From positions 1,984,001 to 2,048,000 of the forward strand of contig NZ_CP013200.1 of assembly GCF_001445575.1 (NCBI RefSeq): 64,000 nucleotides of DNA, written 5' to 3'. A model generated the notes under the pieces. That model searched no databases and was not told the DNA's origin. It saw nothing but the letters and a program-made list of their open reading frames with translations. Source of the DNA: Arthrobacter alpinus (GTDB lineage Bacteria; Actinomycetota; Actinomycetes; Actinomycetales; Micrococcaceae). Position numbers and translations under genes: made by a program. This document shows positions 1-64,000 of this stretch, in pieces (positions within the stretch are counted from its first letter, which is position 1; every line of letters begins with the position of its first letter).

Positions 1-1
1 G

Positions 2-682
2 CCACACCACTCGGCTAGCACGGCGGCCATCATTGGCGGCGGAAGTGGCATCCCACGTCCGGGGGCCGCCACTCGCGCCCACAGGGGCGTGCTCTTCTTG
101 GACGAAGCTCCAGAGTTTGATAAGCGGGTTCTGGACGCGCTGCGCCAGCCCCTCGAGAGCGGGGAGTTGGTGTTGCACCGCTCGGCCGGCACGGCGTCCT
201 ATCCTGCCCGTTTCCAGCTCGTGATGGCTGCGAATCCGTGTCCGTGCGGGAAGGCCACAGGCAAAGGGATTAATTGTGAGTGCACGCCCATGGCCCGGCG
301 CCGCTATTTTGGTCGGCTCTCTGGACCGCTGCTAGACCGGGTTGATATTCAACTTCAGGTGACCAAGGTACAGCTGGCGCAACTAGCCGATTCCGGCCCA
401 CGAGAATCCAGCCAGCAGGTTGCCAGCCGCGTGCAACTTGCCCGCAACATTGCCAGCGAACGGCTAAAACCATGGGGTTTGGTGCACAATGCCGACCTCA
501 CCGGGAGAGTTCTGCGAGGACCCTTGCGGTTAGGTGGGCACAGCACAGCACTGTTGGACAAGGCCATGGGAACAGGAGTCCTCAGCGCCCGTGGCTACGA
601 CCGCGTCTTGCGCCTGGCATGGACCGTGGCAGACCTCCAAGGGCGCGAACGCCCGGCAGTGATGACGTGGGCCTGGCCCTGA
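2..682 (+). CDS. comM: ComM/YifB-family Mg-chelatase-like AAA+ ATPase, 5' truncated by window edge
   Basis: This is the C-terminal part of a ComM/YifB protein; the reading frame is open from base 2, so the gene begins outside the window. Visible blocks are a TASTAAIIGGG-like loop (here SASTAAIIGGG), a Walker B-like segment VLFLDEAPEF, the ANPCPCG motif, and a C-terminal Mg_chelatase_C-type domain in the last ~100 residues. In naturally transformable bacteria ComM is a hexameric helicase that promotes branch migration during integration of incoming DNA. It ends 25 bp before dprA, the usual pairing of two recombination and transformation genes. Function in transformation is known for the family and inferred here. 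Confidence 0.93.
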   Translation, partial: PHHSASTAAIIGGGSGIPRPGAATRAHRGVLFLDEAPEFDKRVLDALRQPLESGELVLHRSAGTASYPARFQLVMAANPCPCGKATGKGINCECTPMARRRYFGRLSGPLLDRVDIQLQVTKVQLAQLADSGPRESSQQVASRVQLARNIASERLKPWGLVHNADLTGRVLRGPLRLGGHSTALLDKAMGTGVLSARGYDRVLRLAWTVADLQGRERPAVMTWAWP

Positions 683-707
683 CATTGCGACAACGAGGAG
701 AAATACC

Positions 708-2144
708 ATGAATGGCATTGAGAGCATCAAGGGGCCAGCGACTCGGCAAGTACCCAGCGCACAGGATGGCCTAGCTGCACACGATGGCCCAGCTGCACCG
801 GACAGCTCTATCGGATACACCCGCCCTGCCAGGCAGTCGGTGGCGCCCGGCATCGAGGCGCGGCAGAGCAGCTCCAACCGCTCCCTGCGTGTGGCCAGAG
901 CGGCCTTGACCCGATTGATGGAGCCTTCGGATTTACCGGGGCTGGCACTCGTTCAAGTACTGGGGCCGCAGGAAGCGCTGTCCTTGATACAAAGTAGCGA
1001 TTCCTCCAATGCCCGGGTCGAACAACTTGTTACGGAGGTTCTCAATGAGGCCGGAACCGAGCGTTGGACTGGCCTTGCGGAGGTGCTGACCCGGTGGCGG
1101 CCACGGCTGGCTGATGTGGCCCCTGAACGTGACCTGGCGACGCTTGCAAGACTGCACGGCCAATTACTGGTCCCAGAGGACCACTCCTGGCCCACGGCCC
1201 TTGAAGACCTCCAATTGGGGGCGCCACTTGCCCTCTGGTGCAGGGGCGACCACGCCCTCATCCCTGAACAAGAGAAGTGCATTGCCGTGGTGGGCTCTCG
1301 GGATAACACCAGCTACGGGGCCAATGTGAGTATGGAAATTGCCAGTTCATTGGTGCAGCGTGATTTCACGGTGATTAGTGGCGGGGCGTACGGAATTGAC
1401 GCCCACGCCCACAGGGGTGCCTTGAGCTCATCGTTGGGAGCGACTGGAGCTCCGCTCCTGTCGCCACGGCATCCCAGTGGCGGCCGTGCACCTGGTCAGG
1501 GCGATGATGGATACGATTCCCCCGACGGGGCACCGCCCACTATTGCGGTCATGGCCGGGGGAGTGGATAGGTTCTACCCCTCCGGGAATGAGGATCTATT
1601 GCGCACTATTGCCGAGCGCGGGCTGGTCATCGCCGAAGTCCCTCCGGGAACCAACCCCACGCGGTACCGCTTTCTGCAACGTAACCGTCTCATCGCTGCA
1701 CTGTGTTCGGTCACGGTGGTGGTGGAGGCCCGCTGGCGGTCAGGCGCGCTGAACACTGCACATCATGCAGAATCCCTGAGTAGATTGGTGGGTGCCGTGC
1801 CCGGTTCTGTGTACTCGGCAAATTCTGCTGGCTGCCACCGACTGCTCAAGGAAGGCTCAGCCGTGTGTGTCACGGATGCCGCTGACGTTGCAGAGCTGGC
1901 AGGCGGCATGGGCCAACACCTTGCTGTTGAACCCCATGTTGACCCGGCCCTGCATGACGGATTGGGAACCTCGGATCTGTTGCTCCTCGATGCCCTGCCG
2001 CTGAGGACGGCAACAACCATTGAGAAGCTCTGCGTGGTGGCGGGACTAAGTGCGGCAACGGTCCTTGCAGGGTTAGGCCGGCTCGAGGCTCTCGGCTTAG
2101 CAGAACGGCTTGCCGGCGGCTGGAAGCGCACAAGCCGGAAGTGA
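708..2144 (+). CDS. dprA: DNA-processing protein DprA
   Basis: A GAGGAG ribosome site at 695-700 supports the ATG at 708. The 478-residue protein has a long N-terminal part, a Rossmann-like DprA core from about residue 192 (VVGSRDNTSYG, ISGGAYGIDAHAH, AGGVDRFYP, RNRLIAAL, VVVEA) and a C-terminal winged-helix region (about 415-478). DprA binds ssDNA and loads RecA during transformation. Between the IDAHAHRGAL helix and the AVMAGGVD strand there is an unusual insertion of about 40 residues (roughly 239-277), rich in Gly, Pro and Ser, where the family normally has a short loop. It follows comM and probably shares its transcript. Confidence 0.95.
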   Translation: MNGIESIKGPATRQVPSAQDGLAAHDGPAAPDSSIGYTRPARQSVAPGIEARQSSSNRSLRVARAALTRLMEPSDLPGLALVQVLGPQEALSLIQSSDSSNARVEQLVTEVLNEAGTERWTGLAEVLTRWRPRLADVAPERDLATLARLHGQLLVPEDHSWPTALEDLQLGAPLALWCRGDHALIPEQEKCIAVVGSRDNTSYGANVSMEIASSLVQRDFTVISGGAYGIDAHAHRGALSSSLGATGAPLLSPRHPSGGRAPGQGDDGYDSPDGAPPTIAVMAGGVDRFYPSGNEDLLRTIAERGLVIAEVPPGTNPTRYRFLQRNRLIAALCSVTVVVEARWRSGALNTAHHAESLSRLVGAVPGSVYSANSAGCHRLLKEGSAVCVTDAADVAELAGGMGQHLAVEPHVDPALHDGLGTSDLLLLDALPLRTATTIEKLCVVAGLSAATVLAGLGRLEALGLAERLAGGWKRTSRK

Positions 2145-2215
2145 CGGCGTAGGTGGTGGAGCAATGATCCTGCCCGGCCACAGACAAAACCTTGGGGCGG
2201 TGGCATTATGAGCCT

Positions 2216-2440
2216 ATGAGCATCGATGCGGAGCATGCTGTCCCGCCCGCCGCCGGCGAAACACCCGGAGGAACATTTGCTTGGTTTCCTGGCGCTCTTT
2301 TTGGCGGCAGCTCTGGGCAGTGTGGCGTTCGTTGCCAATCTTGGTCATACCTTTGACACGCAGACGCACAAGATTCCCGAGGCTTTCCTAACGAGACGGC
2401 TCGGCCGATCAAACCCACGGCGGGTCCTGCTGCCCAAGCC
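2216..2440 (+). pseudogene. Frameshifted N-terminal part of the LCP gene (signal anchor)
   Basis: This stretch encodes the missing N-terminus of the LCP protein, but in two frames. From ATG 2216 one frame reads a short Pro/Ala-rich cytoplasmic part to about FAWF. A second frame, also open from ATG 2226, then gives the membrane anchor (LALFLAAALGSVAFVANLG) and the linker up to about KIPEAF. The first frame meets TGA at 2354. At about 2386-2388 the reading must shift again, into the frame that continues as PNETARPIKP and the LCP domain. Restoring one C in TTCCTAAC repairs the second break. The first may be one extra T or G near 2283-2287, or may be absent if 2226 is the true start. Confidence 0.7.
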
Positions 2441-3247
2441 ATGAACATCTTGCTGCTGGGTAGTGACAGCCGCGGGGATTCCGTGGATTTGGCAGAAGGC
2501 GGCGATCCCTCCAATCAACGCTCTGACACCATGATGTGGCTCAACTTACCGGCCGATCGGAAGCACCTCTACCTGATGTCCATCATGCGCGACACGTGGG
2601 TGGATATCCCCGGCGTTGGGCCAGCTAAGATCAATGCCGCCATGGCCTACGGCGGAGTTCCGCTAGTCGTGCAGACCCTGGAAGGGATGTTCAAGACCAG
2701 AATTGACCATGTTGCCATAGTTGATTTTGAGGGATTCAAGTCCATCACCGACGCCCTTGGAGGAGTGGAGGTGAATGTGCCGCTAGACTTCGCGTCCTTG
2801 AGCGGGCAATTCGCATTCAAGGCTGGTCCGCAGAAGCTCAACGGCGATCAGGCGTTGGCGTTCGTGCGTGAACGGTATGCCTTCGTCGATGGAGATTACC
2901 AGCGAGTCAAGGACCAACAGATCTTCCTGAGGGCCATGCTGAACGGGGTCCTCTCGGCCTCAACGTTGACCAATCCCCTGAAGGTGACGGATTTAGTGGG
3001 AAAAATTTCGCTATACGTCAGTGTGGATGCCAGCCTGGATTCCGGCACGATGGGTGCCTTGGCGCTGAGCCTGAAGAATATCCGTGGATCCGATGTTCTC
3101 ACCTTTACCCTGCCCACGCTGGGCACCGGGAACAGTGCGGACGGTCAATCCATTGTCAACAGGGACGATTCTGCCATAGCCACCATCGGCAAGGCACTGG
3201 GCAATGACACTCTCGGGGCCTACCTACAGTCTGCCGGTCTCGGCTAG
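2441..3247 (+). CDS. LCP-family (LytR-CpsA-Psr) cell-wall glycopolymer transferase
   Basis: The uninterrupted part (268 residues from ATG 2441) is a complete LCP domain: GSDSRGD at residues 7-13, SIMRDTWVDIPG, KINAAMAYGG, a DALGGVEV block and RERYAFVDGDYQR. LCP enzymes move undecaprenyl-pyrophosphate-linked glycopolymers onto peptidoglycan outside the membrane. The Asp and Arg residues of the pyrophosphate-binding motifs are present. The family has an N-terminal membrane anchor. Here it is encoded just upstream (2216-2440) in other frames, so ATG 2441 is not the natural start but the first Met after a frameshift. The break sits in a C-run, so an assembly error is plausible. Confidence 0.88.
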   Translation: MNILLLGSDSRGDSVDLAEGGDPSNQRSDTMMWLNLPADRKHLYLMSIMRDTWVDIPGVGPAKINAAMAYGGVPLVVQTLEGMFKTRIDHVAIVDFEGFKSITDALGGVEVNVPLDFASLSGQFAFKAGPQKLNGDQALAFVRERYAFVDGDYQRVKDQQIFLRAMLNGVLSASTLTNPLKVTDLVGKISLYVSVDASLDSGTMGALALSLKNIRGSDVLTFTLPTLGTGNSADGQSIVNRDDSAIATIGKALGNDTLGAYLQSAGLG

Positions 3248-3268
3248 GCCACACGTCATATGCCCAGC

Positions 3269-3364
3269 CCAGGCCCTTCCCTCCGCAACCAATACCGGCT
3301 GTAGCCCAAATCGGCTCTAACCAATACCGGCTCTAGCCCTTTCCTCCGCAACCAATACCGGCTG
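3269..3364 (+). repeat. Short direct repeats (AACCAATACCGGCT x3)
   Basis: Between the LCP gene and xerC, the 14-mer AACCAATACCGGCT occurs three times (near 3288, 3319 and 3350). The outer two copies share a longer flank, CCTCCGCAACCAATACCGGCT. No gene is apparent in 3248-3414. Function is unknown. Confidence 0.75.
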
Positions 3365-3414
3365 CCGCGGCGGGGCAACTTGCCACCGGCTGCAGGCTGG
3401 CGCACAGTGGGGGT

Positions 3415-4348
3415 GTGGATTCAGAAGAACGCGCCGCCCTGCCGCCAGCATTAGCCCAGGCGGCCGCTGCATTTGAGCGCTACCTGCGTATGGAGCGGGG
3501 CCGTTCCGAACACACCATCCGGGCATACCTGGGGGACTTGGACGCCTTGCTGATCCATGCCGTTGCTGATGGGAATACCGCGGTTGCAGACCTGGAGCTC
3601 GGTTCCCTGCGCCGCTGGCTCGGTGAACAGAACACTGCAGGCTTGGCCCGGTCTACCCTCGCACGGCGTGCAGCAACGGTCCGCAGCTTTACTGCGTGGG
3701 CGTTGCGCGAAGAACTCATCACCGTGGATCCGGCTCTGCGCTTGAAGGCCCCTCAGCGGGAGAAGAAGCTACCGGCCGTCCTGCAGCAACAACAAGTCCA
3801 ACGGCTGTTGGATGATCTGATCGCGGCCGCACAGACTCGGACCCCGTAGCCATCAGGGATCTGGCCATGGTTGAGCTTCTCTATGCCACCGGCATCCGTG
3901 TGGGCGAGCTGGCTGGCTTGGACGTGGATGATATAAATCGTGAACGACGCACCTTGAAAGTACTCGGCAAGGGCAACAAGGAACGGACAGTTCCCTTTGG
4001 CGTTCCTGCTGACCGCGCCCTGGGCGACTGGCTGGACTTCGCCCGAGCAACATTACTCAAGCCAGGCACCGCAGCTGCACTCTTTTGGGCAAACGCGGGG
4101 GCAGAATCGATCAGCGAGCAGTACGCACAGTGGTGGATAAGCTGTTGCAAGCCATGGGGGATACCTCCGCAACAGGTCCCCACACACTGCGCCATTCAGC
4201 GGCTACACACCTGCTCGACGGCGGAGCCGACTTGAGAGCAGTCCAGGAAATTCTGGGGCATACTTCCTTAGCTACCACGCAGCTTTACACCCACGTTTCG
4301 GTGGAACGCCTGCGCGATAGCTACCGCACGGCCCACCCACGGGCCTGA
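3415..4348 (+). pseudogene. xerC: Tyrosine recombinase XerC, broken by two frameshifts
   Basis: Three consecutive open segments in different frames make one full-length XerC (about 311 residues if repaired). The N-terminal SAM-like core-binding domain begins at GTG 3415 (FERYLRMERGRSEHTIRAY). The catalytic domain follows with GIRVGE (Arg), [10 protein letters not shown] (Lys), HTLRHS (His/Arg), [10 protein letters not shown] (His) and YTHV (nucleophile Tyr), so every catalytic residue is present. Break 1 is at about 3829-3836, where one base is missing before [16 protein letters not shown]. Break 2 is at the T4 run 4083-4086, where five T restore [11 protein letters not shown]. XerC resolves chromosome dimers at dif and is rarely lost, so an assembly error is the favoured explanation. 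Confidence 0.9.
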
Positions 4349-4602
4349 TCACGCAGACGCACAAGTCATTACGGTGGCGTAATCAGCCCGGCTACGGCAC
4401 AATGAGAAGAAGTAAAAGCCATACAATCGAAAGATAACTATGGGCAGGTTCATAAAGCGGATCGATAGCCCAGAAAAAGCCCAGACAATTCTCAAGAAAT
4501 TTAGCTAAAACGGGACCACAAGGCTCCCGTGCATGACATGTTCCGCCTGCATCACGCAAGAAGGTCGTTGGGGAAGACGCACCTACTGCTATGGAGGATG
4601 GA

Positions 4603-5106
4603 ATGAAGGTCGTATCAACGCGCGGTGTTTTGTTCGTGCACTCAGCCCCGGCTGTCATGTGCCCGCATATCGAATCATCCATCGCAGCCGTGATGGAACA
4701 GCGCTCGGACTTGCAGTGGACTGTACAGCCCGCAGCGCCCAATGTGCTGCGCACGGAAATAAGCTGGCAGGGTCCTGCCGGGACCGGTGCCCGGCTGGCT
4801 TCGGCTTTGCGCGGATGGGCCAACGTTCGCTATGAAGTCACCGAGGATCCCAGCCCCGGCGTGGACGGCTCACGCTGGTCCCACACTCCCGAGCTGGGCA
4901 TCTTCCACGCCGTCACGGACGTCCACGGAAACATCATGGTCTCCGAGGACCGGATACGGTACGCCTACGAGGCTGGCAAGGGAGATCCTTCCATCGTCTA
5001 CCAGGAGCTCTCTTTGGCTCTAGGCGAGGCTTGGGATGAGGAACTGGAACCGTTCCGTCACGCCGCTGCAGGTGCCCCTGTGCGGTGGTTGCACCACGTA
5101 GGCTAA
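4603..5106 (+). CDS. DUF3145 domain-containing protein
   Basis: The 167-residue protein has the actinobacterial DUF3145 pattern: TRGVLFVHSAP near the N-terminus, SALRGWANVRYEVTEDPSPG in the middle, and an acidic C-terminal part (YQELSLALGEAWDEELEPFRHAA). I chose ATG 4603 because GGAGG at 4593-4597 sits at good spacing; the in-frame ATG 4591 would overlap that site. Function is not known for this family. It is transcribed toward fabF and followed by a strong hairpin. Confidence 0.88.
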   Translation: MKVVSTRGVLFVHSAPAVMCPHIESSIAAVMEQRSDLQWTVQPAAPNVLRTEISWQGPAGTGARLASALRGWANVRYEVTEDPSPGVDGSRWSHTPELGIFHAVTDVHGNIMVSEDRIRYAYEAGKGDPSIVYQELSLALGEAWDEELEPFRHAAAGAPVRWLHHVG

Positions 5107-5190
5107 TCAGCCAGACCTCCGCATAGCGGACTTGCCATGGAAATCCTCCCCACAGCAAGTCACTCATCGCGAGGCGCCCATAGCGATGCA

Positions 5191-5239
5191 CCAACGACGG
5201 CGGCGCTCACCTCTAAAAGGTGAGCGCCGCCGTCGTTGG
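5191..5239. terminator. Bidirectional hairpin between DUF3145 and fabF
   Basis: A perfect 22-bp stem (5191-5212 with 5218-5239, ACGACGGCGGC inside) and a 5-nt loop lie between convergent genes. There is no long T-run on either side. The same ACGACGGCGGC motif recurs in the gnd terminator at 25614. Confidence 0.75.
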
Positions 5240-5257
5240 TTATAAGGACTGAAACGG

Positions 5258-5329
5258 CACTGGCCACCAGCCGTCCGCCTAGCCCTCGCAAGAAATCGAG
5301 AGGCTGGGCGGATCAACGGGTGGCCAGTG
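5258..5329. terminator. Large imperfect hairpin downstream of fabF
   Basis: Outer arms CACTGGCCACC (5258-5268) and GGTGGCCAGTG (5319-5329) enclose a second pairing block (GTCCGCC/GGGCGGA). It lies just past the repaired fabF stop and may act with the neighbouring 22-bp hairpin in ending transcription. Confidence 0.5.
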
Positions 5330-5346
5330 GAGAAGGCAGGAACAGA

Positions 5347-6605
5347 CTAAGCCATCTCAACCTTGGGACCGGTGCTGCGGATGGCCACAACAGCGTTGTG
5401 TCCGCCAAAGCCGAAGGAGTTGTTCAGCGCCAAGATCTCGCCCTCAGGAAGTTCACGCGGGGTACCGGTGACAACATCCAGGGGATTTCCGGGTCCTGGT
5501 TTTCCAAGTTAATGGTGACCGGGGCCAGACGGTGGTAGACGGCCAACGCCGTCAAGACCGACTCCACAGCGCCAGACGCGCCGAGTAGGTGGCCCATCTG
5601 GGACTTGGTGGCCGAGACGCACACGTTGCTGAGGTGATCGCCCAAGGCAGCCTTCAACGCTGTGTACTCCGGCTTGTCACCAACGGGAGTAGACGTGGCG
5701 TGAGCGTTGACGTGGACAACATCCTCGGGCAAGGCTCGCGCGTCGTACAAGGCACCCTTGAGGGCGCGAGTGGCACCCAACCCCTGGGGGTCTGGAGCCG
5801 TGATGTGGTACGCGTCAGCGGTCACCGCGGTGCCAGCCAGCTCACCGTAGATGCGGGCGCCTCGGGCGAGAGCGTGCTCTTCGGCTTCCAGCACCAGAGC
5901 GCCAGCGCCTTCACCCATGACAAAGCCGTCACGGCTGATGTCGTAGGGCCGTGAAGCGGTCTCGGGGGAGTCGTTGCGCTTGGACAATGCCTGCATGGCG
6001 GCGAAGGAAGCCATGGGCATGGGGTGGATCGCTGCTTCGGCGCCACCGGCCATGACCACGTCGGCTTTGCCCGAGCGGATCAGTTCCAGCGCAATGTGCA
6101 AAGCCTCGGTCCCTGATGCACAAGCCGAGACGGGGGTGTGTGCACCGGCGCGGGCGCCGAGGTCCAGGCTGACAGCAGCGGCCGGGCCGTTGGGCATGAG
6201 CATGGGGACCGTCATGGGCAGAACGCGGCGGGGTCCCTTTTCACGCAGGGTGTCCCACGCATCTAGGAGGGTCCAGACGCCGCCAATACCGGTTGCGAAG
6301 GCCACGGCGAGACGGTCGTGGTCGACCTCTTCGATGCCGGAGTCCTTCCAGGCTTCACGGGCGGCTACAACAGCAAATTGAGTTGAGGGGTCCATACGCT
6401 TGGCTTCAACGCGGCTCAGGACGTCTGTGGCAGGAGTTGAGGCCTTGGCTGCGAAATGTACGGGAAGTGCGTACTTTTCCACCCATTCATCGGTCAGCGT
6501 GTGGGTGCCGGAAACACCTTTCAGGGCGTTCTTCCACAGGGTGGGGACGTCGCCGCCAATGGGCGTGGTGGCGCCCAGGCCGGTGATGACTACTTTGCGG
6601 GCCAT
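5347..6605 (-). CDS. fabF: 3-oxoacyl-ACP synthase II (FabF), C-terminal frameshift
   Basis: This is the beta-ketoacyl-ACP synthase of fatty acid elongation. The catalytic triad is visible: Cys in VSACASGTEAL, His in NAHATSTPVGD and His in KSQMGHLLGASG. The uninterrupted frame runs off into a wrong C-terminus after NLENQDPEIP and ends at about 5424. The correct C-terminus (LDVVTGTPRELPEGE, then NNSFGFGGHNAVVAIR) follows in another frame and stops at 5347. The break is at the G4 run 5481-5484 (C4 on the coding strand), where five bases restore one frame of 419 residues, the normal length. FabF is normally essential, so a collapsed homopolymer is likely. It is the last gene of fabD-fabH-acpP-fabF. 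Confidence 0.93.
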
Positions 6606-6728
6606 GGTTCAACTCTCTACAAAAGTTTCGGGGGCAATGATGGGTGTTGTGGTTGGCCGGTCTCAGGGAGGGTCCGGCCAACCACAAGGACCAGTGCCGC
6701 TTGCGCGGACGGGTCTGCAGGGAAGCTA

Positions 6729-6974
6729 TTAAGCCTGTGCGCCTGCGATGAAGCTGACAGCGTCGCCAACGGTCTTGAGGTTCTTGACTTCCTCGTCCGG
6801 GATCTTCACGTCAAACTTCTCTTCAGCGTTGACCACAATGGTCATCATGGAGATGGAGTCGATGTCCAGATCATCCGTGAAGGACTTGTCCAGCTCTACT
6901 GCCTCAGGGGCAAGGCCGGTCTCTTCGTTGACGATTTCGGCCAAACCGGCCAGGATTTCTTCGTTGCTAGCCAT
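6729..6974 (-). CDS. acpP: Acyl carrier protein
   Basis: An 81-residue acidic protein with the phosphopantetheine attachment Ser in DLDIDSISMM (DSI where many ACPs have DSL). An AAGGAG site lies just upstream of the ATG. It carries growing acyl chains between the Fab enzymes and sits between fabH and fabF. Confidence 0.96.
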   Translation of the reverse strand: MASNEEILAGLAEIVNEETGLAPEAVELDKSFTDDLDIDSISMMTIVVNAEEKFDVKIPDEEVKNLKTVGDAVSFIAGAQA

Positions 6975-7060
6975 TGATGGCTCCTTTTCATATTTTTGCT
7001 GTGATCAAGGTATTGATCGTTCAGGCATATTGATCACCCTCAAATAAGGGGGACGTGTTC

Positions 7061-8122
7061 TTAGGGCAGGCGCACCACTTGGGCGCCAAACACCAGTCCG
7101 GCACCAAAACCGATCTGCAGCGAAAGTTTACCGGAGAGCTCCGGGTTCTCTGCCAGCAGGCGGTGTGTTGCCAAAGGAATAGAAGCGGCAGAGGTGTTGC
7201 CGGCGTCGGCAATGTCGCGGCCGATGATGACGTGCTCGGGCAGTTTCAGCTGCTTGGCAAGCTCATCGATGATGCGCATGTTCGCCTGATGCGGCACAAA
7301 AGCGCCCAGATCATCAGCGGTAATGCCTGCTTCAACGAGGGCCTTCTTGGCCATCTTAGCCATTTCCCACACGGCCCAGCGGAACACTGTCTGGCCGTCC
7401 TGGCGCAGGGTGGGCCACAGGGTGGAGTGTGCCTCATCCGCGGCGGCGAGGGCAACGCCGTCGCCCTTCATGGCCTGTTCGCTGAAGTCACGAATATCAA
7501 GCTGCGAGTGGGTCATGCCGATGGTGTCCCACTTGCTGCCATCTGATCCCCAGACCGAGGGGCTGATGCCGGGCTCGTCGGAGGGGCCAATGACAACCGC
7601 GCCGGCGCCATCGCCGAGCAGGAAGGAAATAGTGCGCTCGTGGTTGTCGATCACGTCGGAGAGCTTTTCTACGCCAATGACCAGAACGTAGTCAGCGGTT
7701 CCGGAACGGACCAAAGCGTCCGCCTGGGCAATGCCATAGCAGTAGCCTGCGCAGGCAGCGGAGATGTCATAGGCCGGGGCTGGGGCTGCACCGAGCTTCT
7801 CGGCGATCAGTGCGGCGGCCGACGGCGTTGCGTAAGGATGTGTCACCGTCGAGACCAGCACGGCACCAATTTGGGACGGCTCGATGCCGGCCTTTTCGAT
7901 GGCCTCGGCGCCGGCGGAAACTGCCATATCAACCACGGAGACGTCCTTGGGGGCGCGGTGGCGGGTGATGATGCCGGTGCGCTGCTGAATCCACTCATCG
8001 GAGGAATCGATCCACTGGCACACATCTTCGTTGGAGACGATCACGGACGGGCGGTACGCGCCAATGCCCAAAATCTGAGCTCCGGGACGTGTGGGGTTCT
8101 GCTTCAGCGTAGGGGTGCTCAC
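7061..8122 (-). CDS. fabH: 3-oxoacyl-ACP synthase III (FabH)
   Basis: A 353-residue condensing enzyme that starts fatty acid synthesis by joining acyl-CoA to malonyl-ACP. The triad is present: Cys near residue 121 (ISAACAGYCYG), His near 277 (FVPHQANMR) and Asn near 307 (DAGNTSAAS). I chose GTG at 8122-8120 (VSTPTLKQNP) because it overlaps the fabD stop codon as GTGA, which implies translational coupling. A longer frame extends upstream but only as antiphase sequence inside fabD. Confidence 0.95.
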   Translation of the reverse strand: MSTPTLKQNPTRPGAQILGIGAYRPSVIVSNEDVCQWIDSSDEWIQQRTGIITRHRAPKDVSVVDMAVSAGAEAIEKAGIEPSQIGAVLVSTVTHPYATPSAAALIAEKLGAAPAPAYDISAACAGYCYGIAQADALVRSGTADYVLVIGVEKLSDVIDNHERTISFLLGDGAGAVVIGPSDEPGISPSVWGSDGSKWDTIGMTHSQLDIRDFSEQAMKGDGVALAAADEAHSTLWPTLRQDGQTVFRWAVWEMAKMAKKALVEAGITADDLGAFVPHQANMRIIDELAKQLKLPEHVIIGRDIADAGNTSAASIPLATHRLLAENPELSGKLSLQIGFGAGLVFGAQVVRLP

Positions 8123-9072
8123 AGTGTTCCTGCTTCCGGTGAAAGGTGTGCTGCCAGCATTTCCCGGGCAGCTTGAAGGTCGTCGGGCGTTTTGACTGCC
8201 ACGGTGGTGATGCCGGGGATGCCACGCTTGGCCAGCCCGGTCAGGGTCCCGGCCGGGGCCAATTCGATCAACCCGGTCACGCCCATGGCGCCCATGGTTT
8301 CCATGCATAGATCCCAGCGAACGGGGCGCGATACCTGGGCGATGAGAGACTCCAGTGCCGCTTCCCCGGAAACTACGGCGGTGCCGTCGTAGTTGGAGAG
8401 CAGTGTCACCGCAGGTGTGTGCGTTGTTAGCGACGGCGCAAGGGCCTGGAGGGCGGAGACTGCCGGAGCCATGTGGTGCGTGTGAAAGGCACCGGCAACC
8501 TGCAGTGCAATGACGCGGGCCTTGGCGGGAGGAGCGGCCACCAAGGCGGCGATCTGCTCCAGCGTTCCGGCAGCCACTGTCTGGCCCTTGGAGTTCATAT
8601 TGGCGGGGGTAAGCCCTGCGGCTGCGATGGCGGCGAGGACCTCATCCGGGTCTCCGCCCACAACGGCCGCCATGCCTGTGGGTGTGGCGGCAGCGGCGTC
8701 GGCCATGCGGTTGGCGCGTTCGCGTACAAAAGCCATGGCATCTGCGTTGGAGAGCGTGCCGGTGAGCGCCGCAGCGGTAATCTCGCCCACGGAGTGGCCG
8801 GCTACCAGCATTTTTCCGGGGACCAGAGCCGCCGTGGCGTCATCGCCCAACAGTGCCTGTGCCGTGATGAGTCCGGCAGCCACAATGAGGGGCTGAGCGA
8901 CGGCGGTGTCTTTGATGGTTTCTGCATCTGAGGTGGTGCCGTGGGCCAGCAAATCAATGCCCGCAGCCTCGCTCAGGGAAGCTAGTTGTTCTTGGACACC
9001 GGGGCGTTCCAGCCACGGTGAAAGGAATCCTGGGGATTGGGAGCCCTGACCCGGGCAGACTATTGCAAGCAC
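8119..9072 (-). CDS. fabD: Malonyl-CoA:ACP transacylase (FabD)
   Basis: 317 residues. The glutamine loop CPGQGSQSPGF is at the N-terminus and the nucleophile Ser is in AGHSVGEITAAA, near residue 92. The GAFHTHHM segment holds the catalytic His. It transfers malonyl groups to ACP and is the first gene of the fab operon. Its GTG start lies 139 bp downstream of the fasR-like stop; that gap holds a palindrome (9141-9157) suited to be a regulator site. Confidence 0.95.
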   Translation of the reverse strand: MLAIVCPGQGSQSPGFLSPWLERPGVQEQLASLSEAAGIDLLAHGTTSDAETIKDTAVAQPLIVAAGLITAQALLGDDATAALVPGKMLVAGHSVGEITAAALTGTLSNADAMAFVRERANRMADAAAATPTGMAAVVGGDPDEVLAAIAAAGLTPANMNSKGQTVAAGTLEQIAALVAAPPAKARVIALQVAGAFHTHHMAPAVSALQALAPSLTTHTPAVTLLSNYDGTAVVSGEAALESLIAQVSRPVRWDLCMETMGAMGVTGLIELAPAGTLTGLAKRGIPGITTVAVKTPDDLQAAREMLAAHLSPEAGTL

Positions 9073-9140
9073 ATTAACCAGCTTTCCAAACTTAACAGTA
9101 TTTACAGGGTGTTTTCATACACCAAGCTCTTCAGCACAAT

Positions 9141-9157
9141 TTGTAGGAAGTCTACAA
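9141..9157. promoter_or_regulatory. Palindrome TTGTAG-N5-CTACAA upstream of fabD
   Basis: A perfect 6-bp inverted repeat with a 5-nt spacer, in the 139-bp gap between the FasR-like regulator gene and fabD. FasR of Streptomyces activates fabDHPF from this position. That this palindrome is its site here is inference. Confidence 0.45.
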
Positions 9158-9211
9158 TGCTCCCGTGGCGTGGCGGGTATTCGTTACGAGACCTGGTGGG
9201 ACGCGGAGCGC

Positions 9212-10531
9212 CTAATGGCTTGCTGAGCCCGGGAGTGCAGCGGTCGAACGGCCCGTGGTGGACTTGGCGGGTGGTTGCTTCGCAGCACCTTGATTTGTAG
9301 CTTTTGCCGACGTAGCCAGCCTGCCCACAATCAGGGCCGTTTGCAAGACAAAGGCTTCGCGGGGGATGAGCGGATCCCACCCGGTGACATCGCAAATCCG
9401 GCGCAGGCGGTAACGGACTGTGTTGGAGTGTACAAAAAGATCCCGCGCTGCGGCTTCCAGGGAATGCCCGCCTTGGAGGTAGCTGCTGAGGGTTTCCACC
9501 AGTCCGTTGGAGGCTGCCACGAGCGGGCGGTAGATGTTCACCAAGAGGGACCGGCGTGCTGATTCGTCCCCGCCAATGACACGCTCTGGCAGCAGGTCAT
9601 CCGCTGAGACGGGGCGCGGGGCGGAGGGCCATCCCTTAGCCACGGAAATGCCGGCGAAGGCCACCTTCGCGCAGGCCGTGGCCTCGGCCAATGTTGATGC
9701 CAGAGGTCCGTACACCACCGGCCCGGGCGCAAACAGCTCACTCAGGCGCACATAAGCCGATTCCGGATCCGTCACATTGCCTAGCACCAAGATCAATTTA
9801 TCGCCCTGAATGCCCAGCATGACGTCCTCGGCGAAGCGCCCGGCGGCACGGCGCAGGGTGGAAAGCAAGAGCGCATTGGTTTCCGAGGGAGCTGGTCCCA
9901 CCATGACGGTAAAGCGCCCGTGCGAGGTCCAGCCCAAAGCTGAGATGCGTGATTGCAGCGCATCGGTGTTTTCTCCGCGCAGGATCCCATCAACGGCAAG
10001 GGCCTCCAAGCGGGTATCCCACGAGCCCCGGTTTTCTGCCGCCCGTGCATACACATCGGCGGCAGCAAAAGCCACTTCTCGGGAGTAGCGCAGCACGGCT
10101 TCTCGCAGGGCAACTTGTTCCTCGGCGGCGGCCAGTTCTGGCACCTTGTCTTCCACCACTTGGACCACGGTGCGGATCAACTGCAGGGCGCGCTGAAGGC
10201 TGATGGACCGCGTGAGTTCTGTCGGTGCCGTGCCGAACACATCCGAAAGGACCCAGCTGGGGGAGGAAGGATGCTCGTACCAGGAGACAAAGGCTGTGAT
10301 GCCGTTTTGGGCCACCAGACCCAAGGCGGAACGTTCATCAGCGCTGAGCCGTCGGTACCACGGCAGGGTGTTTTCCAGTTCCCTGCGCATCATGGTGGAC
10401 AGGGGGCCAATGTTGGCTCGGAGCCGTTCTAGCGTCCCTGAGGTGTTCTTTGCCTTGCGCCGGGCAGGCGAGCTCGGCAAACTGTCCTGTTCCTGTGCGG
10501 GGTAGGCGTCCGCTGAATTTTTCGCTGCCAT
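9212..10531 (-). CDS. fasR: PucR-family transcriptional regulator, FasR-like
   Basis: 439 residues from ATG 10531. An in-frame TTG at 10561 would add ten residues, and neither start has a clear ribosome site. The C-terminus carries the PucR-type helix-turn-helix (GHSLEAAARDLFVHSNTVRYRLRRI in register, about residues 370-410). The centre resembles the GGDEF-like CdaR/PucR region. A gene of this kind immediately upstream of fabD is the actinobacterial FasR arrangement, where it activates fatty acid synthase genes. The tail after about 415 is low-complexity (Ala, Ser, Thr, Lys). The symbol rests on position and family. Confidence 0.85.
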   Translation of the reverse strand: MAAKNSADAYPAQEQDSLPSSPARRKAKNTSGTLERLRANIGPLSTMMRRELENTLPWYRRLSADERSALGLVAQNGITAFVSWYEHPSSPSWVLSDVFGTAPTELTRSISLQRALQLIRTVVQVVEDKVPELAAAEEQVALREAVLRYSREVAFAAADVYARAAENRGSWDTRLEALAVDGILRGENTDALQSRISALGWTSHGRFTVMVGPAPSETNALLLSTLRRAAGRFAEDVMLGIQGDKLILVLGNVTDPESAYVRLSELFAPGPVVYGPLASTLAEATACAKVAFAGISVAKGWPSAPRPVSADDLLPERVIGGDESARRSLLVNIYRPLVAASNGLVETLSSYLQGGHSLEAAARDLFVHSNTVRYRLRRICDVTGWDPLIPREAFVLQTALIVGRLATSAKATNQGAAKQPPAKSTTGRSTAALPGSASH

Positions 10532-10652
10532 ATCTTGAGGATATGTCTTAATGGCCGGCAAGGGTTATTTGTGTGAACCCAACAACTTGGCCATGAGGCG
10601 CTCTAGGGCCAGAACGCGCAGAACGCCACGGATTGGCGGGATGCACAAAAAA

Positions 10653-10699
10653 GGGCGGTTGGTGTTGCTGTAGAAGATCTACAGCAACACCAACCGCCC
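10653..10699 (-). terminator. Intrinsic terminator of aceE
   Basis: A 20-bp perfect stem (10653-10672 with 10680-10699), extendable by two pairs, is followed on the minus strand by a run of six T. It lies 72 bp past the aceE stop and is one of the strongest terminators in the window. Confidence 0.93.
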
Positions 10700-10771
10700 A
10701 TCATGCAGGCCTGGGCCCACGAGCCCAAGGTGCAGACGCGTCAGCGGCGGCACCTTGGGAGGGTGCGGGTA

Positions 10772-13513
10772 TTAGCCTTCGCCGCCGGCGTTGCCGGTGG
10801 TGCCTGCATTGACATTGAGCAGATCGTATTTAGCGATCGCCTTAGCCGGGGCATCAGCATCCACTTCGCCACGCTTAGCCAGCATCTGCAAGGTTCGAAC
10901 TACCACTGAGTGGCTGTCGATCTTGAAGAAGCGGCGGGCAGCGGCGCGGGTGTCGGAGAAGCCGAAGCCGTCGGCACCCAGGGTTGCGAACTCATTGGGC
11001 AGGAACTGACGGATCTGATCCGGCACTGCCTTCATGTAGTCAGTGACAGCAACAACGGGGCCCTGTGCATCAGCCATCTTGGCAGTGATGTACGGGACGC
11101 GAGCCTCGTTTTCCGGATGGAGGAAGGCATCCTCTTCGGCAGCGAGTGCGTCACGGCGAAGTTCGTTCCAGGACGTAACGGACCAAACATCGGCAGATAC
11201 TCCCCACTCATCGGCGAGAATCTGTGCAGCTTCCAGCGCCCACGGCACGGAGACACCCGAGCCCAGCAACTGTGTCTTCGGGCCCGGAGCATCGCTCTTC
11301 TTGAGAAGGTAGATGCCCTTGACGATGCCGTCGACGTCCATGTTTTCTGGAGCCTTCGGCTGCACAATCGGCTCGTTGTAGACAGTGATGTAGTACATGA
11401 CGTTGGGATCCACAGAATCCGGCCCGTACATGCGCTCAAGACCGGACTTGATGATGACGCCGATTTCGTAACCGTACGCGGGGTCATAGGAGACCACGGC
11501 AGGGTTGGTGGAAGCCAGGATCGGGGAGTGACCGTCAGCGTGCTGCAGGCCCTCACCGGTCAAGGTTGTGCGGCCAGCGGTGGCGCCAATGATAAAGCCA
11601 CGGGTCATCTGGTCACCGGCAGCCCAGAAGCTGTCGCCGGTGCGCTGGAAACCGAACATGGAGTAGAACACGTAGATCGGGATCAACGGTTCGCCATGGG
11701 TTGCGTAGGCGGTTCCTGCTGCGGTGAATGCAGCGACGGAGCCGGCCTCGTTGATGCCTGCGTGAACAATTTGTCCGGAAATGGACTCCTTGTAAGCCAG
11801 CACCAGATCGCGGTCTACGGACAAGTAATTCTGACCGTTGGGGTTGTAGATCTTCGCAGTGGGGAAGAAGGCGTCAATACCGAAGGTACGGGCTTCATCC
11901 GGGATGATCGGGACAATACGCTGCCCAATCTCCTTGTCCCGCATCAAATCCTTGAGCAAACGCACGAACGCCATGGTGGTGGCTGCCTGCTGCTTGCCTG
12001 AACCGCGGTTAGCGACCTCGTAGGTCTTCTCGCCGGGCAAGGTCAGCTCGGTGTGCTTGCTGCGACGCTCCGGAACGGATCCGCCCAATTCGCGGCGGCG
12101 TTCCATCATGTACTGGATCTCAGGTGTATCCATACCCGGGTGGTAATACGGCGGGCGGTACGGATCTGCTTCCAAAACCTCATCAGTGATGGGCAGGCGC
12201 AGGTGCGTACGGAAGTCCTTCAGGTCCTGCAAGGTGAGCTTCTTCATCTGGTGCGTGGAGTTACGCGCCTCGAAGTGTGTGCCCAAGCCGTATCCCTTGA
12301 CCGTGTGAGCCAAGACGACTGTCGGCTTGCCCTTGAAGTCCATGGCGGCCTTGTAGGCTGCGTAAACCTTGTGGTAATCGTGGCCACCGCGCTTGAGGTT
12401 CCAGACCTCGTCGTCGCTCAGGTGAGCGGCGAGTTCCTTGGTCTGAGGCGTCTGGCCGAAGAAGTGCTCGCGCACAAATCCGCCGTTTTCAGCCTTGTAC
12501 GTCTGGTAATCGCCGTCGCGCGTGGTGTTCATGACGTCCACGAGTGAACCGTCGGTGTCACGCTCAAGCAGGTCATCCCACTCGCGGCCCCAAAGGACCT
12601 TGATGACGTTCCAGCCGGCACCGCGGAAGAACGCTTCGAGTTCCTGAACGATCTTGCCGTTACCGCGCACCGGACCGTCGAGGCGCTGCAAGTTGCAGTT
12701 GACCACGAATGTCAGGTTGTCCAACTTGTCATTGGCGGCCAGCTGGAGCAGGCCGCGTGACTCGGGCTCGTCCATTTCGCCATCGCCAAGGAAAGCCCAG
12801 ACGTGCTGATCGGAGGTGTCCTTGATGCCGCGGTTATGCAGGTATCGGTTGGACTGAGCCTGGTAGATGGCGTTCATGGGGCCAATGCCCATGGAAACCG
12901 TCGGGAATTCCCAGAACTCCGGCATGAGGCGCGGGTGCGGGTAGGAGGAGAGCGCATGCCCTTCCTTGGACTTTTCCTGACGGAAGCCATCCAAGTCCTC
13001 TTCGCTGAGGCGACCTTCCAGGAATGCACGAGCGTACATGCCGGGGGAGGCGTGGCCCTGGAAGAAGACCTGGTCTCCGCCGCCGGCGTGGTCCTTACCG
13101 CGGAAGAAGTGGTTGAAACCAACTTCATACAGGGTTGCGGCACCTGCATAAGTGGAAATGTGTCCACCTACACCAATGTCAGGACGCTGAGCACGGTGCA
13201 CCAAGACGGCAGCATTCCAGCGCAGCCATGCGCGGTACTTGCGCTCGATTTCTTCGTTGCCCGGGAATTCGGGTTCCTGATCGACGGGAATGGTGTTCAC
13301 GTAGTCGGTGGTCGTGACCATAGGCACGCCAACGCTCTGTGCCCCAGCCCGCTGAAGCAGGCTACGCATGATGAACTGGGCACGCTCAGTGCCGCGTTCC
13401 TGAATCAACGTATCCAGGGACTCAAGCCATTCGGCTGTCTCTTCCGGATCGCGATCAGGCAGCTGGTTTGTCAACCCGCTGAGGATATGGGAGTTATCGT
13501 CTCCTGCAGCCAC
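10772..13513 (-). CDS. aceE: Pyruvate dehydrogenase E1 component, homodimeric type
   Basis: 913 residues. It decarboxylates pyruvate with thiamine diphosphate and passes the acetyl group to the E2 lipoyl domain. The ThDP motif is [10 protein letters not shown]...NCN (about residue 250). [20 protein letters not shown] and the C-terminal GFGFSDTR block also match AceE. I chose GTG 13513 ([13 protein letters not shown]) because AGAGAGG lies about 6 nt upstream; the in-frame TTG at 13519 leaves no spacing. The size (about 910) is normal. No E2/E3 genes are adjacent, as is usual in this order. Confidence 0.95.
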
Positions 13514-13822
13514 GTCCAACCTCTCTTAAAAGCAGTGTGAGCGCCCAGAGCTGTAGCCATGGGCGTGTACCAATACTGTAGACCGCAGGGGCCATTAGTG
13601 CGTAGCTGCGCCCGTTGCATGAACACCGGCCCAAGCATCCCGTGGCGTTCACTGTGGGGAACGGGGCGCAATGTGGGTAATGTAAATCACAATATTCACA
13701 CAGGTCAGCGAGCCCTGTTGCGTCCAAGAATGCGTTAAGTGGAGGCAACTGGCGCTCACCCCCTAGACTGGGGTCATTGACCAACAAACCAGCGCGCAAG
13801 TGCTGACCCCAGGAGGAAAAAC
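13514..13822. promoter_or_regulatory. Divergent intergenic region aceE / DUF3052
   Basis: A 309-bp gap between divergent genes, so promoters for both must lie here. AGGAGG at 13811-13816 is the DUF3052 ribosome site. No promoter could be assigned with confidence; the area around 13680-13700 is locally AT-rich. Confidence 0.5.
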
Positions 13823-14242
13823 GTGAGCGAGGCCGACGCCGGCACCATTGCCAAGGTGGCAGGCAGTTTAGGGTTCAAGGATGGGGATCTCATCCAGGAA
13901 CTCGGATACGACGACGACGTCGATTTTGATCTGCGCGACAGCATCGAGACCCTCATTGGGTCCGAAATGTTCGATGAGCAAGATCATGACGTAGTGGACT
14001 CAGTCCTTTTCTGGTGGCGCGATGGTGATGGCGACCTTGTGGACGCCCTTGTCGATTCGCTGACCACCTTGGACGAAGGCGGTGTGGTGTGGATCATGAC
14101 ACCCAAGCAGGGCCGTGATGGTTACGTCCCGCCGTCGGACATTCAGGAAGCTGCGCCCACGGCCGGCTTGCATGTCACCACCACGGCAGGGGTGTCTACC
14201 GACTGGGCTGCGGCACGACTGGTTCCGCGCAAACGCCAGTAG
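13823..14242 (+). CDS. DUF3052 domain-containing protein
   Basis: A 139-residue acidic protein with the actinobacterial DUF3052 pattern: AKVAGSLGFKDGDLIQELGYDDDVD, then ETLIGSEMFDE, FWWRDGDGDLVDALVD, and a closing WAAARLVPRK. The GTG start at 13823 has an ideal AGGAGG seven nt upstream. Family function is unknown. It is conserved next to aceE and forms a likely operon with the peroxiredoxin 23 bp downstream. Confidence 0.9.
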   Translation: MSEADAGTIAKVAGSLGFKDGDLIQELGYDDDVDFDLRDSIETLIGSEMFDEQDHDVVDSVLFWWRDGDGDLVDALVDSLTTLDEGGVVWIMTPKQGRDGYVPPSDIQEAAPTAGLHVTTTAGVSTDWAAARLVPRKRQ

Positions 14243-14265
14243 GCTTGGCGAGAGAAGGACTGCCC

Positions 14266-14745
14266 GTGAAGAACGACGGCGCCACGCACCAAGGTTTAGC
14301 GCTCGGGGACATTGCTCCCGACTTCACCTTGTCCAACCAGTTTGGCGAACCAATGTCCCTCGTTGGGTTGCGTGGCACCGCCGTTGCACTGGTGTTCTAC
14401 CCGTTTGCGTTCTCCGGCATTTGTACGGGCGAACTGGGCGAACTTCAGGACAACGTCGGCGATTTTGAAAAGGCTGGCGTGCACTTGCTGGCTATCTCCG
14501 TCGACACGAAATACACGCTTCGGGCCTATGCTCAGGCGCAGGGCTACTTCTTTGATCTGCTGGCTGACTTTTGGCCGCATGGCCAGGTGGCGCAGAGCTA
14601 CGGCGTTTTTGATGCCGACCGTGGCATGGCCACTCGAAGCACATTCCTCATTACCGCCGACGGCGTCCTTGCCGACACCTTCAGCACGCCCACGGGGCAG
14701 GCTCGTCCCTTGGCCCGGTACCGTCAAGCACTCGAGCGGCTGTAG
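14266..14745 (+). CDS. AhpE-like peroxiredoxin
   Basis: 159 residues from GTG 14266, with AGAGAAGGA at 14251-14259 as ribosome site. A thioredoxin fold with APDFTLSNQFGEP at the start and the peroxidatic Cys in FYPFAFSGICTGELGEL. Peroxiredoxins of the AhpE type reduce peroxides using mycoredoxin or thioredoxin; a second conserved Cys is not obvious, which suits a 1-Cys enzyme. It lies between DUF3052 and the sirtuin. Confidence 0.9.
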   Translation: MKNDGATHQGLALGDIAPDFTLSNQFGEPMSLVGLRGTAVALVFYPFAFSGICTGELGELQDNVGDFEKAGVHLLAISVDTKYTLRAYAQAQGYFFDLLADFWPHGQVAQSYGVFDADRGMATRSTFLITADGVLADTFSTPTGQARPLARYRQALERL

Positions 14746-14747
14746 CT

Positions 14748-15683
14748 GTGGATCAAGTGCGGCCGGGCATTGGTGAAACGGGCTTTGTCCCGGCGATGAC
14801 GCCCGCAGCAGCGTCACGAGCCGTCACTACCTCTTTGAGTCGCGATGAGATTGCTGCCGTAGGCAGCGTTGCCGGCACATTAGGCGGCCAACCCTTCGCA
14901 CTGCTCACTGGCGCGGGCATGAGCACCGATTCCGGCATCCCGGACTATCGAGGACCCGGCGCCCCGCCCCGGAATCCGCTGACATATCAGGAATTCATGC
15001 GTGATCCGGCTCTTCGCCAGCGCTATTGGGCCAGAAACCATGTGGGCTGGTCGCGGATGCACTTATCGACGCCCAATGCCGGACACTACGCTGCTGCCGA
15101 GCTGGAGCGCGCGGGAATGCTGAGCGGCATCGTGACCCAAAATGTGGACAGACTCCACGAGGTGGCTCTCGCCAGCAATGTGGTGGACCTGCACGGCCGC
15201 TTCGATCAGGTGCTGTGCATGGAGTGCGGCAACCACTATTCACGTTCCTTTCTGGCCATCATCCTCAATGAGCTCAACCCCGGCTTCTTAGAGGCAGTCG
15301 CGGCAGCAGGGGGTGTTTCCGCAGCTCCTGACGCGGACGCTGACGTGGAGAGCGAGAAGTTAATCTCCGCCTTCAACGTAGCCAAGTGCCCTTTGTGTGG
15401 GGGCCTGCTCAAGCCGGACTTCGTCTTCTTCGGCGAAAATGTTCCCCAGGACAGGGTGTTGCGGGCCTTTGCCATGGTGGATTCGGCAGCGGCGTTGGTG
15501 GTGGCCGGCTCGTCGTTGTCAGTTTTTTCCGGCCTGCGTTTCGTCAAGAAAGCGGCCAAGGATGGCAAGCCGGTCATCATCATCAATAGAGGCAAAACCC
15601 GCGGAGATTCCTTGGCAACAGTGAAGCTGGAGCTCGGAGTCAGTGAGGCTATGACCCAACTCACACGCTCGCTAGGGTTGTAA
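14748..15683 (+). CDS. Sir2-family NAD-dependent protein deacetylase
   Basis: 311 residues beginning at GTG 14748, two bp after the peroxiredoxin stop, so probably co-transcribed. NAD-binding GAGMSTDSGIPDYRG (from about residue 55), TQNVDRLHE, catalytic His in VVDLHGRFD (near 148), and two zinc-binding pairs CMEC (near 157) and CPLC (near 214) are all present. The role is deacetylation of lysines, known for the family. The insertion between the zinc pairs (about 190-205) is Asp/Glu-rich. Confidence 0.93.
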   Translation: MDQVRPGIGETGFVPAMTPAAASRAVTTSLSRDEIAAVGSVAGTLGGQPFALLTGAGMSTDSGIPDYRGPGAPPRNPLTYQEFMRDPALRQRYWARNHVGWSRMHLSTPNAGHYAAAELERAGMLSGIVTQNVDRLHEVALASNVVDLHGRFDQVLCMECGNHYSRSFLAIILNELNPGFLEAVAAAGGVSAAPDADADVESEKLISAFNVAKCPLCGGLLKPDFVFFGENVPQDRVLRAFAMVDSAAALVVAGSSLSVFSGLRFVKKAAKDGKPVIIINRGKTRGDSLATVKLELGVSEAMTQLTRSLGL

Positions 15684-15769
15684 TTGGCGCAAAGGGCAAA
15701 ACATCGTGTACAGTAGTTTCTCGTTGGTCAGGCAAACAAGCGCATAGCTTGGAACGCCGACTGATGAAT

Positions 15770-15845
15770 GGGTCTTTAGCTCAGCTGGTAGAGCGCCACG
15801 TTTACACCGTGGATGTCATCGGTTCGATCCCGGTAGGACCCACCA
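15770..15845 (+). tRNA. tRNA-Val (anticodon TAC)
   Basis: A complete cloverleaf. The acceptor GGGTCTT pairs with AGGACCC with one G-U. The D-arm is GCTCAGCTGGTAGAGC, the anticodon loop has TAC, and the T-arm contains GGTTCGATCC. CCA is encoded (15843-15845). Confidence 0.96.
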
Positions 15846-15847
15846 CA

Positions 15848-15905
15848 GAGAAACCCTGTCACTCCATGGCCCACAGGCCTGGAGGGGCGGGGTTTCTTGT
15901 TTTTA
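15848..15905 (+). terminator. Terminator after tRNA-Val
   Basis: GAGAAACCC and GGGTTTCTT arms enclose a second pairing block (CCATGGCC...GGCCTGG), followed by TTGTTTTTA on the plus strand. Confidence 0.75.
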
Positions 15906-15971
15906 TACGTTTGGCCAGAAGTTGCCCGGTCCGGGTGACCGCCAGGATGGCCGGCACCATCAGGGGGACGC

Positions 15972-16874
15972 ATGGACGGGATTTCCTTTACCGCCATTGA
16001 TTTTGAAACGGCGAACAACTTCCGCGCCTCTGCGTGCGCCGTTGGGCTGACCAAGGTGAGGGCGGGCAAGGTGGTGGACCAGGTTTCCTCGCTCATCAAG
16101 CCACTGCCAGGCTTTACGGAGTTCGCGCCAGTCAACGTGAGCATTCACGGCATCACCGCCGCCCACGTGCGCAACGCGCCCGACTGGCGCGGCATCCACG
16201 GCCCCATGATGGATTTCATTGGCGCCGATGCACTGGTGGGCCATAATGTCAGCTTCGAGAAGTCGGTCATCTCCAAGGCCAACGATGCCTGTGGGCTGCC
16301 TGCCCCTGTTCAGGATTTCCACTGCACACTGACGTTGGCCCGGAAGCACCTTGATTTGGACCACTACACACTGTCCGACGTTGTGGGTGCCTTGGACTTG
16401 CCAGCGTTCAATCACCACGACGCGGGCGACGATGCCCGTGCCAGCGCCTTGATAGCCATTGAACTGGCTCGGCTACATGGTGCCTCGACGCTTTCGGCCC
16501 TGTGGCCCCCAGTTCAGAAGGTGGTCGCAAAAGTGCCCGGCTATTACGCGGCAGGCTACACGCGCAAGCTGGCAGATCTGCCAGTTCCTAATGTTGGCGC
16601 AAACCCCTATGGGCCGCTCTATGGCCAGACCATCGTCTTTAGCGGAGATTTAGCGGCCATGCCCCGCACCGAGGCGCAGGACGCGGCAGCTGCTAAGGGC
16701 GCCACCATTGCCAATAGCACCACCAAGAAGGTCACCATGGTGGTTAGCGCTGAGGTGGCCGGTGGCACGCGCTCTAGTGCCAAGGTTAAGAGGGCGCTGG
16801 AATTGGCGGCAGCGGGGCAGGATATCCAGGTTGTGGGCGAGCTGGCATTCCTGCGGCTCTTGGCGTTCAAATAG
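15972..16874 (+). CDS. DEDDh 3'-5' exonuclease with C-terminal BRCT domain
   Basis: 300 residues. The N-terminal half is a DnaQ-like exonuclease: DFET at about 10-13, LVGHNVSFEK, and HHDAGDDARA (catalytic His and Asp) near 145-152. A linker is followed by a BRCT domain (about 212-295) with QTIVFSGDLAAM and VTMVVSAEVAGG. Exonuclease-BRCT fusions are known in actinobacteria and are thought to act in DNA repair; the exact role here is unknown. The ATG follows AGGGGGACGC. Confidence 0.88.
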   Translation: MDGISFTAIDFETANNFRASACAVGLTKVRAGKVVDQVSSLIKPLPGFTEFAPVNVSIHGITAAHVRNAPDWRGIHGPMMDFIGADALVGHNVSFEKSVISKANDACGLPAPVQDFHCTLTLARKHLDLDHYTLSDVVGALDLPAFNHHDAGDDARASALIAIELARLHGASTLSALWPPVQKVVAKVPGYYAAGYTRKLADLPVPNVGANPYGPLYGQTIVFSGDLAAMPRTEAQDAAAAKGATIANSTTKKVTMVVSAEVAGGTRSSAKVKRALELAAAGQDIQVVGELAFLRLLAFK

Positions 16875-16947
16875 CCCGGCGCTGAACCTTGGTCGCGTGA
16901 TCTTCAGTTTCGAAACTGAGGCAGGCGGAGCGTGCGCCAACTAAAAA

Positions 16948-16990
16948 GGTTCCCCGCCACAGCTATTGGGGGACGCTGTGGTGGGGAACC
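16948..16990. terminator. Hairpin 1 with loop TATTGGGGGAC
   Basis: A 16-bp stem (one G-T pair) with an 11-nt loop, about 75 bp after the exonuclease gene. A T-run exists only on the minus-strand side (AAAAAGG at 16943-16949 on plus), so it would terminate leftward transcripts best. The loop is identical to that of the hairpin at 17169-17205. Confidence 0.7.
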
Positions 16991-17168
16991 AGTAATAAAA
17001 ATATATCGCGTGATGGGACAGGATGCAAACTGACACGCGGAATTTCCAGATCGTGCCGCAGCTCAGGTTATTGGAGTGCTTTCCATGGTCGCCGTCGCAG
17101 GCGCGGTATTGAGTGGGCAGTCTCAGACCCGAGAATCTCAGGGAGTATTCAGCCTTAACGTGGATGAC

Positions 17169-17205
17169 CCTCCACTGTGGCTATTGGGGGACGCCACAGT
17201 GGAGG
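17169..17205. repeat. Hairpin 2 with the same loop TATTGGGGGAC
   Basis: A perfect 13-bp stem around the same 11-nt loop as hairpin 1, but with largely different arms. No T-run on either side. It lies 168 bp before the iclR-type gene. The rest of 16875-17372 (498 bp) shows no gene. Confidence 0.7.
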
Positions 17206-17372
17206 ATCTGAAAACGAATATACCGGCATGCTGGAAAAAACACAAGAGTGGACGTTCTACCTCTTTGTTTGAACAGTATGATGAAAACTGTCCACTTCAA
17301 TGTACTGTAGGTGGGCGATAGAACACCGCTCCGGGGCTGTCTCGGGGAACCTTCAGCGTCGAGGAAAACTAC

Positions 17373-18176
17373 GTGAGCGAAATTCAGGCCATGCCCAGCA
17401 GGAACAGCGAAGTGCGGGGCCACGGATCTCCCGCCCCTGCGGTAACCCGCGCTTCCGCCGTGCTTGACGCCTTGGCGCAGTCGGTCACCGGAAGATTGAC
17501 GCTCAGCGACCTTGCCCGCGAGCTGGGCATCCCCAAATCCTCCACGTCCAACCTGTTGCAGGCGCTTGAGGATGCCGAGCTCATCACCCGCGTTGGTTCC
17601 GACTACGCCCTGGGTGTGAAATTGGTGGAGCTCGGGGCCGCCTACCTGAGCCGCCGCGACGAGGTCAGGGAGTTTTACCGCTTTTGCGAAGCCGCACCCC
17701 TGCTCAAGGGCGAGACTGTTCGCATTGCCATGCTCGACGGCGACAATGTCATCTACTTGGCCCGCTATGAAGGGCATCCTGCCGTGCGGCTGACCTCGAA
17801 CATTGGGGACAAGATGCCCGTCTCACTGTGTGCCGTGGGGAAGGCGCTGATTGCCAAGCTCCATGACCATGACCTGGACCGGCTTTACCCCGACGAGGCT
17901 GTGCTCCCTGTCCTGACGCCCAAGTCGCTCCGGACCGGTGCCGCGCTCAAGGCCGAGATCGGAGCCATTCGCGCCCAGGGCTATGCCTTTGAGGATGAGG
18001 AGTCCACCTTGGGTGTGGTGAGCCTTGGCGTGGCCGTTCCCACCCACGGCTCGCACGGCCCCAGTCTCGGCGTGTCAGTGACGGCGCTGCAGGCCACGTT
18101 CTCCGATGCGCAGCGCGCAGCCATGGTGCAGGAGCTCGTTGATCTGTCTAAGATGCTGGGTAATCCCATGGGCTAG
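17373..18176 (+). CDS. IclR-family transcriptional regulator
   Basis: 267 residues from a GTG start preceded by GAGGAAAAC. The N-terminal winged helix (about 30-90) has LTLSDLARELGIPKSSTSNLLQAL. The effector-binding domain follows (about 100-260) with VRLTSNIGDKMPVSLCAVGKA and YAFEDEESTLGVVSLGVAV. Family members sense small organic acids and repress or activate catabolic genes. It stands directly upstream of an MHS transporter and the sugar-acid genes, so control of that island is inferred. Confidence 0.92.
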   Translation: MSEIQAMPSRNSEVRGHGSPAPAVTRASAVLDALAQSVTGRLTLSDLARELGIPKSSTSNLLQALEDAELITRVGSDYALGVKLVELGAAYLSRRDEVREFYRFCEAAPLLKGETVRIAMLDGDNVIYLARYEGHPAVRLTSNIGDKMPVSLCAVGKALIAKLHDHDLDRLYPDEAVLPVLTPKSLRTGAALKAEIGAIRAQGYAFEDEESTLGVVSLGVAVPTHGSHGPSLGVSVTALQATFSDAQRAAMVQELVDLSKMLGNPMG

Positions 18177-18208
18177 TGAGCCAAATAACATTTTCCCCTT
18201 GGCCTTCT

Positions 18209-18237
18209 GTTCAACATGTTGTACGCTGTTCAACATA
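18209..18237. promoter_or_regulatory. Candidate IclR operator upstream of the MHS transporter
   Basis: TGTTCAACATG at 18209 and TGTTCAACATA at 18227 form a direct repeat. The first overlaps the palindrome CAACATGTTG (18212-18221). The position, between the regulator stop and the transporter start, suits an operator or promoter overlap. Confidence 0.5.
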
Positions 18238-18307
18238 GTGATCGACCTTAGGGTCGTTGTCGCCTGCTTGAACCAATGGTGGTTCGGTAAGTTTCAAGGG
18301 AGAATCA

Positions 18308-19666
18308 GTGACTACACAACCGCTACGCCCAGCCCCGGCAGCCGCCTCGACAGTAGACGAGAAGGTGGATCCGGACCAGCTGCGCCGGGCCACCCTCGCC
18401 AGCTCCGTTGGTTCGGCGCTTGAGTACTACGACTTTTACATCTTCGGGCTCGCGACAGCGCTGATCTTCGGCCCACTCTTCTTCGCTCCGCTGGGGGACA
18501 CGGGCGCCTTGCTCGCGGCCTTCGGCGTGTACGGCGTCGGGTTTGTCGCCCGCCCCTTCGGCGGCCTAGTGTTCGGCGTCATCGGAGATCGCTTCGGCCG
18601 CAAGCAGGTCCTCCTGCTGACCATCACGATCATGGGAGGGGCATCGTTCGCCATCGGCCTGCTGCCCACCTATGAGCAGGCAGGAATGGTGGGGGCCGTG
18701 CTGCTGGTAGTCATGCGCATTCTGCAGGGCTTGGGTGCAGGAGCGGAGCAGGCCGGCGCCACCACCCTCATCTCCGAAGTTGCGCCACGCAAGCGCCGAG
18801 GCTTCTTCGCTGCTCTGCCCTTCGTCGGCATTCAAGTTGGTACGCTGCTGGGTGCGGGAACCTTCGCGCTCCTTGGCCTGGCCCACCCCGAGGTCCTCGA
18901 AGGATGGCTGTGGCGGGTACCGTTCCTGGCTAGCATCGTGCTGATCGGCGTCGCCGTGTACATCCGCCTCCAGCTCAAGGAGACCCCGGTCTTCCAGGAG
19001 CTGGAAAAGCACAAGAACGTCACCAAGAACCCGCTGGGCACCCTGTGGCGGACCTCCAAAAAGAATGTCCTGATCGGCATTGGCCTGCGCATGGGCGAAA
19101 ACGGCAACTCCAGCATCTACTCCACGCTCCTGGTCGGCTTCATGGCTGGCAAGGGCGGTGTGTTTGAAGGTGACAAGTTCATTGGTCCCGTGGGCCTGTT
19201 GATCGCCGCCGGATTCGCTGCCGTCATGGTCATCTCCTTCGGTGCGATCTCAGACCGCATTGGCCGCGTCAAGGTGTACCGCTACGGTGCCTTGTTCCAG
19301 CTACTCTTCGCCTTCCCTGCGTTCTACCTGATCACCTTGGGCCACGTTTGGCTTGTCTGGGCGGTCATGGTGGTGGGCATCTCCATCGGCGTGCAGTCCA
19401 TGCTTGGCCCGCAGTGTGCCATGCTTCCCGAGCTCTTCGGCGCCACCCACCGCTTCACCGGCGTCGCCATGAGCCGTGAAATCTCTGCCGTGTTTGCCGG
19501 CGGCATTGCACCGATCGTGGGTGTCGCCCTGTTGGCCGTGACGAACCACTCCTGGCTGGTGCTCGCCGTGTACTCCGCGGTCCTAGCCAGTATCTCCTTC
19601 GTCACCACCTTCTTCGCCCCGGAAACCGTGGGCCGCGACCTGAACCTGGTTGAGGACGCCTCCTAG
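18308..19666 (+). CDS. MFS transporter, metabolite:H+ symporter (MHS) family
   Basis: 452 residues, GTG start, with about twelve membrane segments. MHS signatures are SSVGSALEYYDFYIFGLATALIFGP in the first segment region, GVIGDRFGRKQVLL in loop 2-3, and ERGAGAE-like LQGLGAGAEQAG. MHS proteins import organic acids such as shikimate, 2-oxoglutarate or sugar acids with protons. From its neighbours the substrate here is probably a sugar acid. This is inference. Confidence 0.9.
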   Translation: MTTQPLRPAPAAASTVDEKVDPDQLRRATLASSVGSALEYYDFYIFGLATALIFGPLFFAPLGDTGALLAAFGVYGVGFVARPFGGLVFGVIGDRFGRKQVLLLTITIMGGASFAIGLLPTYEQAGMVGAVLLVVMRILQGLGAGAEQAGATTLISEVAPRKRRGFFAALPFVGIQVGTLLGAGTFALLGLAHPEVLEGWLWRVPFLASIVLIGVAVYIRLQLKETPVFQELEKHKNVTKNPLGTLWRTSKKNVLIGIGLRMGENGNSSIYSTLLVGFMAGKGGVFEGDKFIGPVGLLIAAGFAAVMVISFGAISDRIGRVKVYRYGALFQLLFAFPAFYLITLGHVWLVWAVMVVGISIGVQSMLGPQCAMLPELFGATHRFTGVAMSREISAVFAGGIAPIVGVALLAVTNHSWLVLAVYSAVLASISFVTTFFAPETVGRDLNLVEDAS

Positions 19667-19677
19667 CTTTCCGTTGA

Positions 19678-19711
19678 CCAAGCGGCATCTGCTCCGGCGG
19701 GTGCCGCTTGG
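19678..19711 (+). terminator. Terminator after the MHS transporter
   Basis: A perfect 10-bp stem CCAAGCGGCA / TGCCGCTTGG with a 14-nt loop, followed by CGTTT. Nothing else is recognisable in 19712-19891. Confidence 0.75.
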
Positions 19712-19891
19712 CGTTTAACTTCCCTTGTTGATGGACGACGCCGGGCCCGTGCCCTGCGCTGGGAGCCGGCCTGCCGCCGTCGTGCTTCAAGAGGGCAAGT
19801 CGCCACCAAGGTGCGGGCGCACAAAAAAACAGGGTGCGGGCACGCAAAAGAGGAGCCTCCGCGAACGGAGACTCCCCTGTAAGAGGTGCGA

Positions 19892-20941
19892 TTAGTAGAA
19901 GTGGACGGGATCCACGGTGTGCAGCAACTCGGTGCCGGCCTGGAAGCGCTGAAGGTTCTCCATGAAGCGCTCGGCGATCAGGCGGTTCTCGGCGGAGCTC
20001 AGGGCCGAGGTGTGGGGGAGACCATGACCCGCGGGTGCTCCCACAGCGGACTTGCCTCCGGCAGCGGCTCGACGGCGAAGACGTCCAGGCAGGCGTAGGA
20101 AACCTGGCCACTGTTGAGGGCCTCGAGGAGGGCGTCCTCGTCAATGACCGTGCCGCGTCCCACGTTGACCACGATGGTGCCCGGCTTCATCGCGGCGAAG
20201 ATCTCGGCGTTGATCATCTTTTCCGTGTACGGGGTCCCGGGGAGGGTGTTGATGAGAATATCTGCCGTGGCGACGAGGCCGGGCAGCCCGGCGGTGTCGG
20301 TGACCGTGTCGATTCCCTCGATGGGCTCCACAGTGCGCTTGGTGCCGCTGACGTTCATGCCGAGGGCACGGGCCAGGCGGGCGGTTTCGAGGCCAATCTC
20401 GCCCAGGCCGGTGATGACCACGTTGGAGCCGCGGGCTAGGCGGGTGGGGTGCGCAGTTCGGGCCAGTGCTTGGCGGCCTGGTCCACGGCCAATTCGGCGC
20501 TGCGCTTGAGGCCGTTGAGTGCGCCCATCATGGCGAACTCGCCCAGCGGCAGGGAGTGCACGCCTGCTGAGCTGGTGATCTTGATGCGGGCCAGATCCTC
20601 ATCTGAGAGTTTGGCTGCCTTAACTGCTCCGCCGGCGCCTGCGGCCATGGCCTGGATCCACTGGAGCTTTTCGCTGGAGGCAATCTCGGCCAGCCCGGCC
20701 GGACTCTCGTTGGGGAAGCCGTAGAGCACGTCGGCACTGCGGAGCATGTCCCAGTAGCGTGCTTCCTGCTCCTTCGTGCGCTTAAACGCTGGATCGCCAG
20801 CGTGGTCGGCGGGGAAGCGCTCTTGGGGAGCAACTCGGGTTCGTATAACACGGTCACTGACGGGTTGGCGGCGCGGATGGCCTCCACATGCTCGGCTTCG
20901 AGCGGTACGGCAATCGCAACGGTGAGATTATTAGGAGTCAT
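19892..20941 (-). pseudogene. D-2-hydroxyacid dehydrogenase (NAD-binding), three frameshifts
   Basis: Four segments in shifting frames join to a normal-length enzyme (about 350 residues). In order: MTPNNLTVAIAVPLEAEHV, then WDMLRSADVLYGFP, the Rossmann motif GLGEIGLETARLA, PGTPYTEKMIN, VGRGTVIDEDAL, and the C-terminus SPHTSALSSAENR with the catalytic His. Breaks coincide with G-runs on the plus strand at 20825-20828, 20446-20449 and 20014-20018. Adding one base to each run restores the frame. The family reduces 2-oxoacids such as glyoxylate or hydroxypyruvate. Three independent breaks only in homopolymers point to assembly error rather than decay. The true stop is TAA at 19892-19894. Confidence 0.85.
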
Positions 20942-20951
20942 GATGTTCATC

Positions 20952-20978
20952 ATACTGAATTGCGGATAGAATACTGAA
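20952..20978. promoter_or_regulatory. Direct repeat ATACTGAA in a divergent promoter region
   Basis: Two copies (20952-20959 and 20971-20978, 19 bp apart) lie between the divergent hydroxyacid dehydrogenase and beta-hydroxyacid dehydrogenase genes. They are plausible regulator half-sites; the regulator is unknown. Confidence 0.4.
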
Positions 20979-21038
20979 CAAATGTGGCGATGAGTCACTT
21001 TAAGAACCAAACCACAAAGTTGTGAGGACTGGTGTTCA

Positions 21039-21977
21039 ATGACGCAAACCACTGATTTCCCCCGGCAGGCCCCGCGCGCCATCGGGTTTGTAGGCCTGGG
21101 CCACATGGGTGCGCCCATGGCCGCGAATCTGCTCCGTGCGGGCTGGGCTGTGACGGTGTGGAACCGCTCGGCCGCAGCGCTCGAATCGCTCGCCGCACAG
21201 GGTGCCCGGACCGCTTCCAGTGTGGCCGAACTGCGAGACGCCACTGTCATCATCTTCATGCTCCCCGACTTGGGCTTCATTGAAGAGGCCGCGGAGCCGC
21301 TGCTTGCAGCGTGGCGGGAGGCACCGCCGGAGCTGGGCACCGTCGTGGTGGTCATGAGCAGTGTCTCCCCTCAGGCGGTCCAAGGTTTTGGTGTCCGAGT
21401 GGCAGCGGCCTCGGGAGGCAGGGCTTCCGTCATTGACGCCCCCGTCAGCGGAGGTACTGTAGGGGCTGAAAAGGGCACCTTGGCCATCATGGCCGGAGGG
21501 GACGCCGCCGACTTTGAGCGCATCTCCCAAGTTCTGGACAGCATGGGTACCACCGTGCGCCTGCTGGGCCCGCTGGGCAGCGGATCCCTGGCCAAAGCCT
21601 GCAACCAACTGTTGGTGGGAACCACGATGGCGGCACTCGCCGAAGCGGCGGAGCTCGCTGAATCTTCGGGCATGGATGTTCCGGCACTCTTTGAGGTATT
21701 GGCCGGCGGTCTAGCCGGTAGCAACGTCCTGCGGCTCGGCGGGCCGAGGATCGCGGCCAAGGACTACACTCCCACCGGCCCGGCGAAATTCATGCACAAG
21801 GACCTGGGATTCGTGCTGGAAAGTGCCGCCGCCGTTGGTTCCGCGACCCCCATGGCCAGTGCCGGACACGCCCTGTACGGGACCCTGAAGGACCAGGGGC
21901 TGGGGGAGCAGGATCTGACAGTGGTGCGGGAAACCATCGCGCGGCTCGGAGCCGGGAACAAGCCTTCGCAGCAGTGA
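21039..21977 (+). CDS. NAD(P)-dependent beta-hydroxyacid dehydrogenase (HIBADH/GarR family)
   Basis: 312 residues. GFVGLGHMGAPMAANLLRAG is the N-terminal dinucleotide fold, DAPVSGGTVGAEKGTLAIM is the substrate-binding signature, and the catalytic Lys is near 186 (GSGSLAKACNQLLVG). The family includes 2-hydroxy-3-oxopropionate (tartronate semialdehyde) reductase and 3-hydroxyisobutyrate dehydrogenase. In a sugar-acid cluster the former is more likely, but substrate cannot be read from sequence. It is divergent from the broken 2-hydroxyacid dehydrogenase and 85 bp upstream of the idnO-like gene. Confidence 0.88.
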   Translation: MTQTTDFPRQAPRAIGFVGLGHMGAPMAANLLRAGWAVTVWNRSAAALESLAAQGARTASSVAELRDATVIIFMLPDLGFIEEAAEPLLAAWREAPPELGTVVVVMSSVSPQAVQGFGVRVAAASGGRASVIDAPVSGGTVGAEKGTLAIMAGGDAADFERISQVLDSMGTTVRLLGPLGSGSLAKACNQLLVGTTMAALAEAAELAESSGMDVPALFEVLAGGLAGSNVLRLGGPRIAAKDYTPTGPAKFMHKDLGFVLESAAAVGSATPMASAGHALYGTLKDQGLGEQDLTVVRETIARLGAGNKPSQQ

Positions 21978-22062
21978 GCGCCTCTTGGGTGACTCGTGCG
22001 CCGTCGTACTTTTGAACGTCTTGAAAACCATTAAGGCCTGAAAATAATTAAGGACAGAATTG

Positions 22063-22833
22063 ATGAGTGGATTGTTTGACTTGACCGGCCGGGTGGCACT
22101 GGTAACAGGGTCCAGCCGGGGGATTGGAAACTCCTTGGCCCGCGGGCTGGCGGAGGCCGGGGCTACGGTCGTGCTTAACGGGCTGAACGAGGAACGCCTG
22201 GCTGCTGCAGAAGTGGCCATGGCCGCGGACTTCGCTCCGGGGCAGATTCGTTCGCTGCCGTTTGATGTCACCAGCGATGTGGCGGCGGCCGAGGGTATAG
22301 CGTGGATCGAGGCCACTGTGGGCCCGCTGGAGATCCTGGTCAACAACGCCGGGATCCAGCACCGTGTGCCGCTGCTGGAGCTCGACGTCAAGGACTGGGA
22401 CAGGGTCATCAGTACTGACCTGACCAGCGCCTTCCTCGTGGGCCGCGAAGCCGCCCGCGGCATGCTGGCCCGCGGCCACGGCAAGATCATCAACATCTGC
22501 TCGGTTCAGACGGACTTGGCCCGCCCCACGATCGCGGCCTACACCGCGGCCAAGGGCGGCCTGCGGAACCTCACCCGCGCCATGACGGCCGAGTGGGCCT
22601 CCGGCGGACTGCAGATCAACGGTATCGCCCCCGGCTACATCCACACCGAAATGACGCAGAACCTGGTGGATGACGAGACGTTCAACTCCTGGATCCTGGG
22701 CCGCACCCCTGCCAACAGATGGGGGACCGTGCAGGACCTGGTGGGGCCGGCCATCTGGTTGTCCTCAGACGCTTCTAACTTTGTCAATGGCCAGACCATC
22801 TTCATCGATGGCGGCATGACGGTGGTGGTCTAA
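22063..22833 (+). CDS. idnO: SDR oxidoreductase, gluconate 5-dehydrogenase-like
   Basis: 256 residues. The Rossmann motif TGSSRGIG, NNAGIQ, and catalytic Ser/Tyr/Lys in NICSVQ and AYTAAKGG are present. Segments such as NNAGIQHRVP, INGIAPGYIHTEMT and RTPANRWG closely follow the IdnO/Gno pattern, which interconverts 5-keto-D-gluconate and D-gluconate. The next gene starts directly at its stop codon and is idnD-like, the same pair as in the E. coli L-idonate pathway. ATG 22063 is used; a TTG codon precedes it in frame. Confidence 0.88.
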   Translation: MSGLFDLTGRVALVTGSSRGIGNSLARGLAEAGATVVLNGLNEERLAAAEVAMAADFAPGQIRSLPFDVTSDVAAAEGIAWIEATVGPLEILVNNAGIQHRVPLLELDVKDWDRVISTDLTSAFLVGREAARGMLARGHGKIINICSVQTDLARPTIAAYTAAKGGLRNLTRAMTAEWASGGLQINGIAPGYIHTEMTQNLVDDETFNSWILGRTPANRWGTVQDLVGPAIWLSSDASNFVNGQTIFIDGGMTVVV

Positions 22834-23892
22834 ATGGCGAACGAACAACTCACACTTCCCGTGAGTGCTGCGGCCGTCGTGGCGCACGGCAAGGACGATC
22901 TGCGGATCGACCAGGTGCCGTTGCGTGAACCGCGTGCTGACGAGGCCGTGATTGAAATTGCCTACGGGGGAATCTGCGGCTCTGACCTGCACTACTGGCT
23001 GCACGGGGCTGCGGGGGAATCCATTTTGAAGGACCCCATGGTGCTGGGCCACGAGGTGGTTGGTGTTGTAGCCCGTGCGGCTGCGGATGGCACCGGACCT
23101 AGCGTAGGAACCCCCGTCGCCGTGCATCCAGCCAGTCCGGCCCCGGGTGCGGCAAGGTACCCGGGCGATCGGCCCAATCTTTCCCCGGGTTGCACCTATC
23201 TGGGTAGCGCGGCGCGTCATCCTCATACAGATGGCGCCTTCTTGCGCTACGCAAATCTGCCTACTCGCATGCTGCGGGTGCTGCCGGATTCTTTGCCGTT
23301 GCGGTTGGCTGCCTTGATCGAACCGGCCAGCGTGGCCTGGCATGCCGTCTCTCGTGCCGGTGACGTGCGTGGAAAATCGGTGCTCGTGGTGGGCTGTGGC
23401 CCCATTGGAACCCTCGCTATTGCCGTTCTTAAGCGCGCCGGGGCTAGTCACATCACGGCGGTCGATATGCATCAGAGGCCGCTGGACATTGCTGCTGCCG
23501 TGGGCGCGGATGTCTTGTTACTGGCTCCCGAAGCCGAGAGAGTTGCAGCGATCGAGGCCGATGTGGTGATTGAATCCTCCGGGAACCATTTTGGTTTGGG
23601 GACGGCCATCAACGGCGCAACGCGCGGTGGTCGAGTTGTCATGGTGGGCTTGCTCCCATCCGGTGCGCAACCGGTTGCCATCTCGCTGGCGATCACGCGA
23701 GAGCTTGAGCTCATGGGGTCATTCCGCTTCAATGAGGAAATTGCCGAGGTGATTGCCGCCCTGGCCGACGGTTCCCTGTTTGTGGAACCCGTGATTACAC
23801 ATGAATTCGCACTCAACGACGCCTTGGCGGCATTTGATATGGCTAAGAATTCGGCTCAGTCAGGGAAAGTTCTGCTCAACTTCTCCGCGTGA
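22834..23892 (+). CDS. idnD: Zinc-type alcohol dehydrogenase, L-idonate 5-dehydrogenase-like
   Basis: 352 residues. GGICGSDLHYWLHG and VLGHEVVG hold the catalytic zinc ligands, VVGCGPIGTLAIAVL is the NAD-binding fold, and ELMGSFRFNEE matches the sorbitol/idonate branch. YLGSAARHPHTDGAF resembles the IdnD signature. IdnD oxidises L-idonate to 5-ketogluconate, the substrate of the preceding idnO-like enzyme. The structural-zinc lobe that carries four Cys in IdnD has lost three of them here (PASPAPGAARYPG), so only the catalytic zinc is expected. The ATG immediately follows the TAA of the preceding gene. Confidence 0.85.
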   Translation: MANEQLTLPVSAAAVVAHGKDDLRIDQVPLREPRADEAVIEIAYGGICGSDLHYWLHGAAGESILKDPMVLGHEVVGVVARAAADGTGPSVGTPVAVHPASPAPGAARYPGDRPNLSPGCTYLGSAARHPHTDGAFLRYANLPTRMLRVLPDSLPLRLAALIEPASVAWHAVSRAGDVRGKSVLVVGCGPIGTLAIAVLKRAGASHITAVDMHQRPLDIAAAVGADVLLLAPEAERVAAIEADVVIESSGNHFGLGTAINGATRGGRVVMVGLLPSGAQPVAISLAITRELELMGSFRFNEEIAEVIAALADGSLFVEPVITHEFALNDALAAFDMAKNSAQSGKVLLNFSA

Positions 23893-23900
23893 GTTTGACT

Positions 23901-23920
23901 TTTGGCATCCGATTGCCAAA
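23901..23920. promoter_or_regulatory. Palindrome TTTGGCA-N6-TGCCAAA upstream of gnd
   Basis: A perfect 7-bp inverted repeat 8 bp after the idnD stop and about 110 bp before gnd. A second palindrome, CGTAATGTTACG, follows at 23937-23948. Either could be an operator or part of the gnd promoter. Confidence 0.5.
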
Positions 23921-24031
23921 CTTCCTGCGTGACTTGCGTAATGTTACGTATCCAAATCATGGAATGAGCTGGGGAACGGCTGGCAATACCGATAAGCTGT
24001 AGCTAACCACGCAATTCACTCTGGAGGTAGT

Positions 24032-25483
24032 ATGTCTGCACAAACTGGCACTGCACAGATCGGTGTCACAGGTCTGGCCGTCATGGGCGCGAACTTGGCA
24101 CGCAACTTGGCTCGCAACGGATACACCGTTGCGCTGCACAACCGCTCGGTCGCCAAGACCGACGCGCTGCTTGAAGCCCACGGCAGCGAGGGCGAATTCG
24201 TTCGCACGGAGACCCTGGCCGAGCTCGTTGACTCCCTGGAGAAGCCGCGCCGCGTGCTCATCATGGTCAAGGCCGGCGGCCCCGTTGACTCCGTGATCGA
24301 TCAGCTCGTTCCGCTCATGGAAGCTGGCGACATCATCATCGATGGCGGCAACTCCCACTACCAGGACACTCGCCGCCGCGAAGCTGCCCTGGCCGAGAAG
24401 GACCTCCACTTTGTAGGGGTTGGCGTATCCGGTGGTGAGGAAGGCGCTCTCTTGGGCCCGTCCATCATGCCCGGTGGTTCCAAGGAATCCTACGATGCAC
24501 TTGGCCCACTGCTGGAAAAGATTTCCGCGAAGGTTGATGGCCAGCCGTGCTGCGCTTGGATCGGCACCGATGGCGCCGGCCACTTCGTCAAGATGGTTCA
24601 CAACGGCATCGAATATGCCGACATGCAGGTTATTGGTGAAGCGTTCGACCTCCTTCGTAGCGCCGCTGGCATCGAGCCGGCCGAGCAGGCAGAGATCTTC
24701 GGCAAGTGGAACGAAGGCCAGCTGGCCTCCTTCCTGATCGAAATCACAGCAGAAGTTCTGGGCCACGTTGACGCCAAGACCGGCAAGCCACTGGTTGACG
24801 TCATCGTTGACTCCGCAGGTCAGAAGGGCACGGGCCGCTGGACGGTTCAGTCCGGCCTGGACTTGGGCTCACCCATCTCCGCCATTGCCGAGTCTGTTTT
24901 TGCTCGCGGACTCTCCTCACAGCGCGATCAGCGCGCCATCGGCCAGGAAGTTCTGGCCGGTCATGAGGTTGCTGTTGACCTCGGCTCCGACTTCGTTGAA
25001 GACGTTCGTCAGGCACTCTACGCGTCCAAGCTCATCAGCTACGCACAGGGCATCGACATGCTCACCAGCGCAGCTACCGAGTACAACTGGGATCTGAAGC
25101 TGGATCAGATCGCTTCGCTGTGGCGTGGTGGTTGCATCATCCGTGCCGAGCTCCTCAAGGACATCACCAAGGCCTACGCCGCTGAGGACAAGCCGGCCAA
25201 CCTGCTGTTCGCTCCGGCGTTCCAGGCTGAAATTGCTGAGGTCCTCCCGGCCTGGCGTCGTGTGGTTTCCACCGCCGTTCAGCTGGGTATCCCGGTTCCG
25301 GTCTTCTCCTCCTCACTGGCTTACTACGACGGCTTGCGCCGGCCGCGCCTGCCCGCCGCACTGACCCAGGGTCTGCGCGACCTCTTCGGCGCTCACACCT
25401 ACAGCCGTGTTGATGCAGAAGGTACCTTCCACACCCAGTGGAGCGGCGACAAGTCCGAGATCAGCGCAGTAGACACGCACTAG
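24032..25483 (+). CDS. gnd: 6-phosphogluconate dehydrogenase (decarboxylating)
   Basis: 483 residues, the normal length for the NADP-dependent form. GLAVMGANLARNLARNG (cofactor), GVGVSGGEEGALLGPSIMPG, and catalytic Lys/Glu in KMVHNGIEYADMQ are intact. It oxidises 6-phosphogluconate to ribulose 5-phosphate and CO2. The ATG follows TGGAGG at good spacing. Its place after idnO/idnD fits gluconate produced there being phosphorylated and drained through the pentose phosphate pathway; no gluconate kinase is in the window. Confidence 0.96.
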   Translation: MSAQTGTAQIGVTGLAVMGANLARNLARNGYTVALHNRSVAKTDALLEAHGSEGEFVRTETLAELVDSLEKPRRVLIMVKAGGPVDSVIDQLVPLMEAGDIIIDGGNSHYQDTRRREAALAEKDLHFVGVGVSGGEEGALLGPSIMPGGSKESYDALGPLLEKISAKVDGQPCCAWIGTDGAGHFVKMVHNGIEYADMQVIGEAFDLLRSAAGIEPAEQAEIFGKWNEGQLASFLIEITAEVLGHVDAKTGKPLVDVIVDSAGQKGTGRWTVQSGLDLGSPISAIAESVFARGLSSQRDQRAIGQEVLAGHEVAVDLGSDFVEDVRQALYASKLISYAQGIDMLTSAATEYNWDLKLDQIASLWRGGCIIRAELLKDITKAYAAEDKPANLLFAPAFQAEIAEVLPAWRRVVSTAVQLGIPVPVFSSSLAYYDGLRRPRLPAALTQGLRDLFGAHTYSRVDAEGTFHTQWSGDKSEISAVDTH

Positions 25484-25785
25484 TCCCCAACCGCTCCCCA
25501 CATAAAGCCGCTGGCGCGTCTCTATGTGGGGCCCCTCGCGGTTGTGGGCCCAAACGGTTTGTGGCCCCTCGCGGTTGTGGGCCCATTCGGTTTGTGGGCC
25601 CACTTGCTCGAGTACGACGGCGGCCGGTGACCTCTTCCTTTCGGAAGGTCACCGGCCGCCGTCGTTCCCCACCTGCTCCCACTTCTCGCACGCTCGAAGC
25701 GGGGCCCTCGCAGGTGTGGGCCCACCACCAGAACTGCCTCTCGCACGCTCGAAGCGGGGCCCTCGCAGGTGTGGGCCCGGGAAAG
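25484..25785. repeat. GC-rich intergenic repeats between gnd and cysE
   Basis: Between convergent genes lie two direct repeats. CCCCTCGCGGTTGTGGGCCC occurs at about 25532 and 25566. A 40-bp unit starting TCTCGCACGCTCGAAGC recurs at 25684 and 25739. Both contain GGGCCC cores like the repeats at 29342 and 38921. No gene is supported here. Confidence 0.85.
25614..25665. terminator. gnd terminator hairpin
   Basis: A perfect 20-bp stem (25614-25633 with 25646-25665) with an inner CTTCC/GGAAG stem. ACGACGGCGGC is shared with the hairpin at 5191. It serves convergent gnd and cysE. Confidence 0.8.
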
Positions 25786-26373
25786 CTAGATCCACATGGC
25801 TGGGTCAATGTATTCGGCCGGATCCACGGCGGGGGCCATTTCCTTGCTCGCGTCCCGATGCCGGATGGTGGCCGGGATGCCGGTGAGGATAGACGAGGCA
25901 GGCGCGTCCTTGACGACGACGGCATTGGCTCCCACGGCGGAGTCGTCGCCAATGTAGATGGGGCCCAGAATCTTGGCGCCGGCACCAATGGTGACGCGGT
26001 TGCCGATGGTGGGGTGACGCTTGGTCTTGGCCAGTGAACGCCCGCCCAGGGTGACGCCGTGGTAGATCATGACGTCGTCACCGATTTCGGCGGTCTCGCC
26101 AATGACCACACCCATTCCGTGGTCAATGAAGAACCGTTTGCCGATGGTAGCTCCCGGGTGAATTTCAATACCGGTGGCGAAACGGGTGAGCTGCGAGAGC
26201 ACCCGGGCCGGGAAGCGCAGGGCCGGGTTGGCCCACATTGTGTGGGTGAGTCGGTGTATCCAAATGGCATGGAGGCCGGAGTACACGAACAAGTTCTCCA
26301 TGGATCCCCGGGCTGCAGGATCATGCGAGCGTGCCGAGTCGAGGTCTTCACGTATTCTGCTGAAAAATCCCAC
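25786..26373 (-). CDS. cysE: Serine O-acetyltransferase (EpsC/CysE)
   Basis: 195 residues. A short N-terminal helical part is followed by the left-handed beta-helix of hexapeptide repeats ([22 protein letters not shown] in register, then [15 protein letters not shown]). His in DHGMG and in IHPGA match the active site. It acetylates serine for cysteine synthesis and lies downstream of cysK in the same direction, 166 bp apart. Confidence 0.93.
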
Positions 26374-26539
26374 AGACTTCTTTCAGTTGATCGCCGTGAA
26401 TCTCTCACGGCGGAGGTTGCAAGGTGCGCGGTCCAGATACCAGAAGACCCGCACCTCTGACATAGCGTCAGCGATGCGGGAAACATTCCGGCGAACCACA
26501 ATGTGGACGTCTGGGCCCAAACCCCCGAGGGCTTGGGGA

Positions 26540-27475
26540 CTAGCCCCGGATGTCGTCGTACAGTGCGGTTGAAATGTAGCGTTCACCGAAATCGCAGACA
26601 ATCGCAACGATCAATTTACCAGCGTTCTCCGGGCGTTTGGCCAGTTCAAGTGCTGCCCAGACGATGGCGCCAGAGGAAATGCCGCCCAAGATGCCTTCGC
26701 GTGCACCCAAATCGCGGGCAACCCGGATTGAATCCTCAATCGTGGCATCAAGGACCTCGTCGTAAACGTCACGGTCAAGTATTTCTGGAATAAAGTTTGC
26801 GCCCAAACCTTGGATCTTGTGTGGTCCTGGGGCGCCGCCGTTGAGGATAGCTGAGTCTTTGGGCTCGACAGCCACAATCTGCACACCAGGCTTACGCTCC
26901 TTGAGTACCTGCCCGACGCCGGTGATGGTTCCACCAGTGCCCACGCCAGCGACGAATATGTCAACGGCACCGTCTGTGTCATCCCAAATTTCCATCGCGG
27001 TGGTGCGGCGGTGGATCTCGGGGTTGGCGACGTTGGCGAACTGCTGGGCCCAGATGGCGTTCTCTGTGGTGGCGACAATTTCCTTCGCCTTCTCAACGGC
27101 GCCGCGCATGCCCTCGGAGCCCGGGGTCAAAACGATTTCAGCACCGTAGGCGCGCAGCATGACACGGCGTTCGGTGGACATGGTTTCCGGCATGGTCAAG
27201 ATGACCTTGTAACCGCGTGCAGCACCCACCATGGCCAGGGCGATCCCGGTGTTACCGGAGGTTCCTTCAACAATGGTTCCACCGGGCTTGAGCTCGCCTG
27301 AGGCTTCGGCGGCGTCAACAATGGCGACACCAATCCGGTCTTTAACGCTGTTAGCCGGGTTGTAGAATTCCAGCTTCACAGCGACCGTGGCGGCAAGGCC
27401 CTCGGTCAGGCGGTTCAGGCGCACCAACGGGGTGCCGCCAACCAGCTGGGTGACATTGTCATAAATACGTGCCAT
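26540..27475 (-). CDS. cysK: Cysteine synthase A (O-acetylserine sulfhydrylase)
   Basis: 311 residues. The PLP lysine is K45 in [19 protein letters not shown] binds the substrate, and the GTGGTITG loop binds PLP phosphate. It converts O-acetylserine and sulfide to cysteine; with CysE it makes the complete two-step pathway. The gap to cysE contains a weak CCCGCA/TGCGGG hairpin near 26447-26480 but no strong terminator. Confidence 0.95.
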
Positions 27476-27579
27476 GAGTGGTCCTTAATCAGTCTGTGAA
27501 GCGAAGGGATGCGTGCATTCGGCAAGGAACCGACCACGCTGTACTTAGTCGTCAGCGTATCGAGTAGCTATGTACTGTT

Positions 27580-28110
27580 CTAGGCGGTGAGCCACTTCGC
27601 GTAATGTTTTCTAACTTTAGAGATTTTTGGGTTGATAATGACCTGACAATAGCCAACCTCGGGCCGCTGCGCGTAGAAATCCTGATGGTATTGCTCGGCG
27701 GCATAGGACACACCCAGCCGGGTCACCTCGGTGACAATCGGATCATTCCACAGCGGTTGGTTCCGCTCAATGGCAGCCCGGAACTCCGCTTCTTCTTCCT
27801 CGTCGCGGTAGTACATGACCGAGCGGTACTGGGTACCGACGTCGTACCCTTGGCGGTTCAAGGTGGTGGGGTCATGCTGGACAAAGAACATGTCCAAAAT
27901 GACGTCCGCCGGGATGATGTTCTCGTCAAAGGTGACCGCCACAACTTCGGCGTGGCCGGTCATCCCTGTGCAAATTTGCTCATAAGTAGGGTTGGGCAGG
28001 GAGCCGCCGGTATACCCGGACACCACCGATTCCACGCCGCGGGTCATCTGATACACGGCATCAAGGCACCAAAAGCAGCCGCCGCCTAATACAAAAGTCC
28101 TCATAGTCAT
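27580..28110 (-). CDS. msrA: Peptide methionine sulfoxide reductase A
   Basis: 176 residues. The catalytic Cys is in GGCFWCLD (near residue 12), with GYTGG, FDENIIPADVILDMFF and the resolving Cys in VGYCQV. It reduces methionine S-sulfoxide. Single-gene unit facing away from the Nif3-like gene. Confidence 0.95.
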   Translation of the reverse strand: MTMRTFVLGGGCFWCLDAVYQMTRGVESVVSGYTGGSLPNPTYEQICTGMTGHAEVVAVTFDENIIPADVILDMFFVQHDPTTLNRQGYDVGTQYRSVMYYRDEEEEAEFRAAIERNQPLWNDPIVTEVTRLGVSYAAEQYHQDFYAQRPEVGYCQVIINPKISKVRKHYAKWLTA

Positions 28111-28191
28111 TTATAAGTCATTGCGGGCCCCGATGATTCCCTGACGGCGAATGTGTGCTCTAGAGCTCCTGCCCGCAAGTAAGGTAGGAAC

Positions 28192-29343
28192 ATGAGCAAG
28201 GAACCAACTTTTCCCACGTCCGACGCCGGAAGTGCTGCAGGTGCCCATGGCCCCGACACTCCGGAACCGTCGGGCGTTGGCGCAGACGCCACTTTTCCTG
28301 CCGCGGAAACCTCTTTCCAGGGTGGCTTCGCTGATCAGGCTCGCGATGGCGCTGGCTTGATCGGTGACGACGAAGGTGGCACGGACGTTCTGGAATCGGA
28401 AGAGGAAGTCACGTTCGAAACTGAGGTAACGAGGCTTGAGGCTGTGCCCGACACTGGGCTCGTGGGGGATCCGGACCTTGATGCTGAGCCTGTGAATCCT
28501 TTGCAGACCCCCGTCTTATCCGATGTCCTCCTCGCTGTAGAGGAGTTGTGGCCGGAATCCCTCGCCGAGGAATGGGACCGTGTGGGCCTCGTGGTGGGGC
28601 GTCCCGAAGCTGAGATTAACCGCATCATGTTTGCCGTTGACCCCACACTGGAGGTCATTGACGAGGCGCTGGAATGGGGAGCGCAGCTGCTCATCACCCA
28701 CCACCCGCTGCTCCTCAAAGGCGTCAACTCCGTGGCTGCCACCACGGGCAAGGGCAGGGCCATCCACAACCTGATTGAGGGCGGCTGCGCTCTGCTGACT
28801 GTCCACACCAACGGCGACAGCGCCGTGGGCGGCGTCTCCGACGTTCTTGCGGACATCCTGAAACTGGACGATGTCCTGCCGCTCATGCCGGCACGCAATG
28901 GACTGGCTGAAGAAGGAATTGGCAGGGTGGGTTTCCTGCCTAATCCGGAAAAGCTCGGTGACCTGGCTGCCAAGGTATTCCTGACCTTGCCCGCAGTGGC
29001 CGGGGGAGTGCGCGTTTCAGGCGAGAAGGACGCGCTCGTTCGCAAGGTTGCTGTCTGTGGCGGTGCCGGCGATAGCCTCTTTGATGCGGTACGAGCCAGC
29101 GACGCCGATGTTTTTGTTACTGCCGATCTGCGCCACCACCCGGCCTCCGAGGCCCGTGAAGCGCGCCTTGATGGACGGCCCTACCTGATTGATCTTTCCC
29201 ACTTTGCCAGCGAATGGTTGTGGCTGCCCAACGCCATGGTGGCTCTAGGCAACGTACTCGGTGACCAGGGCTTTGCTGCAGAACTGGCGCTGAGCCAGAC
29301 CAACACCGATCCGTGGGACTTTATTCTTACTCCCGGGAGCTAG
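28192..29343 (+). CDS. Nif3-like dinuclear metal centre protein with acidic N-terminal extension
   Basis: 383 residues. The Nif3/DUF34 domain begins at about residue 105 (LSDVLLAVEELWPESLAEEWDRVG) with metal ligands in LLITHHPLLLKG and LTVHTNGDSAVGG, and a C-terminal His/Glu near SHFASEW. The first ~100 residues are a low-complexity acidic extension rich in Asp, Glu, Gly and Pro, not part of the usual fold. The family function is uncertain (often called a GTP cyclohydrolase-like or metal-binding protein). It is paired with the coiled-coil gene downstream, as in many actinobacteria. Confidence 0.88.
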   Translation: MSKEPTFPTSDAGSAAGAHGPDTPEPSGVGADATFPAAETSFQGGFADQARDGAGLIGDDEGGTDVLESEEEVTFETEVTRLEAVPDTGLVGDPDLDAEPVNPLQTPVLSDVLLAVEELWPESLAEEWDRVGLVVGRPEAEINRIMFAVDPTLEVIDEALEWGAQLLITHHPLLLKGVNSVAATTGKGRAIHNLIEGGCALLTVHTNGDSAVGGVSDVLADILKLDDVLPLMPARNGLAEEGIGRVGFLPNPEKLGDLAAKVFLTLPAVAGGVRVSGEKDALVRKVAVCGGAGDSLFDAVRASDADVFVTADLRHHPASEAREARLDGRPYLIDLSHFASEWLWLPNAMVALGNVLGDQGFAAELALSQTNTDPWDFILTPGS

Positions 29344-29564
29344 CGCCCAGCGTTCTCCCACCGCTCGCAAGTCCCCGACCGCTCCCACGTCTCGCAAGCT
29401 CGGCGCGGGTCCCGCGCGGCCGTGGGCCCACGCGGCGGGCCCCTCGACCGCTAGCGCCTAGCGTTCTCCCACCGCTCGCAAGTCCCCGACCGCTCCCACG
29501 TCTCGCAAGCTCGGCGCGGGCCCCTCGCGGCCGTGGGCCCACGCGGCGGGCCCCTCGACCGCTA
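29342..29564. repeat. 111-bp tandem duplication
   Basis: Two nearly identical 111-bp copies (start 29342 and 29453) lie between the Nif3-like and coiled-coil genes. They hold CTCGCAAGTCCCCGACCGCT, GGCCGTGGGCCCACG and CGGGCCCCTCGACCG. Copy 1 has TCCCGCGCGG where copy 2 has CCCCTCGCGG. The GGGCCC cores link it to the other intergenic repeats of the window. The first copy starts on the Nif3 stop codon. Confidence 0.92.
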
Positions 29565-29612
29565 GGCTTATCCCTAAGCACACACAGCATTTGAAGCAGC
29601 AGGAGGAGTTAC

Positions 29613-30350
29613 ATGGCTAAGGCAGCACCGGCCGAGCAAATGCGTTTGCTCGAGGTCCAGGTATTGGACGGCAAATTGCGGGCACTTGATGTTCAGGCAA
29701 AGGCATTGAAGGAAGACCCCAGGTTGCCGGATCTCCATGCAGGAGTCACCGTAGCGAAGAGCGATCAGGTGGTTCTGGACACTGCCGTCAGCGACGCTCA
29801 GCGGGCGCTGACCAAGTCTGAAGATGATGTTGCCGCCGTGGTAGCCCGGATTGAGCGCGACGAGGCCAAGCTAAACAGCGGCACCGGCCTGTCCAAGGAC
29901 CTCATGGCATTGCAGAGCGAAATTGAATCGCTGACGCGGCGGCGCAGCGAACTTGAAGATGTGGAACTCGAAGCCATGGAAGCCTTTGAGTCCGCAACCG
30001 CTAAGGCTCAGGCCGAGCGTGATCTGGTGACCCAGATGCAGAGCGTCCTTGATGAAGTTCTGGATGAGGTGCGCAGCAAGCTTGGCGGGCTCAAGATGGA
30101 ACGCGATGCCATTTTGGCAGAACGTGCCGAGTTGGCGGCTACCTTTGAGCCTGCACTCATGGCCATCTACGACCGTTCTTTGGCCAAGTATGGTGTGGGC
30201 GCAGCGCGCTTGTTCCATGGCAAGTCCGAAGGCTCCGGCATGCACATTAGCGCCGGTGACTTGGCTGAGATCAAGAAGGCCAGCCCCGAAACCATTGTGA
30301 TGTGCCCGGATTCCGGTGCCATCTTGGTCCGCTCGGAGGAGTGGAGCTAA
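29613..30350 (+). CDS. Coiled-coil protein of the CT398/zinc-ribbon family
   Basis: 245 residues, AGGAGGAG before ATG. Residues about 10-180 are almost entirely charged coiled coil. The C-terminus resembles the zf-RING_7 module of this family (LFHGKSEGSGMHISAGDLAEI, then ETIVMCPDSGAILVRSEEW). The usual four zinc cysteines are reduced to one (VMCPDSG), so metal binding seems lost. Function is unknown; it is a standard neighbour of Nif3-like genes. Confidence 0.85.
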   Translation: MAKAAPAEQMRLLEVQVLDGKLRALDVQAKALKEDPRLPDLHAGVTVAKSDQVVLDTAVSDAQRALTKSEDDVAAVVARIERDEAKLNSGTGLSKDLMALQSEIESLTRRRSELEDVELEAMEAFESATAKAQAERDLVTQMQSVLDEVLDEVRSKLGGLKMERDAILAERAELAATFEPALMAIYDRSLAKYGVGAARLFHGKSEGSGMHISAGDLAEIKKASPETIVMCPDSGAILVRSEEWS

Positions 30351-30368
30351 CTAGCTCGAGAGCTAGTG

Positions 30369-30415
30369 AAAGGCTGCGGCCGGCCAGGCATCTGCCAGGG
30401 CCGAACGCAGCCTTT
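30369..30415 (+). terminator. Terminator between coiled-coil gene and yaaA
   Basis: AAAGGCTGCG (30369-30378) pairs with CGCAGCCTTT (30406-30415), followed by TTGTT on the plus strand. It lies between convergent genes and may work both ways. Confidence 0.85.
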
Positions 30416-30418
30416 TTG

Positions 30419-31183
30419 TTAATCGTTCAGGATGATGTTCAAGGCGTGCGCCTTGCGCGGGGTGCCTGGCACGAGCTCCACAGTCCACTTTTCGGCGGCT
30501 GCCTTCGCCAACTGGGCCGGGGTCTCCGGGGCCTTGCCGCGGCGGGTCAGCAGGTGCCGGGCCAGTTCCCCGCGGGTGTGCTTGGCGAAGTGCGAGACCA
30601 CCTTGCGGACGCCGTCGCGCTCGGTGAAAACATTGACGGCCACGGTGCGATCCGGAGCCGGCACCCATGCTGCGGCGTACGTGCTGGAGCGGCAGTCCAC
30701 CAGTAGGTGGTCCTCTGCATGACTCGCGAGGGCCGCGGCCAGTTGTGGTTTCCAGTAACTGGCCAGCTTGCCCACACCGGGCAGGCCCACCGACATGGAG
30801 AGCCGGTAGGCGGGAATGCTGTCGGCAAAGCCCACGGCGCCCCACAGCCCCGAGATAACGACGACGGCGGTATTGGCCTTGCGCTTTTGCGCGGGAGTCA
30901 GGCTTGAGTAGCCCAGGGCGTCGAACAGCACGCCCGTGTAAATGCTGTGGGCGGGGGCGGCGGGCTCGTGGGCCAGCCTGGTGTTGCGGCTGACCTCGTG
31001 GAGCAGTGTTGCGCCCACACCCAATTGACTGAGGGCATCGTGTTGGCCGGATACTTCGGCCAGCGCATCGGCCACCCGTTGACGTGCCTCGGTGAGCGAC
31101 GGGAAACTGAGCGCGGCCAGATCAACCGGGGATCCGGCGTCGGGCGGGGTCTTACCTTCAGAGGGGGGAAGCAAAATTAGCAC
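30419..31183 (-). CDS. yaaA: YaaA-family peroxide stress protein (DUF328)
   Basis: 254 residues from GTG 31183. The YaaA start MLILLPPSEGKT, then IYTGVLFDALGY, VVISGLWGAV, YRLSM and a C-terminal VSHFAKHTRGELARHLL match the family. In E. coli YaaA lowers free iron under peroxide stress and binds DNA. Convergent with the coiled-coil gene. Confidence 0.9.
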   Translation of the reverse strand: MLILLPPSEGKTPPDAGSPVDLAALSFPSLTEARQRVADALAEVSGQHDALSQLGVGATLLHEVSRNTRLAHEPAAPAHSIYTGVLFDALGYSSLTPAQKRKANTAVVVISGLWGAVGFADSIPAYRLSMSVGLPGVGKLASYWKPQLAAALASHAEDHLLVDCRSSTYAAAWVPAPDRTVAVNVFTERDGVRKVVSHFAKHTRGELARHLLTRRGKAPETPAQLAKAAAEKWTVELVPGTPRKAHALNIILND

Positions 31184-31235
31184 CGTTCGAGCCTACCGCT
31201 ACGGTGAGCCCCACATGTCAGCTCCGCCCCTTCCT

Positions 31236-31292
31236 CGAAAGGTGAGTAGTTGGCAATCGTGGGCGCAAACATTGCCATCTACTCACCTTTCG
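31236..31292. repeat. Long inverted repeat upstream of gapB
   Basis: A 14-bp arm CGAAAGGTGAGTAG (31236-31249) pairs with 31279-31292, and 7 further bp TGGCAAT pair with 31271-31277. One mismatch separates them and the loop is 13 nt. C-rich and G-rich flanks extend it. It lies in the divergent yaaA/gapB gap and has no T-run. Confidence 0.75.
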
Positions 31293-31424
31293 CGGGGGAG
31301 GACAGAGCAACAGTTAGACCGGTCTAGTGAGTGCGCTCACTGAACTCGCCGGTAATAGCCGCCCCCTGCGACACTAGAAAATGCTTGAACCAAGGGTGTT
31401 TCAAGCTGAAAGAGGGTAAGTACA

Positions 31425-32915
31425 GTGGTGCAAGAACTCGTGGCAAACAACTCCGATGCCGTCCTGGATTCATGGATTGGACGCGAGACCATGGCAGAAG
31501 CCATGATCCCGCTCATCGGCAAGCTGTACCGGGACAACAATGTCCTGACCAACATTCACGGCCGGTCATTGATCAACCAATCGGTCATCAGCCTGTTGAA
31601 GGCTCACCGCTTTGCCCGTCAGATCGACGAGGTTGAACTCCCCTTAGAAGAGACCCTGCCGCTGTTGCGGGCTCTGGTAACCCTGGAATTGGGTGCCGCA
31701 TCGCTGGATCTGGCCCGCCTGAACGCCGGCTTTAAAGCCTCGGCTGAAGAATCCCTGGAAGCTTTCCTGCGCACCGAACTGGCCGACGTCGTTGACCGTT
31801 TCGGCGCCGACGAACGCACCAGCACCGATGTGGTTCTCTACGGCTTTGGCCGCATCGGACGCCTGCTAGCCCGCATCCTCATTGAACACTCCGGCGGCGG
31901 CCACGGCCTGCGACTGCGCGCCATTGTGGTCCGCAGTGGCGGCGACATGGACCTGACCAAGCGTGCCAGCCTGCTCCGCCGTGACTCCGTCCACGGCCCG
32001 TTCAATGGCACCATCACCGTGGACCACGAGAACAACATCATCCAGGCCAATGGCACCGCCATCCAGGTCATTTACTCGGACAGCCCGGCCACTATTGACT
32101 ACACGAGCTTCGGCATCAACAACGCCCTGGTCGTGGACAACACGGGCCGCTGGCGTGACGAGGAAGGCCTGTCGCAGCACCTGTTGAGCACGGGCGTGGC
32201 TCGTGTTCTGCTGACAGCTCCGGGCAAGGGCACGCTGAAGAACGTGGTGCACGGGATCAACCACGGCACCATCACGGCCGAGGACAAGATTGTCACCGCC
32301 GCTTCCTGCACCACGAACGCCATCACCCCGGTCCTGAAGGTCCTCAATGACAAGTACGGCATTGTGCACGGACACGTGGAGACCGTCCACTCGTTCACCA
32401 ATGACCAGAACCTGACGGACAACTTCCATAAGGGAGATCGCCGCGGACGCTCGGCCGCACTGAACATGGTGCTGACCGAAACTGGTGCCGCCAAGGCTGT
32501 GGCCAAGGCCCTGCCCGAGCTCGAGGGCAAGCTGACCGGCAACTCCATCCGCGTCCCCACCCCCAACGTGTCCATGGCAATCCTGAACCTGACGCTGGAA
32601 AACGCCACCACTAAGGATGAGGTCAACACCTACCTGCGCGAGGTTTCGCTGCACTCGGGCCTGCGCAAGCAGATCGACTTCATTGATTCCCCCGAGGTGG
32701 TCTCCAGTGACTTCGTGGGCTCGCGCCGCGCCGGAATTGTGGATGGCCTGGCCACCATCAGCACCAACAAAAATCTGGTTCTCTACGTTTGGTACGACAA
32801 CGAGTTCGGCTACAGCTGCCAGGTAGTCCGCGTCATGGAGGAAATGGCTGGGGTTCACCCGCGCGCATTCCCCGCCTTGGACGCGTCCGCGGTGCCGGCC
32901 ACCGCGCAGGTCTAG
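31425..32915 (+). CDS. gapB: Glyceraldehyde-3-phosphate dehydrogenase, GapB type with N-terminal extension
   Basis: 496 residues, about 130 more than glycolytic GapA. The GAPDH core starts near residue 130 with VVLYGFGRIGRLLARI. The catalytic Cys is in TAASCTTNAI, and HSFTNDQNL, RRGRSAALNMV and WYDNEFGYS follow. The helical N-terminal extension (about 1-125) is the hallmark of Corynebacterium GapB, which works with NADP(H) in gluconeogenesis. The same role is inferred here. GTG 31425 is followed by a second GTG; GAGGG lies upstream. Confidence 0.92.
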   Translation: MVQELVANNSDAVLDSWIGRETMAEAMIPLIGKLYRDNNVLTNIHGRSLINQSVISLLKAHRFARQIDEVELPLEETLPLLRALVTLELGAASLDLARLNAGFKASAEESLEAFLRTELADVVDRFGADERTSTDVVLYGFGRIGRLLARILIEHSGGGHGLRLRAIVVRSGGDMDLTKRASLLRRDSVHGPFNGTITVDHENNIIQANGTAIQVIYSDSPATIDYTSFGINNALVVDNTGRWRDEEGLSQHLLSTGVARVLLTAPGKGTLKNVVHGINHGTITAEDKIVTAASCTTNAITPVLKVLNDKYGIVHGHVETVHSFTNDQNLTDNFHKGDRRGRSAALNMVLTETGAAKAVAKALPELEGKLTGNSIRVPTPNVSMAILNLTLENATTKDEVNTYLREVSLHSGLRKQIDFIDSPEVVSSDFVGSRRAGIVDGLATISTNKNLVLYVWYDNEFGYSCQVVRVMEEMAGVHPRAFPALDASAVPATAQV

Positions 32916-32932
32916 GCCACGCACCCAATGCA

Positions 32933-32970
32933 GGCTCCGGCGTCGAACATTAATGCTCGACGCCGGAGCC
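32933..32970. terminator. Hairpin after gapB
   Basis: A perfect 14-bp stem (GGCTCCGGCGTCGA, 32933-32946, with 32957-32970). No T-run follows. Between here and rnpB, a GATTTTGTC/GACAAATC inverted repeat (about 32996-33027) and a GGGGCCCTCGC segment near 33068 are also seen. Confidence 0.65.
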
Positions 32971-33095
32971 GCGCGCACTAACTTACGAGGCCCCGATTTT
33001 GTCTAGTGACAGTGGACAAATCGACTAGTGTCGCCTCCACGGCGCCCCAAGCTCGCTGCGCTCGATTGGGGCCCTCGCCCTGTAGACTTAGTCAC

Positions 33096-33480
33096 TGGAT
33101 AGGGCAGCTAGGCAACCGCGCGTCACGCAAGTGGCTCGAGGAACGTCCGGGCTCCACAGAACAGGGTGGTGGGTAACGCCCACTCGGGGTAACCCGCAGG
33201 ACAGTGCCACAGAGAATAGACCGCCTGTGTTCCTCTAAGGATCTGCAGGTAAGGGTGAAACGGTGGTGTAAGAGACCACCAGTTCCCTAGGTGACTAGGG
33301 AAGCTAGGTAAACCCCACCCGGAGCAAGGCCAGACAGGGCATGATTGAGGGCTGTTCGCCCGAGTGTCTGGGTAGGCTGCTAGAGGGCGTCGGCAACGGC
33401 GTTCGTAGATGGATGGTTGCCTCTCCGCCGCGGGTAACTGCAGCGGATGACAAAACCCGGCGTAACGGCTGCCCTATCCA
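33096..33480 (+). ncRNA. rnpB: RNase P RNA, class A
   Basis: The ends pair as P1 (TGGATAGGGCAGC with GCTGCCCTATCCA). Conserved elements are GAGGAACGTCCGGGCTCC, ACAGTGCCACAGAGAA, GGTAAGGGTGAAACGGT, GGTAAACCCCACC and GGAGCAAGG. About 385 nt, normal for actinobacteria. It is the catalytic part of tRNA 5'-end maturation. A possible -10 (TAGACT) lies at 33083-33088. Confidence 0.97.
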
Positions 33481-33498
33481 ACACACATCACCTTTGTG

Positions 33499-33568
33499 AA
33501 AAATGCCGCAGTTTGACGATAATGCCACCGTTTGAGCTATGTCATTTACGTCAAACGACCGCATTTTT
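33499..33568 (+). terminator. Large hairpin with T5 after rnpB
   Basis: Two 8-bp blocks (AAAAATGC with GCATTTTT, GTTTGACG with CGTCAAAC) are separated by a symmetric 4-nt internal loop and close a 30-nt loop; five T end the structure. It starts 19 nt after rnpB. The rest of 33569-33695 shows no gene. Confidence 0.7.
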
Positions 33569-33695
33569 GGGTTTCGAACGCCTGTGGATAACCGGAAACA
33601 CGTTTCCCCGTAGTTCCCTAGACTTAAACCCATCACGACTCACCGTTTCCGTTGTTTGGTCAGAACCTTCAGGTGGGTCAGGGGCGGGGTGGTTG

Positions 33696-34496
33696 ATGTC
33701 ACGGCATGTGCAACAGGCCCCTGTGCGCCCGCTGCCCCCGGTGCGCCCGCCCCTCGCCGCAGCTGCCGTGCTGCTGGTTCTGGTGGCAGTGGCCCTTACC
33801 GGTTGGCTGCACACTTCCGGCCGCTGGCCTTTCACGCCCGACGCCGGTCCGCCGCCTAGCCTGGCCTCCTCACCTCCCGGTTTGGGGCAGCCCGTCATTG
33901 TGGTGGGCACCGGAACGGCCCTGGCCCTCTTGGATACTCTTGTTGTGAAGGGCAAATCGCCTGGCAATGACTACCAGCGCAGTGCCTTTGGCGAGGCGTG
34001 GTTGGATGCCGACGCCAATGGCTGCGACACCCGCAACGACATCCTGCGTCGGGACATGATCAACCCGGCCTTCACAGCCGGATCCGGGTGCTTGCTGGCC
34101 TCAGGAACGTTGGCCGAGCCCTACACCGGGAGTGAAGTTTCATTTCAGCGCGGCAAGGACAGCAGCGAGGCCGTACAAATCGACCACGTGGTGGCTCTGG
34201 GCAACGCCTGGGAAACGGGCGCCGCCGCACTGACGCCCGCGCAGCGCCAGAGTCTGGCCAATGACCCGTTGAACCTGCTTGCCGTGGATGGACAGGCAAA
34301 CCAGGACAAGTCCGACGGCGATGCCGCAACGTGGCTGCCCCCGTCGAAAAAGTTCCGGTGTCACTATGTGGCCCGGCAGATTTCCGTCAAGGCGGCCTAC
34401 CAGCTCTGGGTCACCCCTGCTGAAAAGGCGGCCATGCAACGCGTCCTGGGACTGTGCCCGCACCAAAACAGCCTGCCCTCCGGCTACCTCCCTTAG
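33696..34496 (+). CDS. Membrane-anchored/secreted HNH endonuclease family protein (DUF1524-like)
   Basis: 266 residues from ATG 33696 (MSRHVQQAP). The frame is open further upstream, but into rnpB, so that part is not coding. A membrane segment at about 20-42 (AAAAVLLVLVAVALTGWLH) is a signal anchor, and the domain lies outside. The nuclease core has QIDHVVALGNAWETGA, DPLNLLAVDGQANQDKSD and FRCHYVARQI, the pattern of extracellular actinobacterial HNH (GmrSD C-terminal-like) nucleases. Four Cys may form disulfides. It may serve in nutrient DNA use, but no test is visible. Confidence 0.87.
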   Translation: MSRHVQQAPVRPLPPVRPPLAAAAVLLVLVAVALTGWLHTSGRWPFTPDAGPPPSLASSPPGLGQPVIVVGTGTALALLDTLVVKGKSPGNDYQRSAFGEAWLDADANGCDTRNDILRRDMINPAFTAGSGCLLASGTLAEPYTGSEVSFQRGKDSSEAVQIDHVVALGNAWETGAAALTPAQRQSLANDPLNLLAVDGQANQDKSDGDAATWLPPSKKFRCHYVARQISVKAAYQLWVTPAEKAAMQRVLGLCPHQNSLPSGYLP

Positions 34497-34524
34497 GGGA
34501 GGCGGCGGGAGGGCAGGCTCTTTT
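34470..34524. terminator. Bidirectional terminator HNH gene / prfC
   Basis: A 12-bp stem AGCCTGCCCTCC (34470-34481) with 34508-34519, followed by CTTTT on plus and GTTTTGG on minus. The left arm lies in the last codons of the HNH gene. Confidence 0.8.
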
Positions 34525-34550
34525 GGATCCGCAAGAGAAACGCAGCGCTG

Positions 34551-36155
34551 CTACATCTTGGTGCCGATCTCGGTCAACGGCAGATCCGGGTGGTTCCTTT
34601 CCACGCGGCGCATGGCCCAAATGTCATTGAACAGGGCCAGGAATTCACCGTCACTGCGCTCCAGCACCTCAGCGCCATGGACATTGGCCAGCACGGCCGT
34701 AGCGTCCGCCGTCGTCAATCTTGCGAGGGAGTAGGGGAGGCGTTCCAGACGCATGGGGGCGTTGAAATCGTGGTGCATTCTGTCATCCACCACCTCAAAC
34801 TGCATGGGTCCGACGGCGGCCAGCACCGGCGCCTGGTCTCCGCGCAGATCCGAGCGGAGCACCTGGATGACGCCTTCGTGTTCGAGCTGTTCGATGCCGC
34901 GGCGGAACTGCTTGTACTTGCTGGGGTCCTTAGAGCGGGCCACCTGGAAGTGTTCCGGGGCGAACAGCGGGATGGCCGGGTATTCCACTGACTCCTCGAC
35001 GAACAAGGAATCGCCCACGCGCAGCGCCGAGGCGTTGACAAGGCCCACCACGTCACCGGGGAAAGCGGTGTCGATAACCTCCCGATCGCGGCCAAAAACC
35101 TGCTGCGCATACTTGGTGGCGAAGGACTTGCCGGTGCGGGTCTGAGTGACCACCATGCCACGCTCGAACTTGCCCGAGCAGACACGCACGAACGCGACAT
35201 GATCACGGTGCGCCTGGTTCATGCCCGCCTGGACCTTGAAGACAAATCCGGAGAACGGGGCGTCAATGGGGCGGCTGCTGCCATCGACATCGGGGCGGGG
35301 CGCGGCCGGCGGGGCAAAGTCCACCAAGGTGTCCAAAATTTGCTTGACACCGAAGTTCAGGGCCGCCGAGGAGAACAGCAGGGGAGTGGCCTTGCCGGCG
35401 TAGAACGCCTCCAGATCCAGCGGCGCATCTTCGTCGATGACCAGGGACGCCTCGTCGATGGAATCGCTCCAGGCAACACCTTCAGAGGCGGCCGCCTCTT
35501 CGGGGGTCATGATCTCGGTCAATGCAATCTGCGCTCCGGAGCTGTTGCGAGCAAACTTCGCGAACTCGTTACGGCGAACATCCCACACGCCGCGGAAGTC
35601 ACCGGCAATGCCAATGGCCCACGTGAGCGGCATCGGTGTCAGTCCCGTGCGCTCGGTGATCTCATCCATGAGCTCCAACGGGTCAAGTCCCGGGCGGTCC
35701 CACTTGTTGATCACGGTGATGATGGGCAGGTTGCGCTGGCGGCAGACTTCGAACAGCTTCATGGTCTGAGTTTCCAGACCCTTACCGGCATCCACGAGCA
35801 TGACGGCGCAGTCAACGGCTGCCAGCACGCGGTACGTATCCTCGGAGAAGTCGGCGTGGCCGGGAGTGTCAAGCAGGTTGATGACGGTGTCGCGGTAGGA
35901 GAACTGCAGCGCCGCGGAGCTGATCGAGATTCCGCGGTCCTTCTCCATCTGCTGCCAGTCCGAGATGGTGTCCTTACGGTTCGACTTGCCGTTAGTAGCG
36001 CCGGCTGTGCCGATGACCTTCGCGTGGAGGGCCAAGGCTTCGGTCAGCGTGGACTTGCCGGCATCAGGGTGCGAGATGACGGCGAACGTTCTGCGACGCT
36101 CCGCCTGGCCGGAAATTTCGGTGGCGCGGGCGGGGGACTGGGCCGGAGAGGACAC
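34551..36155 (-). CDS. prfC: Peptide chain release factor 3
   Basis: 534 residues, GTG start. The GTPase motifs are ISHPDAGKSTLTEAL (P-loop), SISSAALQF (switch I), LLDTPGHADFSEDTYR (G3) and INKWDRPG (G4). The C-terminal domains end in GDQAPVLAAVGPMQFEVV. It recycles RF1/RF2 after termination. The 140-bp gap to the next gene upstream shows no features. Confidence 0.96.
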   Translation of the reverse strand: MSSPAQSPARATEISGQAERRRTFAVISHPDAGKSTLTEALALHAKVIGTAGATNGKSNRKDTISDWQQMEKDRGISISSAALQFSYRDTVINLLDTPGHADFSEDTYRVLAAVDCAVMLVDAGKGLETQTMKLFEVCRQRNLPIITVINKWDRPGLDPLELMDEITERTGLTPMPLTWAIGIAGDFRGVWDVRRNEFAKFARNSSGAQIALTEIMTPEEAAASEGVAWSDSIDEASLVIDEDAPLDLEAFYAGKATPLLFSSAALNFGVKQILDTLVDFAPPAAPRPDVDGSSRPIDAPFSGFVFKVQAGMNQAHRDHVAFVRVCSGKFERGMVVTQTRTGKSFATKYAQQVFGRDREVIDTAFPGDVVGLVNASALRVGDSLFVEESVEYPAIPLFAPEHFQVARSKDPSKYKQFRRGIEQLEHEGVIQVLRSDLRGDQAPVLAAVGPMQFEVVDDRMHHDFNAPMRLERLPYSLARLTTADATAVLANVHGAEVLERSDGEFLALFNDIWAMRRVERNHPDLPLTEIGTKM

Positions 36156-36295
36156 AAGACTACTTTCTAGCGATGAAGAATTTGTTCAAGCAACGTAAAG
36201 AGGGCGCAATTATCTAGTTTACCGCAGCCTGCGGCTGTCTTTGGTGGCACGCACGACGGCGGCAACCGCAGCTGGGCGCGCGGGCTAACCGTGGG

Positions 36296-37156
36296 CTAGA
36301 CGGGCAGTGTGAGGCTGCCGAAGCCCAGCTGCCAAGCACCTCCGGCATCGATGCGGTTCAGGACAATCTGTTGCAACGCCGTCGTCCGGGGGAGGGCAGC
36401 CAAGTTCTCCATGTTGCGGGTGCGGAAGGTGAAGTACACGGCGTCGGTGGGTTCGTCGCGGGGTTCACCGTACGGGGTGAAGCGGGCGGTAAATTTGGCG
36501 ATATTGGAGGACGGGGCCAGGTGCGCTGATAGGTAGGGATCCAGCAGCCAGGACTCACAATTGGCGGTGCCGACGGGCTTCTCGGGGAAGTGTGTGGCAA
36601 AGAACGGGGCTGCCAGCGCCAGGCTGTGGGCCACAGCCTCCGCTGACAGACCGCCGTCCTCGGGAATGTGAATACCCAGAATCCACTCGTCCGGGGAAAC
36701 ACCGGGGATCTTCGCCGCGGGCTGGTGGATCAGGTACTGCAAACGGCCCAGCTGGTAGAGCCTGCCGGAGAAAACATGGTTGAGCCACTTGTACGTGTCC
36801 ATGCCAAACCGCTGGTGGACGCGGCGGTTGATGGCCATCTGCCGGCCAAAATCAGCAAGTGTCGCCCGAGAAGTCGCTTCGGGAATGCCGCGGTCGCTAT
36901 GCCAGGCCACTGTTGCTGGTACAAAGTGCAGCATTGCGGTGAGCCAGTCGAACTCGGTGACGGGGGCTTCGGGGCGCCCTAGCTCCGGAATTGAGTCATC
37001 GGAGCTGCCCAGACGAGCCGTCAAATGAGCCAGAACCTGTTCTACGGCCGGGGTCACCGGAGCCTGCAGCAAGGCCAAAGTACCGGGGCGATCCTCCGGA
37101 GCAATGGTCAGGTATTCAAGTGTCTGTTCTGGGCTCATGGCCGTGCGCAAGGTCAT
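36296..37156 (-). CDS. Acyltransferase domain-containing protein (DUF5596-like)
   Basis: 286 residues. WLTAMLHFVPATVAWHSDRGIP, QRFGMDTYKWLNHVFSGRLYQLGRLQYLI, and LGIHIPEDGGLSAEAVAHSL match the actinobacterial family annotated as acyltransferase domain-containing, with a GNAT-like C-terminal half. No catalytic mechanism can be read off. Substrate is unknown. Its product lies in a single-gene unit ending 140 bp from prfC. Confidence 0.7.
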   Translation of the reverse strand: MTLRTAMSPEQTLEYLTIAPEDRPGTLALLQAPVTPAVEQVLAHLTARLGSSDDSIPELGRPEAPVTEFDWLTAMLHFVPATVAWHSDRGIPEATSRATLADFGRQMAINRRVHQRFGMDTYKWLNHVFSGRLYQLGRLQYLIHQPAAKIPGVSPDEWILGIHIPEDGGLSAEAVAHSLALAAPFFATHFPEKPVGTANCESWLLDPYLSAHLAPSSNIAKFTARFTPYGEPRDEPTDAVYFTFRTRNMENLAALPRTTALQQIVLNRIDAGGAWQLGFGSLTLPV

Positions 37157-37203
37157 ATGCCCAGCTTAGCGACCCGGCGGCTTTGCTCCTGCGTGTGGTT
37201 AAA

Positions 37204-37244
37204 CCGAAACGGTGCGCCACTCCAGGAGTGGCGCACCGTTTCGG
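37204..37244. terminator. 41-bp perfect palindrome between the sugar porter and acyltransferase genes
   Basis: A 20-bp arm (CCGAAACGGTGCGCCACTCC) repeats perfectly inverted around one central base. On the minus strand TTTAACC follows. Probably the terminator of the sugar porter; the almost zero loop would need 3-4 nt unpaired. Confidence 0.8.
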
Positions 37245-37298
37245 CGTAACCGGACGCAGCTTCAGACTGCGCGTGCCCGGCACAGCGTCAGATCAGGA

Positions 37299-38744
37299 CT
37301 ACTTGGCAGCCTTGGGCTTCTTGTCGAACAGAGTTTCAGCCTGCTCCAGCGACATTCCGTTGGTCTCCGGGATCTTGAACATCACGAAGAAGAACGATGC
37401 CACGGCGAACAGGGCGTACATGCCGTAGGTCAGCGGCAAGGATGCGGCTGCCATGGACGGGAAGGTCAAGGTGATGGCGAAGTTGGCAATCCACTGGGCG
37501 GCAGCAGCCAAGCCGAGAGCGCGGGCGCGGATACGTGTGGGGAAGATTTCGCCCAACAGGACCCAAACCAACGGCCCCCAGGAAGCGCCGAAGCTGACGA
37601 CGAACACGTTGGCTGCAACCAAGGCAACGGGGCCCCAAGCGCCGGAGAGCGAGACATCTGAGCCGGTACCGGAAGCTGTAGAGAAGGCCAGAGCCATGGT
37701 GCCCAGGGACAGTGCCATACCCACTGAACCCACCAGTAGGATGGGGCGGCGGCCAATCTTATCGACCAAGGCAATGGCGACCAAGGTGACCAGGATGTTC
37801 ACAATGGCTGTCACCACGGAAATGGTCAGCGAGTCCTTCTCCTGGAAGCCCACTGCCTTCCACAAGGTGGTGGAGTAGTAGAAGATCACGTTGATTCCAA
37901 CGAACTGCTGCAGCATGGAGAGGATGATGCCGATCCATACCACCGGCATCAGGCCAAAGCGCTTGCCTCGCAGGGTCCCTTGGCGGGAAGCCAGCTTATC
38001 GGCGTGGACAGCGTCCAGGATTTCGCGGATGCTGATTTCGGCGTCCTCGTTCGGTGCAATGGCCTTGAAGACCTTGGCAGCTTCTTCTTCCTTACCGTGG
38101 AGGACCAGGAAGCGCGGGGACTCCGGCAGCACCATGGCAATGACGAAGTACACCACGGCCGGTACGGCGGCGGCGAGGAACATCCAGCGCCACGCCGGCA
38201 AACCAAACCACAGCTCCTGAGCAGCGCCACCAGCAGCATTGGCGAACAGTGCATCGGAGAGCAGGGCAGCAAAGATGCCGACCGTGATGGCTAGCTGCTG
38301 CAGCGAGGCCAAACGGCCGCGGTGCTTAGCCGGGGAAATTTCTGAAATGTAGGCCGGCGCAATCACGGAGGCCAGGCCAATGCCCAAACCGCCAATGAGG
38401 CGCCAGAAGATCAGGTCGTAGACGCTGAAAGCAAAGCCAGTGCCCAAGGCGCTGACCAGGAACAGGATTCCACCAATTTTCATGGCGGGAATGCGGCCCT
38501 TGGCATCGGCGATGCGGCCAGCGAGGTAGGCGCCTACGGCACAACCCAAAAGTGCGACGGCGACCGCGAACCCGGTGAGGGCATCGCCAAGAATGAAATG
38601 ATCCTGCATGGCGTCAACGGCTCCGTTGACTACCGATGAATCAAAGCCAAAGAGGAATCCTCCCACCGCACCGGCGATGGCCAGCCCCGCAACTTTTCGA
38701 GGTATCCCCGTTGCTGGCTGTTTTGGCATAGTTGTCCCGGACAT
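37299..38744 (-). CDS. Sugar porter family MFS transporter
   Basis: 481 residues, twelve membrane segments. Signatures of sugar/H+ symporters are GGFLFGFDSSVVNGA (TM1), GRIADAKGRIPAM (loop 2-3), PAKHRGRLASLQQLAI, PESPRFL, the QQFVGINVIFYYS helix (TM7), DKIGRRPILLVG and GEIFPTRIRARA, then PETNG. It resembles GlcP-type glucose permeases; the exact sugar is unknown. A hairpin in its leader and a palindrome further upstream suggest regulation. Confidence 0.92.
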   Translation of the reverse strand: MSGTTMPKQPATGIPRKVAGLAIAGAVGGFLFGFDSSVVNGAVDAMQDHFILGDALTGFAVAVALLGCAVGAYLAGRIADAKGRIPAMKIGGILFLVSALGTGFAFSVYDLIFWRLIGGLGIGLASVIAPAYISEISPAKHRGRLASLQQLAITVGIFAALLSDALFANAAGGAAQELWFGLPAWRWMFLAAAVPAVVYFVIAMVLPESPRFLVLHGKEEEAAKVFKAIAPNEDAEISIREILDAVHADKLASRQGTLRGKRFGLMPVVWIGIILSMLQQFVGINVIFYYSTTLWKAVGFQEKDSLTISVVTAIVNILVTLVAIALVDKIGRRPILLVGSVGMALSLGTMALAFSTASGTGSDVSLSGAWGPVALVAANVFVVSFGASWGPLVWVLLGEIFPTRIRARALGLAAAAQWIANFAITLTFPSMAAASLPLTYGMYALFAVASFFFVMFKIPETNGMSLEQAETLFDKKPKAAK

Positions 38745-38761
38745 GGTTCCCCTTTGAAGCC

Positions 38762-38781
38762 GCCACGCTCATTAGCGTGGC
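38762..38781 (-). promoter_or_regulatory. Leader hairpin of the sugar porter
   Basis: GCCACGCT (38762-38769) pairs with AGCGTGGC (38774-38781), just upstream of the AAGGGG ribosome site. It could be an operator or an mRNA structure. A second inverted repeat ACTCC-N4-GGAGT lies at 38823-38836. Confidence 0.5.
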
Positions 38782-38920
38782 CCGTTTGAAAAAAGTGCTT
38801 AGTAATTCCAAATGGTAAAACTACTCCTAGTGGAGTGTTTCTAGCCGTCATAATCGCTGATCAGGGCCGTGAGATATGACTCATGGGAGCTGCGCCACAG
38901 CAGGGGCGGCTGCACTTGGG

Positions 38921-39160
38921 GAGAAAGGGCGTGGATGGGCCCACGATTCCGAGGGGCCCCGGCCGAGGAACGAGGTTGGCGAGAAAGCGCGTGGATGGGC
39001 CCACGATTCCGAGGGGCCCCGGCCGAGGAACGAGGTTGGCGAGAAAGCGCGTGGATGGGCCCACGATTCCGAGGGGCCCCGGCCGAGGAACGAGGTTGGC
39101 GAGAAAGCGCGTGGATGGGCCCACGATTCCGAGGGGCCCCGGCCGAGGAACGAGGTTGGG
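38921..39160. repeat. Four tandem copies of a 60-bp repeat
   Basis: Units of exactly 60 bp start at 38921, 38981, 39041 and 39101. The central copies are identical. Each holds GTGGATGGGCCCACGATTCC and GAGGGGCCCCGGCCGAGG. All frames are open through it because 60 is a multiple of three, but no start, stop or family supports a protein. It lies between the def stop and the sugar-porter promoter. Confidence 0.97.
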
Positions 39161-39173
39161 GAGGAATTGGGGA

Positions 39174-39746
39174 TTAGTGGCCGAACGGGTCAGGGTCCAC
39201 GCCGGGCATCCACGTCAGTCCCGGCACACCCCAGCCATTGTTCTTGACTGAACGCTTGGACTTCTTGGAGTAGCGGGCGTTGAGCTTGTCCACGTAGAGC
39301 TTGCCGTCAAGGTGATCGTATTCGTGCTGCATGCAGCGGGCAAACCAGCCAGTGGCCTCAAAATCTAAAGCGTTGCCGTCAACATCGAAGCCGCGAACGC
39401 GGACCCAATCGGCGCGCTTGAGCGGAAAATCGACGCCCGGAACTGACAGGCAGCCCTCTACCTCGTCATCCACGCTGGGCGGGTTTCCGGAAATTTTTCC
39501 TACGGTGAGCGTGGGGTTGATCACCACACCGCGGGCGGGAACGTCGTCGTCGTTCTCCAGCTCATAGGTGAACAGGCGCAGACCTACGCCGATTTGCGGG
39601 GCCGCCAGGCCAACGCCATGGGCGGCGTCCATGGTCTCGAACATGTCAGCCACCAGCTCCGCGAGGGACGCGTCAAAGGCTTGGACCTCATCGGCGCGGC
39701 GGTGGAGCACGGGCTCACCCAAGATGGTTACAGGGCGAATGGTCAT
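39174..39746 (-). CDS. def: Peptide deformylase
   Basis: 190 residues from ATG 39746 with AAGGAAC upstream; a longer in-frame start at 39782 adds residues not seen in the family. Motif 1 GVGLAAPQIGV, motif 2 EGCLSVPG and motif 3 HEYDHLDG contain the metal ligands Cys and two His. It removes the formyl group of new proteins. The C-terminal tail after about 165 is basic and longer than in E. coli, as is common in actinobacteria. Confidence 0.95.
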   Translation of the reverse strand: MTIRPVTILGEPVLHRRADEVQAFDASLAELVADMFETMDAAHGVGLAAPQIGVGLRLFTYELENDDDVPARGVVINPTLTVGKISGNPPSVDDEVEGCLSVPGVDFPLKRADWVRVRGFDVDGNALDFEATGWFARCMQHEYDHLDGKLYVDKLNARYSKKSKRSVKNNGWGVPGLTWMPGVDPDPFGH

Positions 39747-39807
39747 GACTGGTTCCTTTTCAAGCTCGAAAACTTTTTTCACGTTCTAGCGCGTTCAGGC
39801 AATGAAA

Positions 39808-39835
39808 AACACCCCGATCAATTGACCGGGGTGTT
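39808..39835 (-). terminator. Terminator of tRNA-His
   Basis: AACACCCCG (39808-39816) pairs with CGGGGTGTT (39827-39835). The minus strand then reads TTTCATTG. It serves tRNA-His upstream. Confidence 0.85.
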
Positions 39836-39864
39836 GTTCGTGATTCATAACAAACCACATAAGG

Positions 39865-39938
39865 GGTGAGATACGGGGGTTGAACCCGCGACCTCCTGGA
39901 CCACAACCAGGCGCTCTGCCAACTGAGCTAATCCCACC
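39865..39938 (-). tRNA. tRNA-His (anticodon GTG)
   Basis: The minus strand folds into a cloverleaf. It has an extra 5' G (position -1) opposite C73, as expected for tRNA-His, a D-arm GCTCAGTTGGCAGAGC, anticodon GTG in TTGTGGT, and T-arm GGGTTCAACCC. No CCA is encoded. Confidence 0.96.
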
Positions 39939-40099
39939 ATGTCCGCCGTGAGCTTGGAAGTTTGATCCTCCGTGCTTGCGGCAACGACGACTACTCTACC
40001 TGATCTCCAAGGGGGGTCAAAACCAAAAATGCCGCTTTTGGTCAATATGTGATCTAGATCGCGTCACGGCGGCAGTAGAAACGCTAAAAGACGCGGAAT

Positions 40100-40702
40100 T
40101 TATCCCGAGAACTTTGCGGAAATCTTCTTGGCCGTGTTGGTATCAGGGCCCGGCGCCGGCACAAACACTGCCTCCCGGTAGTACTTGAGCTCGTTGATGC
40201 TGTCGATGATGTCACCGAGTGCCCGGTGGTTGCCGGTTTTTGCCGGGGACTGGAAGTAGGCGCGCGGGAACCAGCGGCGTGAGAGCTCCTTGATGGTGGA
40301 GACGTCGATGACGCGGTAGTGCAGGTGCTCCACAAGTTCGGGCATGTCGCGGGCCAAGAACACCTTGTCGGTGCCAATCGAGTTGCCGGCCAGCGGGGCT
40401 TTGTTGGCCACGGGCACGTGCTTGCGGATGTAGGCGAGGACCTGCTCCTGCGCGTCTTCCATGGTGGTGCCGCCGGCCAATTCGTCCAGCAGCTTGGAGG
40501 TGGTGTGCATGTTGCGCACAAAGTCACCCATCTGGGCCAAGGCCTCATCGCTGGGCTTGATGACAACGTCCACGCCGTCGCCCAAAATGTTCAATTCGGA
40601 GTCTGTGACCAGGGCCGCCACCTCGATCAAGGCGTCGTTAACGGCATCTAGGCCGGTCATCTCACAGTCAATCCATACAATGCGTTCATTAGTAATAGCC
40701 AC
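40100..40702 (-). CDS. orn: Oligoribonuclease
   Basis: 200 residues. DEDDh exonuclease: IVWIDCEMTGLD, ALIEVAALVTD, HLHYRVIDVSTIKEL, and HRALGDIIDSI (catalytic His/Asp). It degrades 2-5 nt RNA fragments and pGpG. The C-terminus is about 20 residues longer than in E. coli. Confidence 0.96.
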   Translation of the reverse strand: MAITNERIVWIDCEMTGLDAVNDALIEVAALVTDSELNILGDGVDVVIKPSDEALAQMGDFVRNMHTTSKLLDELAGGTTMEDAQEQVLAYIRKHVPVANKAPLAGNSIGTDKVFLARDMPELVEHLHYRVIDVSTIKELSRRWFPRAYFQSPAKTGNHRALGDIIDSINELKYYREAVFVPAPGPDTNTAKKISAKFSG

Positions 40703-40831
40703 CTGTCCAATGTACCGCTAACCGGCCTCCCGCCACCGCGTGCGCTAAAATTGGGGCTTCAGGACTGCAGTGTGGCCCTGATCATAAGACCTGTTGATAA
40801 AAACGTATTTGCGACGGCCGGAGACCCCAGG

Positions 40832-42349
40832 ATGAGTAACACACCGTCCGTCCCCGTCCAGATGGATCGTGGTGGGCAACGGCCATGGATTGCCTTGCTC
40901 CAAGGGTTTATTGCTTCCCTGCTGATCTTGCTTGGATCGGTAGGCGTGGGGTGGATAGCTAATGGCTCGCCCATGATCCGCAATCAATTGGTGATTGACA
41001 TGCGCACGGAAGGCGTAGGGGTCATCACCTCAACCATCATGCTGACCCTGGGCGCCATCTTCTTGCTGCGTTCCTGGCTGCGGCTGGGTCAACGGCTCAG
41101 CGGCTGGAAAACTGGTTCTTTGCGCACGGTTGTCTGCGCCATTGTGTTGTGGGGCATGCCGCTGCTGATTGCCGTTCCCATTTTTTCACGAGACGTTTAC
41201 GCCTATACGGGCCAGGGCAGGCTCATGGCCGCTGGGCAAAACCCGTACACCACAGGCATCTCCTCGCTCAGCAACTGGTTCATGCTCGGGACCGATCCAT
41301 CATGGGCTGAAAACCGGACCCCTTACGGGCCCTTGTTTCTGTGGCTTAGCCGCGGCGTGGTGGCCATTACTGGCGGTCAGCCGGACATCTCCGTGTTGTT
41401 GTTCCGTGCAATTGCCTGTGTTGGTGTGGTGCTTTGTGTTATTTATGTGCCAAAGCTTGCTGCACTGCATGGGCTAGACGGCGCACGGGCGCTCTGGATC
41501 TCTGTGGCGAATCCGCTGTTCTTGATATCGTTCGTGGCCAGCGGACACAATGATGCGCTCATGCTGGGGTTGGCCGTGGCAGGCACTTATTGTGCCGCCA
41601 CCCGCCGGGGAATATTGGGCGTGGTTCTCGTAACCGCGTCCATTGCCATCAAGCCCATCACGATTGTCCTGCTGCCGTTCATTGGGTTGCTGTGGGCCGG
41701 GCAGGGTGCCGGATGGGGACGGCGCCTTGCGTTGTGGGCAGGGACCGGGTCATTGAGTCTTGCACTCTTGTGGCTCATGGGCCTGCCGAGCAACCTCGGT
41801 TTCGGTTGGACGTGGGCGTTGCTCGATGGAAACTCAGGCTATACAGGGTATTCTCCGTCGGGCTTTGGCGGCCAAATGGCGGAGGTGCTGGGCAATGCCC
41901 TGGGGCTCGACGGTAGGGCCGTCGGAAATGGGTTCCGGACTATTCTCACGGCACTGAGCATCATCTTGGCCATGGTTTTGATACTCCGCGGCGACCCCAA
42001 GCAGGTGGTGCGACGGATGGGGTTGGCGATGGCCGCCGTCGTGCTCCTGGCTCCCATCATTCAACCCTGGTACATCCTGTGGTTCCTGCCTTTTTTGGCA
42101 GTGACAGGCATTCGCAACAACTGGCAGATCAAGGCCTGCTATGTGGTGATTGCCTTCTTTGTGGTGTTCGGGGCCCAAGACCAGCTATTTGTATGGGGCT
42201 TTGTGGCGCTCCCGGTGGGTACTGGCGCACTGTCCATGGCGGTGGCCCTGGCCGGCGTCCTGTACCTACTGGTGGTGGATGGGCACACTCGCACGTTGAT
42301 ATTCAGCCGGGAAGCCGAGACGGACTTCCCGCTTGTCACACCGAGGTAG
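40832..42349 (+). CDS. MptB-like polyprenol-phosphomannose-dependent mannosyltransferase (1)
   Basis: 505 residues from ATG 40832; an in-frame TTG at 40751 is possible but lacks a ribosome site. About 12-13 membrane segments. The GT-C motif is in FSRDVYAYTGQGRLMAAGQNPY, with TPYGPLFLWL, SGHNDALMLGLA, IKPITIVLLPFI and IQPWYILWFLPF. These match MptB, an alpha-1,6-mannosyltransferase in lipomannan core synthesis that uses polyprenyl-phosphate mannose. The stop codon lies inside the 72-bp palindromic element A, so the last codons were shaped by it. A paralogue is at 46666. Confidence 0.88.
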   Translation: MSNTPSVPVQMDRGGQRPWIALLQGFIASLLILLGSVGVGWIANGSPMIRNQLVIDMRTEGVGVITSTIMLTLGAIFLLRSWLRLGQRLSGWKTGSLRTVVCAIVLWGMPLLIAVPIFSRDVYAYTGQGRLMAAGQNPYTTGISSLSNWFMLGTDPSWAENRTPYGPLFLWLSRGVVAITGGQPDISVLLFRAIACVGVVLCVIYVPKLAALHGLDGARALWISVANPLFLISFVASGHNDALMLGLAVAGTYCAATRRGILGVVLVTASIAIKPITIVLLPFIGLLWAGQGAGWGRRLALWAGTGSLSLALLWLMGLPSNLGFGWTWALLDGNSGYTGYSPSGFGGQMAEVLGNALGLDGRAVGNGFRTILTALSIILAMVLILRGDPKQVVRRMGLAMAAVVLLAPIIQPWYILWFLPFLAVTGIRNNWQIKACYVVIAFFVVFGAQDQLFVWGFVALPVGTGALSMAVALAGVLYLLVVDGHTRTLIFSREAETDFPLVTPR

Positions 42350-42412
42350 CGGGTCCGCGCCGAGACGGCAACTTGCAACGGTGGGTCTCGACGCCTACCC
42401 GCTACCTCGACG
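42341..42412. repeat. 72-bp palindromic element, copy A
   Basis: Ends in 13-bp inverted repeats (CGAGGTAGCGGGT / ACCCGCTACCTCG). It matches copy B at 43609-43680 in 63 of 72 positions, same orientation. It includes the TAG stop of the first MptB-like gene and ends 4 bp before the stop of the AbiEi/DUF559 gene. Confidence 0.92.
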
Positions 42413-42415
42413 TGA

Positions 42416-43495
42416 TCACTTCATGCCGCCCTTGCGCAGGGCAGCCACAAGCCTGGTTTTGAAGGCGTGCTCATTGAATAGATCCGCCCATTCGATCCTG
42501 ATGATGCTCCAGCCGAGCTCAATCAGGCAGTTCTCGCGGATGCGTTCATCGCGCAAGACTTCCTGGGTGGGGCGGTAATTGAAATATTTCCCGGCGCCGT
42601 CGAACTCGAGGATCACCTTGTAAGCGGGCCAGGCAAAATCTGCGCGATAGAGCCCCTTGCGGGTGGAGACGGTGAACTGCAAGTGGGCCGGTTCAATGCC
42701 GCATATGCGGATGAGATCACGTGTCAGTGATTCACCTGCCGATTCTGATAACGCCGAGGCAAAATTGAGGGCTGCACGGAATATCCGGATGCCGCGGTGC
42801 CCGTCGAGAGCCTGCGCTTCCCTTTCCAACGTTGCGCGGTGAATGCCACTGCGCAGGGCATGATCCATGAGGATCAGGGCTTGTTGGTAGTTCATGGTCA
42901 GTGCACAGTCCACTGTGGTGCGCAGCAGATTGGTGACGGGAAGCCCATCAATGACGGTGCACTCATCATCGCGAAGTTGCAAGCAGTGGACCCGGACGTC
43001 GGACGCCTTCTCGGCGGTACTGCTCTTTCCTGCCCGCGTGATGTGGATGAAATTATCGGCCTTCCACAAGGGCAGCCCATGCAAGCGGGCGGCCGAGGCG
43101 TGGCTATAGACGGAACGAGTACGCTCACTCGCCACGGCCGTGTGGGCGTGCAGGAAGATGCGGGCCTTCTCCTGACCCAACCAGGTGAGGGAATCCCAAT
43201 AGGTGGTCCTGACATAGCCGCCGCGGCGGACGCGAAGAAGTACACCGGTCCCGACGAGTGTATTGATGGCATCGGCGTTGAGCCCGGAATCGTTGAGCTG
43301 CCGGGTGCGCCATGCGTGCTCATTGGCGGGCAGTCGTCCCTGAAACCCTGATGATGCCCGCGGCGGCGACTCTGCTGGATCTGGCTGGCCGCCCGATACG
43401 AGATGAAGGCCCTTGGCCCCTGTCGTCGCCGGCACGGCCTGTTTATCGCTTGCCTCGCGAGCGGCCTGGTTATTGTTTGCCATTGAGGTGGTCAT
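42416..43495 (-). CDS. AbiEi-type HTH plus DUF559/Vsr-like nuclease-fold protein
   Basis: 359 residues. After a disordered start (1-60), about 70-110 resembles the AbiEi antitoxin winged helix (ALNADAINTLVGTG-like GLNADAINTLVGTGVLLRV). The middle (about 110-260) follows the AbiEi C-terminal pattern (YSHASAARLHGLPLW, VTNLLRTTVDCAL). The C-terminus (about 265-355) has a PD-(D/E)xK-like core: YRADFAWPAYKVILEFDG, then LRDERIRENCLIELGWSIIRI. Such proteins are common solitary genes in actinobacteria; no cognate AbiEii toxin is next to it. It is bracketed by two direct copies of the 72-bp element and splits a glycosyltransferase cluster. Confidence 0.8.
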   Translation of the reverse strand: MTTSMANNNQAAREASDKQAVPATTGAKGLHLVSGGQPDPAESPPRASSGFQGRLPANEHAWRTRQLNDSGLNADAINTLVGTGVLLRVRRGGYVRTTYWDSLTWLGQEKARIFLHAHTAVASERTRSVYSHASAARLHGLPLWKADNFIHITRAGKSSTAEKASDVRVHCLQLRDDECTVIDGLPVTNLLRTTVDCALTMNYQQALILMDHALRSGIHRATLEREAQALDGHRGIRIFRAALNFASALSESAGESLTRDLIRICGIEPAHLQFTVSTRKGLYRADFAWPAYKVILEFDGAGKYFNYRPTQEVLRDERIRENCLIELGWSIIRIEWADLFNEHAFKTRLVAALRKGGMK

Positions 43496-43608
43496 TGCTC
43501 AAGCGTGGCTGTCATTTCACGCGACGACCAGACCCATTTTCGAGCCTGTGGATAACGGGCCGCGCGATGGCTGATGCCAGGCAGGTGTGTACTCTCACCG
43601 GCGTTATG

Positions 43609-43680
43609 CCGAGGTAGCGGGTCAGCGCCGAAACGGTGACTGGCAACGGCGGGTCTCGACGCCGATCCGCTACCTCGGCG
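43609..43680. repeat. 72-bp palindromic element, copy B
   Basis: Second copy, same orientation as A, with ends GCCGAGGTAGCGG / CCGCTACCTCGGC. It lies between the stop of a GT87-like gene (43696) and the start of the AbiEi/DUF559 gene. Several differences from A keep the stem paired. Confidence 0.92.
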
Positions 43681-43695
43681 AAGGGCGGGGCGTCG

Positions 43696-44997
43696 CTACA
43701 GAGCCGGTGCTTGCTTCGGAGCGGCAGCGCGTGTTGCGGTGCGGCCCAACTCCACCGTGCGGCGCACAGCCCACACCAGCAGCGTCACCAGCAACACGTT
43801 CCGGATGGTCAGCACGGCTGCCATGATCGGGTTCGCATGGATCAACGGCGTGTAAAACAACGGGTAGATGATGAACGTGGTGAAGGCGATGCCCATCAAG
43901 AGTGTGGCTGGGATTTTCCAACGTTCCCAGCTATGCACCAAGCCGGCAACCACCACTGGCAGCAGCCAAATGATGAACTGCGGGGAGCCCACCTTGTTGA
44001 ACACGATGAACGCAGTCACCATCAGCAGGGAGCCCTCCAGCAGCAGTTCCTGGCGCTCAGCTCCGCGGCGCAACGCCCAGATCATCAGCACAGCACCAGC
44101 CAGGGCCGCCACGATCAGCAGTGGCTGCATCAAGAAGGCTGCAACCTCTGCCCCCGGACCGTAAACCTCAGTGGAGTTGATGGCCACGTTGTCGGCAATC
44201 TTGGACCCGCCAAGGGCGAACACACTGAGCCAGACCCACGGTGTGGAGAACGTGGCCTCAAGCTGCATACCGCGATCGCCTTGATTAATAGCAAAGTCCA
44301 AGAGGTGCGAGCCCGCGCCGGTCAGGACTGCGAACACCGCAACGGCAGCGCTAACAGCCACCCCGGTGAGGAAAACCTGAACGCGTTTAGCGCTGGCAAT
44401 CAGCAGGGGAGCGATGACCGCCGCCGGCCAGACCTTGATCCAGGTGGCCACCGAGAGCAGCAATGCGGCCACCACGGGCCGTTCAACCGCGTAGAGCAGC
44501 GCGATCAGTACCAGCGATGTGGTGATGCCCTCCACCCGGGCAAAACTGAGGAACCCCATGAACAGGGTGAAGAACAGCCAGAACCACGCAGGCGCAATGC
44601 CACTGACCGCGCGCTTGCCGCGGGTCAAGAAGGCCAATCCCACGGCGTTCAGGGCAATGATGATCAGCGTCCAACCCAGTAAATACAGGGATGGGCCAAA
44701 GATGTTGGCAGCAAAAATGGGCAGCTGTGCAAGTAGGGGATAAACCCACGGGCTGATCGTCTCGCCCAACGATGAGGGGTTGTAACCCAACAGCGCCCAT
44801 TGCCGGTATTGCTCGGTGTCGCTGAAGGTGTTGCCGTGGACAATGAAGCTGAACATCCACGCGAAGAAGAAGCCGTGAACTGCTGCGAAGCCCCACCAGA
44901 CGCTGACTGGGGTCCGGAACCAGGCGATGGCCGCCGGCGGCAGAATGCGCCCCCGCACGGTCAAGGCACGTTCCAACAATCGCTCAAACAACGGCAC
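43696..44997 (-). CDS. GT87-family (DUF2029) polytopic glycosyltransferase (A)
   Basis: 433 residues from GTG 44997. About eleven membrane segments. The GT-C pattern: first external loop FSDTEQYRQWAL, then SPWVYPLLAQLPIF, SFARVEGITTSLVLIAL, ATWIKVWPAAVIAPL, QGDRGMQLEATFSTPW, NKVGSPQFIIWLLPV. The homologous gene 13 bp upstream (45011-46321) is similar throughout, so the pair arose by duplication. GT87 enzymes use polyprenyl-phosphate mannose in lipomannan or PIM elongation; the acceptor here is unknown. Confidence 0.88.
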   Translation of the reverse strand: MPLFERLLERALTVRGRILPPAAIAWFRTPVSVWWGFAAVHGFFFAWMFSFIVHGNTFSDTEQYRQWALLGYNPSSLGETISPWVYPLLAQLPIFAANIFGPSLYLLGWTLIIIALNAVGLAFLTRGKRAVSGIAPAWFWLFFTLFMGFLSFARVEGITTSLVLIALLYAVERPVVAALLLSVATWIKVWPAAVIAPLLIASAKRVQVFLTGVAVSAAVAVFAVLTGAGSHLLDFAINQGDRGMQLEATFSTPWVWLSVFALGGSKIADNVAINSTEVYGPGAEVAAFLMQPLLIVAALAGAVLMIWALRRGAERQELLLEGSLLMVTAFIVFNKVGSPQFIIWLLPVVVAGLVHSWERWKIPATLLMGIAFTTFIIYPLFYTPLIHANPIMAAVLTIRNVLLVTLLVWAVRRTVELGRTATRAAAPKQAPAL

Positions 44998-45010
44998 CGG
45001 CGCAGAAATC

Positions 45011-46321
45011 TTAGAGCTCCTTGTTAGAAGGATCGGTGGTCACGGGCTCAGCGGAACCAGCGCCGGCGTTACCGCTCTCAACCACGGCGGGCGTGACCGA
45101 CACTGCGGAGGAGGCTCCGGCGTCGTGCCTGGGAATGGCGAGGGGATTGCGGCCCATGATGAACAGCTGGCGCACGCTCCACACGAACAAGACGATCAGC
45201 AGCAGGTTGCGCAACGTCAGCACGGCGGCCATGACGGCGTTGTTGTGGGAGAGGGCGTCGTAAAAGAGCGGGTAGACCAGGAAGGTCAGCACGGCCACGC
45301 AGATCAGCATGGTGGCCGGGACGCGCCAGGCCTTCCACTGATGGGCCAGGCCGACGGCGACCGCGGGGGCCAGCCACACCATGAACTGGGGCGAGCCAAC
45401 CTTGTTGAACACCACAAACGCGGTGACCAGGGCGAGCGAGCCGAACAGCAGCAGGGCGGTGCGGTCGGCGCCACCATTGCGTTTGCCGGTGTGCAGCGCC
45501 CAGAAAACCAGGGCCGCGACAAGGAGGGCTGCGGCAATGAGCAGGGGCTGCATGAGGACGCTCATGACCTCAGAACCCGGCCCGTCCACCTGCATGGAGT
45601 TGATATCCCGATTCATGTACATGCGCGCCCCGCCAATGCCCAGCACGCTCATCCACAGCCACGGCGTGGTGAACGTGGCCTCGAGCTGCATGCCGCGATC
45701 GCCCTGCTCGAGCAGGAAATTCAACAGCAGCGGCAAGGCGTTCATGGCCAGGGCCAGTCCCAGCACGAACGCGGTGACCAGCACGCCGGCCAGCACCACC
45801 TGCACGCGTTGTTTGACGACGGTGAAAAGCGCAAGCACGACGGCGGCCGGCCAGACTTTTGTCCACGTGGCCACGCTGAGGATGAAGGAAGTAAGGAACG
45901 GGCTGGCCACACCGAAGCACAGGGCGATCAAGACCACGGGAGCCGTCAGCCCGTCCACCCGGGCAAAGCCGAGCCAGGCCAGCAAAGTGGTGAAGCCGAT
46001 CCACCACAGAGCCGCTGGGATGGCCTTGCGGTTGCGGCCCCAGCTGGTGAGCTTGCCCACGGCCAGTGCGTTCAACCCGGCAATCATCAGAACCCAGATA
46101 AACAGGAACGGAGCTGGGCCGAAGATGTAGGCCACAGCCATGGGGACCAGCGCCAAAATGGGGTAGACCCAGGGGCTGGGACCTTCTACTCGGGTGCCGT
46201 CAAAGTCCACTGAAGCCCAGATGCGGTAGATGAAGGTGTCGCTAAACGCCTCACCGCGCAGCGACAGCAGGCCTGCTAGAACAAGGAAAATCAGGTGAAC
46301 CGCACCAAAAACGGTCCACAT
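45011..46321 (-). CDS. GT87-family (DUF2029) polytopic glycosyltransferase (B)
   Basis: 436 residues from ATG 46321, paralogue of the next gene (FSDTFIYRIWASV, SPWVYPILALVP, FARVDGLTAPVVL, TWTKVWPAAVVLAL, DRGMQLEATFTTPW, GSPQFMVWLAP). The coding frame clearly continues upstream of ATG 46321: about 30 more codons read DKLFAALTRSRDALLP and WLKTP, aligning with LFERLLERA and WFRTP of paralogue A. No ATG, GTG or TTG is found in that frame before a TGA. The start therefore lies past a small frameshift (an ATG at about 46430 in another frame) or is unusual. First gene of the A/B pair. Confidence 0.87.
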   Translation of the reverse strand: MWTVFGAVHLIFLVLAGLLSLRGEAFSDTFIYRIWASVDFDGTRVEGPSPWVYPILALVPMAVAYIFGPAPFLFIWVLMIAGLNALAVGKLTSWGRNRKAIPAALWWIGFTTLLAWLGFARVDGLTAPVVLIALCFGVASPFLTSFILSVATWTKVWPAAVVLALFTVVKQRVQVVLAGVLVTAFVLGLALAMNALPLLLNFLLEQGDRGMQLEATFTTPWLWMSVLGIGGARMYMNRDINSMQVDGPGSEVMSVLMQPLLIAAALLVAALVFWALHTGKRNGGADRTALLLFGSLALVTAFVVFNKVGSPQFMVWLAPAVAVGLAHQWKAWRVPATMLICVAVLTFLVYPLFYDALSHNNAVMAAVLTLRNLLLIVLFVWSVRQLFIMGRNPLAIPRHDAGASSAVSVTPAVVESGNAGAGSAEPVTTDPSNKEL

Positions 46322-46665
46322 GCCGCGTGGCGTTTTCAGCCAGTTCTGGGTCCGTGCGGGAAGCAGCGCATCCCGGGAGCGGGTGAGGGCGGCAAAGAGT
46401 TTGTCCGTGGAGATGGTCCGGTCCTTCTCATGAGTGGGGCGGTCTGGGCTTGGACCGTAAGCGGTGCCAAGGTGGTGTAGACGCGCTCAGTAGCGTGGCG
46501 TCTTTCCAACGACCTACCCTGCTGGAGTGGGTAGAATGCCAAGAACGGAAGTCCGCGGCTGTTTTCATATTAGCGCAGCGGCCCTTTGCTACCCGGTCAA
46601 GAGCCGCGCAAGCGCAGACCAGTCATTCCCACCTCAACGGGTGGAACACATTCAGGAGTTAGTTC
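46322..46665. promoter_or_regulatory. Divergent region between GT87 B and MptB-like 2
   Basis: 344 bp. The first ~90 bp are probably the N-terminal codons of GT87 B. CAGGAG at 46653-46658 is the ribosome site of the MptB-like gene. No clear promoter or repeat was found in the remaining part. Confidence 0.5.
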
Positions 46666-48273
46666 TTGACCAGCACTCGCAGTGCCCAGCCGGAGGTGAA
46701 CGCCAAGGTGTTAAGCAAGTTGTGGCTCCGTCCAGTGACTGCTAATTCCGCCGTCTGGCAGGGTTTTGCAGGCTCCGTGATGCTTCTTCTGGGCTCCTTG
46801 GGCGTGGGCTGGCTGGCCAGCAGTTCGGTGCTGATCCGGAATCCGCTGTTCATTCTGGCCCGGACCACTCCAGTGGCAGTTATCACCACCACGGTGTTGT
46901 TGTGCCTGGGTGCGGCCTTGATGTTGCGTGCCTGGTTGCGCTTGCGCCAACATCTGGCCGGCTGGGATGAGAAGAGCGCACCCGTCCTGAAAAAGGCCTT
47001 GATTCTCTGGGTTGCCCCCATGATGCTGGCCTTGCCGTTGTTTAGCCGCGATTCCTACGCCTACATTGGCCAGGGACGGCTCATGCAACAGGGATTGAAT
47101 CCCTATACTGATGGCATTTCAGCTCTGAACAACTACTTTTTACTGGGCCCGGACACCTTATGGACCGAGGCGCCCACGCCGTACGGCCCGCTCTGGCTCT
47201 GGCTGGAGCAATTTGCCGTCCTGATACCGGCGAACAGTCCCGAAATTGCGTTGATTCCCTTCCGGATCGCCTGCTTGGTGGGCGTGATCCTGCTGGCCAT
47301 CTATGTTCCTAAACTGGCCGCCCGCCACGGCTTCAACCCACAACGCGCCCTCTGGCTGGTAGTCCTGAACCCCGTGGTGCTGATCAATTTCATTGGCAGC
47401 GTGCACAACGATTCACTCATGCTCGGACTGGTGGTGGCCGGCCTCTACTTCGCCTCCGCTAAGCGCCCGCTGCTAGGGATCGTGTTGGTCACAGCCTCCA
47501 TCGCCATCAAACCGATCACCTTGATTGCCCTGCCGTTCGTTGGCCTGCTTTGGGCAGGTTCGCGGGCAGGATGGGTGCGCAAATTCAGCTTCTGGGCAGC
47601 CACACTGGGCATCTCCGCGGCCATCATGGCGGCTATGGGCGCCATCAATGGGCTCGGCTTCGGGTGGCTGGCAGCATTGCAAACACCCGGCACCGTCTGG
47701 ATTTGGTACGCCCCCGTTGGCCTGCTCTCCAATACGGTGGGCTTCGTCATCTCCCTCTTCGGCGGGCCCGGTGGTACCGTCACCGACATCATCAAAACCA
47801 TTGGCCAGCTGGCCTCGATCCTGATCGTCATGGCCTTGGCGTTCCTGCCGGTCAAGACCCCTGCCGTCCCCTTCTCTGAAGAGTCCGACGGCGGCACTCC
47901 CGTCCTCGACGAAGCGCAACTTTACAGCCAGGCCGTCATGCGGCGCATGGCGTGGGCGTTTGCTGCCGTGGTGCTGATGGCCTCCATGATCCAGCCCTGG
48001 TACATGCTGTGGCTGTTGGCTTTCTTTGCCATGACGGGGATCAAGGAAGGCTGGCAGATGCGCACAGTGCTGTATCTGAGCGCCTTCTTCACCTTGATCG
48101 CATTGACTGACCAGTTGAGCGTCTTCCCATGGATTCCCGTGGTGTTGGTGCGGACCGTGGCCATTGTGGTGGGCTTGGCGAGCGTTTTGTTCGTCATGTT
48201 TGGGGATAAGAAAACACGCGGCCTGTTTGTGCCGAAATGGGAAATCGCTGCCGCTCGGGACGGCGCCAGTTGA
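46666..48273 (+). CDS. MptB-like polyprenol-phosphomannose-dependent mannosyltransferase (2)
   Basis: 535 residues from TTG 46666 with CAGGAG eight nt before it. Paralogue of the gene at 40832: SRDSYAYIGQGRLMQQGLNPY, TPYGPLWLWLEQF, VHNDSLMLGLVVAGLY, IKPITLIALPFVGLLWAG, IQPWYMLWLLAFFAMTG. An extra hydrophilic loop of about 40 residues (about 400-430, KTPAVPFSEESDGG) is missing from paralogue 1. Predicted role as for paralogue 1. Divergent from the GT87 pair. Confidence 0.88.
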   Translation: MTSTRSAQPEVNAKVLSKLWLRPVTANSAVWQGFAGSVMLLLGSLGVGWLASSSVLIRNPLFILARTTPVAVITTTVLLCLGAALMLRAWLRLRQHLAGWDEKSAPVLKKALILWVAPMMLALPLFSRDSYAYIGQGRLMQQGLNPYTDGISALNNYFLLGPDTLWTEAPTPYGPLWLWLEQFAVLIPANSPEIALIPFRIACLVGVILLAIYVPKLAARHGFNPQRALWLVVLNPVVLINFIGSVHNDSLMLGLVVAGLYFASAKRPLLGIVLVTASIAIKPITLIALPFVGLLWAGSRAGWVRKFSFWAATLGISAAIMAAMGAINGLGFGWLAALQTPGTVWIWYAPVGLLSNTVGFVISLFGGPGGTVTDIIKTIGQLASILIVMALAFLPVKTPAVPFSEESDGGTPVLDEAQLYSQAVMRRMAWAFAAVVLMASMIQPWYMLWLLAFFAMTGIKEGWQMRTVLYLSAFFTLIALTDQLSVFPWIPVVLVRTVAIVVGLASVLFVMFGDKKTRGLFVPKWEIAAARDGAS

Positions 48274-48286
48274 ACCGCCAGCTCAA

Positions 48287-48997
48287 CTAGAAGTGCTTGA
48301 GGGCCTCGCGGCGTGAGAGCGGGCTGAGTTGGCTTTCGTGGGCGGCAACGTAGTGGCGCACCCAGTCAGGATCCGTTCTGGCATGCTGACGCAGGGCCCA
48401 GCCAATGGCTTTACGGATGAAGAATTCTCGGTCCCCCAAGTTGGGGCCAATCACGTCGCTGAGCAGTTGGGTGTCTGTGGCTGACTTTGCTGCCAGCTGG
48501 GCAATGATGGCCGCCCGGCGGAACCAAAAATTGGCGTGCCTGCTCCAGTCACGCAGCAGCGGTTCCATCGTTGAGCGGTCCTGTTGCAGTAGTTCGCACA
48601 GCCGTGGCGCCACGGAATCCACATAATCCCACCATTGTCCTGTCTGAATCACGACGGCGTAAAACGGCAGGAGCGCTGGCTCGCCACGGCCTAGCTTGGA
48701 ATCGGTGAGCATGATGGCGGCATAGCGTTCCTCACGGTAGCTGGCTCCAGCCCAAAGTTGGGTGACGGTGGCATGAAGCTCGCCAACGCTGGTGAACGGG
48801 TGTTCCTTGGTGAGCGCCCGCACCGTTTTGCGAACTGCAGGGGAGGGCACGCCCAGGTACGGCATGGCTGATTTCATATAGAGGGCCATGCCTGCAGCCT
48901 TGTCAGGGATGGATACCGCGGCCAAACCCGGGCCCAGAGCCTGCAGGAAAGCTGTGTTGGGGAGTCCATGTTCTGGGGATAAAACTACTGCGCTCAT
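48287..48997 (-). CDS. DNA alkylation repair protein, AlkD-like
   Basis: 236 residues of HEAT-like helices. MALYMKSAMPYLGVPSPAVRK, REERYAAIMLT, TGQWWDYVDSVAP (Trp/Asp of the lesion pocket), HANFWFRRAAIIAQL and DREFFIRKAIGWALRQHA follow the AlkD pattern. AlkD is a DNA glycosylase for positively charged alkylated bases. Convergent with the MptB-like gene, 13 bp apart. Confidence 0.9.
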   Translation of the reverse strand: MSAVVLSPEHGLPNTAFLQALGPGLAAVSIPDKAAGMALYMKSAMPYLGVPSPAVRKTVRALTKEHPFTSVGELHATVTQLWAGASYREERYAAIMLTDSKLGRGEPALLPFYAVVIQTGQWWDYVDSVAPRLCELLQQDRSTMEPLLRDWSRHANFWFRRAAIIAQLAAKSATDTQLLSDVIGPNLGDREFFIRKAIGWALRQHARTDPDWVRHYVAAHESQLSPLSRREALKHF

Positions 48998-49028
48998 TCC
49001 TCCAGCGTAGCTGTGGTGGGGCTACCAT

Positions 49029-50000
49029 GTGGTTGTGATGCAGGATCGCGCAACGACGCCCGAAGGAATGCCAGAAGGAATGCTTGTTGCCGCGCTGCGC
49101 CATGCCGGTTGTGTCTTTGCTGAGGAGGAAGCTGCCATCCTGCTTGAGGCGGCAGCGTCTACCGCTGAGCTGGCGGACATGCTGGCACGTCGAGTCCAGG
49201 GCCAGCCACTTGAACACATTGTAGGGTGGGCCCAATTCTGCGGATTGCGTATGCGTGTAGTGCCAGGGGTCTTTGTCCCACGACGACGTAGCGAGTTTCT
49301 GGTGGAGCGAGCGCTCGCCGTACTGTCCGCCGACGACCTCCTCGTTGCCGGACGTCCTGTGAGCCACGTTCCTCAGCAGTCAACCCTGGCCAGCACCCCA
49401 ACGCAGAGGATTGGCTCCCACCGGCCTGTTGTCCTTGACCTGTGTTGTGGCAGTGGAGCCGTCGGTGCGGCTCTGGCTCACGCAGTGGAGCAACAAGAGA
49501 GTGCCGGGAGTGCCGGGAGTGCTGAGAGTGCTGCGCGGGCCGGCTGCGAGCTGCATGCGTGCGACATTGACTCAGCAGCCGTAGCCTGTGCCGCAGCCAA
49601 TATTGCCGTGGTCCACGGGAAGGCCTATTGCGGGGACCTGTTCGCAGCCCTCCCGGAATCACTGTGTGGCAGGATCGATCTGATCGTGGCCAATGCGCCC
49701 TATGTTCCCTCGGGGGCCATCGCGTTCCTGCCCGCCGAGGCTCGCATCTACGAACCTCACGCTGCCCTCAACGGCGGCGCCGACGGTTTAGAGGTGCACC
49801 GGAGGATTGCTGCCGAGGCGCCGCGCTGGCTTCGCACGGGCGGAACTTTATTACTGGAAAGCAGCGCGCGGCAGGCGCGGGAAAGCCAGCGCATCCTGTC
49901 CGCCCATGGCTTCGAAGTGTCCTGGCGTCGTCGGGAAGAATCTGACGCGACGGTGGTCACAGGACACCTGGTGAATGCCTTTTTGCCGGGTGAGCGGTGA
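49029..50000 (+). CDS. PrmC-like putative protein N5-glutamine methyltransferase
   Basis: 323 residues from GTG 49029 (or ATG 49038). RVQGQPLEHIVGWAQFCGLRM, VFVPRRRSEFLVE and the SAM motif VLDLCCGSGAVGAAL are typical of the PrmC/HemK group. The catalytic motif is NAPYVP where true PrmC has NPPY, which marks this as the second, less studied paralogue group. A Ser/Ala/Gly-rich insertion at about 155-172 comes from an internal GAGTGCCGG-type triplet repeat (about 49498-49535). Substrate is not proven. Confidence 0.85.
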   Translation: MVVMQDRATTPEGMPEGMLVAALRHAGCVFAEEEAAILLEAAASTAELADMLARRVQGQPLEHIVGWAQFCGLRMRVVPGVFVPRRRSEFLVERALAVLSADDLLVAGRPVSHVPQQSTLASTPTQRIGSHRPVVLDLCCGSGAVGAALAHAVEQQESAGSAGSAESAARAGCELHACDIDSAAVACAAANIAVVHGKAYCGDLFAALPESLCGRIDLIVANAPYVPSGAIAFLPAEARIYEPHAALNGGADGLEVHRRIAAEAPRWLRTGGTLLLESSARQARESQRILSAHGFEVSWRRREESDATVVTGHLVNAFLPGER

Positions 50001-50081
50001 GTCTTCCGCATTGCCTGCCGATACGGGAAGATGGGAATACCCCGGCATACCGGACGGGCCCTGATCAGCAAGGGGGACGCC

Positions 50082-50582
50082 ATGAAAGCACTCTTCGGAC
50101 GAGGCTCGGTAGTGGTAGGTCTGGTGCCGGGACAAGATCCCGCAGTCTTGGAATCCGCGGTGGCTTTGGCCGCAGCCACAGGAGCAGCACTTGTGGGGGC
50201 CTATGTTGATCCAGGCAGCTACCTCATTGAATGGGACCCCAGCGGCAGTGTTCTGGGTCAATCCATGGAACGGGCTCTCGATCCGGAGGATGACGCGGCC
50301 CTCGACGTCCGGGAGCTGGGGCCGATGCTCGAGAGCGTTTTGGCGGAAACCCGGCTTCAGGGGAGCTTTCGGATCCTGGGCGGGGATCCGGCCATGGCGC
50401 TGGGCCGGTTGGCGGAGGCCGTGAATGCGGCCGTCATTGTTGTGGGTGCCCGCCGCCCCGGCCTCTTGGCGGGGGTCAACGAGGCCTTGACCGGTTCGGT
50501 GGTGCGCAAGCTGCTGGCAACCCAGCGGGTCCCCGTGCTGGCCATTCCCCGCGCTGATGCGCACCGGCCGTTGCACGGCTGA
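50082..50582 (+). CDS. Universal stress protein (UspA family)
   Basis: 166 residues from ATG 50082 with AGGGGG upstream. The N-terminal strand VVVGLVPGQDPAVLESAVALA and the C-terminal ATP-binding loop VVGARRPGLLAG...LTGSVVRKLLATQRVPVLAI are present. Usp proteins bind ATP or dimerise under stress. It follows the PrmC-like gene, possibly in one transcript. Confidence 0.88.
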   Translation: MKALFGRGSVVVGLVPGQDPAVLESAVALAAATGAALVGAYVDPGSYLIEWDPSGSVLGQSMERALDPEDDAALDVRELGPMLESVLAETRLQGSFRILGGDPAMALGRLAEAVNAAVIVVGARRPGLLAGVNEALTGSVVRKLLATQRVPVLAIPRADAHRPLHG

Positions 50583-50700
50583 TCATCGCGGAGCACAGTG
50601 CCACCTGTACGGGCCACACCTTCACCGGCCACTTTGGCGGTGCCGCGGGCGGCCACAGAAGCCCTGACCCCAGGCCGAAATTTCCGGGGCGTTCCCTCGC

Positions 50701-51336
50701 CTAGCTCAAGGCACCGAGCAGGGCCGCATGAACCCAGTCCCGGTAGCGCACCACGTCCCAGTTGGCGGTGTGCACCAGCGAGGCGTAGGTATCGGGGTGG
50801 CCCAGGGCAAAGATCACCGCGGCGCCGTCATCGTCGGACATGCCATTGGACAGTCCGCCGCGCTGGCGAATCGCTGCGGCCGCCTGGCGGTAGTTGTGGA
50901 GCCGCTGCATGGCCCGCGCGTCCCGCAGCGCGGCCACGGCAGGATCGACGGCGGCTCCCTGACTGATGGCAGTGAAAATTGCGTGGCTGCGGGGCAGACC
51001 TTCGGTAAACCAGTCAGCCAGGACACCGATGGCACCGGCCACATCCGTGGTCCGGGACATGCGTTCTTTCATGAATTCCGGCACGGACGCCGGGGCGTTG
51101 GGCCCGGCCACGGCGGCGTCCAGGACGGCCGAGAGCAGCGCCGGCTTGCCGCCCACGGAATTGTAAATGGTCTGGATGGCCACGCCTGCACGAACGGCGA
51201 CGGCATCAATGGACGTTGGCACGTAGCCCTGGGCCAAGAACAGTTCTCTCGCGGCGGCCACAATCACCGTGCGGGTTTCTTCCGCCTGGACCTGCCGCCG
51301 GCTCCGGGACGCGGGCGGATTGACTGCGTTACTCAT
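50701..51336 (-). CDS. TetR/AcrR-family transcriptional regulator
   Basis: 211 residues. HTH at about 25-65: TRTVIVAAARELFLAQGYVPTS, then VAVRAGVAIQTIYNSVGGK. The ligand domain is unassigned. Divergent from a flavoprotein gene whose expression it may control; the 78-bp gap contains AGAATA/TATTCT inverted halves (51341-51375). Confidence 0.92.
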   Translation of the reverse strand: MSNAVNPPASRSRRQVQAEETRTVIVAAARELFLAQGYVPTSIDAVAVRAGVAIQTIYNSVGGKPALLSAVLDAAVAGPNAPASVPEFMKERMSRTTDVAGAIGVLADWFTEGLPRSHAIFTAISQGAAVDPAVAALRDARAMQRLHNYRQAAAAIRQRGGLSNGMSDDDGAAVIFALGHPDTYASLVHTANWDVVRYRDWVHAALLGALS

Positions 51337-51414
51337 AAAAAAAGAATATCATTCCAGTCACTGTAAGCGTATTCTAGTGAAATAGTTTCATTGCAGTTTC
51401 CCAGAGGAGTCGCC

Positions 51415-52533
51415 ATGGACGGAACCAAGCGCAGCAGCACCATTGTCATTGGGGCAGGACAGGCCGGGTTGGCTGTGGGAAGGGCGTTGCGCGAACGTGG
51501 CATGGACGCCGAGATTCTGGAAGCTGCAGCTTCCCCCGGAGAAAGCTGGCGGCGGCGCTGGGACTCGCTGCGCTTGTTCACGCCGGCACAGTACTGCTCG
51601 CTGCCGGGGATGGCATTCCCCGCGGACCAGGGCGCGCTGCCCACCAAGGACCAGGTGGCCGACTATCTCGCAGCGTATGCGGCCGGACTGCCGGTCACGG
51701 CGGGGGTCACCGTTGCTGCCGTGCACCCGGACGTCACCGCCTTCACGCTGGACACCTCGGCTGGGGAGTTCACTGCTCGCCACGTTGTCATCGCCACGGG
51801 CGCAACGAAAATTCCCTTTGTCCCCGACGTGGCGGGCCAGCTTTCCCCCGCCATCCACCAGCTGCACAGCAGCGATTACAGGAATCCTGGCCAGCTTCCC
51901 AGCGGGAGCGTCCTAGTGGTGGGGGCAGGAACGTCCGGCGTGGAAATTGCCCTTGAACTGGCCCGGGAACGCCAGGTCTGGCTGGCCGGCAGGGCGCCGT
52001 TCCACATTCCCGATCCCGTCCTGAAGCATGCTGGCGGGGCCTATTGGCACTTCATTAACAAGGTGCTGACCCGCAGGACGCCGCTGGGGCGCAAGATTGC
52101 CCGGGACTTTACGGCTCAGGGCGGTCCGCTCATCTCGGTGTCCCTGGCCGATGCCGAACAGGCCGGTGTCAAGCGCCTGCCGCGTCTTGAAGACGTGGAC
52201 GACGCCGGCCGGCCGGCTTTTGCGGACCGGCCAGCCTTGGATGTGTCCACAGTCGTGTGGGCCACCGGCTACCGGCCCGATTACGGCTGGATTGCCGTCC
52301 CGCCGATGGGCGGCCTGCCGGGCAGGGGCATTCCCGTGGACGCCAGGGGCTGGCCCGTCACCGTGCGCGGGGAGGTTCCGGAAGTTCCCGGCCTGTTCTT
52401 TGTGGGACTGCCGTTCCAGTTCGGGTTGACGTCCACGTTGTTGGGCGGTGTTGGGCGGGACGCCGCTCATGTTGCCGCGCGCATCGCTCTGCGGGACGGT
52501 CAGCGCTGCGCAGCCACCACGGCGGCCAGCTGA
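51415..52533 (+). CDS. FAD/NAD(P)-dependent flavoprotein monooxygenase-like oxidoreductase
   Basis: 372 residues from ATG 51415 with GAGGAG upstream. FAD motif VIGAGQAGLAVGRAL, the FTPAQYCSLPGM block, NADPH motif VVGAGTSGVEIALEL and ATGYRPDYGW near the C-terminus. The family (CzcO/FMO-like) oxidises small nucleophiles or acts in transport. Divergent from TetR. Its last 34 bp overlap the convergent SRPBCC gene. Confidence 0.88.
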   Translation: MDGTKRSSTIVIGAGQAGLAVGRALRERGMDAEILEAAASPGESWRRRWDSLRLFTPAQYCSLPGMAFPADQGALPTKDQVADYLAAYAAGLPVTAGVTVAAVHPDVTAFTLDTSAGEFTARHVVIATGATKIPFVPDVAGQLSPAIHQLHSSDYRNPGQLPSGSVLVVGAGTSGVEIALELARERQVWLAGRAPFHIPDPVLKHAGGAYWHFINKVLTRRTPLGRKIARDFTAQGGPLISVSLADAEQAGVKRLPRLEDVDDAGRPAFADRPALDVSTVVWATGYRPDYGWIAVPPMGGLPGRGIPVDARGWPVTVRGEVPEVPGLFFVGLPFQFGLTSTLLGGVGRDAAHVAARIALRDGQRCAATTAAS

Positions 52534-52964
52534 GCCAGACCCTTTTCAAAGTCACCGCCCACCAGCTTGTCCATGTTTATGAACAAGGCAAAAACCCGGC
52601 CAATTCCTTTGTTTTCCCCGGTCATGGTCCAGGTGACGGTGGTCCCGTGGCCGTCCGGGGCAAACGTGAACGTTGTGGGGTTGACCGCCTTCATGGGCTT
52701 GGTAAATTCCAGCCGAAGTGCAATCCGCGAGGGCTCCGCCGCTTCAACAATTTCCATGGTGCCGGCGCCTGCCTTGCCGTTGCCCTTCCAAGCGTATTTG
52801 GCTCCCACACCCTCCACCGGGCCGGAATACGAGCGTTGCATGGACGGGTCGATTCCTTCCCATGGTGACCAATTCAGCCACCCTCTGAATCCGATGACGT
52901 GTGGGTAGATGTCTTCTGCCGGGGCGGGGATGAAGGCGCTGCGGGAAACACTAAAAGTGGACAT
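52500..52964 (-). CDS. SRPBCC family protein (polyketide cyclase/dehydrase type)
   Basis: 154 residues. FSVSRSAFIPAPAEDIYPHVIGF, NWSPWEGIDPSM, the YAWKGNGKAGAGTMEIVE strands and a C-terminal helix form the START-like fold of this family. It binds hydrophobic ligands; the ligand is unknown. It follows the deleted glycosyltransferase by 9 bp and overlaps the flavoprotein gene tail-to-tail by 34 bp. Confidence 0.9.
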   Translation of the reverse strand: MSTFSVSRSAFIPAPAEDIYPHVIGFRGWLNWSPWEGIDPSMQRSYSGPVEGVGAKYAWKGNGKAGAGTMEIVEAAEPSRIALRLEFTKPMKAVNPTTFTFAPDGHGTTVTWTMTGENKGIGRVFALFINMDKLVGGDFEKGLAQLAAVVAAQR

Positions 52965-52973
52965 GGGGACAGC

Positions 52974-53442
52974 CTATGCCTGTGCACCCACCAAGTCTTC
53001 AAGGAGCCGCACAATTTCTTCCGGCGCCGACAAGGAATTGAGCTGGCTGGCAAGCTCGGCTGCCCGGGCGGCAAACCGCGGATCGGCCGCGATCGCGGCC
53101 ATGGCGCGGGAAAGAGGTCCCACGGCCGGGCCCCCCACGCCGCCATGAGGTCCCGGTGCTGCCCGGCTCCCGTGCGGATGAAGAGGTGTTCAAGGTTGGC
53201 CATGAGCTGCCGCGGGGCCTTGCGTCCGGCCAGGGCAGGAAAGGTGGCGGCAAGGTTGACTTCGTCAAAGTCGGGGGCGTGCTCCCACCCCAGCCAGGTG
53301 GCCCCTGCGGCGTGCACCCCGTCCCGGTACGCCTGGCCCGTGTAGACCCGGACCTCGTGGCCGACCTGCACAAGGGCGGCCACCACTGGCAGCACCGAGG
53401 CGGGTGCCCGGAAAAGGGCATCACGGCGACCATGACGCGCAT
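52974..53442 (-). pseudogene. Remnant of an MGT-type glycosyltransferase with internal deletion
   Basis: The N-terminal part begins at ATG 53442 (MRVMVAVMPFSGH). After one missing base in a C-run (plus strand 53402-53404) it continues as VLPVVAALVQVGHEVRVYTG up to about GARPWDLF near 53115. A third frame then gives the C-terminus of the family: GGPAVGPLSRAMAAIAADPRFA, then ELASQLNSLSAPEEIVRLLE, ending at TAG 52974-52976. About 230 central residues, including the donor-binding region, are missing. Unlike the homopolymer breaks elsewhere, this is a real deletion. It lies just upstream of the SRPBCC gene. Confidence 0.8.
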
Positions 53443-53578
53443 GGGCCTGGCTCTGGACTAGCGACCGGCTGACTGCTGAAGGCCCGGGCCTTCTACTCGT
53501 CGGGCGCCTCGGCCGCTGCCTGCGAGTGCATCCGGATCTCCGGCAGGTCCAGCCCGTCCCTGTGTTCGGCTGCCGTTT

Positions 53579-53686
53579 CGCTGTGTTCGCGGGGGTTGCC
53601 CGCGAGTCCTGAGCCCGAGGCTCCTTATGTTCCGTGTTCGCTGTGTTCGCGGGGGTTGCCCCCGAGTCCTGAGCCCGAGGCTCCTG
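53579..53686. repeat. 54-bp direct duplication
   Basis: GTTCGCTGTGTTCGCGGGGG...CTGAGCCCGAGGCTCC occurs at about 53579 and 53633. On the minus strand both copies read ASGSGL(A/G)GNPREHSE. No family was recognised. The rest of 53443-53825 shows no other gene. Confidence 0.85.
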
Positions 53687-53723
53687 CCGGGTCCGGCGTG
53701 CCGGGGACTGTTGGGTTGTTCAT
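53625..53723 (-). CDS. Possible tiny ORF upstream of the glycosyltransferase remnant
   Basis: 32 codons from ATG 53723 with GGGGAAGG about 11 nt upstream, ending at TAA in the duplication. The same frame continues past the stop to TAG at 53493-53495, repeating the ASGSGL...REHSE motif. It may be one interrupted ORF or chance. I do not recognise it. Confidence 0.25.
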   Translation of the reverse strand: MNNPTVPGTPDPAGASGSGLGGNPREHSEHGT

Positions 53724-53825
53724 GATGCTTGCCTTCCCCGGTGCCGGGCGGCACTGGGCGACGCGGCCTCACCTTCAGTGGGGCCTTTGGCCGGGGTTTG
53801 TCATGAGGTTCCCTTCAGGTTCCCG

Positions 53826-54557
53826 TCACGCATGGCGGGGCCGCGGCGCAAGGTCCCATTCGCCGTCGGACATCTTCAGGACAGCGGCGGAGGCCATCAG
53901 CGTGCACAGGGTGGTCAAGCCCCAGCCGAGCGTTAGATCCAGCAGCCGGCTGGGAAGCACCACGGCGGCAATGAAGTGCACGGGCTGGGAGGCGATGAGC
54001 GCGATCCAGACCCACGGCCGCACCACTTTAGCCTTGCCCAGGGCCACAGCGAGCACGATCATCCCGCCCAGATGGCCGAACAGCCAGAAGATGCCGGCGG
54101 CGGCGTTAACGGGGTCGTCCATGATCAGTGCATTGATGTGCACGAGCTGTGCCGCATCGAATCCGTTGCCGCCCAGCAGACTTGTCAGGTAATCGGTGCT
54201 GGCGGTGTTGGTGGTGCCAACCCAGGACACAAACAGCAGGCCCGCCCCCACGGTTGCCAAGACGGGGGCGCGGAGGCGCGCCACAAAGCCCATGGCCAGG
54301 GCGCCCAGCAACAGAGCCGGCATGAGGGGCAGGCCCATCCAGTTCAGCGCGGTGATGGAGTCCGGGTTGGCCAAGACCTTGTCCACGATGGTCTCGGGGG
54401 ACTGGTCCGTCCAGTACGGCATGATGCCCCGACCGATGGTGACGCCCAGCGGGCCCAGCGGGATGAGCACCGCGGCGCCAATGCGCCAGAAGCGGCGCAG
54501 GTCCCGGACCGGCGGTGCAGCGGTGTGGGTGGAATTCACTGCTTGTGTGCGGCTCAT
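53826..54557 (-). CDS. Hypothetical multi-pass membrane protein
   Basis: 243 residues with about six hydrophobic segments (for example AAVLIPLGPLGVTIG, LMPALLLGALAMGFVA, VGAGLLFVSWVG, WLFGHLGGMIVLAVAL, WVWIALIASQPVHFIAAVV). General similarity to small DUF4386-type membrane proteins, but no clear motif. Divergent from the sensor kinase. Confidence 0.75.
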   Translation of the reverse strand: MSRTQAVNSTHTAAPPVRDLRRFWRIGAAVLIPLGPLGVTIGRGIMPYWTDQSPETIVDKVLANPDSITALNWMGLPLMPALLLGALAMGFVARLRAPVLATVGAGLLFVSWVGTTNTASTDYLTSLLGGNGFDAAQLVHINALIMDDPVNAAAGIFWLFGHLGGMIVLAVALGKAKVVRPWVWIALIASQPVHFIAAVVLPSRLLDLTLGWGLTTLCTLMASAAVLKMSDGEWDLAPRPRHA

Positions 54558-54708
54558 GGCCGGCTCCTGTCAATCGTGGGTGCCGGCCGCTGTGACCGGT
54601 GGATTAAGCGTGGTCCGGCGGGCGGCGGAGCAGTAGGTGGCTGGCACCGGGATAAGAATCCGTGGTAGCCCTGAAGACGGCCGTGCTGGGGCGGGAATAC
54701 ACTGGATT

Positions 54709-56703
54709 ATGCGGTGGGTGCGGGGCGCAGTTGGCGGATTTGTGGCGGGTACCCTCGGGGTTGCGGCCATTGGATTCGCACTGCCGGCCATGGTCTCGGG
54801 GGAGCCTCCCGCGCTGGCTTTCCTCGTAGCCGCGCTGAGCGGTGTGCCGTCCGTGGGCATAGGCGTGGCTTTGCTGTGGTTGCGCCCGCACAACAGGATC
54901 GGCCTATTGTTAGCGCTCGCAGGCCTGATTGCCGTGGGATTGGCCGCCGCTGATAACTATCTTTCCGTGGCACAGCAACTCACCACGGACGACGCCGGAT
55001 CCCTCCCCGTCAGCGCGGTGGCGGTGGCGCTGCTGCAGGGCAGCTGGATGCTGTACTACTTGCCCTGGGCGTGGCTGCTGCTGCTATTCCCTTCCGGCAG
55101 GCTGGTGCATAGAACCGACAGATGGCTGGCCGCAGCCCTGCCTGCCATCGTGGTGCTCTTTAGTGTCCTGGCTGCGCTGGGTCCCGTGGATTCGGCGCCC
55201 CCAGAGGTGGCACGGGACGGACTAATTCCCGGAGCCGATCTGGTTGCGGTAGTGCTCCTGCCGGTGTTCCTGGCGGTGCTCGTGGCATGCGCGGTGCGGT
55301 TCAAACTGCGGTACCGGCGAGCGCCCGTGGCGGAAAGGCTGCAGATGCGCTGGTTGGCCGCGGCGGGGGTGTTAATTCCGGCCACCCTGGTGCTGTGCTG
55401 GGCCAGCTACTTGCTGTTGCGGACCTCGGATGTGGTGATGGTGGGGCTGGTGCTGATCTATGTGATGCTGCCGGCCGCGGTGGCTGTTGCCGTGTTCCGC
55501 GCCGAGCTGTTCGATGTGGACAGGGTTATGGCCAATGGTCTCGTGGCAACCGGGTTGGGCGTCGTGGCGTTATCGGTGCTGGCAGCTGTGGCAGGTATTG
55601 CCGGGGTGATGATTGGGCATGAATCTGTGGGACTCACGGCCGCCGTCACGGCGGTCTTGCTGCTCGTCATGGTGCCTGTTCACAAGCGGCTGATTCGTTG
55701 GGTGGACCGGCGTCTCTATCCCACGCGGTGGCAGGCACTGGCGGCCATGGCGGCTTTGGATCGCGATGTCCAGGTGGGTGCTGCGCCCCCGGAAGCCTTG
55801 GAGGGACGTCTGCGGGGTGCGTTGGGGCGGCCCGGATTGCGGTTGGGCTATCTTTTGCCGGGGTCAGGAGTCATGGTCAACAGCCGGTGCGAGCCAGTCC
55901 ACCTGGGAGCTGGTGCCATAACTGTCGTGGTGGCAGGCCATCCTGTGGGCCTGATTGACTACGGACGTGATCCCGGGAACGAACACGCCTCAGGGTTGAT
56001 TCTTGATCAGGAAGTACTGGCTGTTGTGGCGCGCTCCATGGTGCCCGTGAGCCTGCGCCTGGAGTTGGCTCAAGCGTTGGCTGAGGTGGCGGCCAGCCGC
56101 TCCCGCATCCTTGCCGCCAGCTTTGTGGAGCGCCAAAGCCTGGAACGGGACCTGCACGACGGTGCACAACAACGTCTGGTTGCCTTGGGGATGGCGCTTC
56201 GACTGGCGCAGCGCCACTTGGGGACGGAGCAGCAACAGCTGCACGGGGTGCTTGATGGTGCCGTGTCCGAGCTGGGTACCGTGGTGGCCGAGATCCGCCA
56301 GCTGGCCCATGGGGTGCGGCCCAGCAGTCTGAACGCCGGGCTCCCTGCTGCCTTGGAACAGCTGTGCCAAACGGCGCCTTTTCCCATCGAGCTGCAACTG
56401 GGCCGGACCCAGGGACACACCATCCCGGAACTGGTCAGCACCACAGCGTATTTCGTCGCGAGTGAAGCCGTGGCCAATGCCGCAAAATATGCCCAGGCCA
56501 GCAAGATCGCCGTCACCCTGGACCATGATGGGGCCACTGTTCGCCTTGGTGTCACCGACAATGGCGGCGGAGGAGCAGTGCTCAGGAAAGGTGGCGGCTT
56601 GGCGGGGTTGCTGGACCGCGTGCGGGATCAGGGCGGCACCATGAACGTCGTCAGCCAGGTGGGCCACGGCACCCTCGTGGAGGTGGCGCTGCCATGCGTT
56701 TAG
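54709..56703 (+). CDS. Sensor histidine kinase, NarL/LiaS-type (HisKA_3)
   Basis: 664 residues from ATG 54709; in-frame ATG/GTG codons further up (54637) are possible. The N-terminal half has about ten membrane segments without a recognised sensor domain. The phospho-His is in ERDLHDGAQQRLVALGM (HisKA_3), followed by the HATPase_c domain (SEAVANAAKYAQASK, VTDNGGGG, GLAGLLDRVRDQGG). Its stop overlaps the regulator start (ATGCGTTTAG), so the two are translationally coupled. Confidence 0.92.
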   Translation: MRWVRGAVGGFVAGTLGVAAIGFALPAMVSGEPPALAFLVAALSGVPSVGIGVALLWLRPHNRIGLLLALAGLIAVGLAAADNYLSVAQQLTTDDAGSLPVSAVAVALLQGSWMLYYLPWAWLLLLFPSGRLVHRTDRWLAAALPAIVVLFSVLAALGPVDSAPPEVARDGLIPGADLVAVVLLPVFLAVLVACAVRFKLRYRRAPVAERLQMRWLAAAGVLIPATLVLCWASYLLLRTSDVVMVGLVLIYVMLPAAVAVAVFRAELFDVDRVMANGLVATGLGVVALSVLAAVAGIAGVMIGHESVGLTAAVTAVLLLVMVPVHKRLIRWVDRRLYPTRWQALAAMAALDRDVQVGAAPPEALEGRLRGALGRPGLRLGYLLPGSGVMVNSRCEPVHLGAGAITVVVAGHPVGLIDYGRDPGNEHASGLILDQEVLAVVARSMVPVSLRLELAQALAEVAASRSRILAASFVERQSLERDLHDGAQQRLVALGMALRLAQRHLGTEQQQLHGVLDGAVSELGTVVAEIRQLAHGVRPSSLNAGLPAALEQLCQTAPFPIELQLGRTQGHTIPELVSTTAYFVASEAVANAAKYAQASKIAVTLDHDGATVRLGVTDNGGGGAVLRKGGGLAGLLDRVRDQGGTMNVVSQVGHGTLVEVALPCV

Positions 56704-57344
56704 CCATTGGGGAGGACTCGGCATTGTTCCGGGATGGACTGGCCCGGCTGCTGGCCGACGCCGGCCACGAGATTGCCGCCACGGCAGCCGACGCCGCAGC
56801 CTCTCTGGCCATGATCCGCACGTGCGAGCCGGATCTGGCCATCCTCGACATCCGAATGCCGCCGGAGATGACAGACGACGGCGCCCGGGTCGCCGCGAGT
56901 GCCCGGGCCGAATTCCCGCAGCTGGGCATCGTCCTGTTGACCCAGCAGATCCAGCCTCGGATAGCGGAACAGCTGTTGAGTTCTGGCTGCTTCGCCTATC
57001 TACTCAAAGACCGCGTCCTGGACGTGGAGGAGTTCCTGGATATCCTCCAACGGGTCCACGACGGCGGCACGGTCCTGGACCCGGACGTGGTGGTGCAGTT
57101 GCTGGGGGCGCGTAGAGCCGACGCCCGCTTGGCCAGGCTGACGCCGCGGGAACACCAAGTCCTGGCGCTCATGGCGGAAGGGCGGACCAACACAGGCATT
57201 GCCAACCGGCTGTGGTTGACGCCGCGGACCGTTGAATCGCATGTCAGCGGCGTGCTGAACAAGCTGGAGCTGCCCCTCGGCACCGACGATCACCGCCGGG
57301 TCCTGGCCGTCGTGGCCTATCTGGAATCGCACTGTGCGGGGTGA
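56694..57344 (+). CDS. NarL/FixJ-family response regulator
   Basis: 216 residues. Receiver domain with GEDSALFRDGLARLL, phospho-Asp in LAILDIRMPP, and the GCFAYLLKDR segment. C-terminal LuxR-type HTH LTPREHQVLALMAEGRTNTG, then LTPRTVESHVSGVLNKL. It forms a two-component system with the preceding kinase; targets are unknown. Confidence 0.95.
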   Translation: MRLAIGEDSALFRDGLARLLADAGHEIAATAADAAASLAMIRTCEPDLAILDIRMPPEMTDDGARVAASARAEFPQLGIVLLTQQIQPRIAEQLLSSGCFAYLLKDRVLDVEEFLDILQRVHDGGTVLDPDVVVQLLGARRADARLARLTPREHQVLALMAEGRTNTGIANRLWLTPRTVESHVSGVLNKLELPLGTDDHRRVLAVVAYLESHCAG

Positions 57345-57397
57345 TGGGGCAGACCGTCTGAACGCGACAGACTGCCTGGATAGGACAGACTAGGGGT

Positions 57398-58339
57398 ATG
57401 GAAAACATCGTGGCACGCTGGCAGCGCGAATTACGTGGCACGTTCAGCAATAATTCACCCACCGTCCCGCAGTGGGAGCGGGATCTGGAAAAGGGCGACG
57501 ACGGAGGCTACTTTGGGCCCGAATCGGCGGCTTGGGCGGTGCACGGCTCAATGACGACGCTCGTGGCCGGCATCCAGGCCCTGCTCATTCAAGCCCTGCA
57601 CCCGGGTGCGCTCGCCGGCGTGCAAGACCATTCCAGTTACCGCACGGACCCGCTGGGGAGGCTGGCGGGGACCATCCGGTGGATCTTCACCGTCAGTTAT
57701 GGGGACACCGCGACGGCCCGGGCAGCCTCGGAGAAGGTGCTGCACATCCACGAATACATCCGCGGACGCTACACCACCAACACGGGGGAGAAGCGCCCCT
57801 ACACCGCCAACGATCCGGACTTGCTGCGCTGGATTCACCTCGCCTTCACCCAAGCGTTCCTCGGCACCCATCTGGCCTACGGCCCCCGGCACGGCAACGG
57901 CACTGCGATCCCGGGAGGGCCCGACGCCTATGTGGCGGACTGGGCTGTGGCCGGGGCACTCATGCGGGTGGACAACCCGCCCACCACGGTGGCTGAACTG
58001 AGCGCTCAACTGGCTGCCTTCACACCCGAGCTGCGCTACGACGAACGCGTTGCCGAGACCCTCGCCTTCATCAAGAATCCGCCACTGCCGCGCTCGCAGC
58101 AGGCTGGCTACCGGGTGCTCTTTGCCGCGGCTGTGGCCAGCCTCCCAGCGGAATACCGGAAGCTGTTGCGGCTGCAGACACCTAAGATTGGCCCGGTGCC
58201 GCTGCCGGTGACGGTGCCCACGAAAGCCGTGCTCGCCGTCGTGCATTGGAGTTTGGGGGCTACCGGGCCCAGCGAAGCCGCCGCACGTGCCCGCCGAACC
58301 AGGCTCGGGGTGGAGGCGGCTCCCAGCAAGCGCCGGTAA
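57398..58339 (+). CDS. Oxygenase MpaB family protein (DUF2236)
   Basis: 313 residues. SAAWAVHGSMTTLVAGIQALLIQALHPGALAGVQDHSSYRTDPLGRL in separate blocks, HEYIRGRYTTN, HLAFTQAFLGTHLAYG and PLPRSQQAGYRVL follow the DUF2236 family, which includes the heme enzyme latex-clearing protein and MpaB. Conserved His residues (HPGA, QDHS) could bind heme. Role unknown. Single gene, 53 bp after the response regulator. Confidence 0.85.
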   Translation: MENIVARWQRELRGTFSNNSPTVPQWERDLEKGDDGGYFGPESAAWAVHGSMTTLVAGIQALLIQALHPGALAGVQDHSSYRTDPLGRLAGTIRWIFTVSYGDTATARAASEKVLHIHEYIRGRYTTNTGEKRPYTANDPDLLRWIHLAFTQAFLGTHLAYGPRHGNGTAIPGGPDAYVADWAVAGALMRVDNPPTTVAELSAQLAAFTPELRYDERVAETLAFIKNPPLPRSQQAGYRVLFAAAVASLPAEYRKLLRLQTPKIGPVPLPVTVPTKAVLAVVHWSLGATGPSEAAARARRTRLGVEAAPSKRR

Positions 58340-58397
58340 GCTGTCCGTGGCACATTTGCCGTCCTCTTCCCAACGAGCCAAGGACTGAAGTCAGCCC

Positions 58398-58859
58398 ATG
58401 ACGCCCCGCATTTTTTACCGCACCATTGCCATTGCAGAAGCCATCACGTGGACGCTGCTGATCGCGGCAATGATCATGAAATATGTCCTGAAGGTGGGGG
58501 ACTGGCCGGTCAGCATTGGCGGCTTTGCGCACGGTCTGGTGTTCATCGCGTACGTGACCACAGCGGTTCTTGTGGGGCTGAACCAGCGCTGGCCCAAGCG
58601 GCAAATCGTTGGTGCAGCGGCCACGGCGTTTGTGCCGTACCTGACCATCCCCTTTGATAAGTGGCTGGAGAAGAAAAATATGCTCGACGGCGGATGGCGC
58701 ACCACCGCCACCGATCACCCGCGCGATTCTCACTGGGTCAACGTGGTGCTGCGCTGGATGCTCAACCGGCCCGTGCTGTTGAGCATGGTGTTCGTGGTGT
58801 TTGTTGGCGGGGTCATGGCCACCATGTTGTTTGTTGGCCCGCCCGGCGGCGGCGCGTAG
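58398..58859 (+). CDS. DUF3817 domain-containing membrane protein
   Basis: 153 residues. FYRTIAIAEAITWTLLIAAM, GFAHGLVFIAYV and ATAFVPYLTIPFDKWLEKK are the conserved parts of DUF3817, with four hydrophobic segments counting the C-terminal one. Family function is unknown. In many actinobacteria this gene lies beside transport or GMP-synthase genes; here it follows the MpaB-like gene. Confidence 0.85.
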   Translation: MTPRIFYRTIAIAEAITWTLLIAAMIMKYVLKVGDWPVSIGGFAHGLVFIAYVTTAVLVGLNQRWPKRQIVGAAATAFVPYLTIPFDKWLEKKNMLDGGWRTTATDHPRDSHWVNVVLRWMLNRPVLLSMVFVVFVGGVMATMLFVGPPGGGA

Positions 58860-58898
58860 CTCCTCCGTGTGGGACGGGCCGTCAGCGACGTGCCCGGC

Positions 58899-59705
58899 TT
58901 ACTGTTCCCCGGCTCCCAGGCCGCCGGAGTCACGGAACGTTAGCAGCTGCGCCTGCATGGTCCAGTAAGAGGTGGCCGACGGCGGTTGGTGGCCGTCGCG
59001 CAATGCATTGACCGCTTCGACCGCGGAATCCACGGCGCGGCGGTACGGCAAAGAGCCGGAGCTGACCCGCCGTACGCCCAAGTCCCCGAGCTCGGCCGCC
59101 GTCAGTGTGGGATGCGCCAGGACGTTGACCGGCAGACTGATCCCGGCCGTGACGGCCCGGATGTCTGCCGGGGAGCTGAGCCCGGGAACAAAAATTCCGT
59201 CGGCCCCGGCATCCGCGTAGTACTGGGCGCGTGCCAGGACGTCCTTGACAGTGGCCTGCTCGGAGAACCAGAAATTGTCCACGCGTGCATTGATGAAAAC
59301 ATCCGGACTGCGTTCCTTGACCGCGGCAATTTTGGCGGCAAAGGTGGCCGGATCCACCAGCTGCCCGTCCGTGCTGTCCTCCAGGTTGATTCCGGCCACG
59401 CCCAGCGCGGTCAGCTCGGCCACCAAGTCAGCGACTTCGCCGGCATCCTCGGAATAGCCATCCTCGGAGTCGACGGTGATGTGGACCGGCAAATTCTGCA
59501 GTTCCGCGGCGAGTTTGGTGCTGGCCAGCTTACTGGAGCGGCCGCCGTCGGGCAGTCCAGCGCTGGCGGCAATGCCGAAGCTGGTGGTGCCCACAGCGGG
59601 ATATCCAGCTGCCGCGAAGGCCAGCGCTGAGCCCACATCCCAGGCGTTGGGCAGCAGGAGCGGCGTGCCGCCGTGGTGGAGTTCCTGGAACGTCGCCATG
59701 GTCAT
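58899..59705 (-). CDS. Isocitrate lyase/PEP mutase family protein
   Basis: 268 residues from ATG 59705 (or ATG 59699); the frame extends upstream but lacks family similarity. FQELHHGGTPLLLPNAWDVGSALAF, VGTTSFGIAAS, ITVDSEDGYSED (metal-binding), GINLEDSTDGQLVD, INARVDNFW and FVPGLSSPADI are the conserved parts. The catalytic Cys motif of true isocitrate lyases (KKCGH) is absent; this is the PEP mutase-like, probably oxaloacetate- or methylisocitrate-type branch. Substrate unknown. Confidence 0.87.
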   Translation of the reverse strand: MTMATFQELHHGGTPLLLPNAWDVGSALAFAAAGYPAVGTTSFGIAASAGLPDGGRSSKLASTKLAAELQNLPVHITVDSEDGYSEDAGEVADLVAELTALGVAGINLEDSTDGQLVDPATFAAKIAAVKERSPDVFINARVDNFWFSEQATVKDVLARAQYYADAGADGIFVPGLSSPADIRAVTAGISLPVNVLAHPTLTAAELGDLGVRRVSSGSLPYRRAVDSAVEAVNALRDGHQPPSATSYWTMQAQLLTFRDSGGLGAGEQ

Positions 59706-59878
59706 TCCCAACTGCGCACCCGACTGGTCACCCGTCTGTGCGCAAGGCATTGTGGACTTATCCACCAGTCTACAAGCGCAGGGTCGCTGGCGGGAGGCTT
59801 CGTCTGGTGCCATCAAGGCCAAGCCGGCCATCCGCCGTCGAGGGTAAAAATGCTGCACAGCCGGGGACCGGCAGCACT

Positions 59879-60886
59879 CTATTCGTTCGCTGCGTAGGGG
59901 TTGACGGTCCTGCCCTCGAACGGAGTGAACCAGGCGGAAACGTCCAGGTTTGCCATGCCCGCGGATGCCACGGCAGGGTCGTTGCTGATGCCATCCAGCT
60001 CCGGGACATACAGCAGCTCGTGGTCAAGATCCTCGAACAGCATGTCTTCGGCCGTGGATCGCCAGTCCTCGGCGAGACCCAAGTTGGGCAGCAAGTCCGC
60101 CAGCACTTCCACCTGGTCAAGGACCAGCTTCAACGCCAGTTCCTGGGCCACGCAGGCGGGTGCTTCGAATGCTGTTGCCAGCGCGGTGCCGAGGTCAAAA
60201 GCCACGGCCAGGAAGCGCTGCGCAAACAGCGGGCCGTAGCTGGCAGCCTGCAGTGGTGGCAGGCCTGAGATCTGGGTGGTCTCAGCGGCATCCTCCGGGT
60301 TTTGCCGAAGAGTTGAAACATCGCCCAGGAGTTCATCGATAAACGTCTCGTAGGCCCAGTGGATGGCCCCGCGGAGCACGGTGGCCTCCTGCAGCCGGCT
60401 GGCCGTCAGGGTGGGAACGGTTTCCTCAGGGTCGCAACCTAGGCGTTCCAGGTCCAGGCCGGGCAGCTTGTCCGCCGCCGCAAGGATTGTGTTGAGCCAG
60501 TCCTCTTCGCTCTCTTCGCTCTCTTCGATCTCATCACCGAAATCGTCATGCGTGTCGGTGTCGGTGTCGGCATCGTCGAAGTTGCCAAAGTCCTCGCCCT
60601 CCCCAGCGAAGTCGCCGCCGGGTTCGCCATCTGGGCCCTCCAGCCACATGGTTGCGCCCACGGCCAGGACACCCGGAATTGCAGCCACCACCTCGGACGG
60701 TTCCACCAGCATCATCAGGGCAGCGTCGGCTCCTTCGCTGGCCTGCTCCAGCATTCCTGCCAAGGTTTCCGGGTCCGCTCCGGCGTTCTCTTGTGCCCAC
60801 GAGCGGGCGTGGGCCTGTACCGCGCCGGCGTCGGTGAATTCAAGGTCCAGTTCTAAATGCAGCCGTGCTGTGTGGGTGGTATCCAT
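59879..60886 (-). CDS. Hypothetical protein with acidic linker
   Basis: 335 residues from ATG 60886 (MDTTHTARLHLELDLEFTD). Two helical parts are joined by a very acidic linker at about 95-130 (Asp/Glu with DTDTDTHDD and EESEESEED). The C-terminal half (about 135-335) has PLFAQRFLAVAFDLGTALATAF and is mostly alpha-helical. No transmembrane segment or signal peptide. I do not recognise a family. Confidence 0.7.
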   Translation of the reverse strand: MDTTHTARLHLELDLEFTDAGAVQAHARSWAQENAGADPETLAGMLEQASEGADAALMMLVEPSEVVAAIPGVLAVGATMWLEGPDGEPGGDFAGEGEDFGNFDDADTDTDTHDDFGDEIEESEESEEDWLNTILAAADKLPGLDLERLGCDPEETVPTLTASRLQEATVLRGAIHWAYETFIDELLGDVSTLRQNPEDAAETTQISGLPPLQAASYGPLFAQRFLAVAFDLGTALATAFEAPACVAQELALKLVLDQVEVLADLLPNLGLAEDWRSTAEDMLFEDLDHELLYVPELDGISNDPAVASAGMANLDVSAWFTPFEGRTVNPYAANE

Positions 60887-60987
60887 GCAGGAAAGCCTAT
60901 CCCGCAACTGCGCCCTGCCGCCCGCGTCGAGGTGGTGACAGAGATCTGCGCCGGGCGGGTGGCGGCACAAGCAGTCACGGAACCTTG

Positions 60988-61418
60988 TCAGCTGGATGGC
61001 CGCGGCGTCCCGTCTACCGGGCGGGTGGCTAGGCGGAACAGGTCCAAGCGGTTGGCGGCCCCGGTTTTTCGCAGCATGTTTGAGATATGAGAGCCGACGG
61101 TCTTCTCGCTGACAACCAGAGTCCGGGCAATCTCACCGTAGGTGCGCCCGGCTACCACGTGGTCAAGAATCTCCCGCTCCCGGGGCGTTAATCCGGGGAG
61201 GACCTCGTAGTGGGACCGCACGGCAGCCACGGGGTGGCAATAGCGCGCTGGGTGTGGCCACGCAGCAGCACGGATTCAGTGCCCTGCAAACAACAATAAG
61301 TTTCCTCCCAGAGGAACTGCACACCTTGTTCGGCTGCGGCTGTCCACTGGGCTGCGTTGTCGCTCTCTGCCCTGGCACGTCCAACTTCCGCGGCATACCA
61401 GTGGTTGAAGGCAGCCAA
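60988..61418 (-). pseudogene. C-terminal remnant of a LuxR-family regulator
   Basis: Two overlapping segments in different frames match the end of a large LuxR-type ATPase regulator. The first (61418 to about 61220) reads FNHWYAAEVGRARAESDNA and LLRGHTQRAIA. The second (about 61230-60988) reads VLPGLTPREREILDHVVAG and SEKTVGSHISNMLRKTGAANR, the LuxR HTH. The N-terminal ATPase part is absent, and about 50 residues between the two blocks are missing. Decay, not a sequencing slip, is the best reading. It faces away from the tiny ORFs at 61.6-62.3 kb. Confidence 0.8.
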
Positions 61419-61633
61419 CTGCTCCCGCGGCCGTGCGTGTTGCGGAAGCAGGGAGGATGGTGATGCGAGAAGATCCCGGTTTGAAGGCGGGATTTCTGGC
61501 TCACAGAGACAACAAAAAGAAATAGTGAGAATTATTTCGATATTGACTGGATTTATGTAGACATTCTGCTGTAGCTTATCTAGTAGTCCCCGACGATTCG
61601 TCCGGGATGTCCGCGTGCAATTGAAGGGAGGCC

Positions 61634-61717
61634 ATGATGTTTAAAAATATCAAGTCCGGAATTATCGGATCTCATCATGCCTTTACTGGCACGCCCGACA
61701 ACCGCTGGCACATCTAA
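61634..61717 (+). CDS. Tiny ORF 1 (26-27 residues) with strong ribosome site
   Basis: GAAGGGAGG (61623-61631) precedes ATG ATG (61634, 61637). The peptide starts MFKNIKSGIIG, then SHHAFTGTP, and ends in WHI. The AT-rich DNA before it contains TTGACT near 61540. A TAGTCCCCG element lies at 61584-61592, as also before tiny ORF 3. No family is recognised; a leader, pheromone or bacteriocin precursor is possible but unproven. Confidence 0.5.
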   Translation: MMFKNIKSGIIGSHHAFTGTPDNRWHI

Positions 61718-62043
61718 CCACCGTCACAGCGTAGGGCCGCCACCGCAAGGCTGTTCGGCCAGTGCTGCATTTATGCGGCCACCTTCGGACCGATGATCCA
61801 GGTCATTCACCGCAATCACAGCTTCTAAATCTCTGCACCTCACATGCGTTGTGAGGGCTGAAACTGCTGCTTCTGTGGGAGCCCATAATTTCCCGGTCTG
61901 ATCAATTCGTACAAAACAAATCGCGCATTTTTGTGCTCTTATGACGCCATTTTTCGTTTATTCAATAAAAGAAAAGAAGGCTTTATTTGCCGCGCCCCAA
62001 TATGTCCATTTATTCACATCCAGCGTCGAAAGGAGGTGCCACC

Positions 62044-62175
62044 ATGAACCCCAAGCCCACTAAGTCTTCCATTAGGAGGATCTTCTTCGCGCCCGTGGAT
62101 CAGCAGAAGTTCAATGAGCTTCGCGAGCGTCAGTATCGCGAGATCATTCGAGTTGACCTCTTCAATATCCGGTAG
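62044..62175 (+). CDS. Tiny ORF 2 (43 residues) with perfect ribosome site
   Basis: GAAAGGAGG (62028-62036) lies seven nt before ATG. The product is basic and helical: MNPKPTKSSIRRIFFAPVDQ, with FNELRERQYREIIR further on and FNIR at the end. No Cys, no signal peptide. Codon use looks coding (GAG, CGC, ATC, CTC). The 330 bp between ORF 1 and ORF 2 are AT-rich near 61900-61990 and may hold a promoter. Not recognised. Confidence 0.55.
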   Translation: MNPKPTKSSIRRIFFAPVDQQKFNELRERQYREIIRVDLFNIR

Positions 62176-62233
62176 TCCCCGCTGCCGCTGAAGCGGTGCC
62201 GGCGACGGCGCCTCACTGAAAGGAGGCACCGAA

Positions 62234-62344
62234 ATGACCATTACACATTTCGATTACCTCATCCCGTGCCTGGGTGCAGAGCATCGTGCCCCTGGTGGAC
62301 ACCGTGAACAGCCCGTGCTGATAAGCACGGGCTGTTTCGTTTAA
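62234..62344 (+). CDS. Tiny ORF 3 (36 residues) ending in a terminator
   Basis: GAAAGGAGG (62218-62226), identical to that of ORF 2, lies seven nt before ATG. The peptide begins MTITHFDYLIPCLG and ends STGCFV, with two Cys. The last dozen codons are also the stem of the terminator at 62308, so either the peptide ends within it or the ORF is shorter in function. Not recognised. Confidence 0.45.
   Translation: MTITHFDYLIPCLGAEHRAPGGHREQPVLISTGCFV
62308..62341 (+). terminator. Terminator closing the tiny-ORF cluster
   Basis: ACAGCCCGTGCT (62308-62319) pairs perfectly with 62324-62335, loop GATA, followed by TTCGTTT on the plus strand. Confidence 0.88.
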
Positions 62345-62481
62345 GGGTTGCCCGCGAACGCCGCGGGTCTCGGTGCCATTCAGGGGAAACTTCCCGGCGT
62401 GATAGTTGAAGCTACAACTAAAGGGTGTATCTTTAGAACATAGGTCCCGTGCTGCGGCGGGCCACAACCCAAGGAGTTTGA

Positions 62482-63132
62482 ATGAACACCACCCTGCGCG
62501 ATGTGCGCTCACCCGGCTGGAGCGCCACTGATGCTCCTGAGACAATGGTTCTCTTCCTGCATGGTTTCGGTTCCAACGAGCACGATCTGCTCCAGCTAGC
62601 ACCTGCCCTGGGACTCGCGCTGCCGTGGGCCTCCCTACGCGCACCCCTGGATGTGGGCAATGGTGGTGCGGCATGGTTCTCAATTACCACTCCCGGAAAC
62701 CCCGACGCCGCCCCGGTGGAAGAAGCCACTGAGGCGATTTGGGCCTGGATTGATGAAAACGTGAACCCGGCGACCCGTGTTGTTCCCATCGGTTTCTCGC
62801 AAGGCGGGCTCATGGCCAGCCAACTTTTGCGCACCCGGCCACAGCGTGTGGTTGCGCCTGTGGTGTTGGGTGGATTTATTTTGGGTGCCGCGCAACCTGG
62901 CGATAGCCTTCTGCTTGAACAACGCCCTGCACTGTTCTGGGGACGCGGAGCCGAGGATCGGGTCATCGCCCCGATTGCCATCACGCGCAGCGGCGAGTTC
63001 TTGCCGGCGCACACCACGCTGACCGAGCACGTTTACCCAGGTCTGGCACATGGGATCAATGCGAGCGAACTTAGCGATGTCCGTGACTTCATCACTCTTG
63101 AAGTTGGTGCCCAGGTGGTGGCCTCGGCATGA
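62482..63132 (+). CDS. Alpha/beta hydrolase, carboxylesterase/phospholipase type
   Basis: 216 residues. AAGGAG precedes ATG 62482. FLHGFGSNEHDLLQLAPAL, nucleophile Ser in GFSQGGLMASQLL, Asp in WGRGAEDRVI and His in GLAHGIN complete the triad. Similar enzymes hydrolyse short carboxylesters. Its stop overlaps the next start (ATGA), so the two are coupled. Confidence 0.92.
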   Translation: MNTTLRDVRSPGWSATDAPETMVLFLHGFGSNEHDLLQLAPALGLALPWASLRAPLDVGNGGAAWFSITTPGNPDAAPVEEATEAIWAWIDENVNPATRVVPIGFSQGGLMASQLLRTRPQRVVAPVVLGGFILGAAQPGDSLLLEQRPALFWGRGAEDRVIAPIAITRSGEFLPAHTTLTEHVYPGLAHGINASELSDVRDFITLEVGAQVVASA

Positions 63133-64000
63133 GCGCGGCCTCCCCGTTTGAGATCGGCATCTTCACCTTTGGTGAACTGACCCGTGACGCGCACGGGCAG
63201 CCGATCGATCCCCTGACACGTACTCGCGACATCCTTGAGTGGGCACGGGTTGCTGATGCTGCAGGGTTAGATGTGTTCGGAGTAGGCGAGCACCACCGGG
63301 AAGACTTTGCTGTTTCTTCGCCCGCCGTGGTGTTGGCGGCGGCCGCCGCGCAAACCAAGAATATCCGCCTGACCAGCACCGTCACGGTGCTCTCCAGCGC
63401 TGACCCTGTTCGCGTGTTTGAAGACTTTGCAACGCTGGACCTTGTCAGCGGTGGACGTGCGGAGATCACAGCTGGCCGGGGCGCCTATGTAGAATCCTTC
63501 CCGTTGTTCGGCCAGAACTTGGAGCGTTATGACGAGTACTTTGAGGACCGGCTGGATCTGCTGCTGCGCATTCGCGATGAAAACCCCATCACGTGGAACG
63601 GCACCACACGCCCTCCTCTGATTGACGCTGGGGTGTGGCCGCGCCCGGCCCAAGCGGCACTTCCCATTTGGGCTGCCGTGGGCGGGACGCCTTCCTCAGT
63701 TGAACGGGCCGGACGGCTGGGCTTGCCGATGTATCTGGCCATCTTGGGTGCCCCGGAGCGTTTCGGCGCGCTGGCCCAGTTATATCGGCGCGCGGCACAA
63801 GAGGCCGGTCGGGAACCGGGGCAGATTGGCGTCACCTCGCACTTCTACGTGGAGGAAACCTCACAAGGTGCCAAGGACACGTTCTTCCCGCACTATTCCT
63901 CTTACATTGAGCAGAACATGCCGCGGGCTGGCAGGCTGGATCGCCCCGGTTTTGAGCATTGGGCCGGACCCCGCGGAGCACTTTTTGCGGGAAGTCCTGC
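63129..64000 (+). CDS. LLM-class flavin-dependent oxidoreductase, 3' end outside window
   Basis: At least 290 residues from ATG 63129, which overlaps the hydrolase stop. FEIGIFTFGELTRD, VFGVGEHHREDFAVSSPAVVLA, NIRLTSTVTVLSSADPVRVFEDFATLDLVS in successive blocks, and GRGAYVESFPLFG are typical of bacterial luciferase-like monooxygenases. They use FMNH2 or F420. The gene continues past base 64000. Confidence 0.93.
   Translation, partial: MSAASPFEIGIFTFGELTRDAHGQPIDPLTRTRDILEWARVADAAGLDVFGVGEHHREDFAVSSPAVVLAAAAAQTKNIRLTSTVTVLSSADPVRVFEDFATLDLVSGGRAEITAGRGAYVESFPLFGQNLERYDEYFEDRLDLLLRIRDENPITWNGTTRPPLIDAGVWPRPAQAALPIWAAVGGTPSSVERAGRLGLPMYLAILGAPERFGALAQLYRRAAQEAGREPGQIGVTSHFYVEETSQGAKDTFFPHYSSYIEQNMPRAGRLDRPGFEHWAGPRGALFAGSP

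Follow-up and report, generated by a model that had tools for sequence, protein, structure and literature searches.

An apparently empty stretch of about 770 bases in a 64,000-nucleotide window of the Arthrobacter alpinus genome (the whole stretch of DNA analyzed here, 1984-2048 kb) appears, from comparison with related genomes, to be a whole and conserved gene unit, with a folded mRNA from which a protein of 43 residues is made. Its parts, read 5′ to 3′, are a -10 box, the P0 hairpin, ORF1, the P1 and P2 hairpins with two GCGC elements, ORF2, ORF3, and a terminator (coordinates below are those of the window, plus strand unless marked otherwise). The comparison supports ORF2 as a selected protein, conserved initiation of ORF1, covariation of P0, P1, and P2, and a promoter-like box and terminator flanking the whole; it also supports a single-copy unit whose form is constant where its neighbors differ. 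On balance, and with somewhat better than even confidence, we read the stretch from about 61585 to 62343 as a self-contained transcription unit for a small soluble ORF2 protein, with a structured, ORF-bearing leader as its own control; ORF2 is the likely product, and ORF1 and the structured RNA the likely means of controlling it. The three ORFs and their Shine-Dalgarno (SD) sites can be read directly where a preliminary description of this DNA had put them, and that description was right to see a real, unexplained coding signal here: ORF2 is conserved and coding, and has no significant family match. A literature search found no description of the unit, and neither Arthrobacter nor "Micrococc" occurs in the accessible main texts of PMC8632094, PMC11109978, PMC2965389, and PMC11796252.

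The small protein encoded by ORF2

ORF2 (62044..62175) begins with the ATG at 62044, 7 nucleotides past the SD site GAAAGGAGGTG (62028..62038), and strong sites precede ORF2 in 28 genomes. A single-sequence search found ORF2 in 19 of 197 family genomes; a profile search had hits in 28 of 295 Micrococcaceae genomes, with one match in each, representing 4 of 32 genera and 19 of the 23 members of the window's genus, and its absence from the other 4 members indicates that it is dispensable. An order-wide draw returned ORF2 from 3 of 396 genomes, all three inside Micrococcaceae. A scan of named genomes gave 15 ORF2 loci, 13 of them titled Arthrobacter, Specibacter, Paenarthrobacter, Psychromicrobium, Renibacterium, or Micrococcaceae. 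The remaining two are Sporosarcina beigongshangi and Acidobacteria MAG records (L098 and L106); a Micrococcaceae cassette under such titles suggests that the records are mislabeled.

Selection on the protein is evident among the 19 genus members, where the last 36 codons give a pN of 0.22 and a pS of 0.61 and the three codon positions diverge by 0.29/0.14/0.50, a contrast that disappears out of frame; residues R12, F14, F15, P17, R27, N41, and R43 are invariant in 25 rows. ORF2 is almost certainly a real protein. Short ORFs are common and these match no family, as might be expected of chance ORFs in an intergenic remnant; we give that explanation practically no credence, as conservation, synonymous bias, covariation, and the strand control described below all speak against it, and for ORF2 it is already contradicted.

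By inspection of its sequence, the ORF2 protein is basic, with neither a membrane-length hydrophobic stretch nor a visible hydrophobic export signal, and so does not resemble the small hydrophobic membrane toxin of a type I toxin-antitoxin system. AlphaFold2 gives it a free N-end and one helix over residues 20-42 (mean pLDDT 76, pTM 0.38), a model consistent with a small helical protein and saying no more than that. There was no significant match in Pfam, NCBIfam, PADLOC, or (by profile) PDB; PADLOC matched none of the three ORFs up to an E value of 1, and thus points to no anti-phage defense protein among them, while the one PHROGs match, from a search with ORF2 and two long forms, was to ORF2 at a nonsignificant E value of 0.18. 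In the g26 genomes G145, G047, and G159 (L060, L061, and L064), an in-frame SD site and GTG upstream of ORF2 would extend its N-terminus.

The leader, its hairpins, and the terminator

The putative -10 box TAGCTT (61572..61577), the likely promoter of the whole unit, corresponds in relatives to the consensus pattern GTAnnTT; of the 27 genomes compared (all but G003), 25 match it. The best nearby hairpin lies 8 nt past this box in 15 of the 27, and a different hairpin is best in G017, G018, and G019; a sigma-70 scanner detected no promoter at the box. P0 (61586..61608), which is present in the predicted fold and whose expected place is the 5′ end of the transcript or close to it, has changes on both sides in 6 of 7 pairs (4.0 in shuffles; 30 of 500 as high), 25 cells changed on both sides (10.5 in shuffles, none of 500 as high; slid versions at most 10), and 12 pair types (11.3 in shuffles; 192 of 500 as high), so that two of five measures, pairs and types, are not beyond shuffles; the test used 20 rows, with G003, G096, G097, and G159 omitted as non-fitting, and the shuffles, here and for P1 and P2, leave shared descent in.

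The spacer between ORF1 and ORF2 carries two further hairpins. P1 (61909..61936, with a CGCGC loop) has 5 of 9 pairs changed on both sides and 88% of cells paired in 26 rows, the outermost pair being unpaired in 18 of them; its loop keeps GCGC in 24 of the 26, with G004 and G097 departing. P2 (61941..61986) has 5 of 8 pairs changed on both sides and 78% of cells paired, with one column pair unpaired in 20 of 26 rows. Together, P1 and P2 have 25 cells changed on both sides in 26 rows compared with 7.6 in shuffles (none of 500 as high; slid versions at most 14 cells), and 10 pairs changed on both sides compared with 5.1 (1 of 500). RNAalifold alone predicted the core of P1 and missed P2. The whole stretch folds more strongly than 20 shuffles (z -3.99), and the G+C content of 61900-62030 is 38% as opposed to 62% for the window. 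The element GGCTTTATTTGCCGCGCC (61979..61996) is a possible kissing partner of the P1 loop; its GCGCC is present in 26 of 26 rows, the rows themselves having been extracted by that motif, and G096 lacks it. The pattern GGCTTTATTTG(T/C)(C/T)GCGCC, 3′ of P2, has GCGC in common with the P1 loop, and the two could pair with each other; this GCGC-GCGC pairing hardly varies, so covariation is silent on it. Two other readings of these parts were rejected: i) that P1 is a repressor operator, since covariation of its arms is seen between genera and the strict pattern has a single place in each of G012 and G014 and none in G000, G022, or G145; and ii) that the CATAAT next to P1 is a second promoter, since, as we read the alignment, it forms the 5′ arm of P2 and varies along with it. 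Rfam reported nothing in the cassette at gathering score, the best match up to an E value of 10 being Thr_leader to part of the terminator (E 0.23).

ORF1 (61637..61717, 26 aa) is a candidate translated leader ORF preceded by the SD site GAAGGGAGG (61623..61631), of which GGAG is kept in 19 of 19 genus members. ATGs stand at 61634 and 61637, the second 5 nt past GGAGG; we take 61637 as the start because the first ATG is replaced in G004 (by ACG) and G013 (by ATC), and the second is intact in both. At a distance of 297-501 nt upstream of ORF2, 28 of 28 genomes have an SD-led ORF of 18-60 aa, a count that has no chance control and for which the second listed candidate was used in G000 and G050. 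The peptide is only weakly constrained, with pN/pS of 0.27/0.46 in a group of 9 genomes and of 0.13/0.38 and 0.19/0.26 in two groups of 4, and a shared DNA run, TGGCACGCC, is by our reading in different frames in different genome groups; ORF1 therefore looks like an obligatory place for ribosome loading under some peptide constraint. It has no significant match in Pfam or NCBIfam (best, 3-dehydroquinase at E 0.17). A possibly comparable arrangement is known from actinobacterial leader-ORF mRNAs such as that of the Corynebacterium ilvB-II uORF, where the accessible text (PMC10272879) describes a short translated ORF in a structured region before the main coding region; here, however, the main product is a 43-aa protein without a known family rather than a biosynthetic enzyme, and the unit ends in a terminator of its own.

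ORF3 (62234..62344, 36 aa) begins with the ATG at 62234, 7 nucleotides past the SD site GAAAGGAGG (62218..62226), and its stop (62342-62344) lies shortly past the terminator stem. Both the site and the start could be recognized in 21 of 28 genomes, with the start 20 to 58 nt past the ORF2 stop; of the 7 in which ORF3 was undetected, G022 still has ATGACCATTAC. The body of ORF3 varies and enters the terminator in more than one frame, so a kept ORF3 peptide was rejected; ORF3 looks like a ribosome-loading site without one. The intrinsic terminator itself (62307..62343), recognized in the sequence and in the predicted fold, has a 13-bp stem (62307-62319/62324-62336). By our reading, a perfect hairpin with a GCCC core lies behind ORF2 in 23 of 28 genomes and some hairpin in 27 of 28; a simple scanner did not list the A. 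alpinus hairpin, the T run of which is broken.

These comparisons separate several claims made of the cluster at the outset. Conservation of the frames with a synonymous bias is clear for ORF2, weak for ORF1, and lacking for the ORF3 peptide; the suggestion of leader peptides holds for part of the cluster, ORF1 being a likely leader. A pair of TAGTCCCCG copies had also been pointed out. Both are there (61584 and 62173; 0.22 expected in the window, with two copies in 2 of 100 shuffles), but the motif is not conserved: among 28 relatives, it is at both places only in G000 and at one place in G001, and it was rejected as a shared signal.

With so much structure, the RNA itself might be the active molecule: a dual-function sRNA that pairs with or titrates targets in trans, all ORFs, including ORF2, being secondary outputs. 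The covarying hairpins, one of them near the 5′ end, the terminator, the poorly kept ORF1 and ORF3 peptides, and the unrelated neighbors around 9 of 28 units (see below) would suit such an RNA, and the pN/pS of ORF2 shows a selected small protein, one mark of a dual-function sRNA. SgrS (PMC4021124) and VcdRP (PMC8672173), as far as the accessible texts describe them, are likewise short terminated RNAs encoding a tiny protein; they differ from the present unit, in which two or three ORFs have SD sites and covarying hairpins occupy a long spacer, and which the searches made found only in Micrococcaceae. Clear protein-level selection on ORF2, and the diverged ORF2s found across genera, stand against ORF2 as a secondary output, and the constraint on ORF2 makes a device of RNA only less likely. 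We thus consider the RNA-centered explanation rather unlikely, and prefer the protein-centered reading given at the outset; the RNA of the unit may have both roles, as RNA and as protein template.

Genomic setting and changes of place

A tblastn comparison of the flanks found a CCA tRNA nucleotidyltransferase or histidine phosphatase gene upstream, or a GT87-like gene or the gene following it (c2) downstream, of 19 of the 28 units. The CCA enzyme, histidine phosphatase, and GT87-like protein were named by Pfam, the GT87 match being just below the cut-off; c2 we take, by its look, to be a phytoene-dehydrogenase-type protein, and the genes shared between neighborhoods also include ones that look MurJ-, NUDIX-, and phytoene-dehydrogenase-like. 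The 9 units without family-typical neighbors (G000, G001, G010, G014, G016, G017, G018, G019, and G021; flanks examined over 1 to 2 kb for G016 and G018, and over 1.8 kb downstream for G000) are all from the window's genus. In the window's own genome (G000:C1, L119), the phosphatase gene is at 624185, far from the window, and the GT87-like gene starts about 125 bases behind it with no cassette between. The location of the cassette away from the family-typical site implies that the unit changed place in the window's genus, and since the new neighbors are unlike between groups, there were probably several moves, or the surroundings were rearranged later. No copy of the unit was found in the plasmids and phages searched.

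Within the window, an 80-aa frame on the minus strand (60988-61230) with a LuxR-type HTH (Pfam GerE, E 3e-16) looks like the remnant of a regulator, in agreement with the decayed LuxR regulator first described there; 62482-63998 on the plus strand hold a carboxylesterase-like gene followed by a luciferase-like monooxygenase gene, a pair also present behind the unit in G001. A position between LuxR remnant and hydrolase genes had been offered as part of the picture, and turns out to be incidental, 19 of 28 units having CCA, phosphatase, GT87-like, or c2 neighbors instead.

Its changes of place make it less likely that the unit controls any one neighbor in cis. A simple attenuator reading of the unit is disfavored, as the same regulated gene is not found past the terminator (typical neighbors in 19 of 28, none in 9 of 28). 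A related explanation would make ORF2 (or ORF1) a stalling peptide whose C-end, by the stop, acts within the ribosome to control the terminator or ORF3: similarity across genera peaks in the residues next to the stop, and in those genus members that have an ORF3, this ORF extends into the terminator. The arrest peptides TnaC (PMC8429421) and SecM (PMC10951299), to the extent covered by the accessible texts, share with ORF2 the keeping of residues beside the peptide end; unlike them, the present unit has no kept regulated gene downstream, and the ORF2 N-half and helix are kept as in an acting protein. With 9 of 28 units lacking family-typical neighbors there is no single downstream gene to control, ORF3 is both variably spaced from the ORF2 stop (20 to 58 nt) and undetected in 7 of 28, and invariant residues lie in the N-half of ORF2 too. 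Nascent-chain arrest or attenuation strikes us as quite improbable.

The neighborhoods also bear on whether the cluster might be a peptide signal or a RiPP/bacteriocin precursor set, a natural proposal for tiny, lineage-specific, fast-diverging peptides, three per locus, and one the preliminary description had entertained. It fares badly: no maturation genes (modification or protease), immunity genes, or export genes are shared in the 21 neighborhoods compared (where Pfam named only some of the genes); there is one ORF2 per genome; no recognized precursor family was matched in NCBIfam or Pfam, and PADLOC gave nothing significant; and for a pheromone, no hydrophobic export signal was seen and no receptor neighbor is kept. 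We hold a precursor or signal to be very improbable.

Diverged cassettes and a proposed mechanism

Other genera have cassettes of similar build behind the same phosphatase gene: an ORF1 with its SD site comes first, then a spacer, and last an SD-led ORF of about 39-57 aa whose final residues are a hydrophobic one and Arg/Lys. A defined scan behind the phosphatase gene found an ORF2-like ORF in 23 of 46 stretches and in 0 of 46 on the opposite strand: 6 of 11 stretches from g1, g26, g28, and g29, and 17 of 35 (opposite strand, 0 of 35) from eight other genera; in the control behind the CCA gene of other families, the count was 0 of 23 on the plus and 1 of 23 on the minus strand. Since the C-end rule was fixed after many ORFs had been seen, a fairer figure is the count of any SD-led ORF of 20-62 aa: downstream of the phosphatase gene, 39 of 46 stretches have one on this strand and 11 of 46 on the other (32 of 35 and 9 of 35 in the other genera), and for the CCA gene of other families the count is 3 of 23. 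A search downstream of the CCA gene that covered 1500 bases in each of 23 genomes from other families found nothing. A looser scan of 8 further stretches found g10-like ORF2s in three g20 genomes (two of them identical) and none in the other five.

ORF2 is quick to diverge, as a single g10 ORF2 matches 3 of 120 genomes, all g10; an all-genus alignment has 24% mean column identity with M1 alone invariant, and across genera the ORF2s are most similar just ahead of the stop. For the most distant of them, position and layout are part of the argument for homology. A broad alignment, searched against an order-wide draw, matched 11 of 248 genomes at E 0.01, 9 of them in the family at 2e-6 or better (all of these but G140 and G153 inspected); the matches in G332 and G037 (0.003 and 0.0065) are in long frames and look like chance.

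The frame of ORF2 extends upstream in g25, g31, and one g5 genome, where ORF2 forms the last part of a longer frame containing a GEF(I/V)M-like stretch, so the product may differ from the 40-aa form in some genomes. The g25 long form has no significant match (best, DUF7071 at E 0.046). At L122, L130, L140, L141, and L147 (g31, g25, and g5), the stretch upstream and in frame with ORF2 has a GEFIMxGSLT / ELIFSAPAVI-like motif, which recurs in g14, g18, g21, and G026 in frames that are separate or overlapping, without a significant family match.

We propose that a single transcript would start just 5′ of P0, which would shield its 5′ end; that ORF1 would be a translated leader, its translation setting the folding of the spacer or keeping transcription running through it; that P1-P2 and the two GCGC elements would set ORF2 initiation in cis, possibly through a bound factor or the basic ORF2 peptide itself; that ORF3 would be a terminal ribosome-loading site with little peptide function; and that ORF2 would act in trans through its basic N-terminal segment and one long helix, the C-end of which (a hydrophobic residue, then Arg/Lys last) would be the part kept even where the remainder diverges. 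A bolder version, which we put forward only as a long shot, is a family-wide Micrococcaceae RNA-and-peptide device, in which a kissing switch between the P1 loop and the GCGC element would be opened by the ORF2 peptide or an ORF1 ribosome, ORF2 would use its kept hydrophobic-Arg/Lys C-end to regulate a core machine (such as RNA polymerase or the ribosome), and the cassette would be movable whole.

The protein is short enough to be synthesized, and the unit small enough to be cloned whole, so that function is directly testable. If our reading is true, the cassette, which sits where the searched family libraries detect nothing, would add a small-protein family with a structured, ORF-bearing leader across several genera of a common soil family; and the combination of a fixed layout with fast divergence would make it a good case for studying how lineage-specific small proteins persist.
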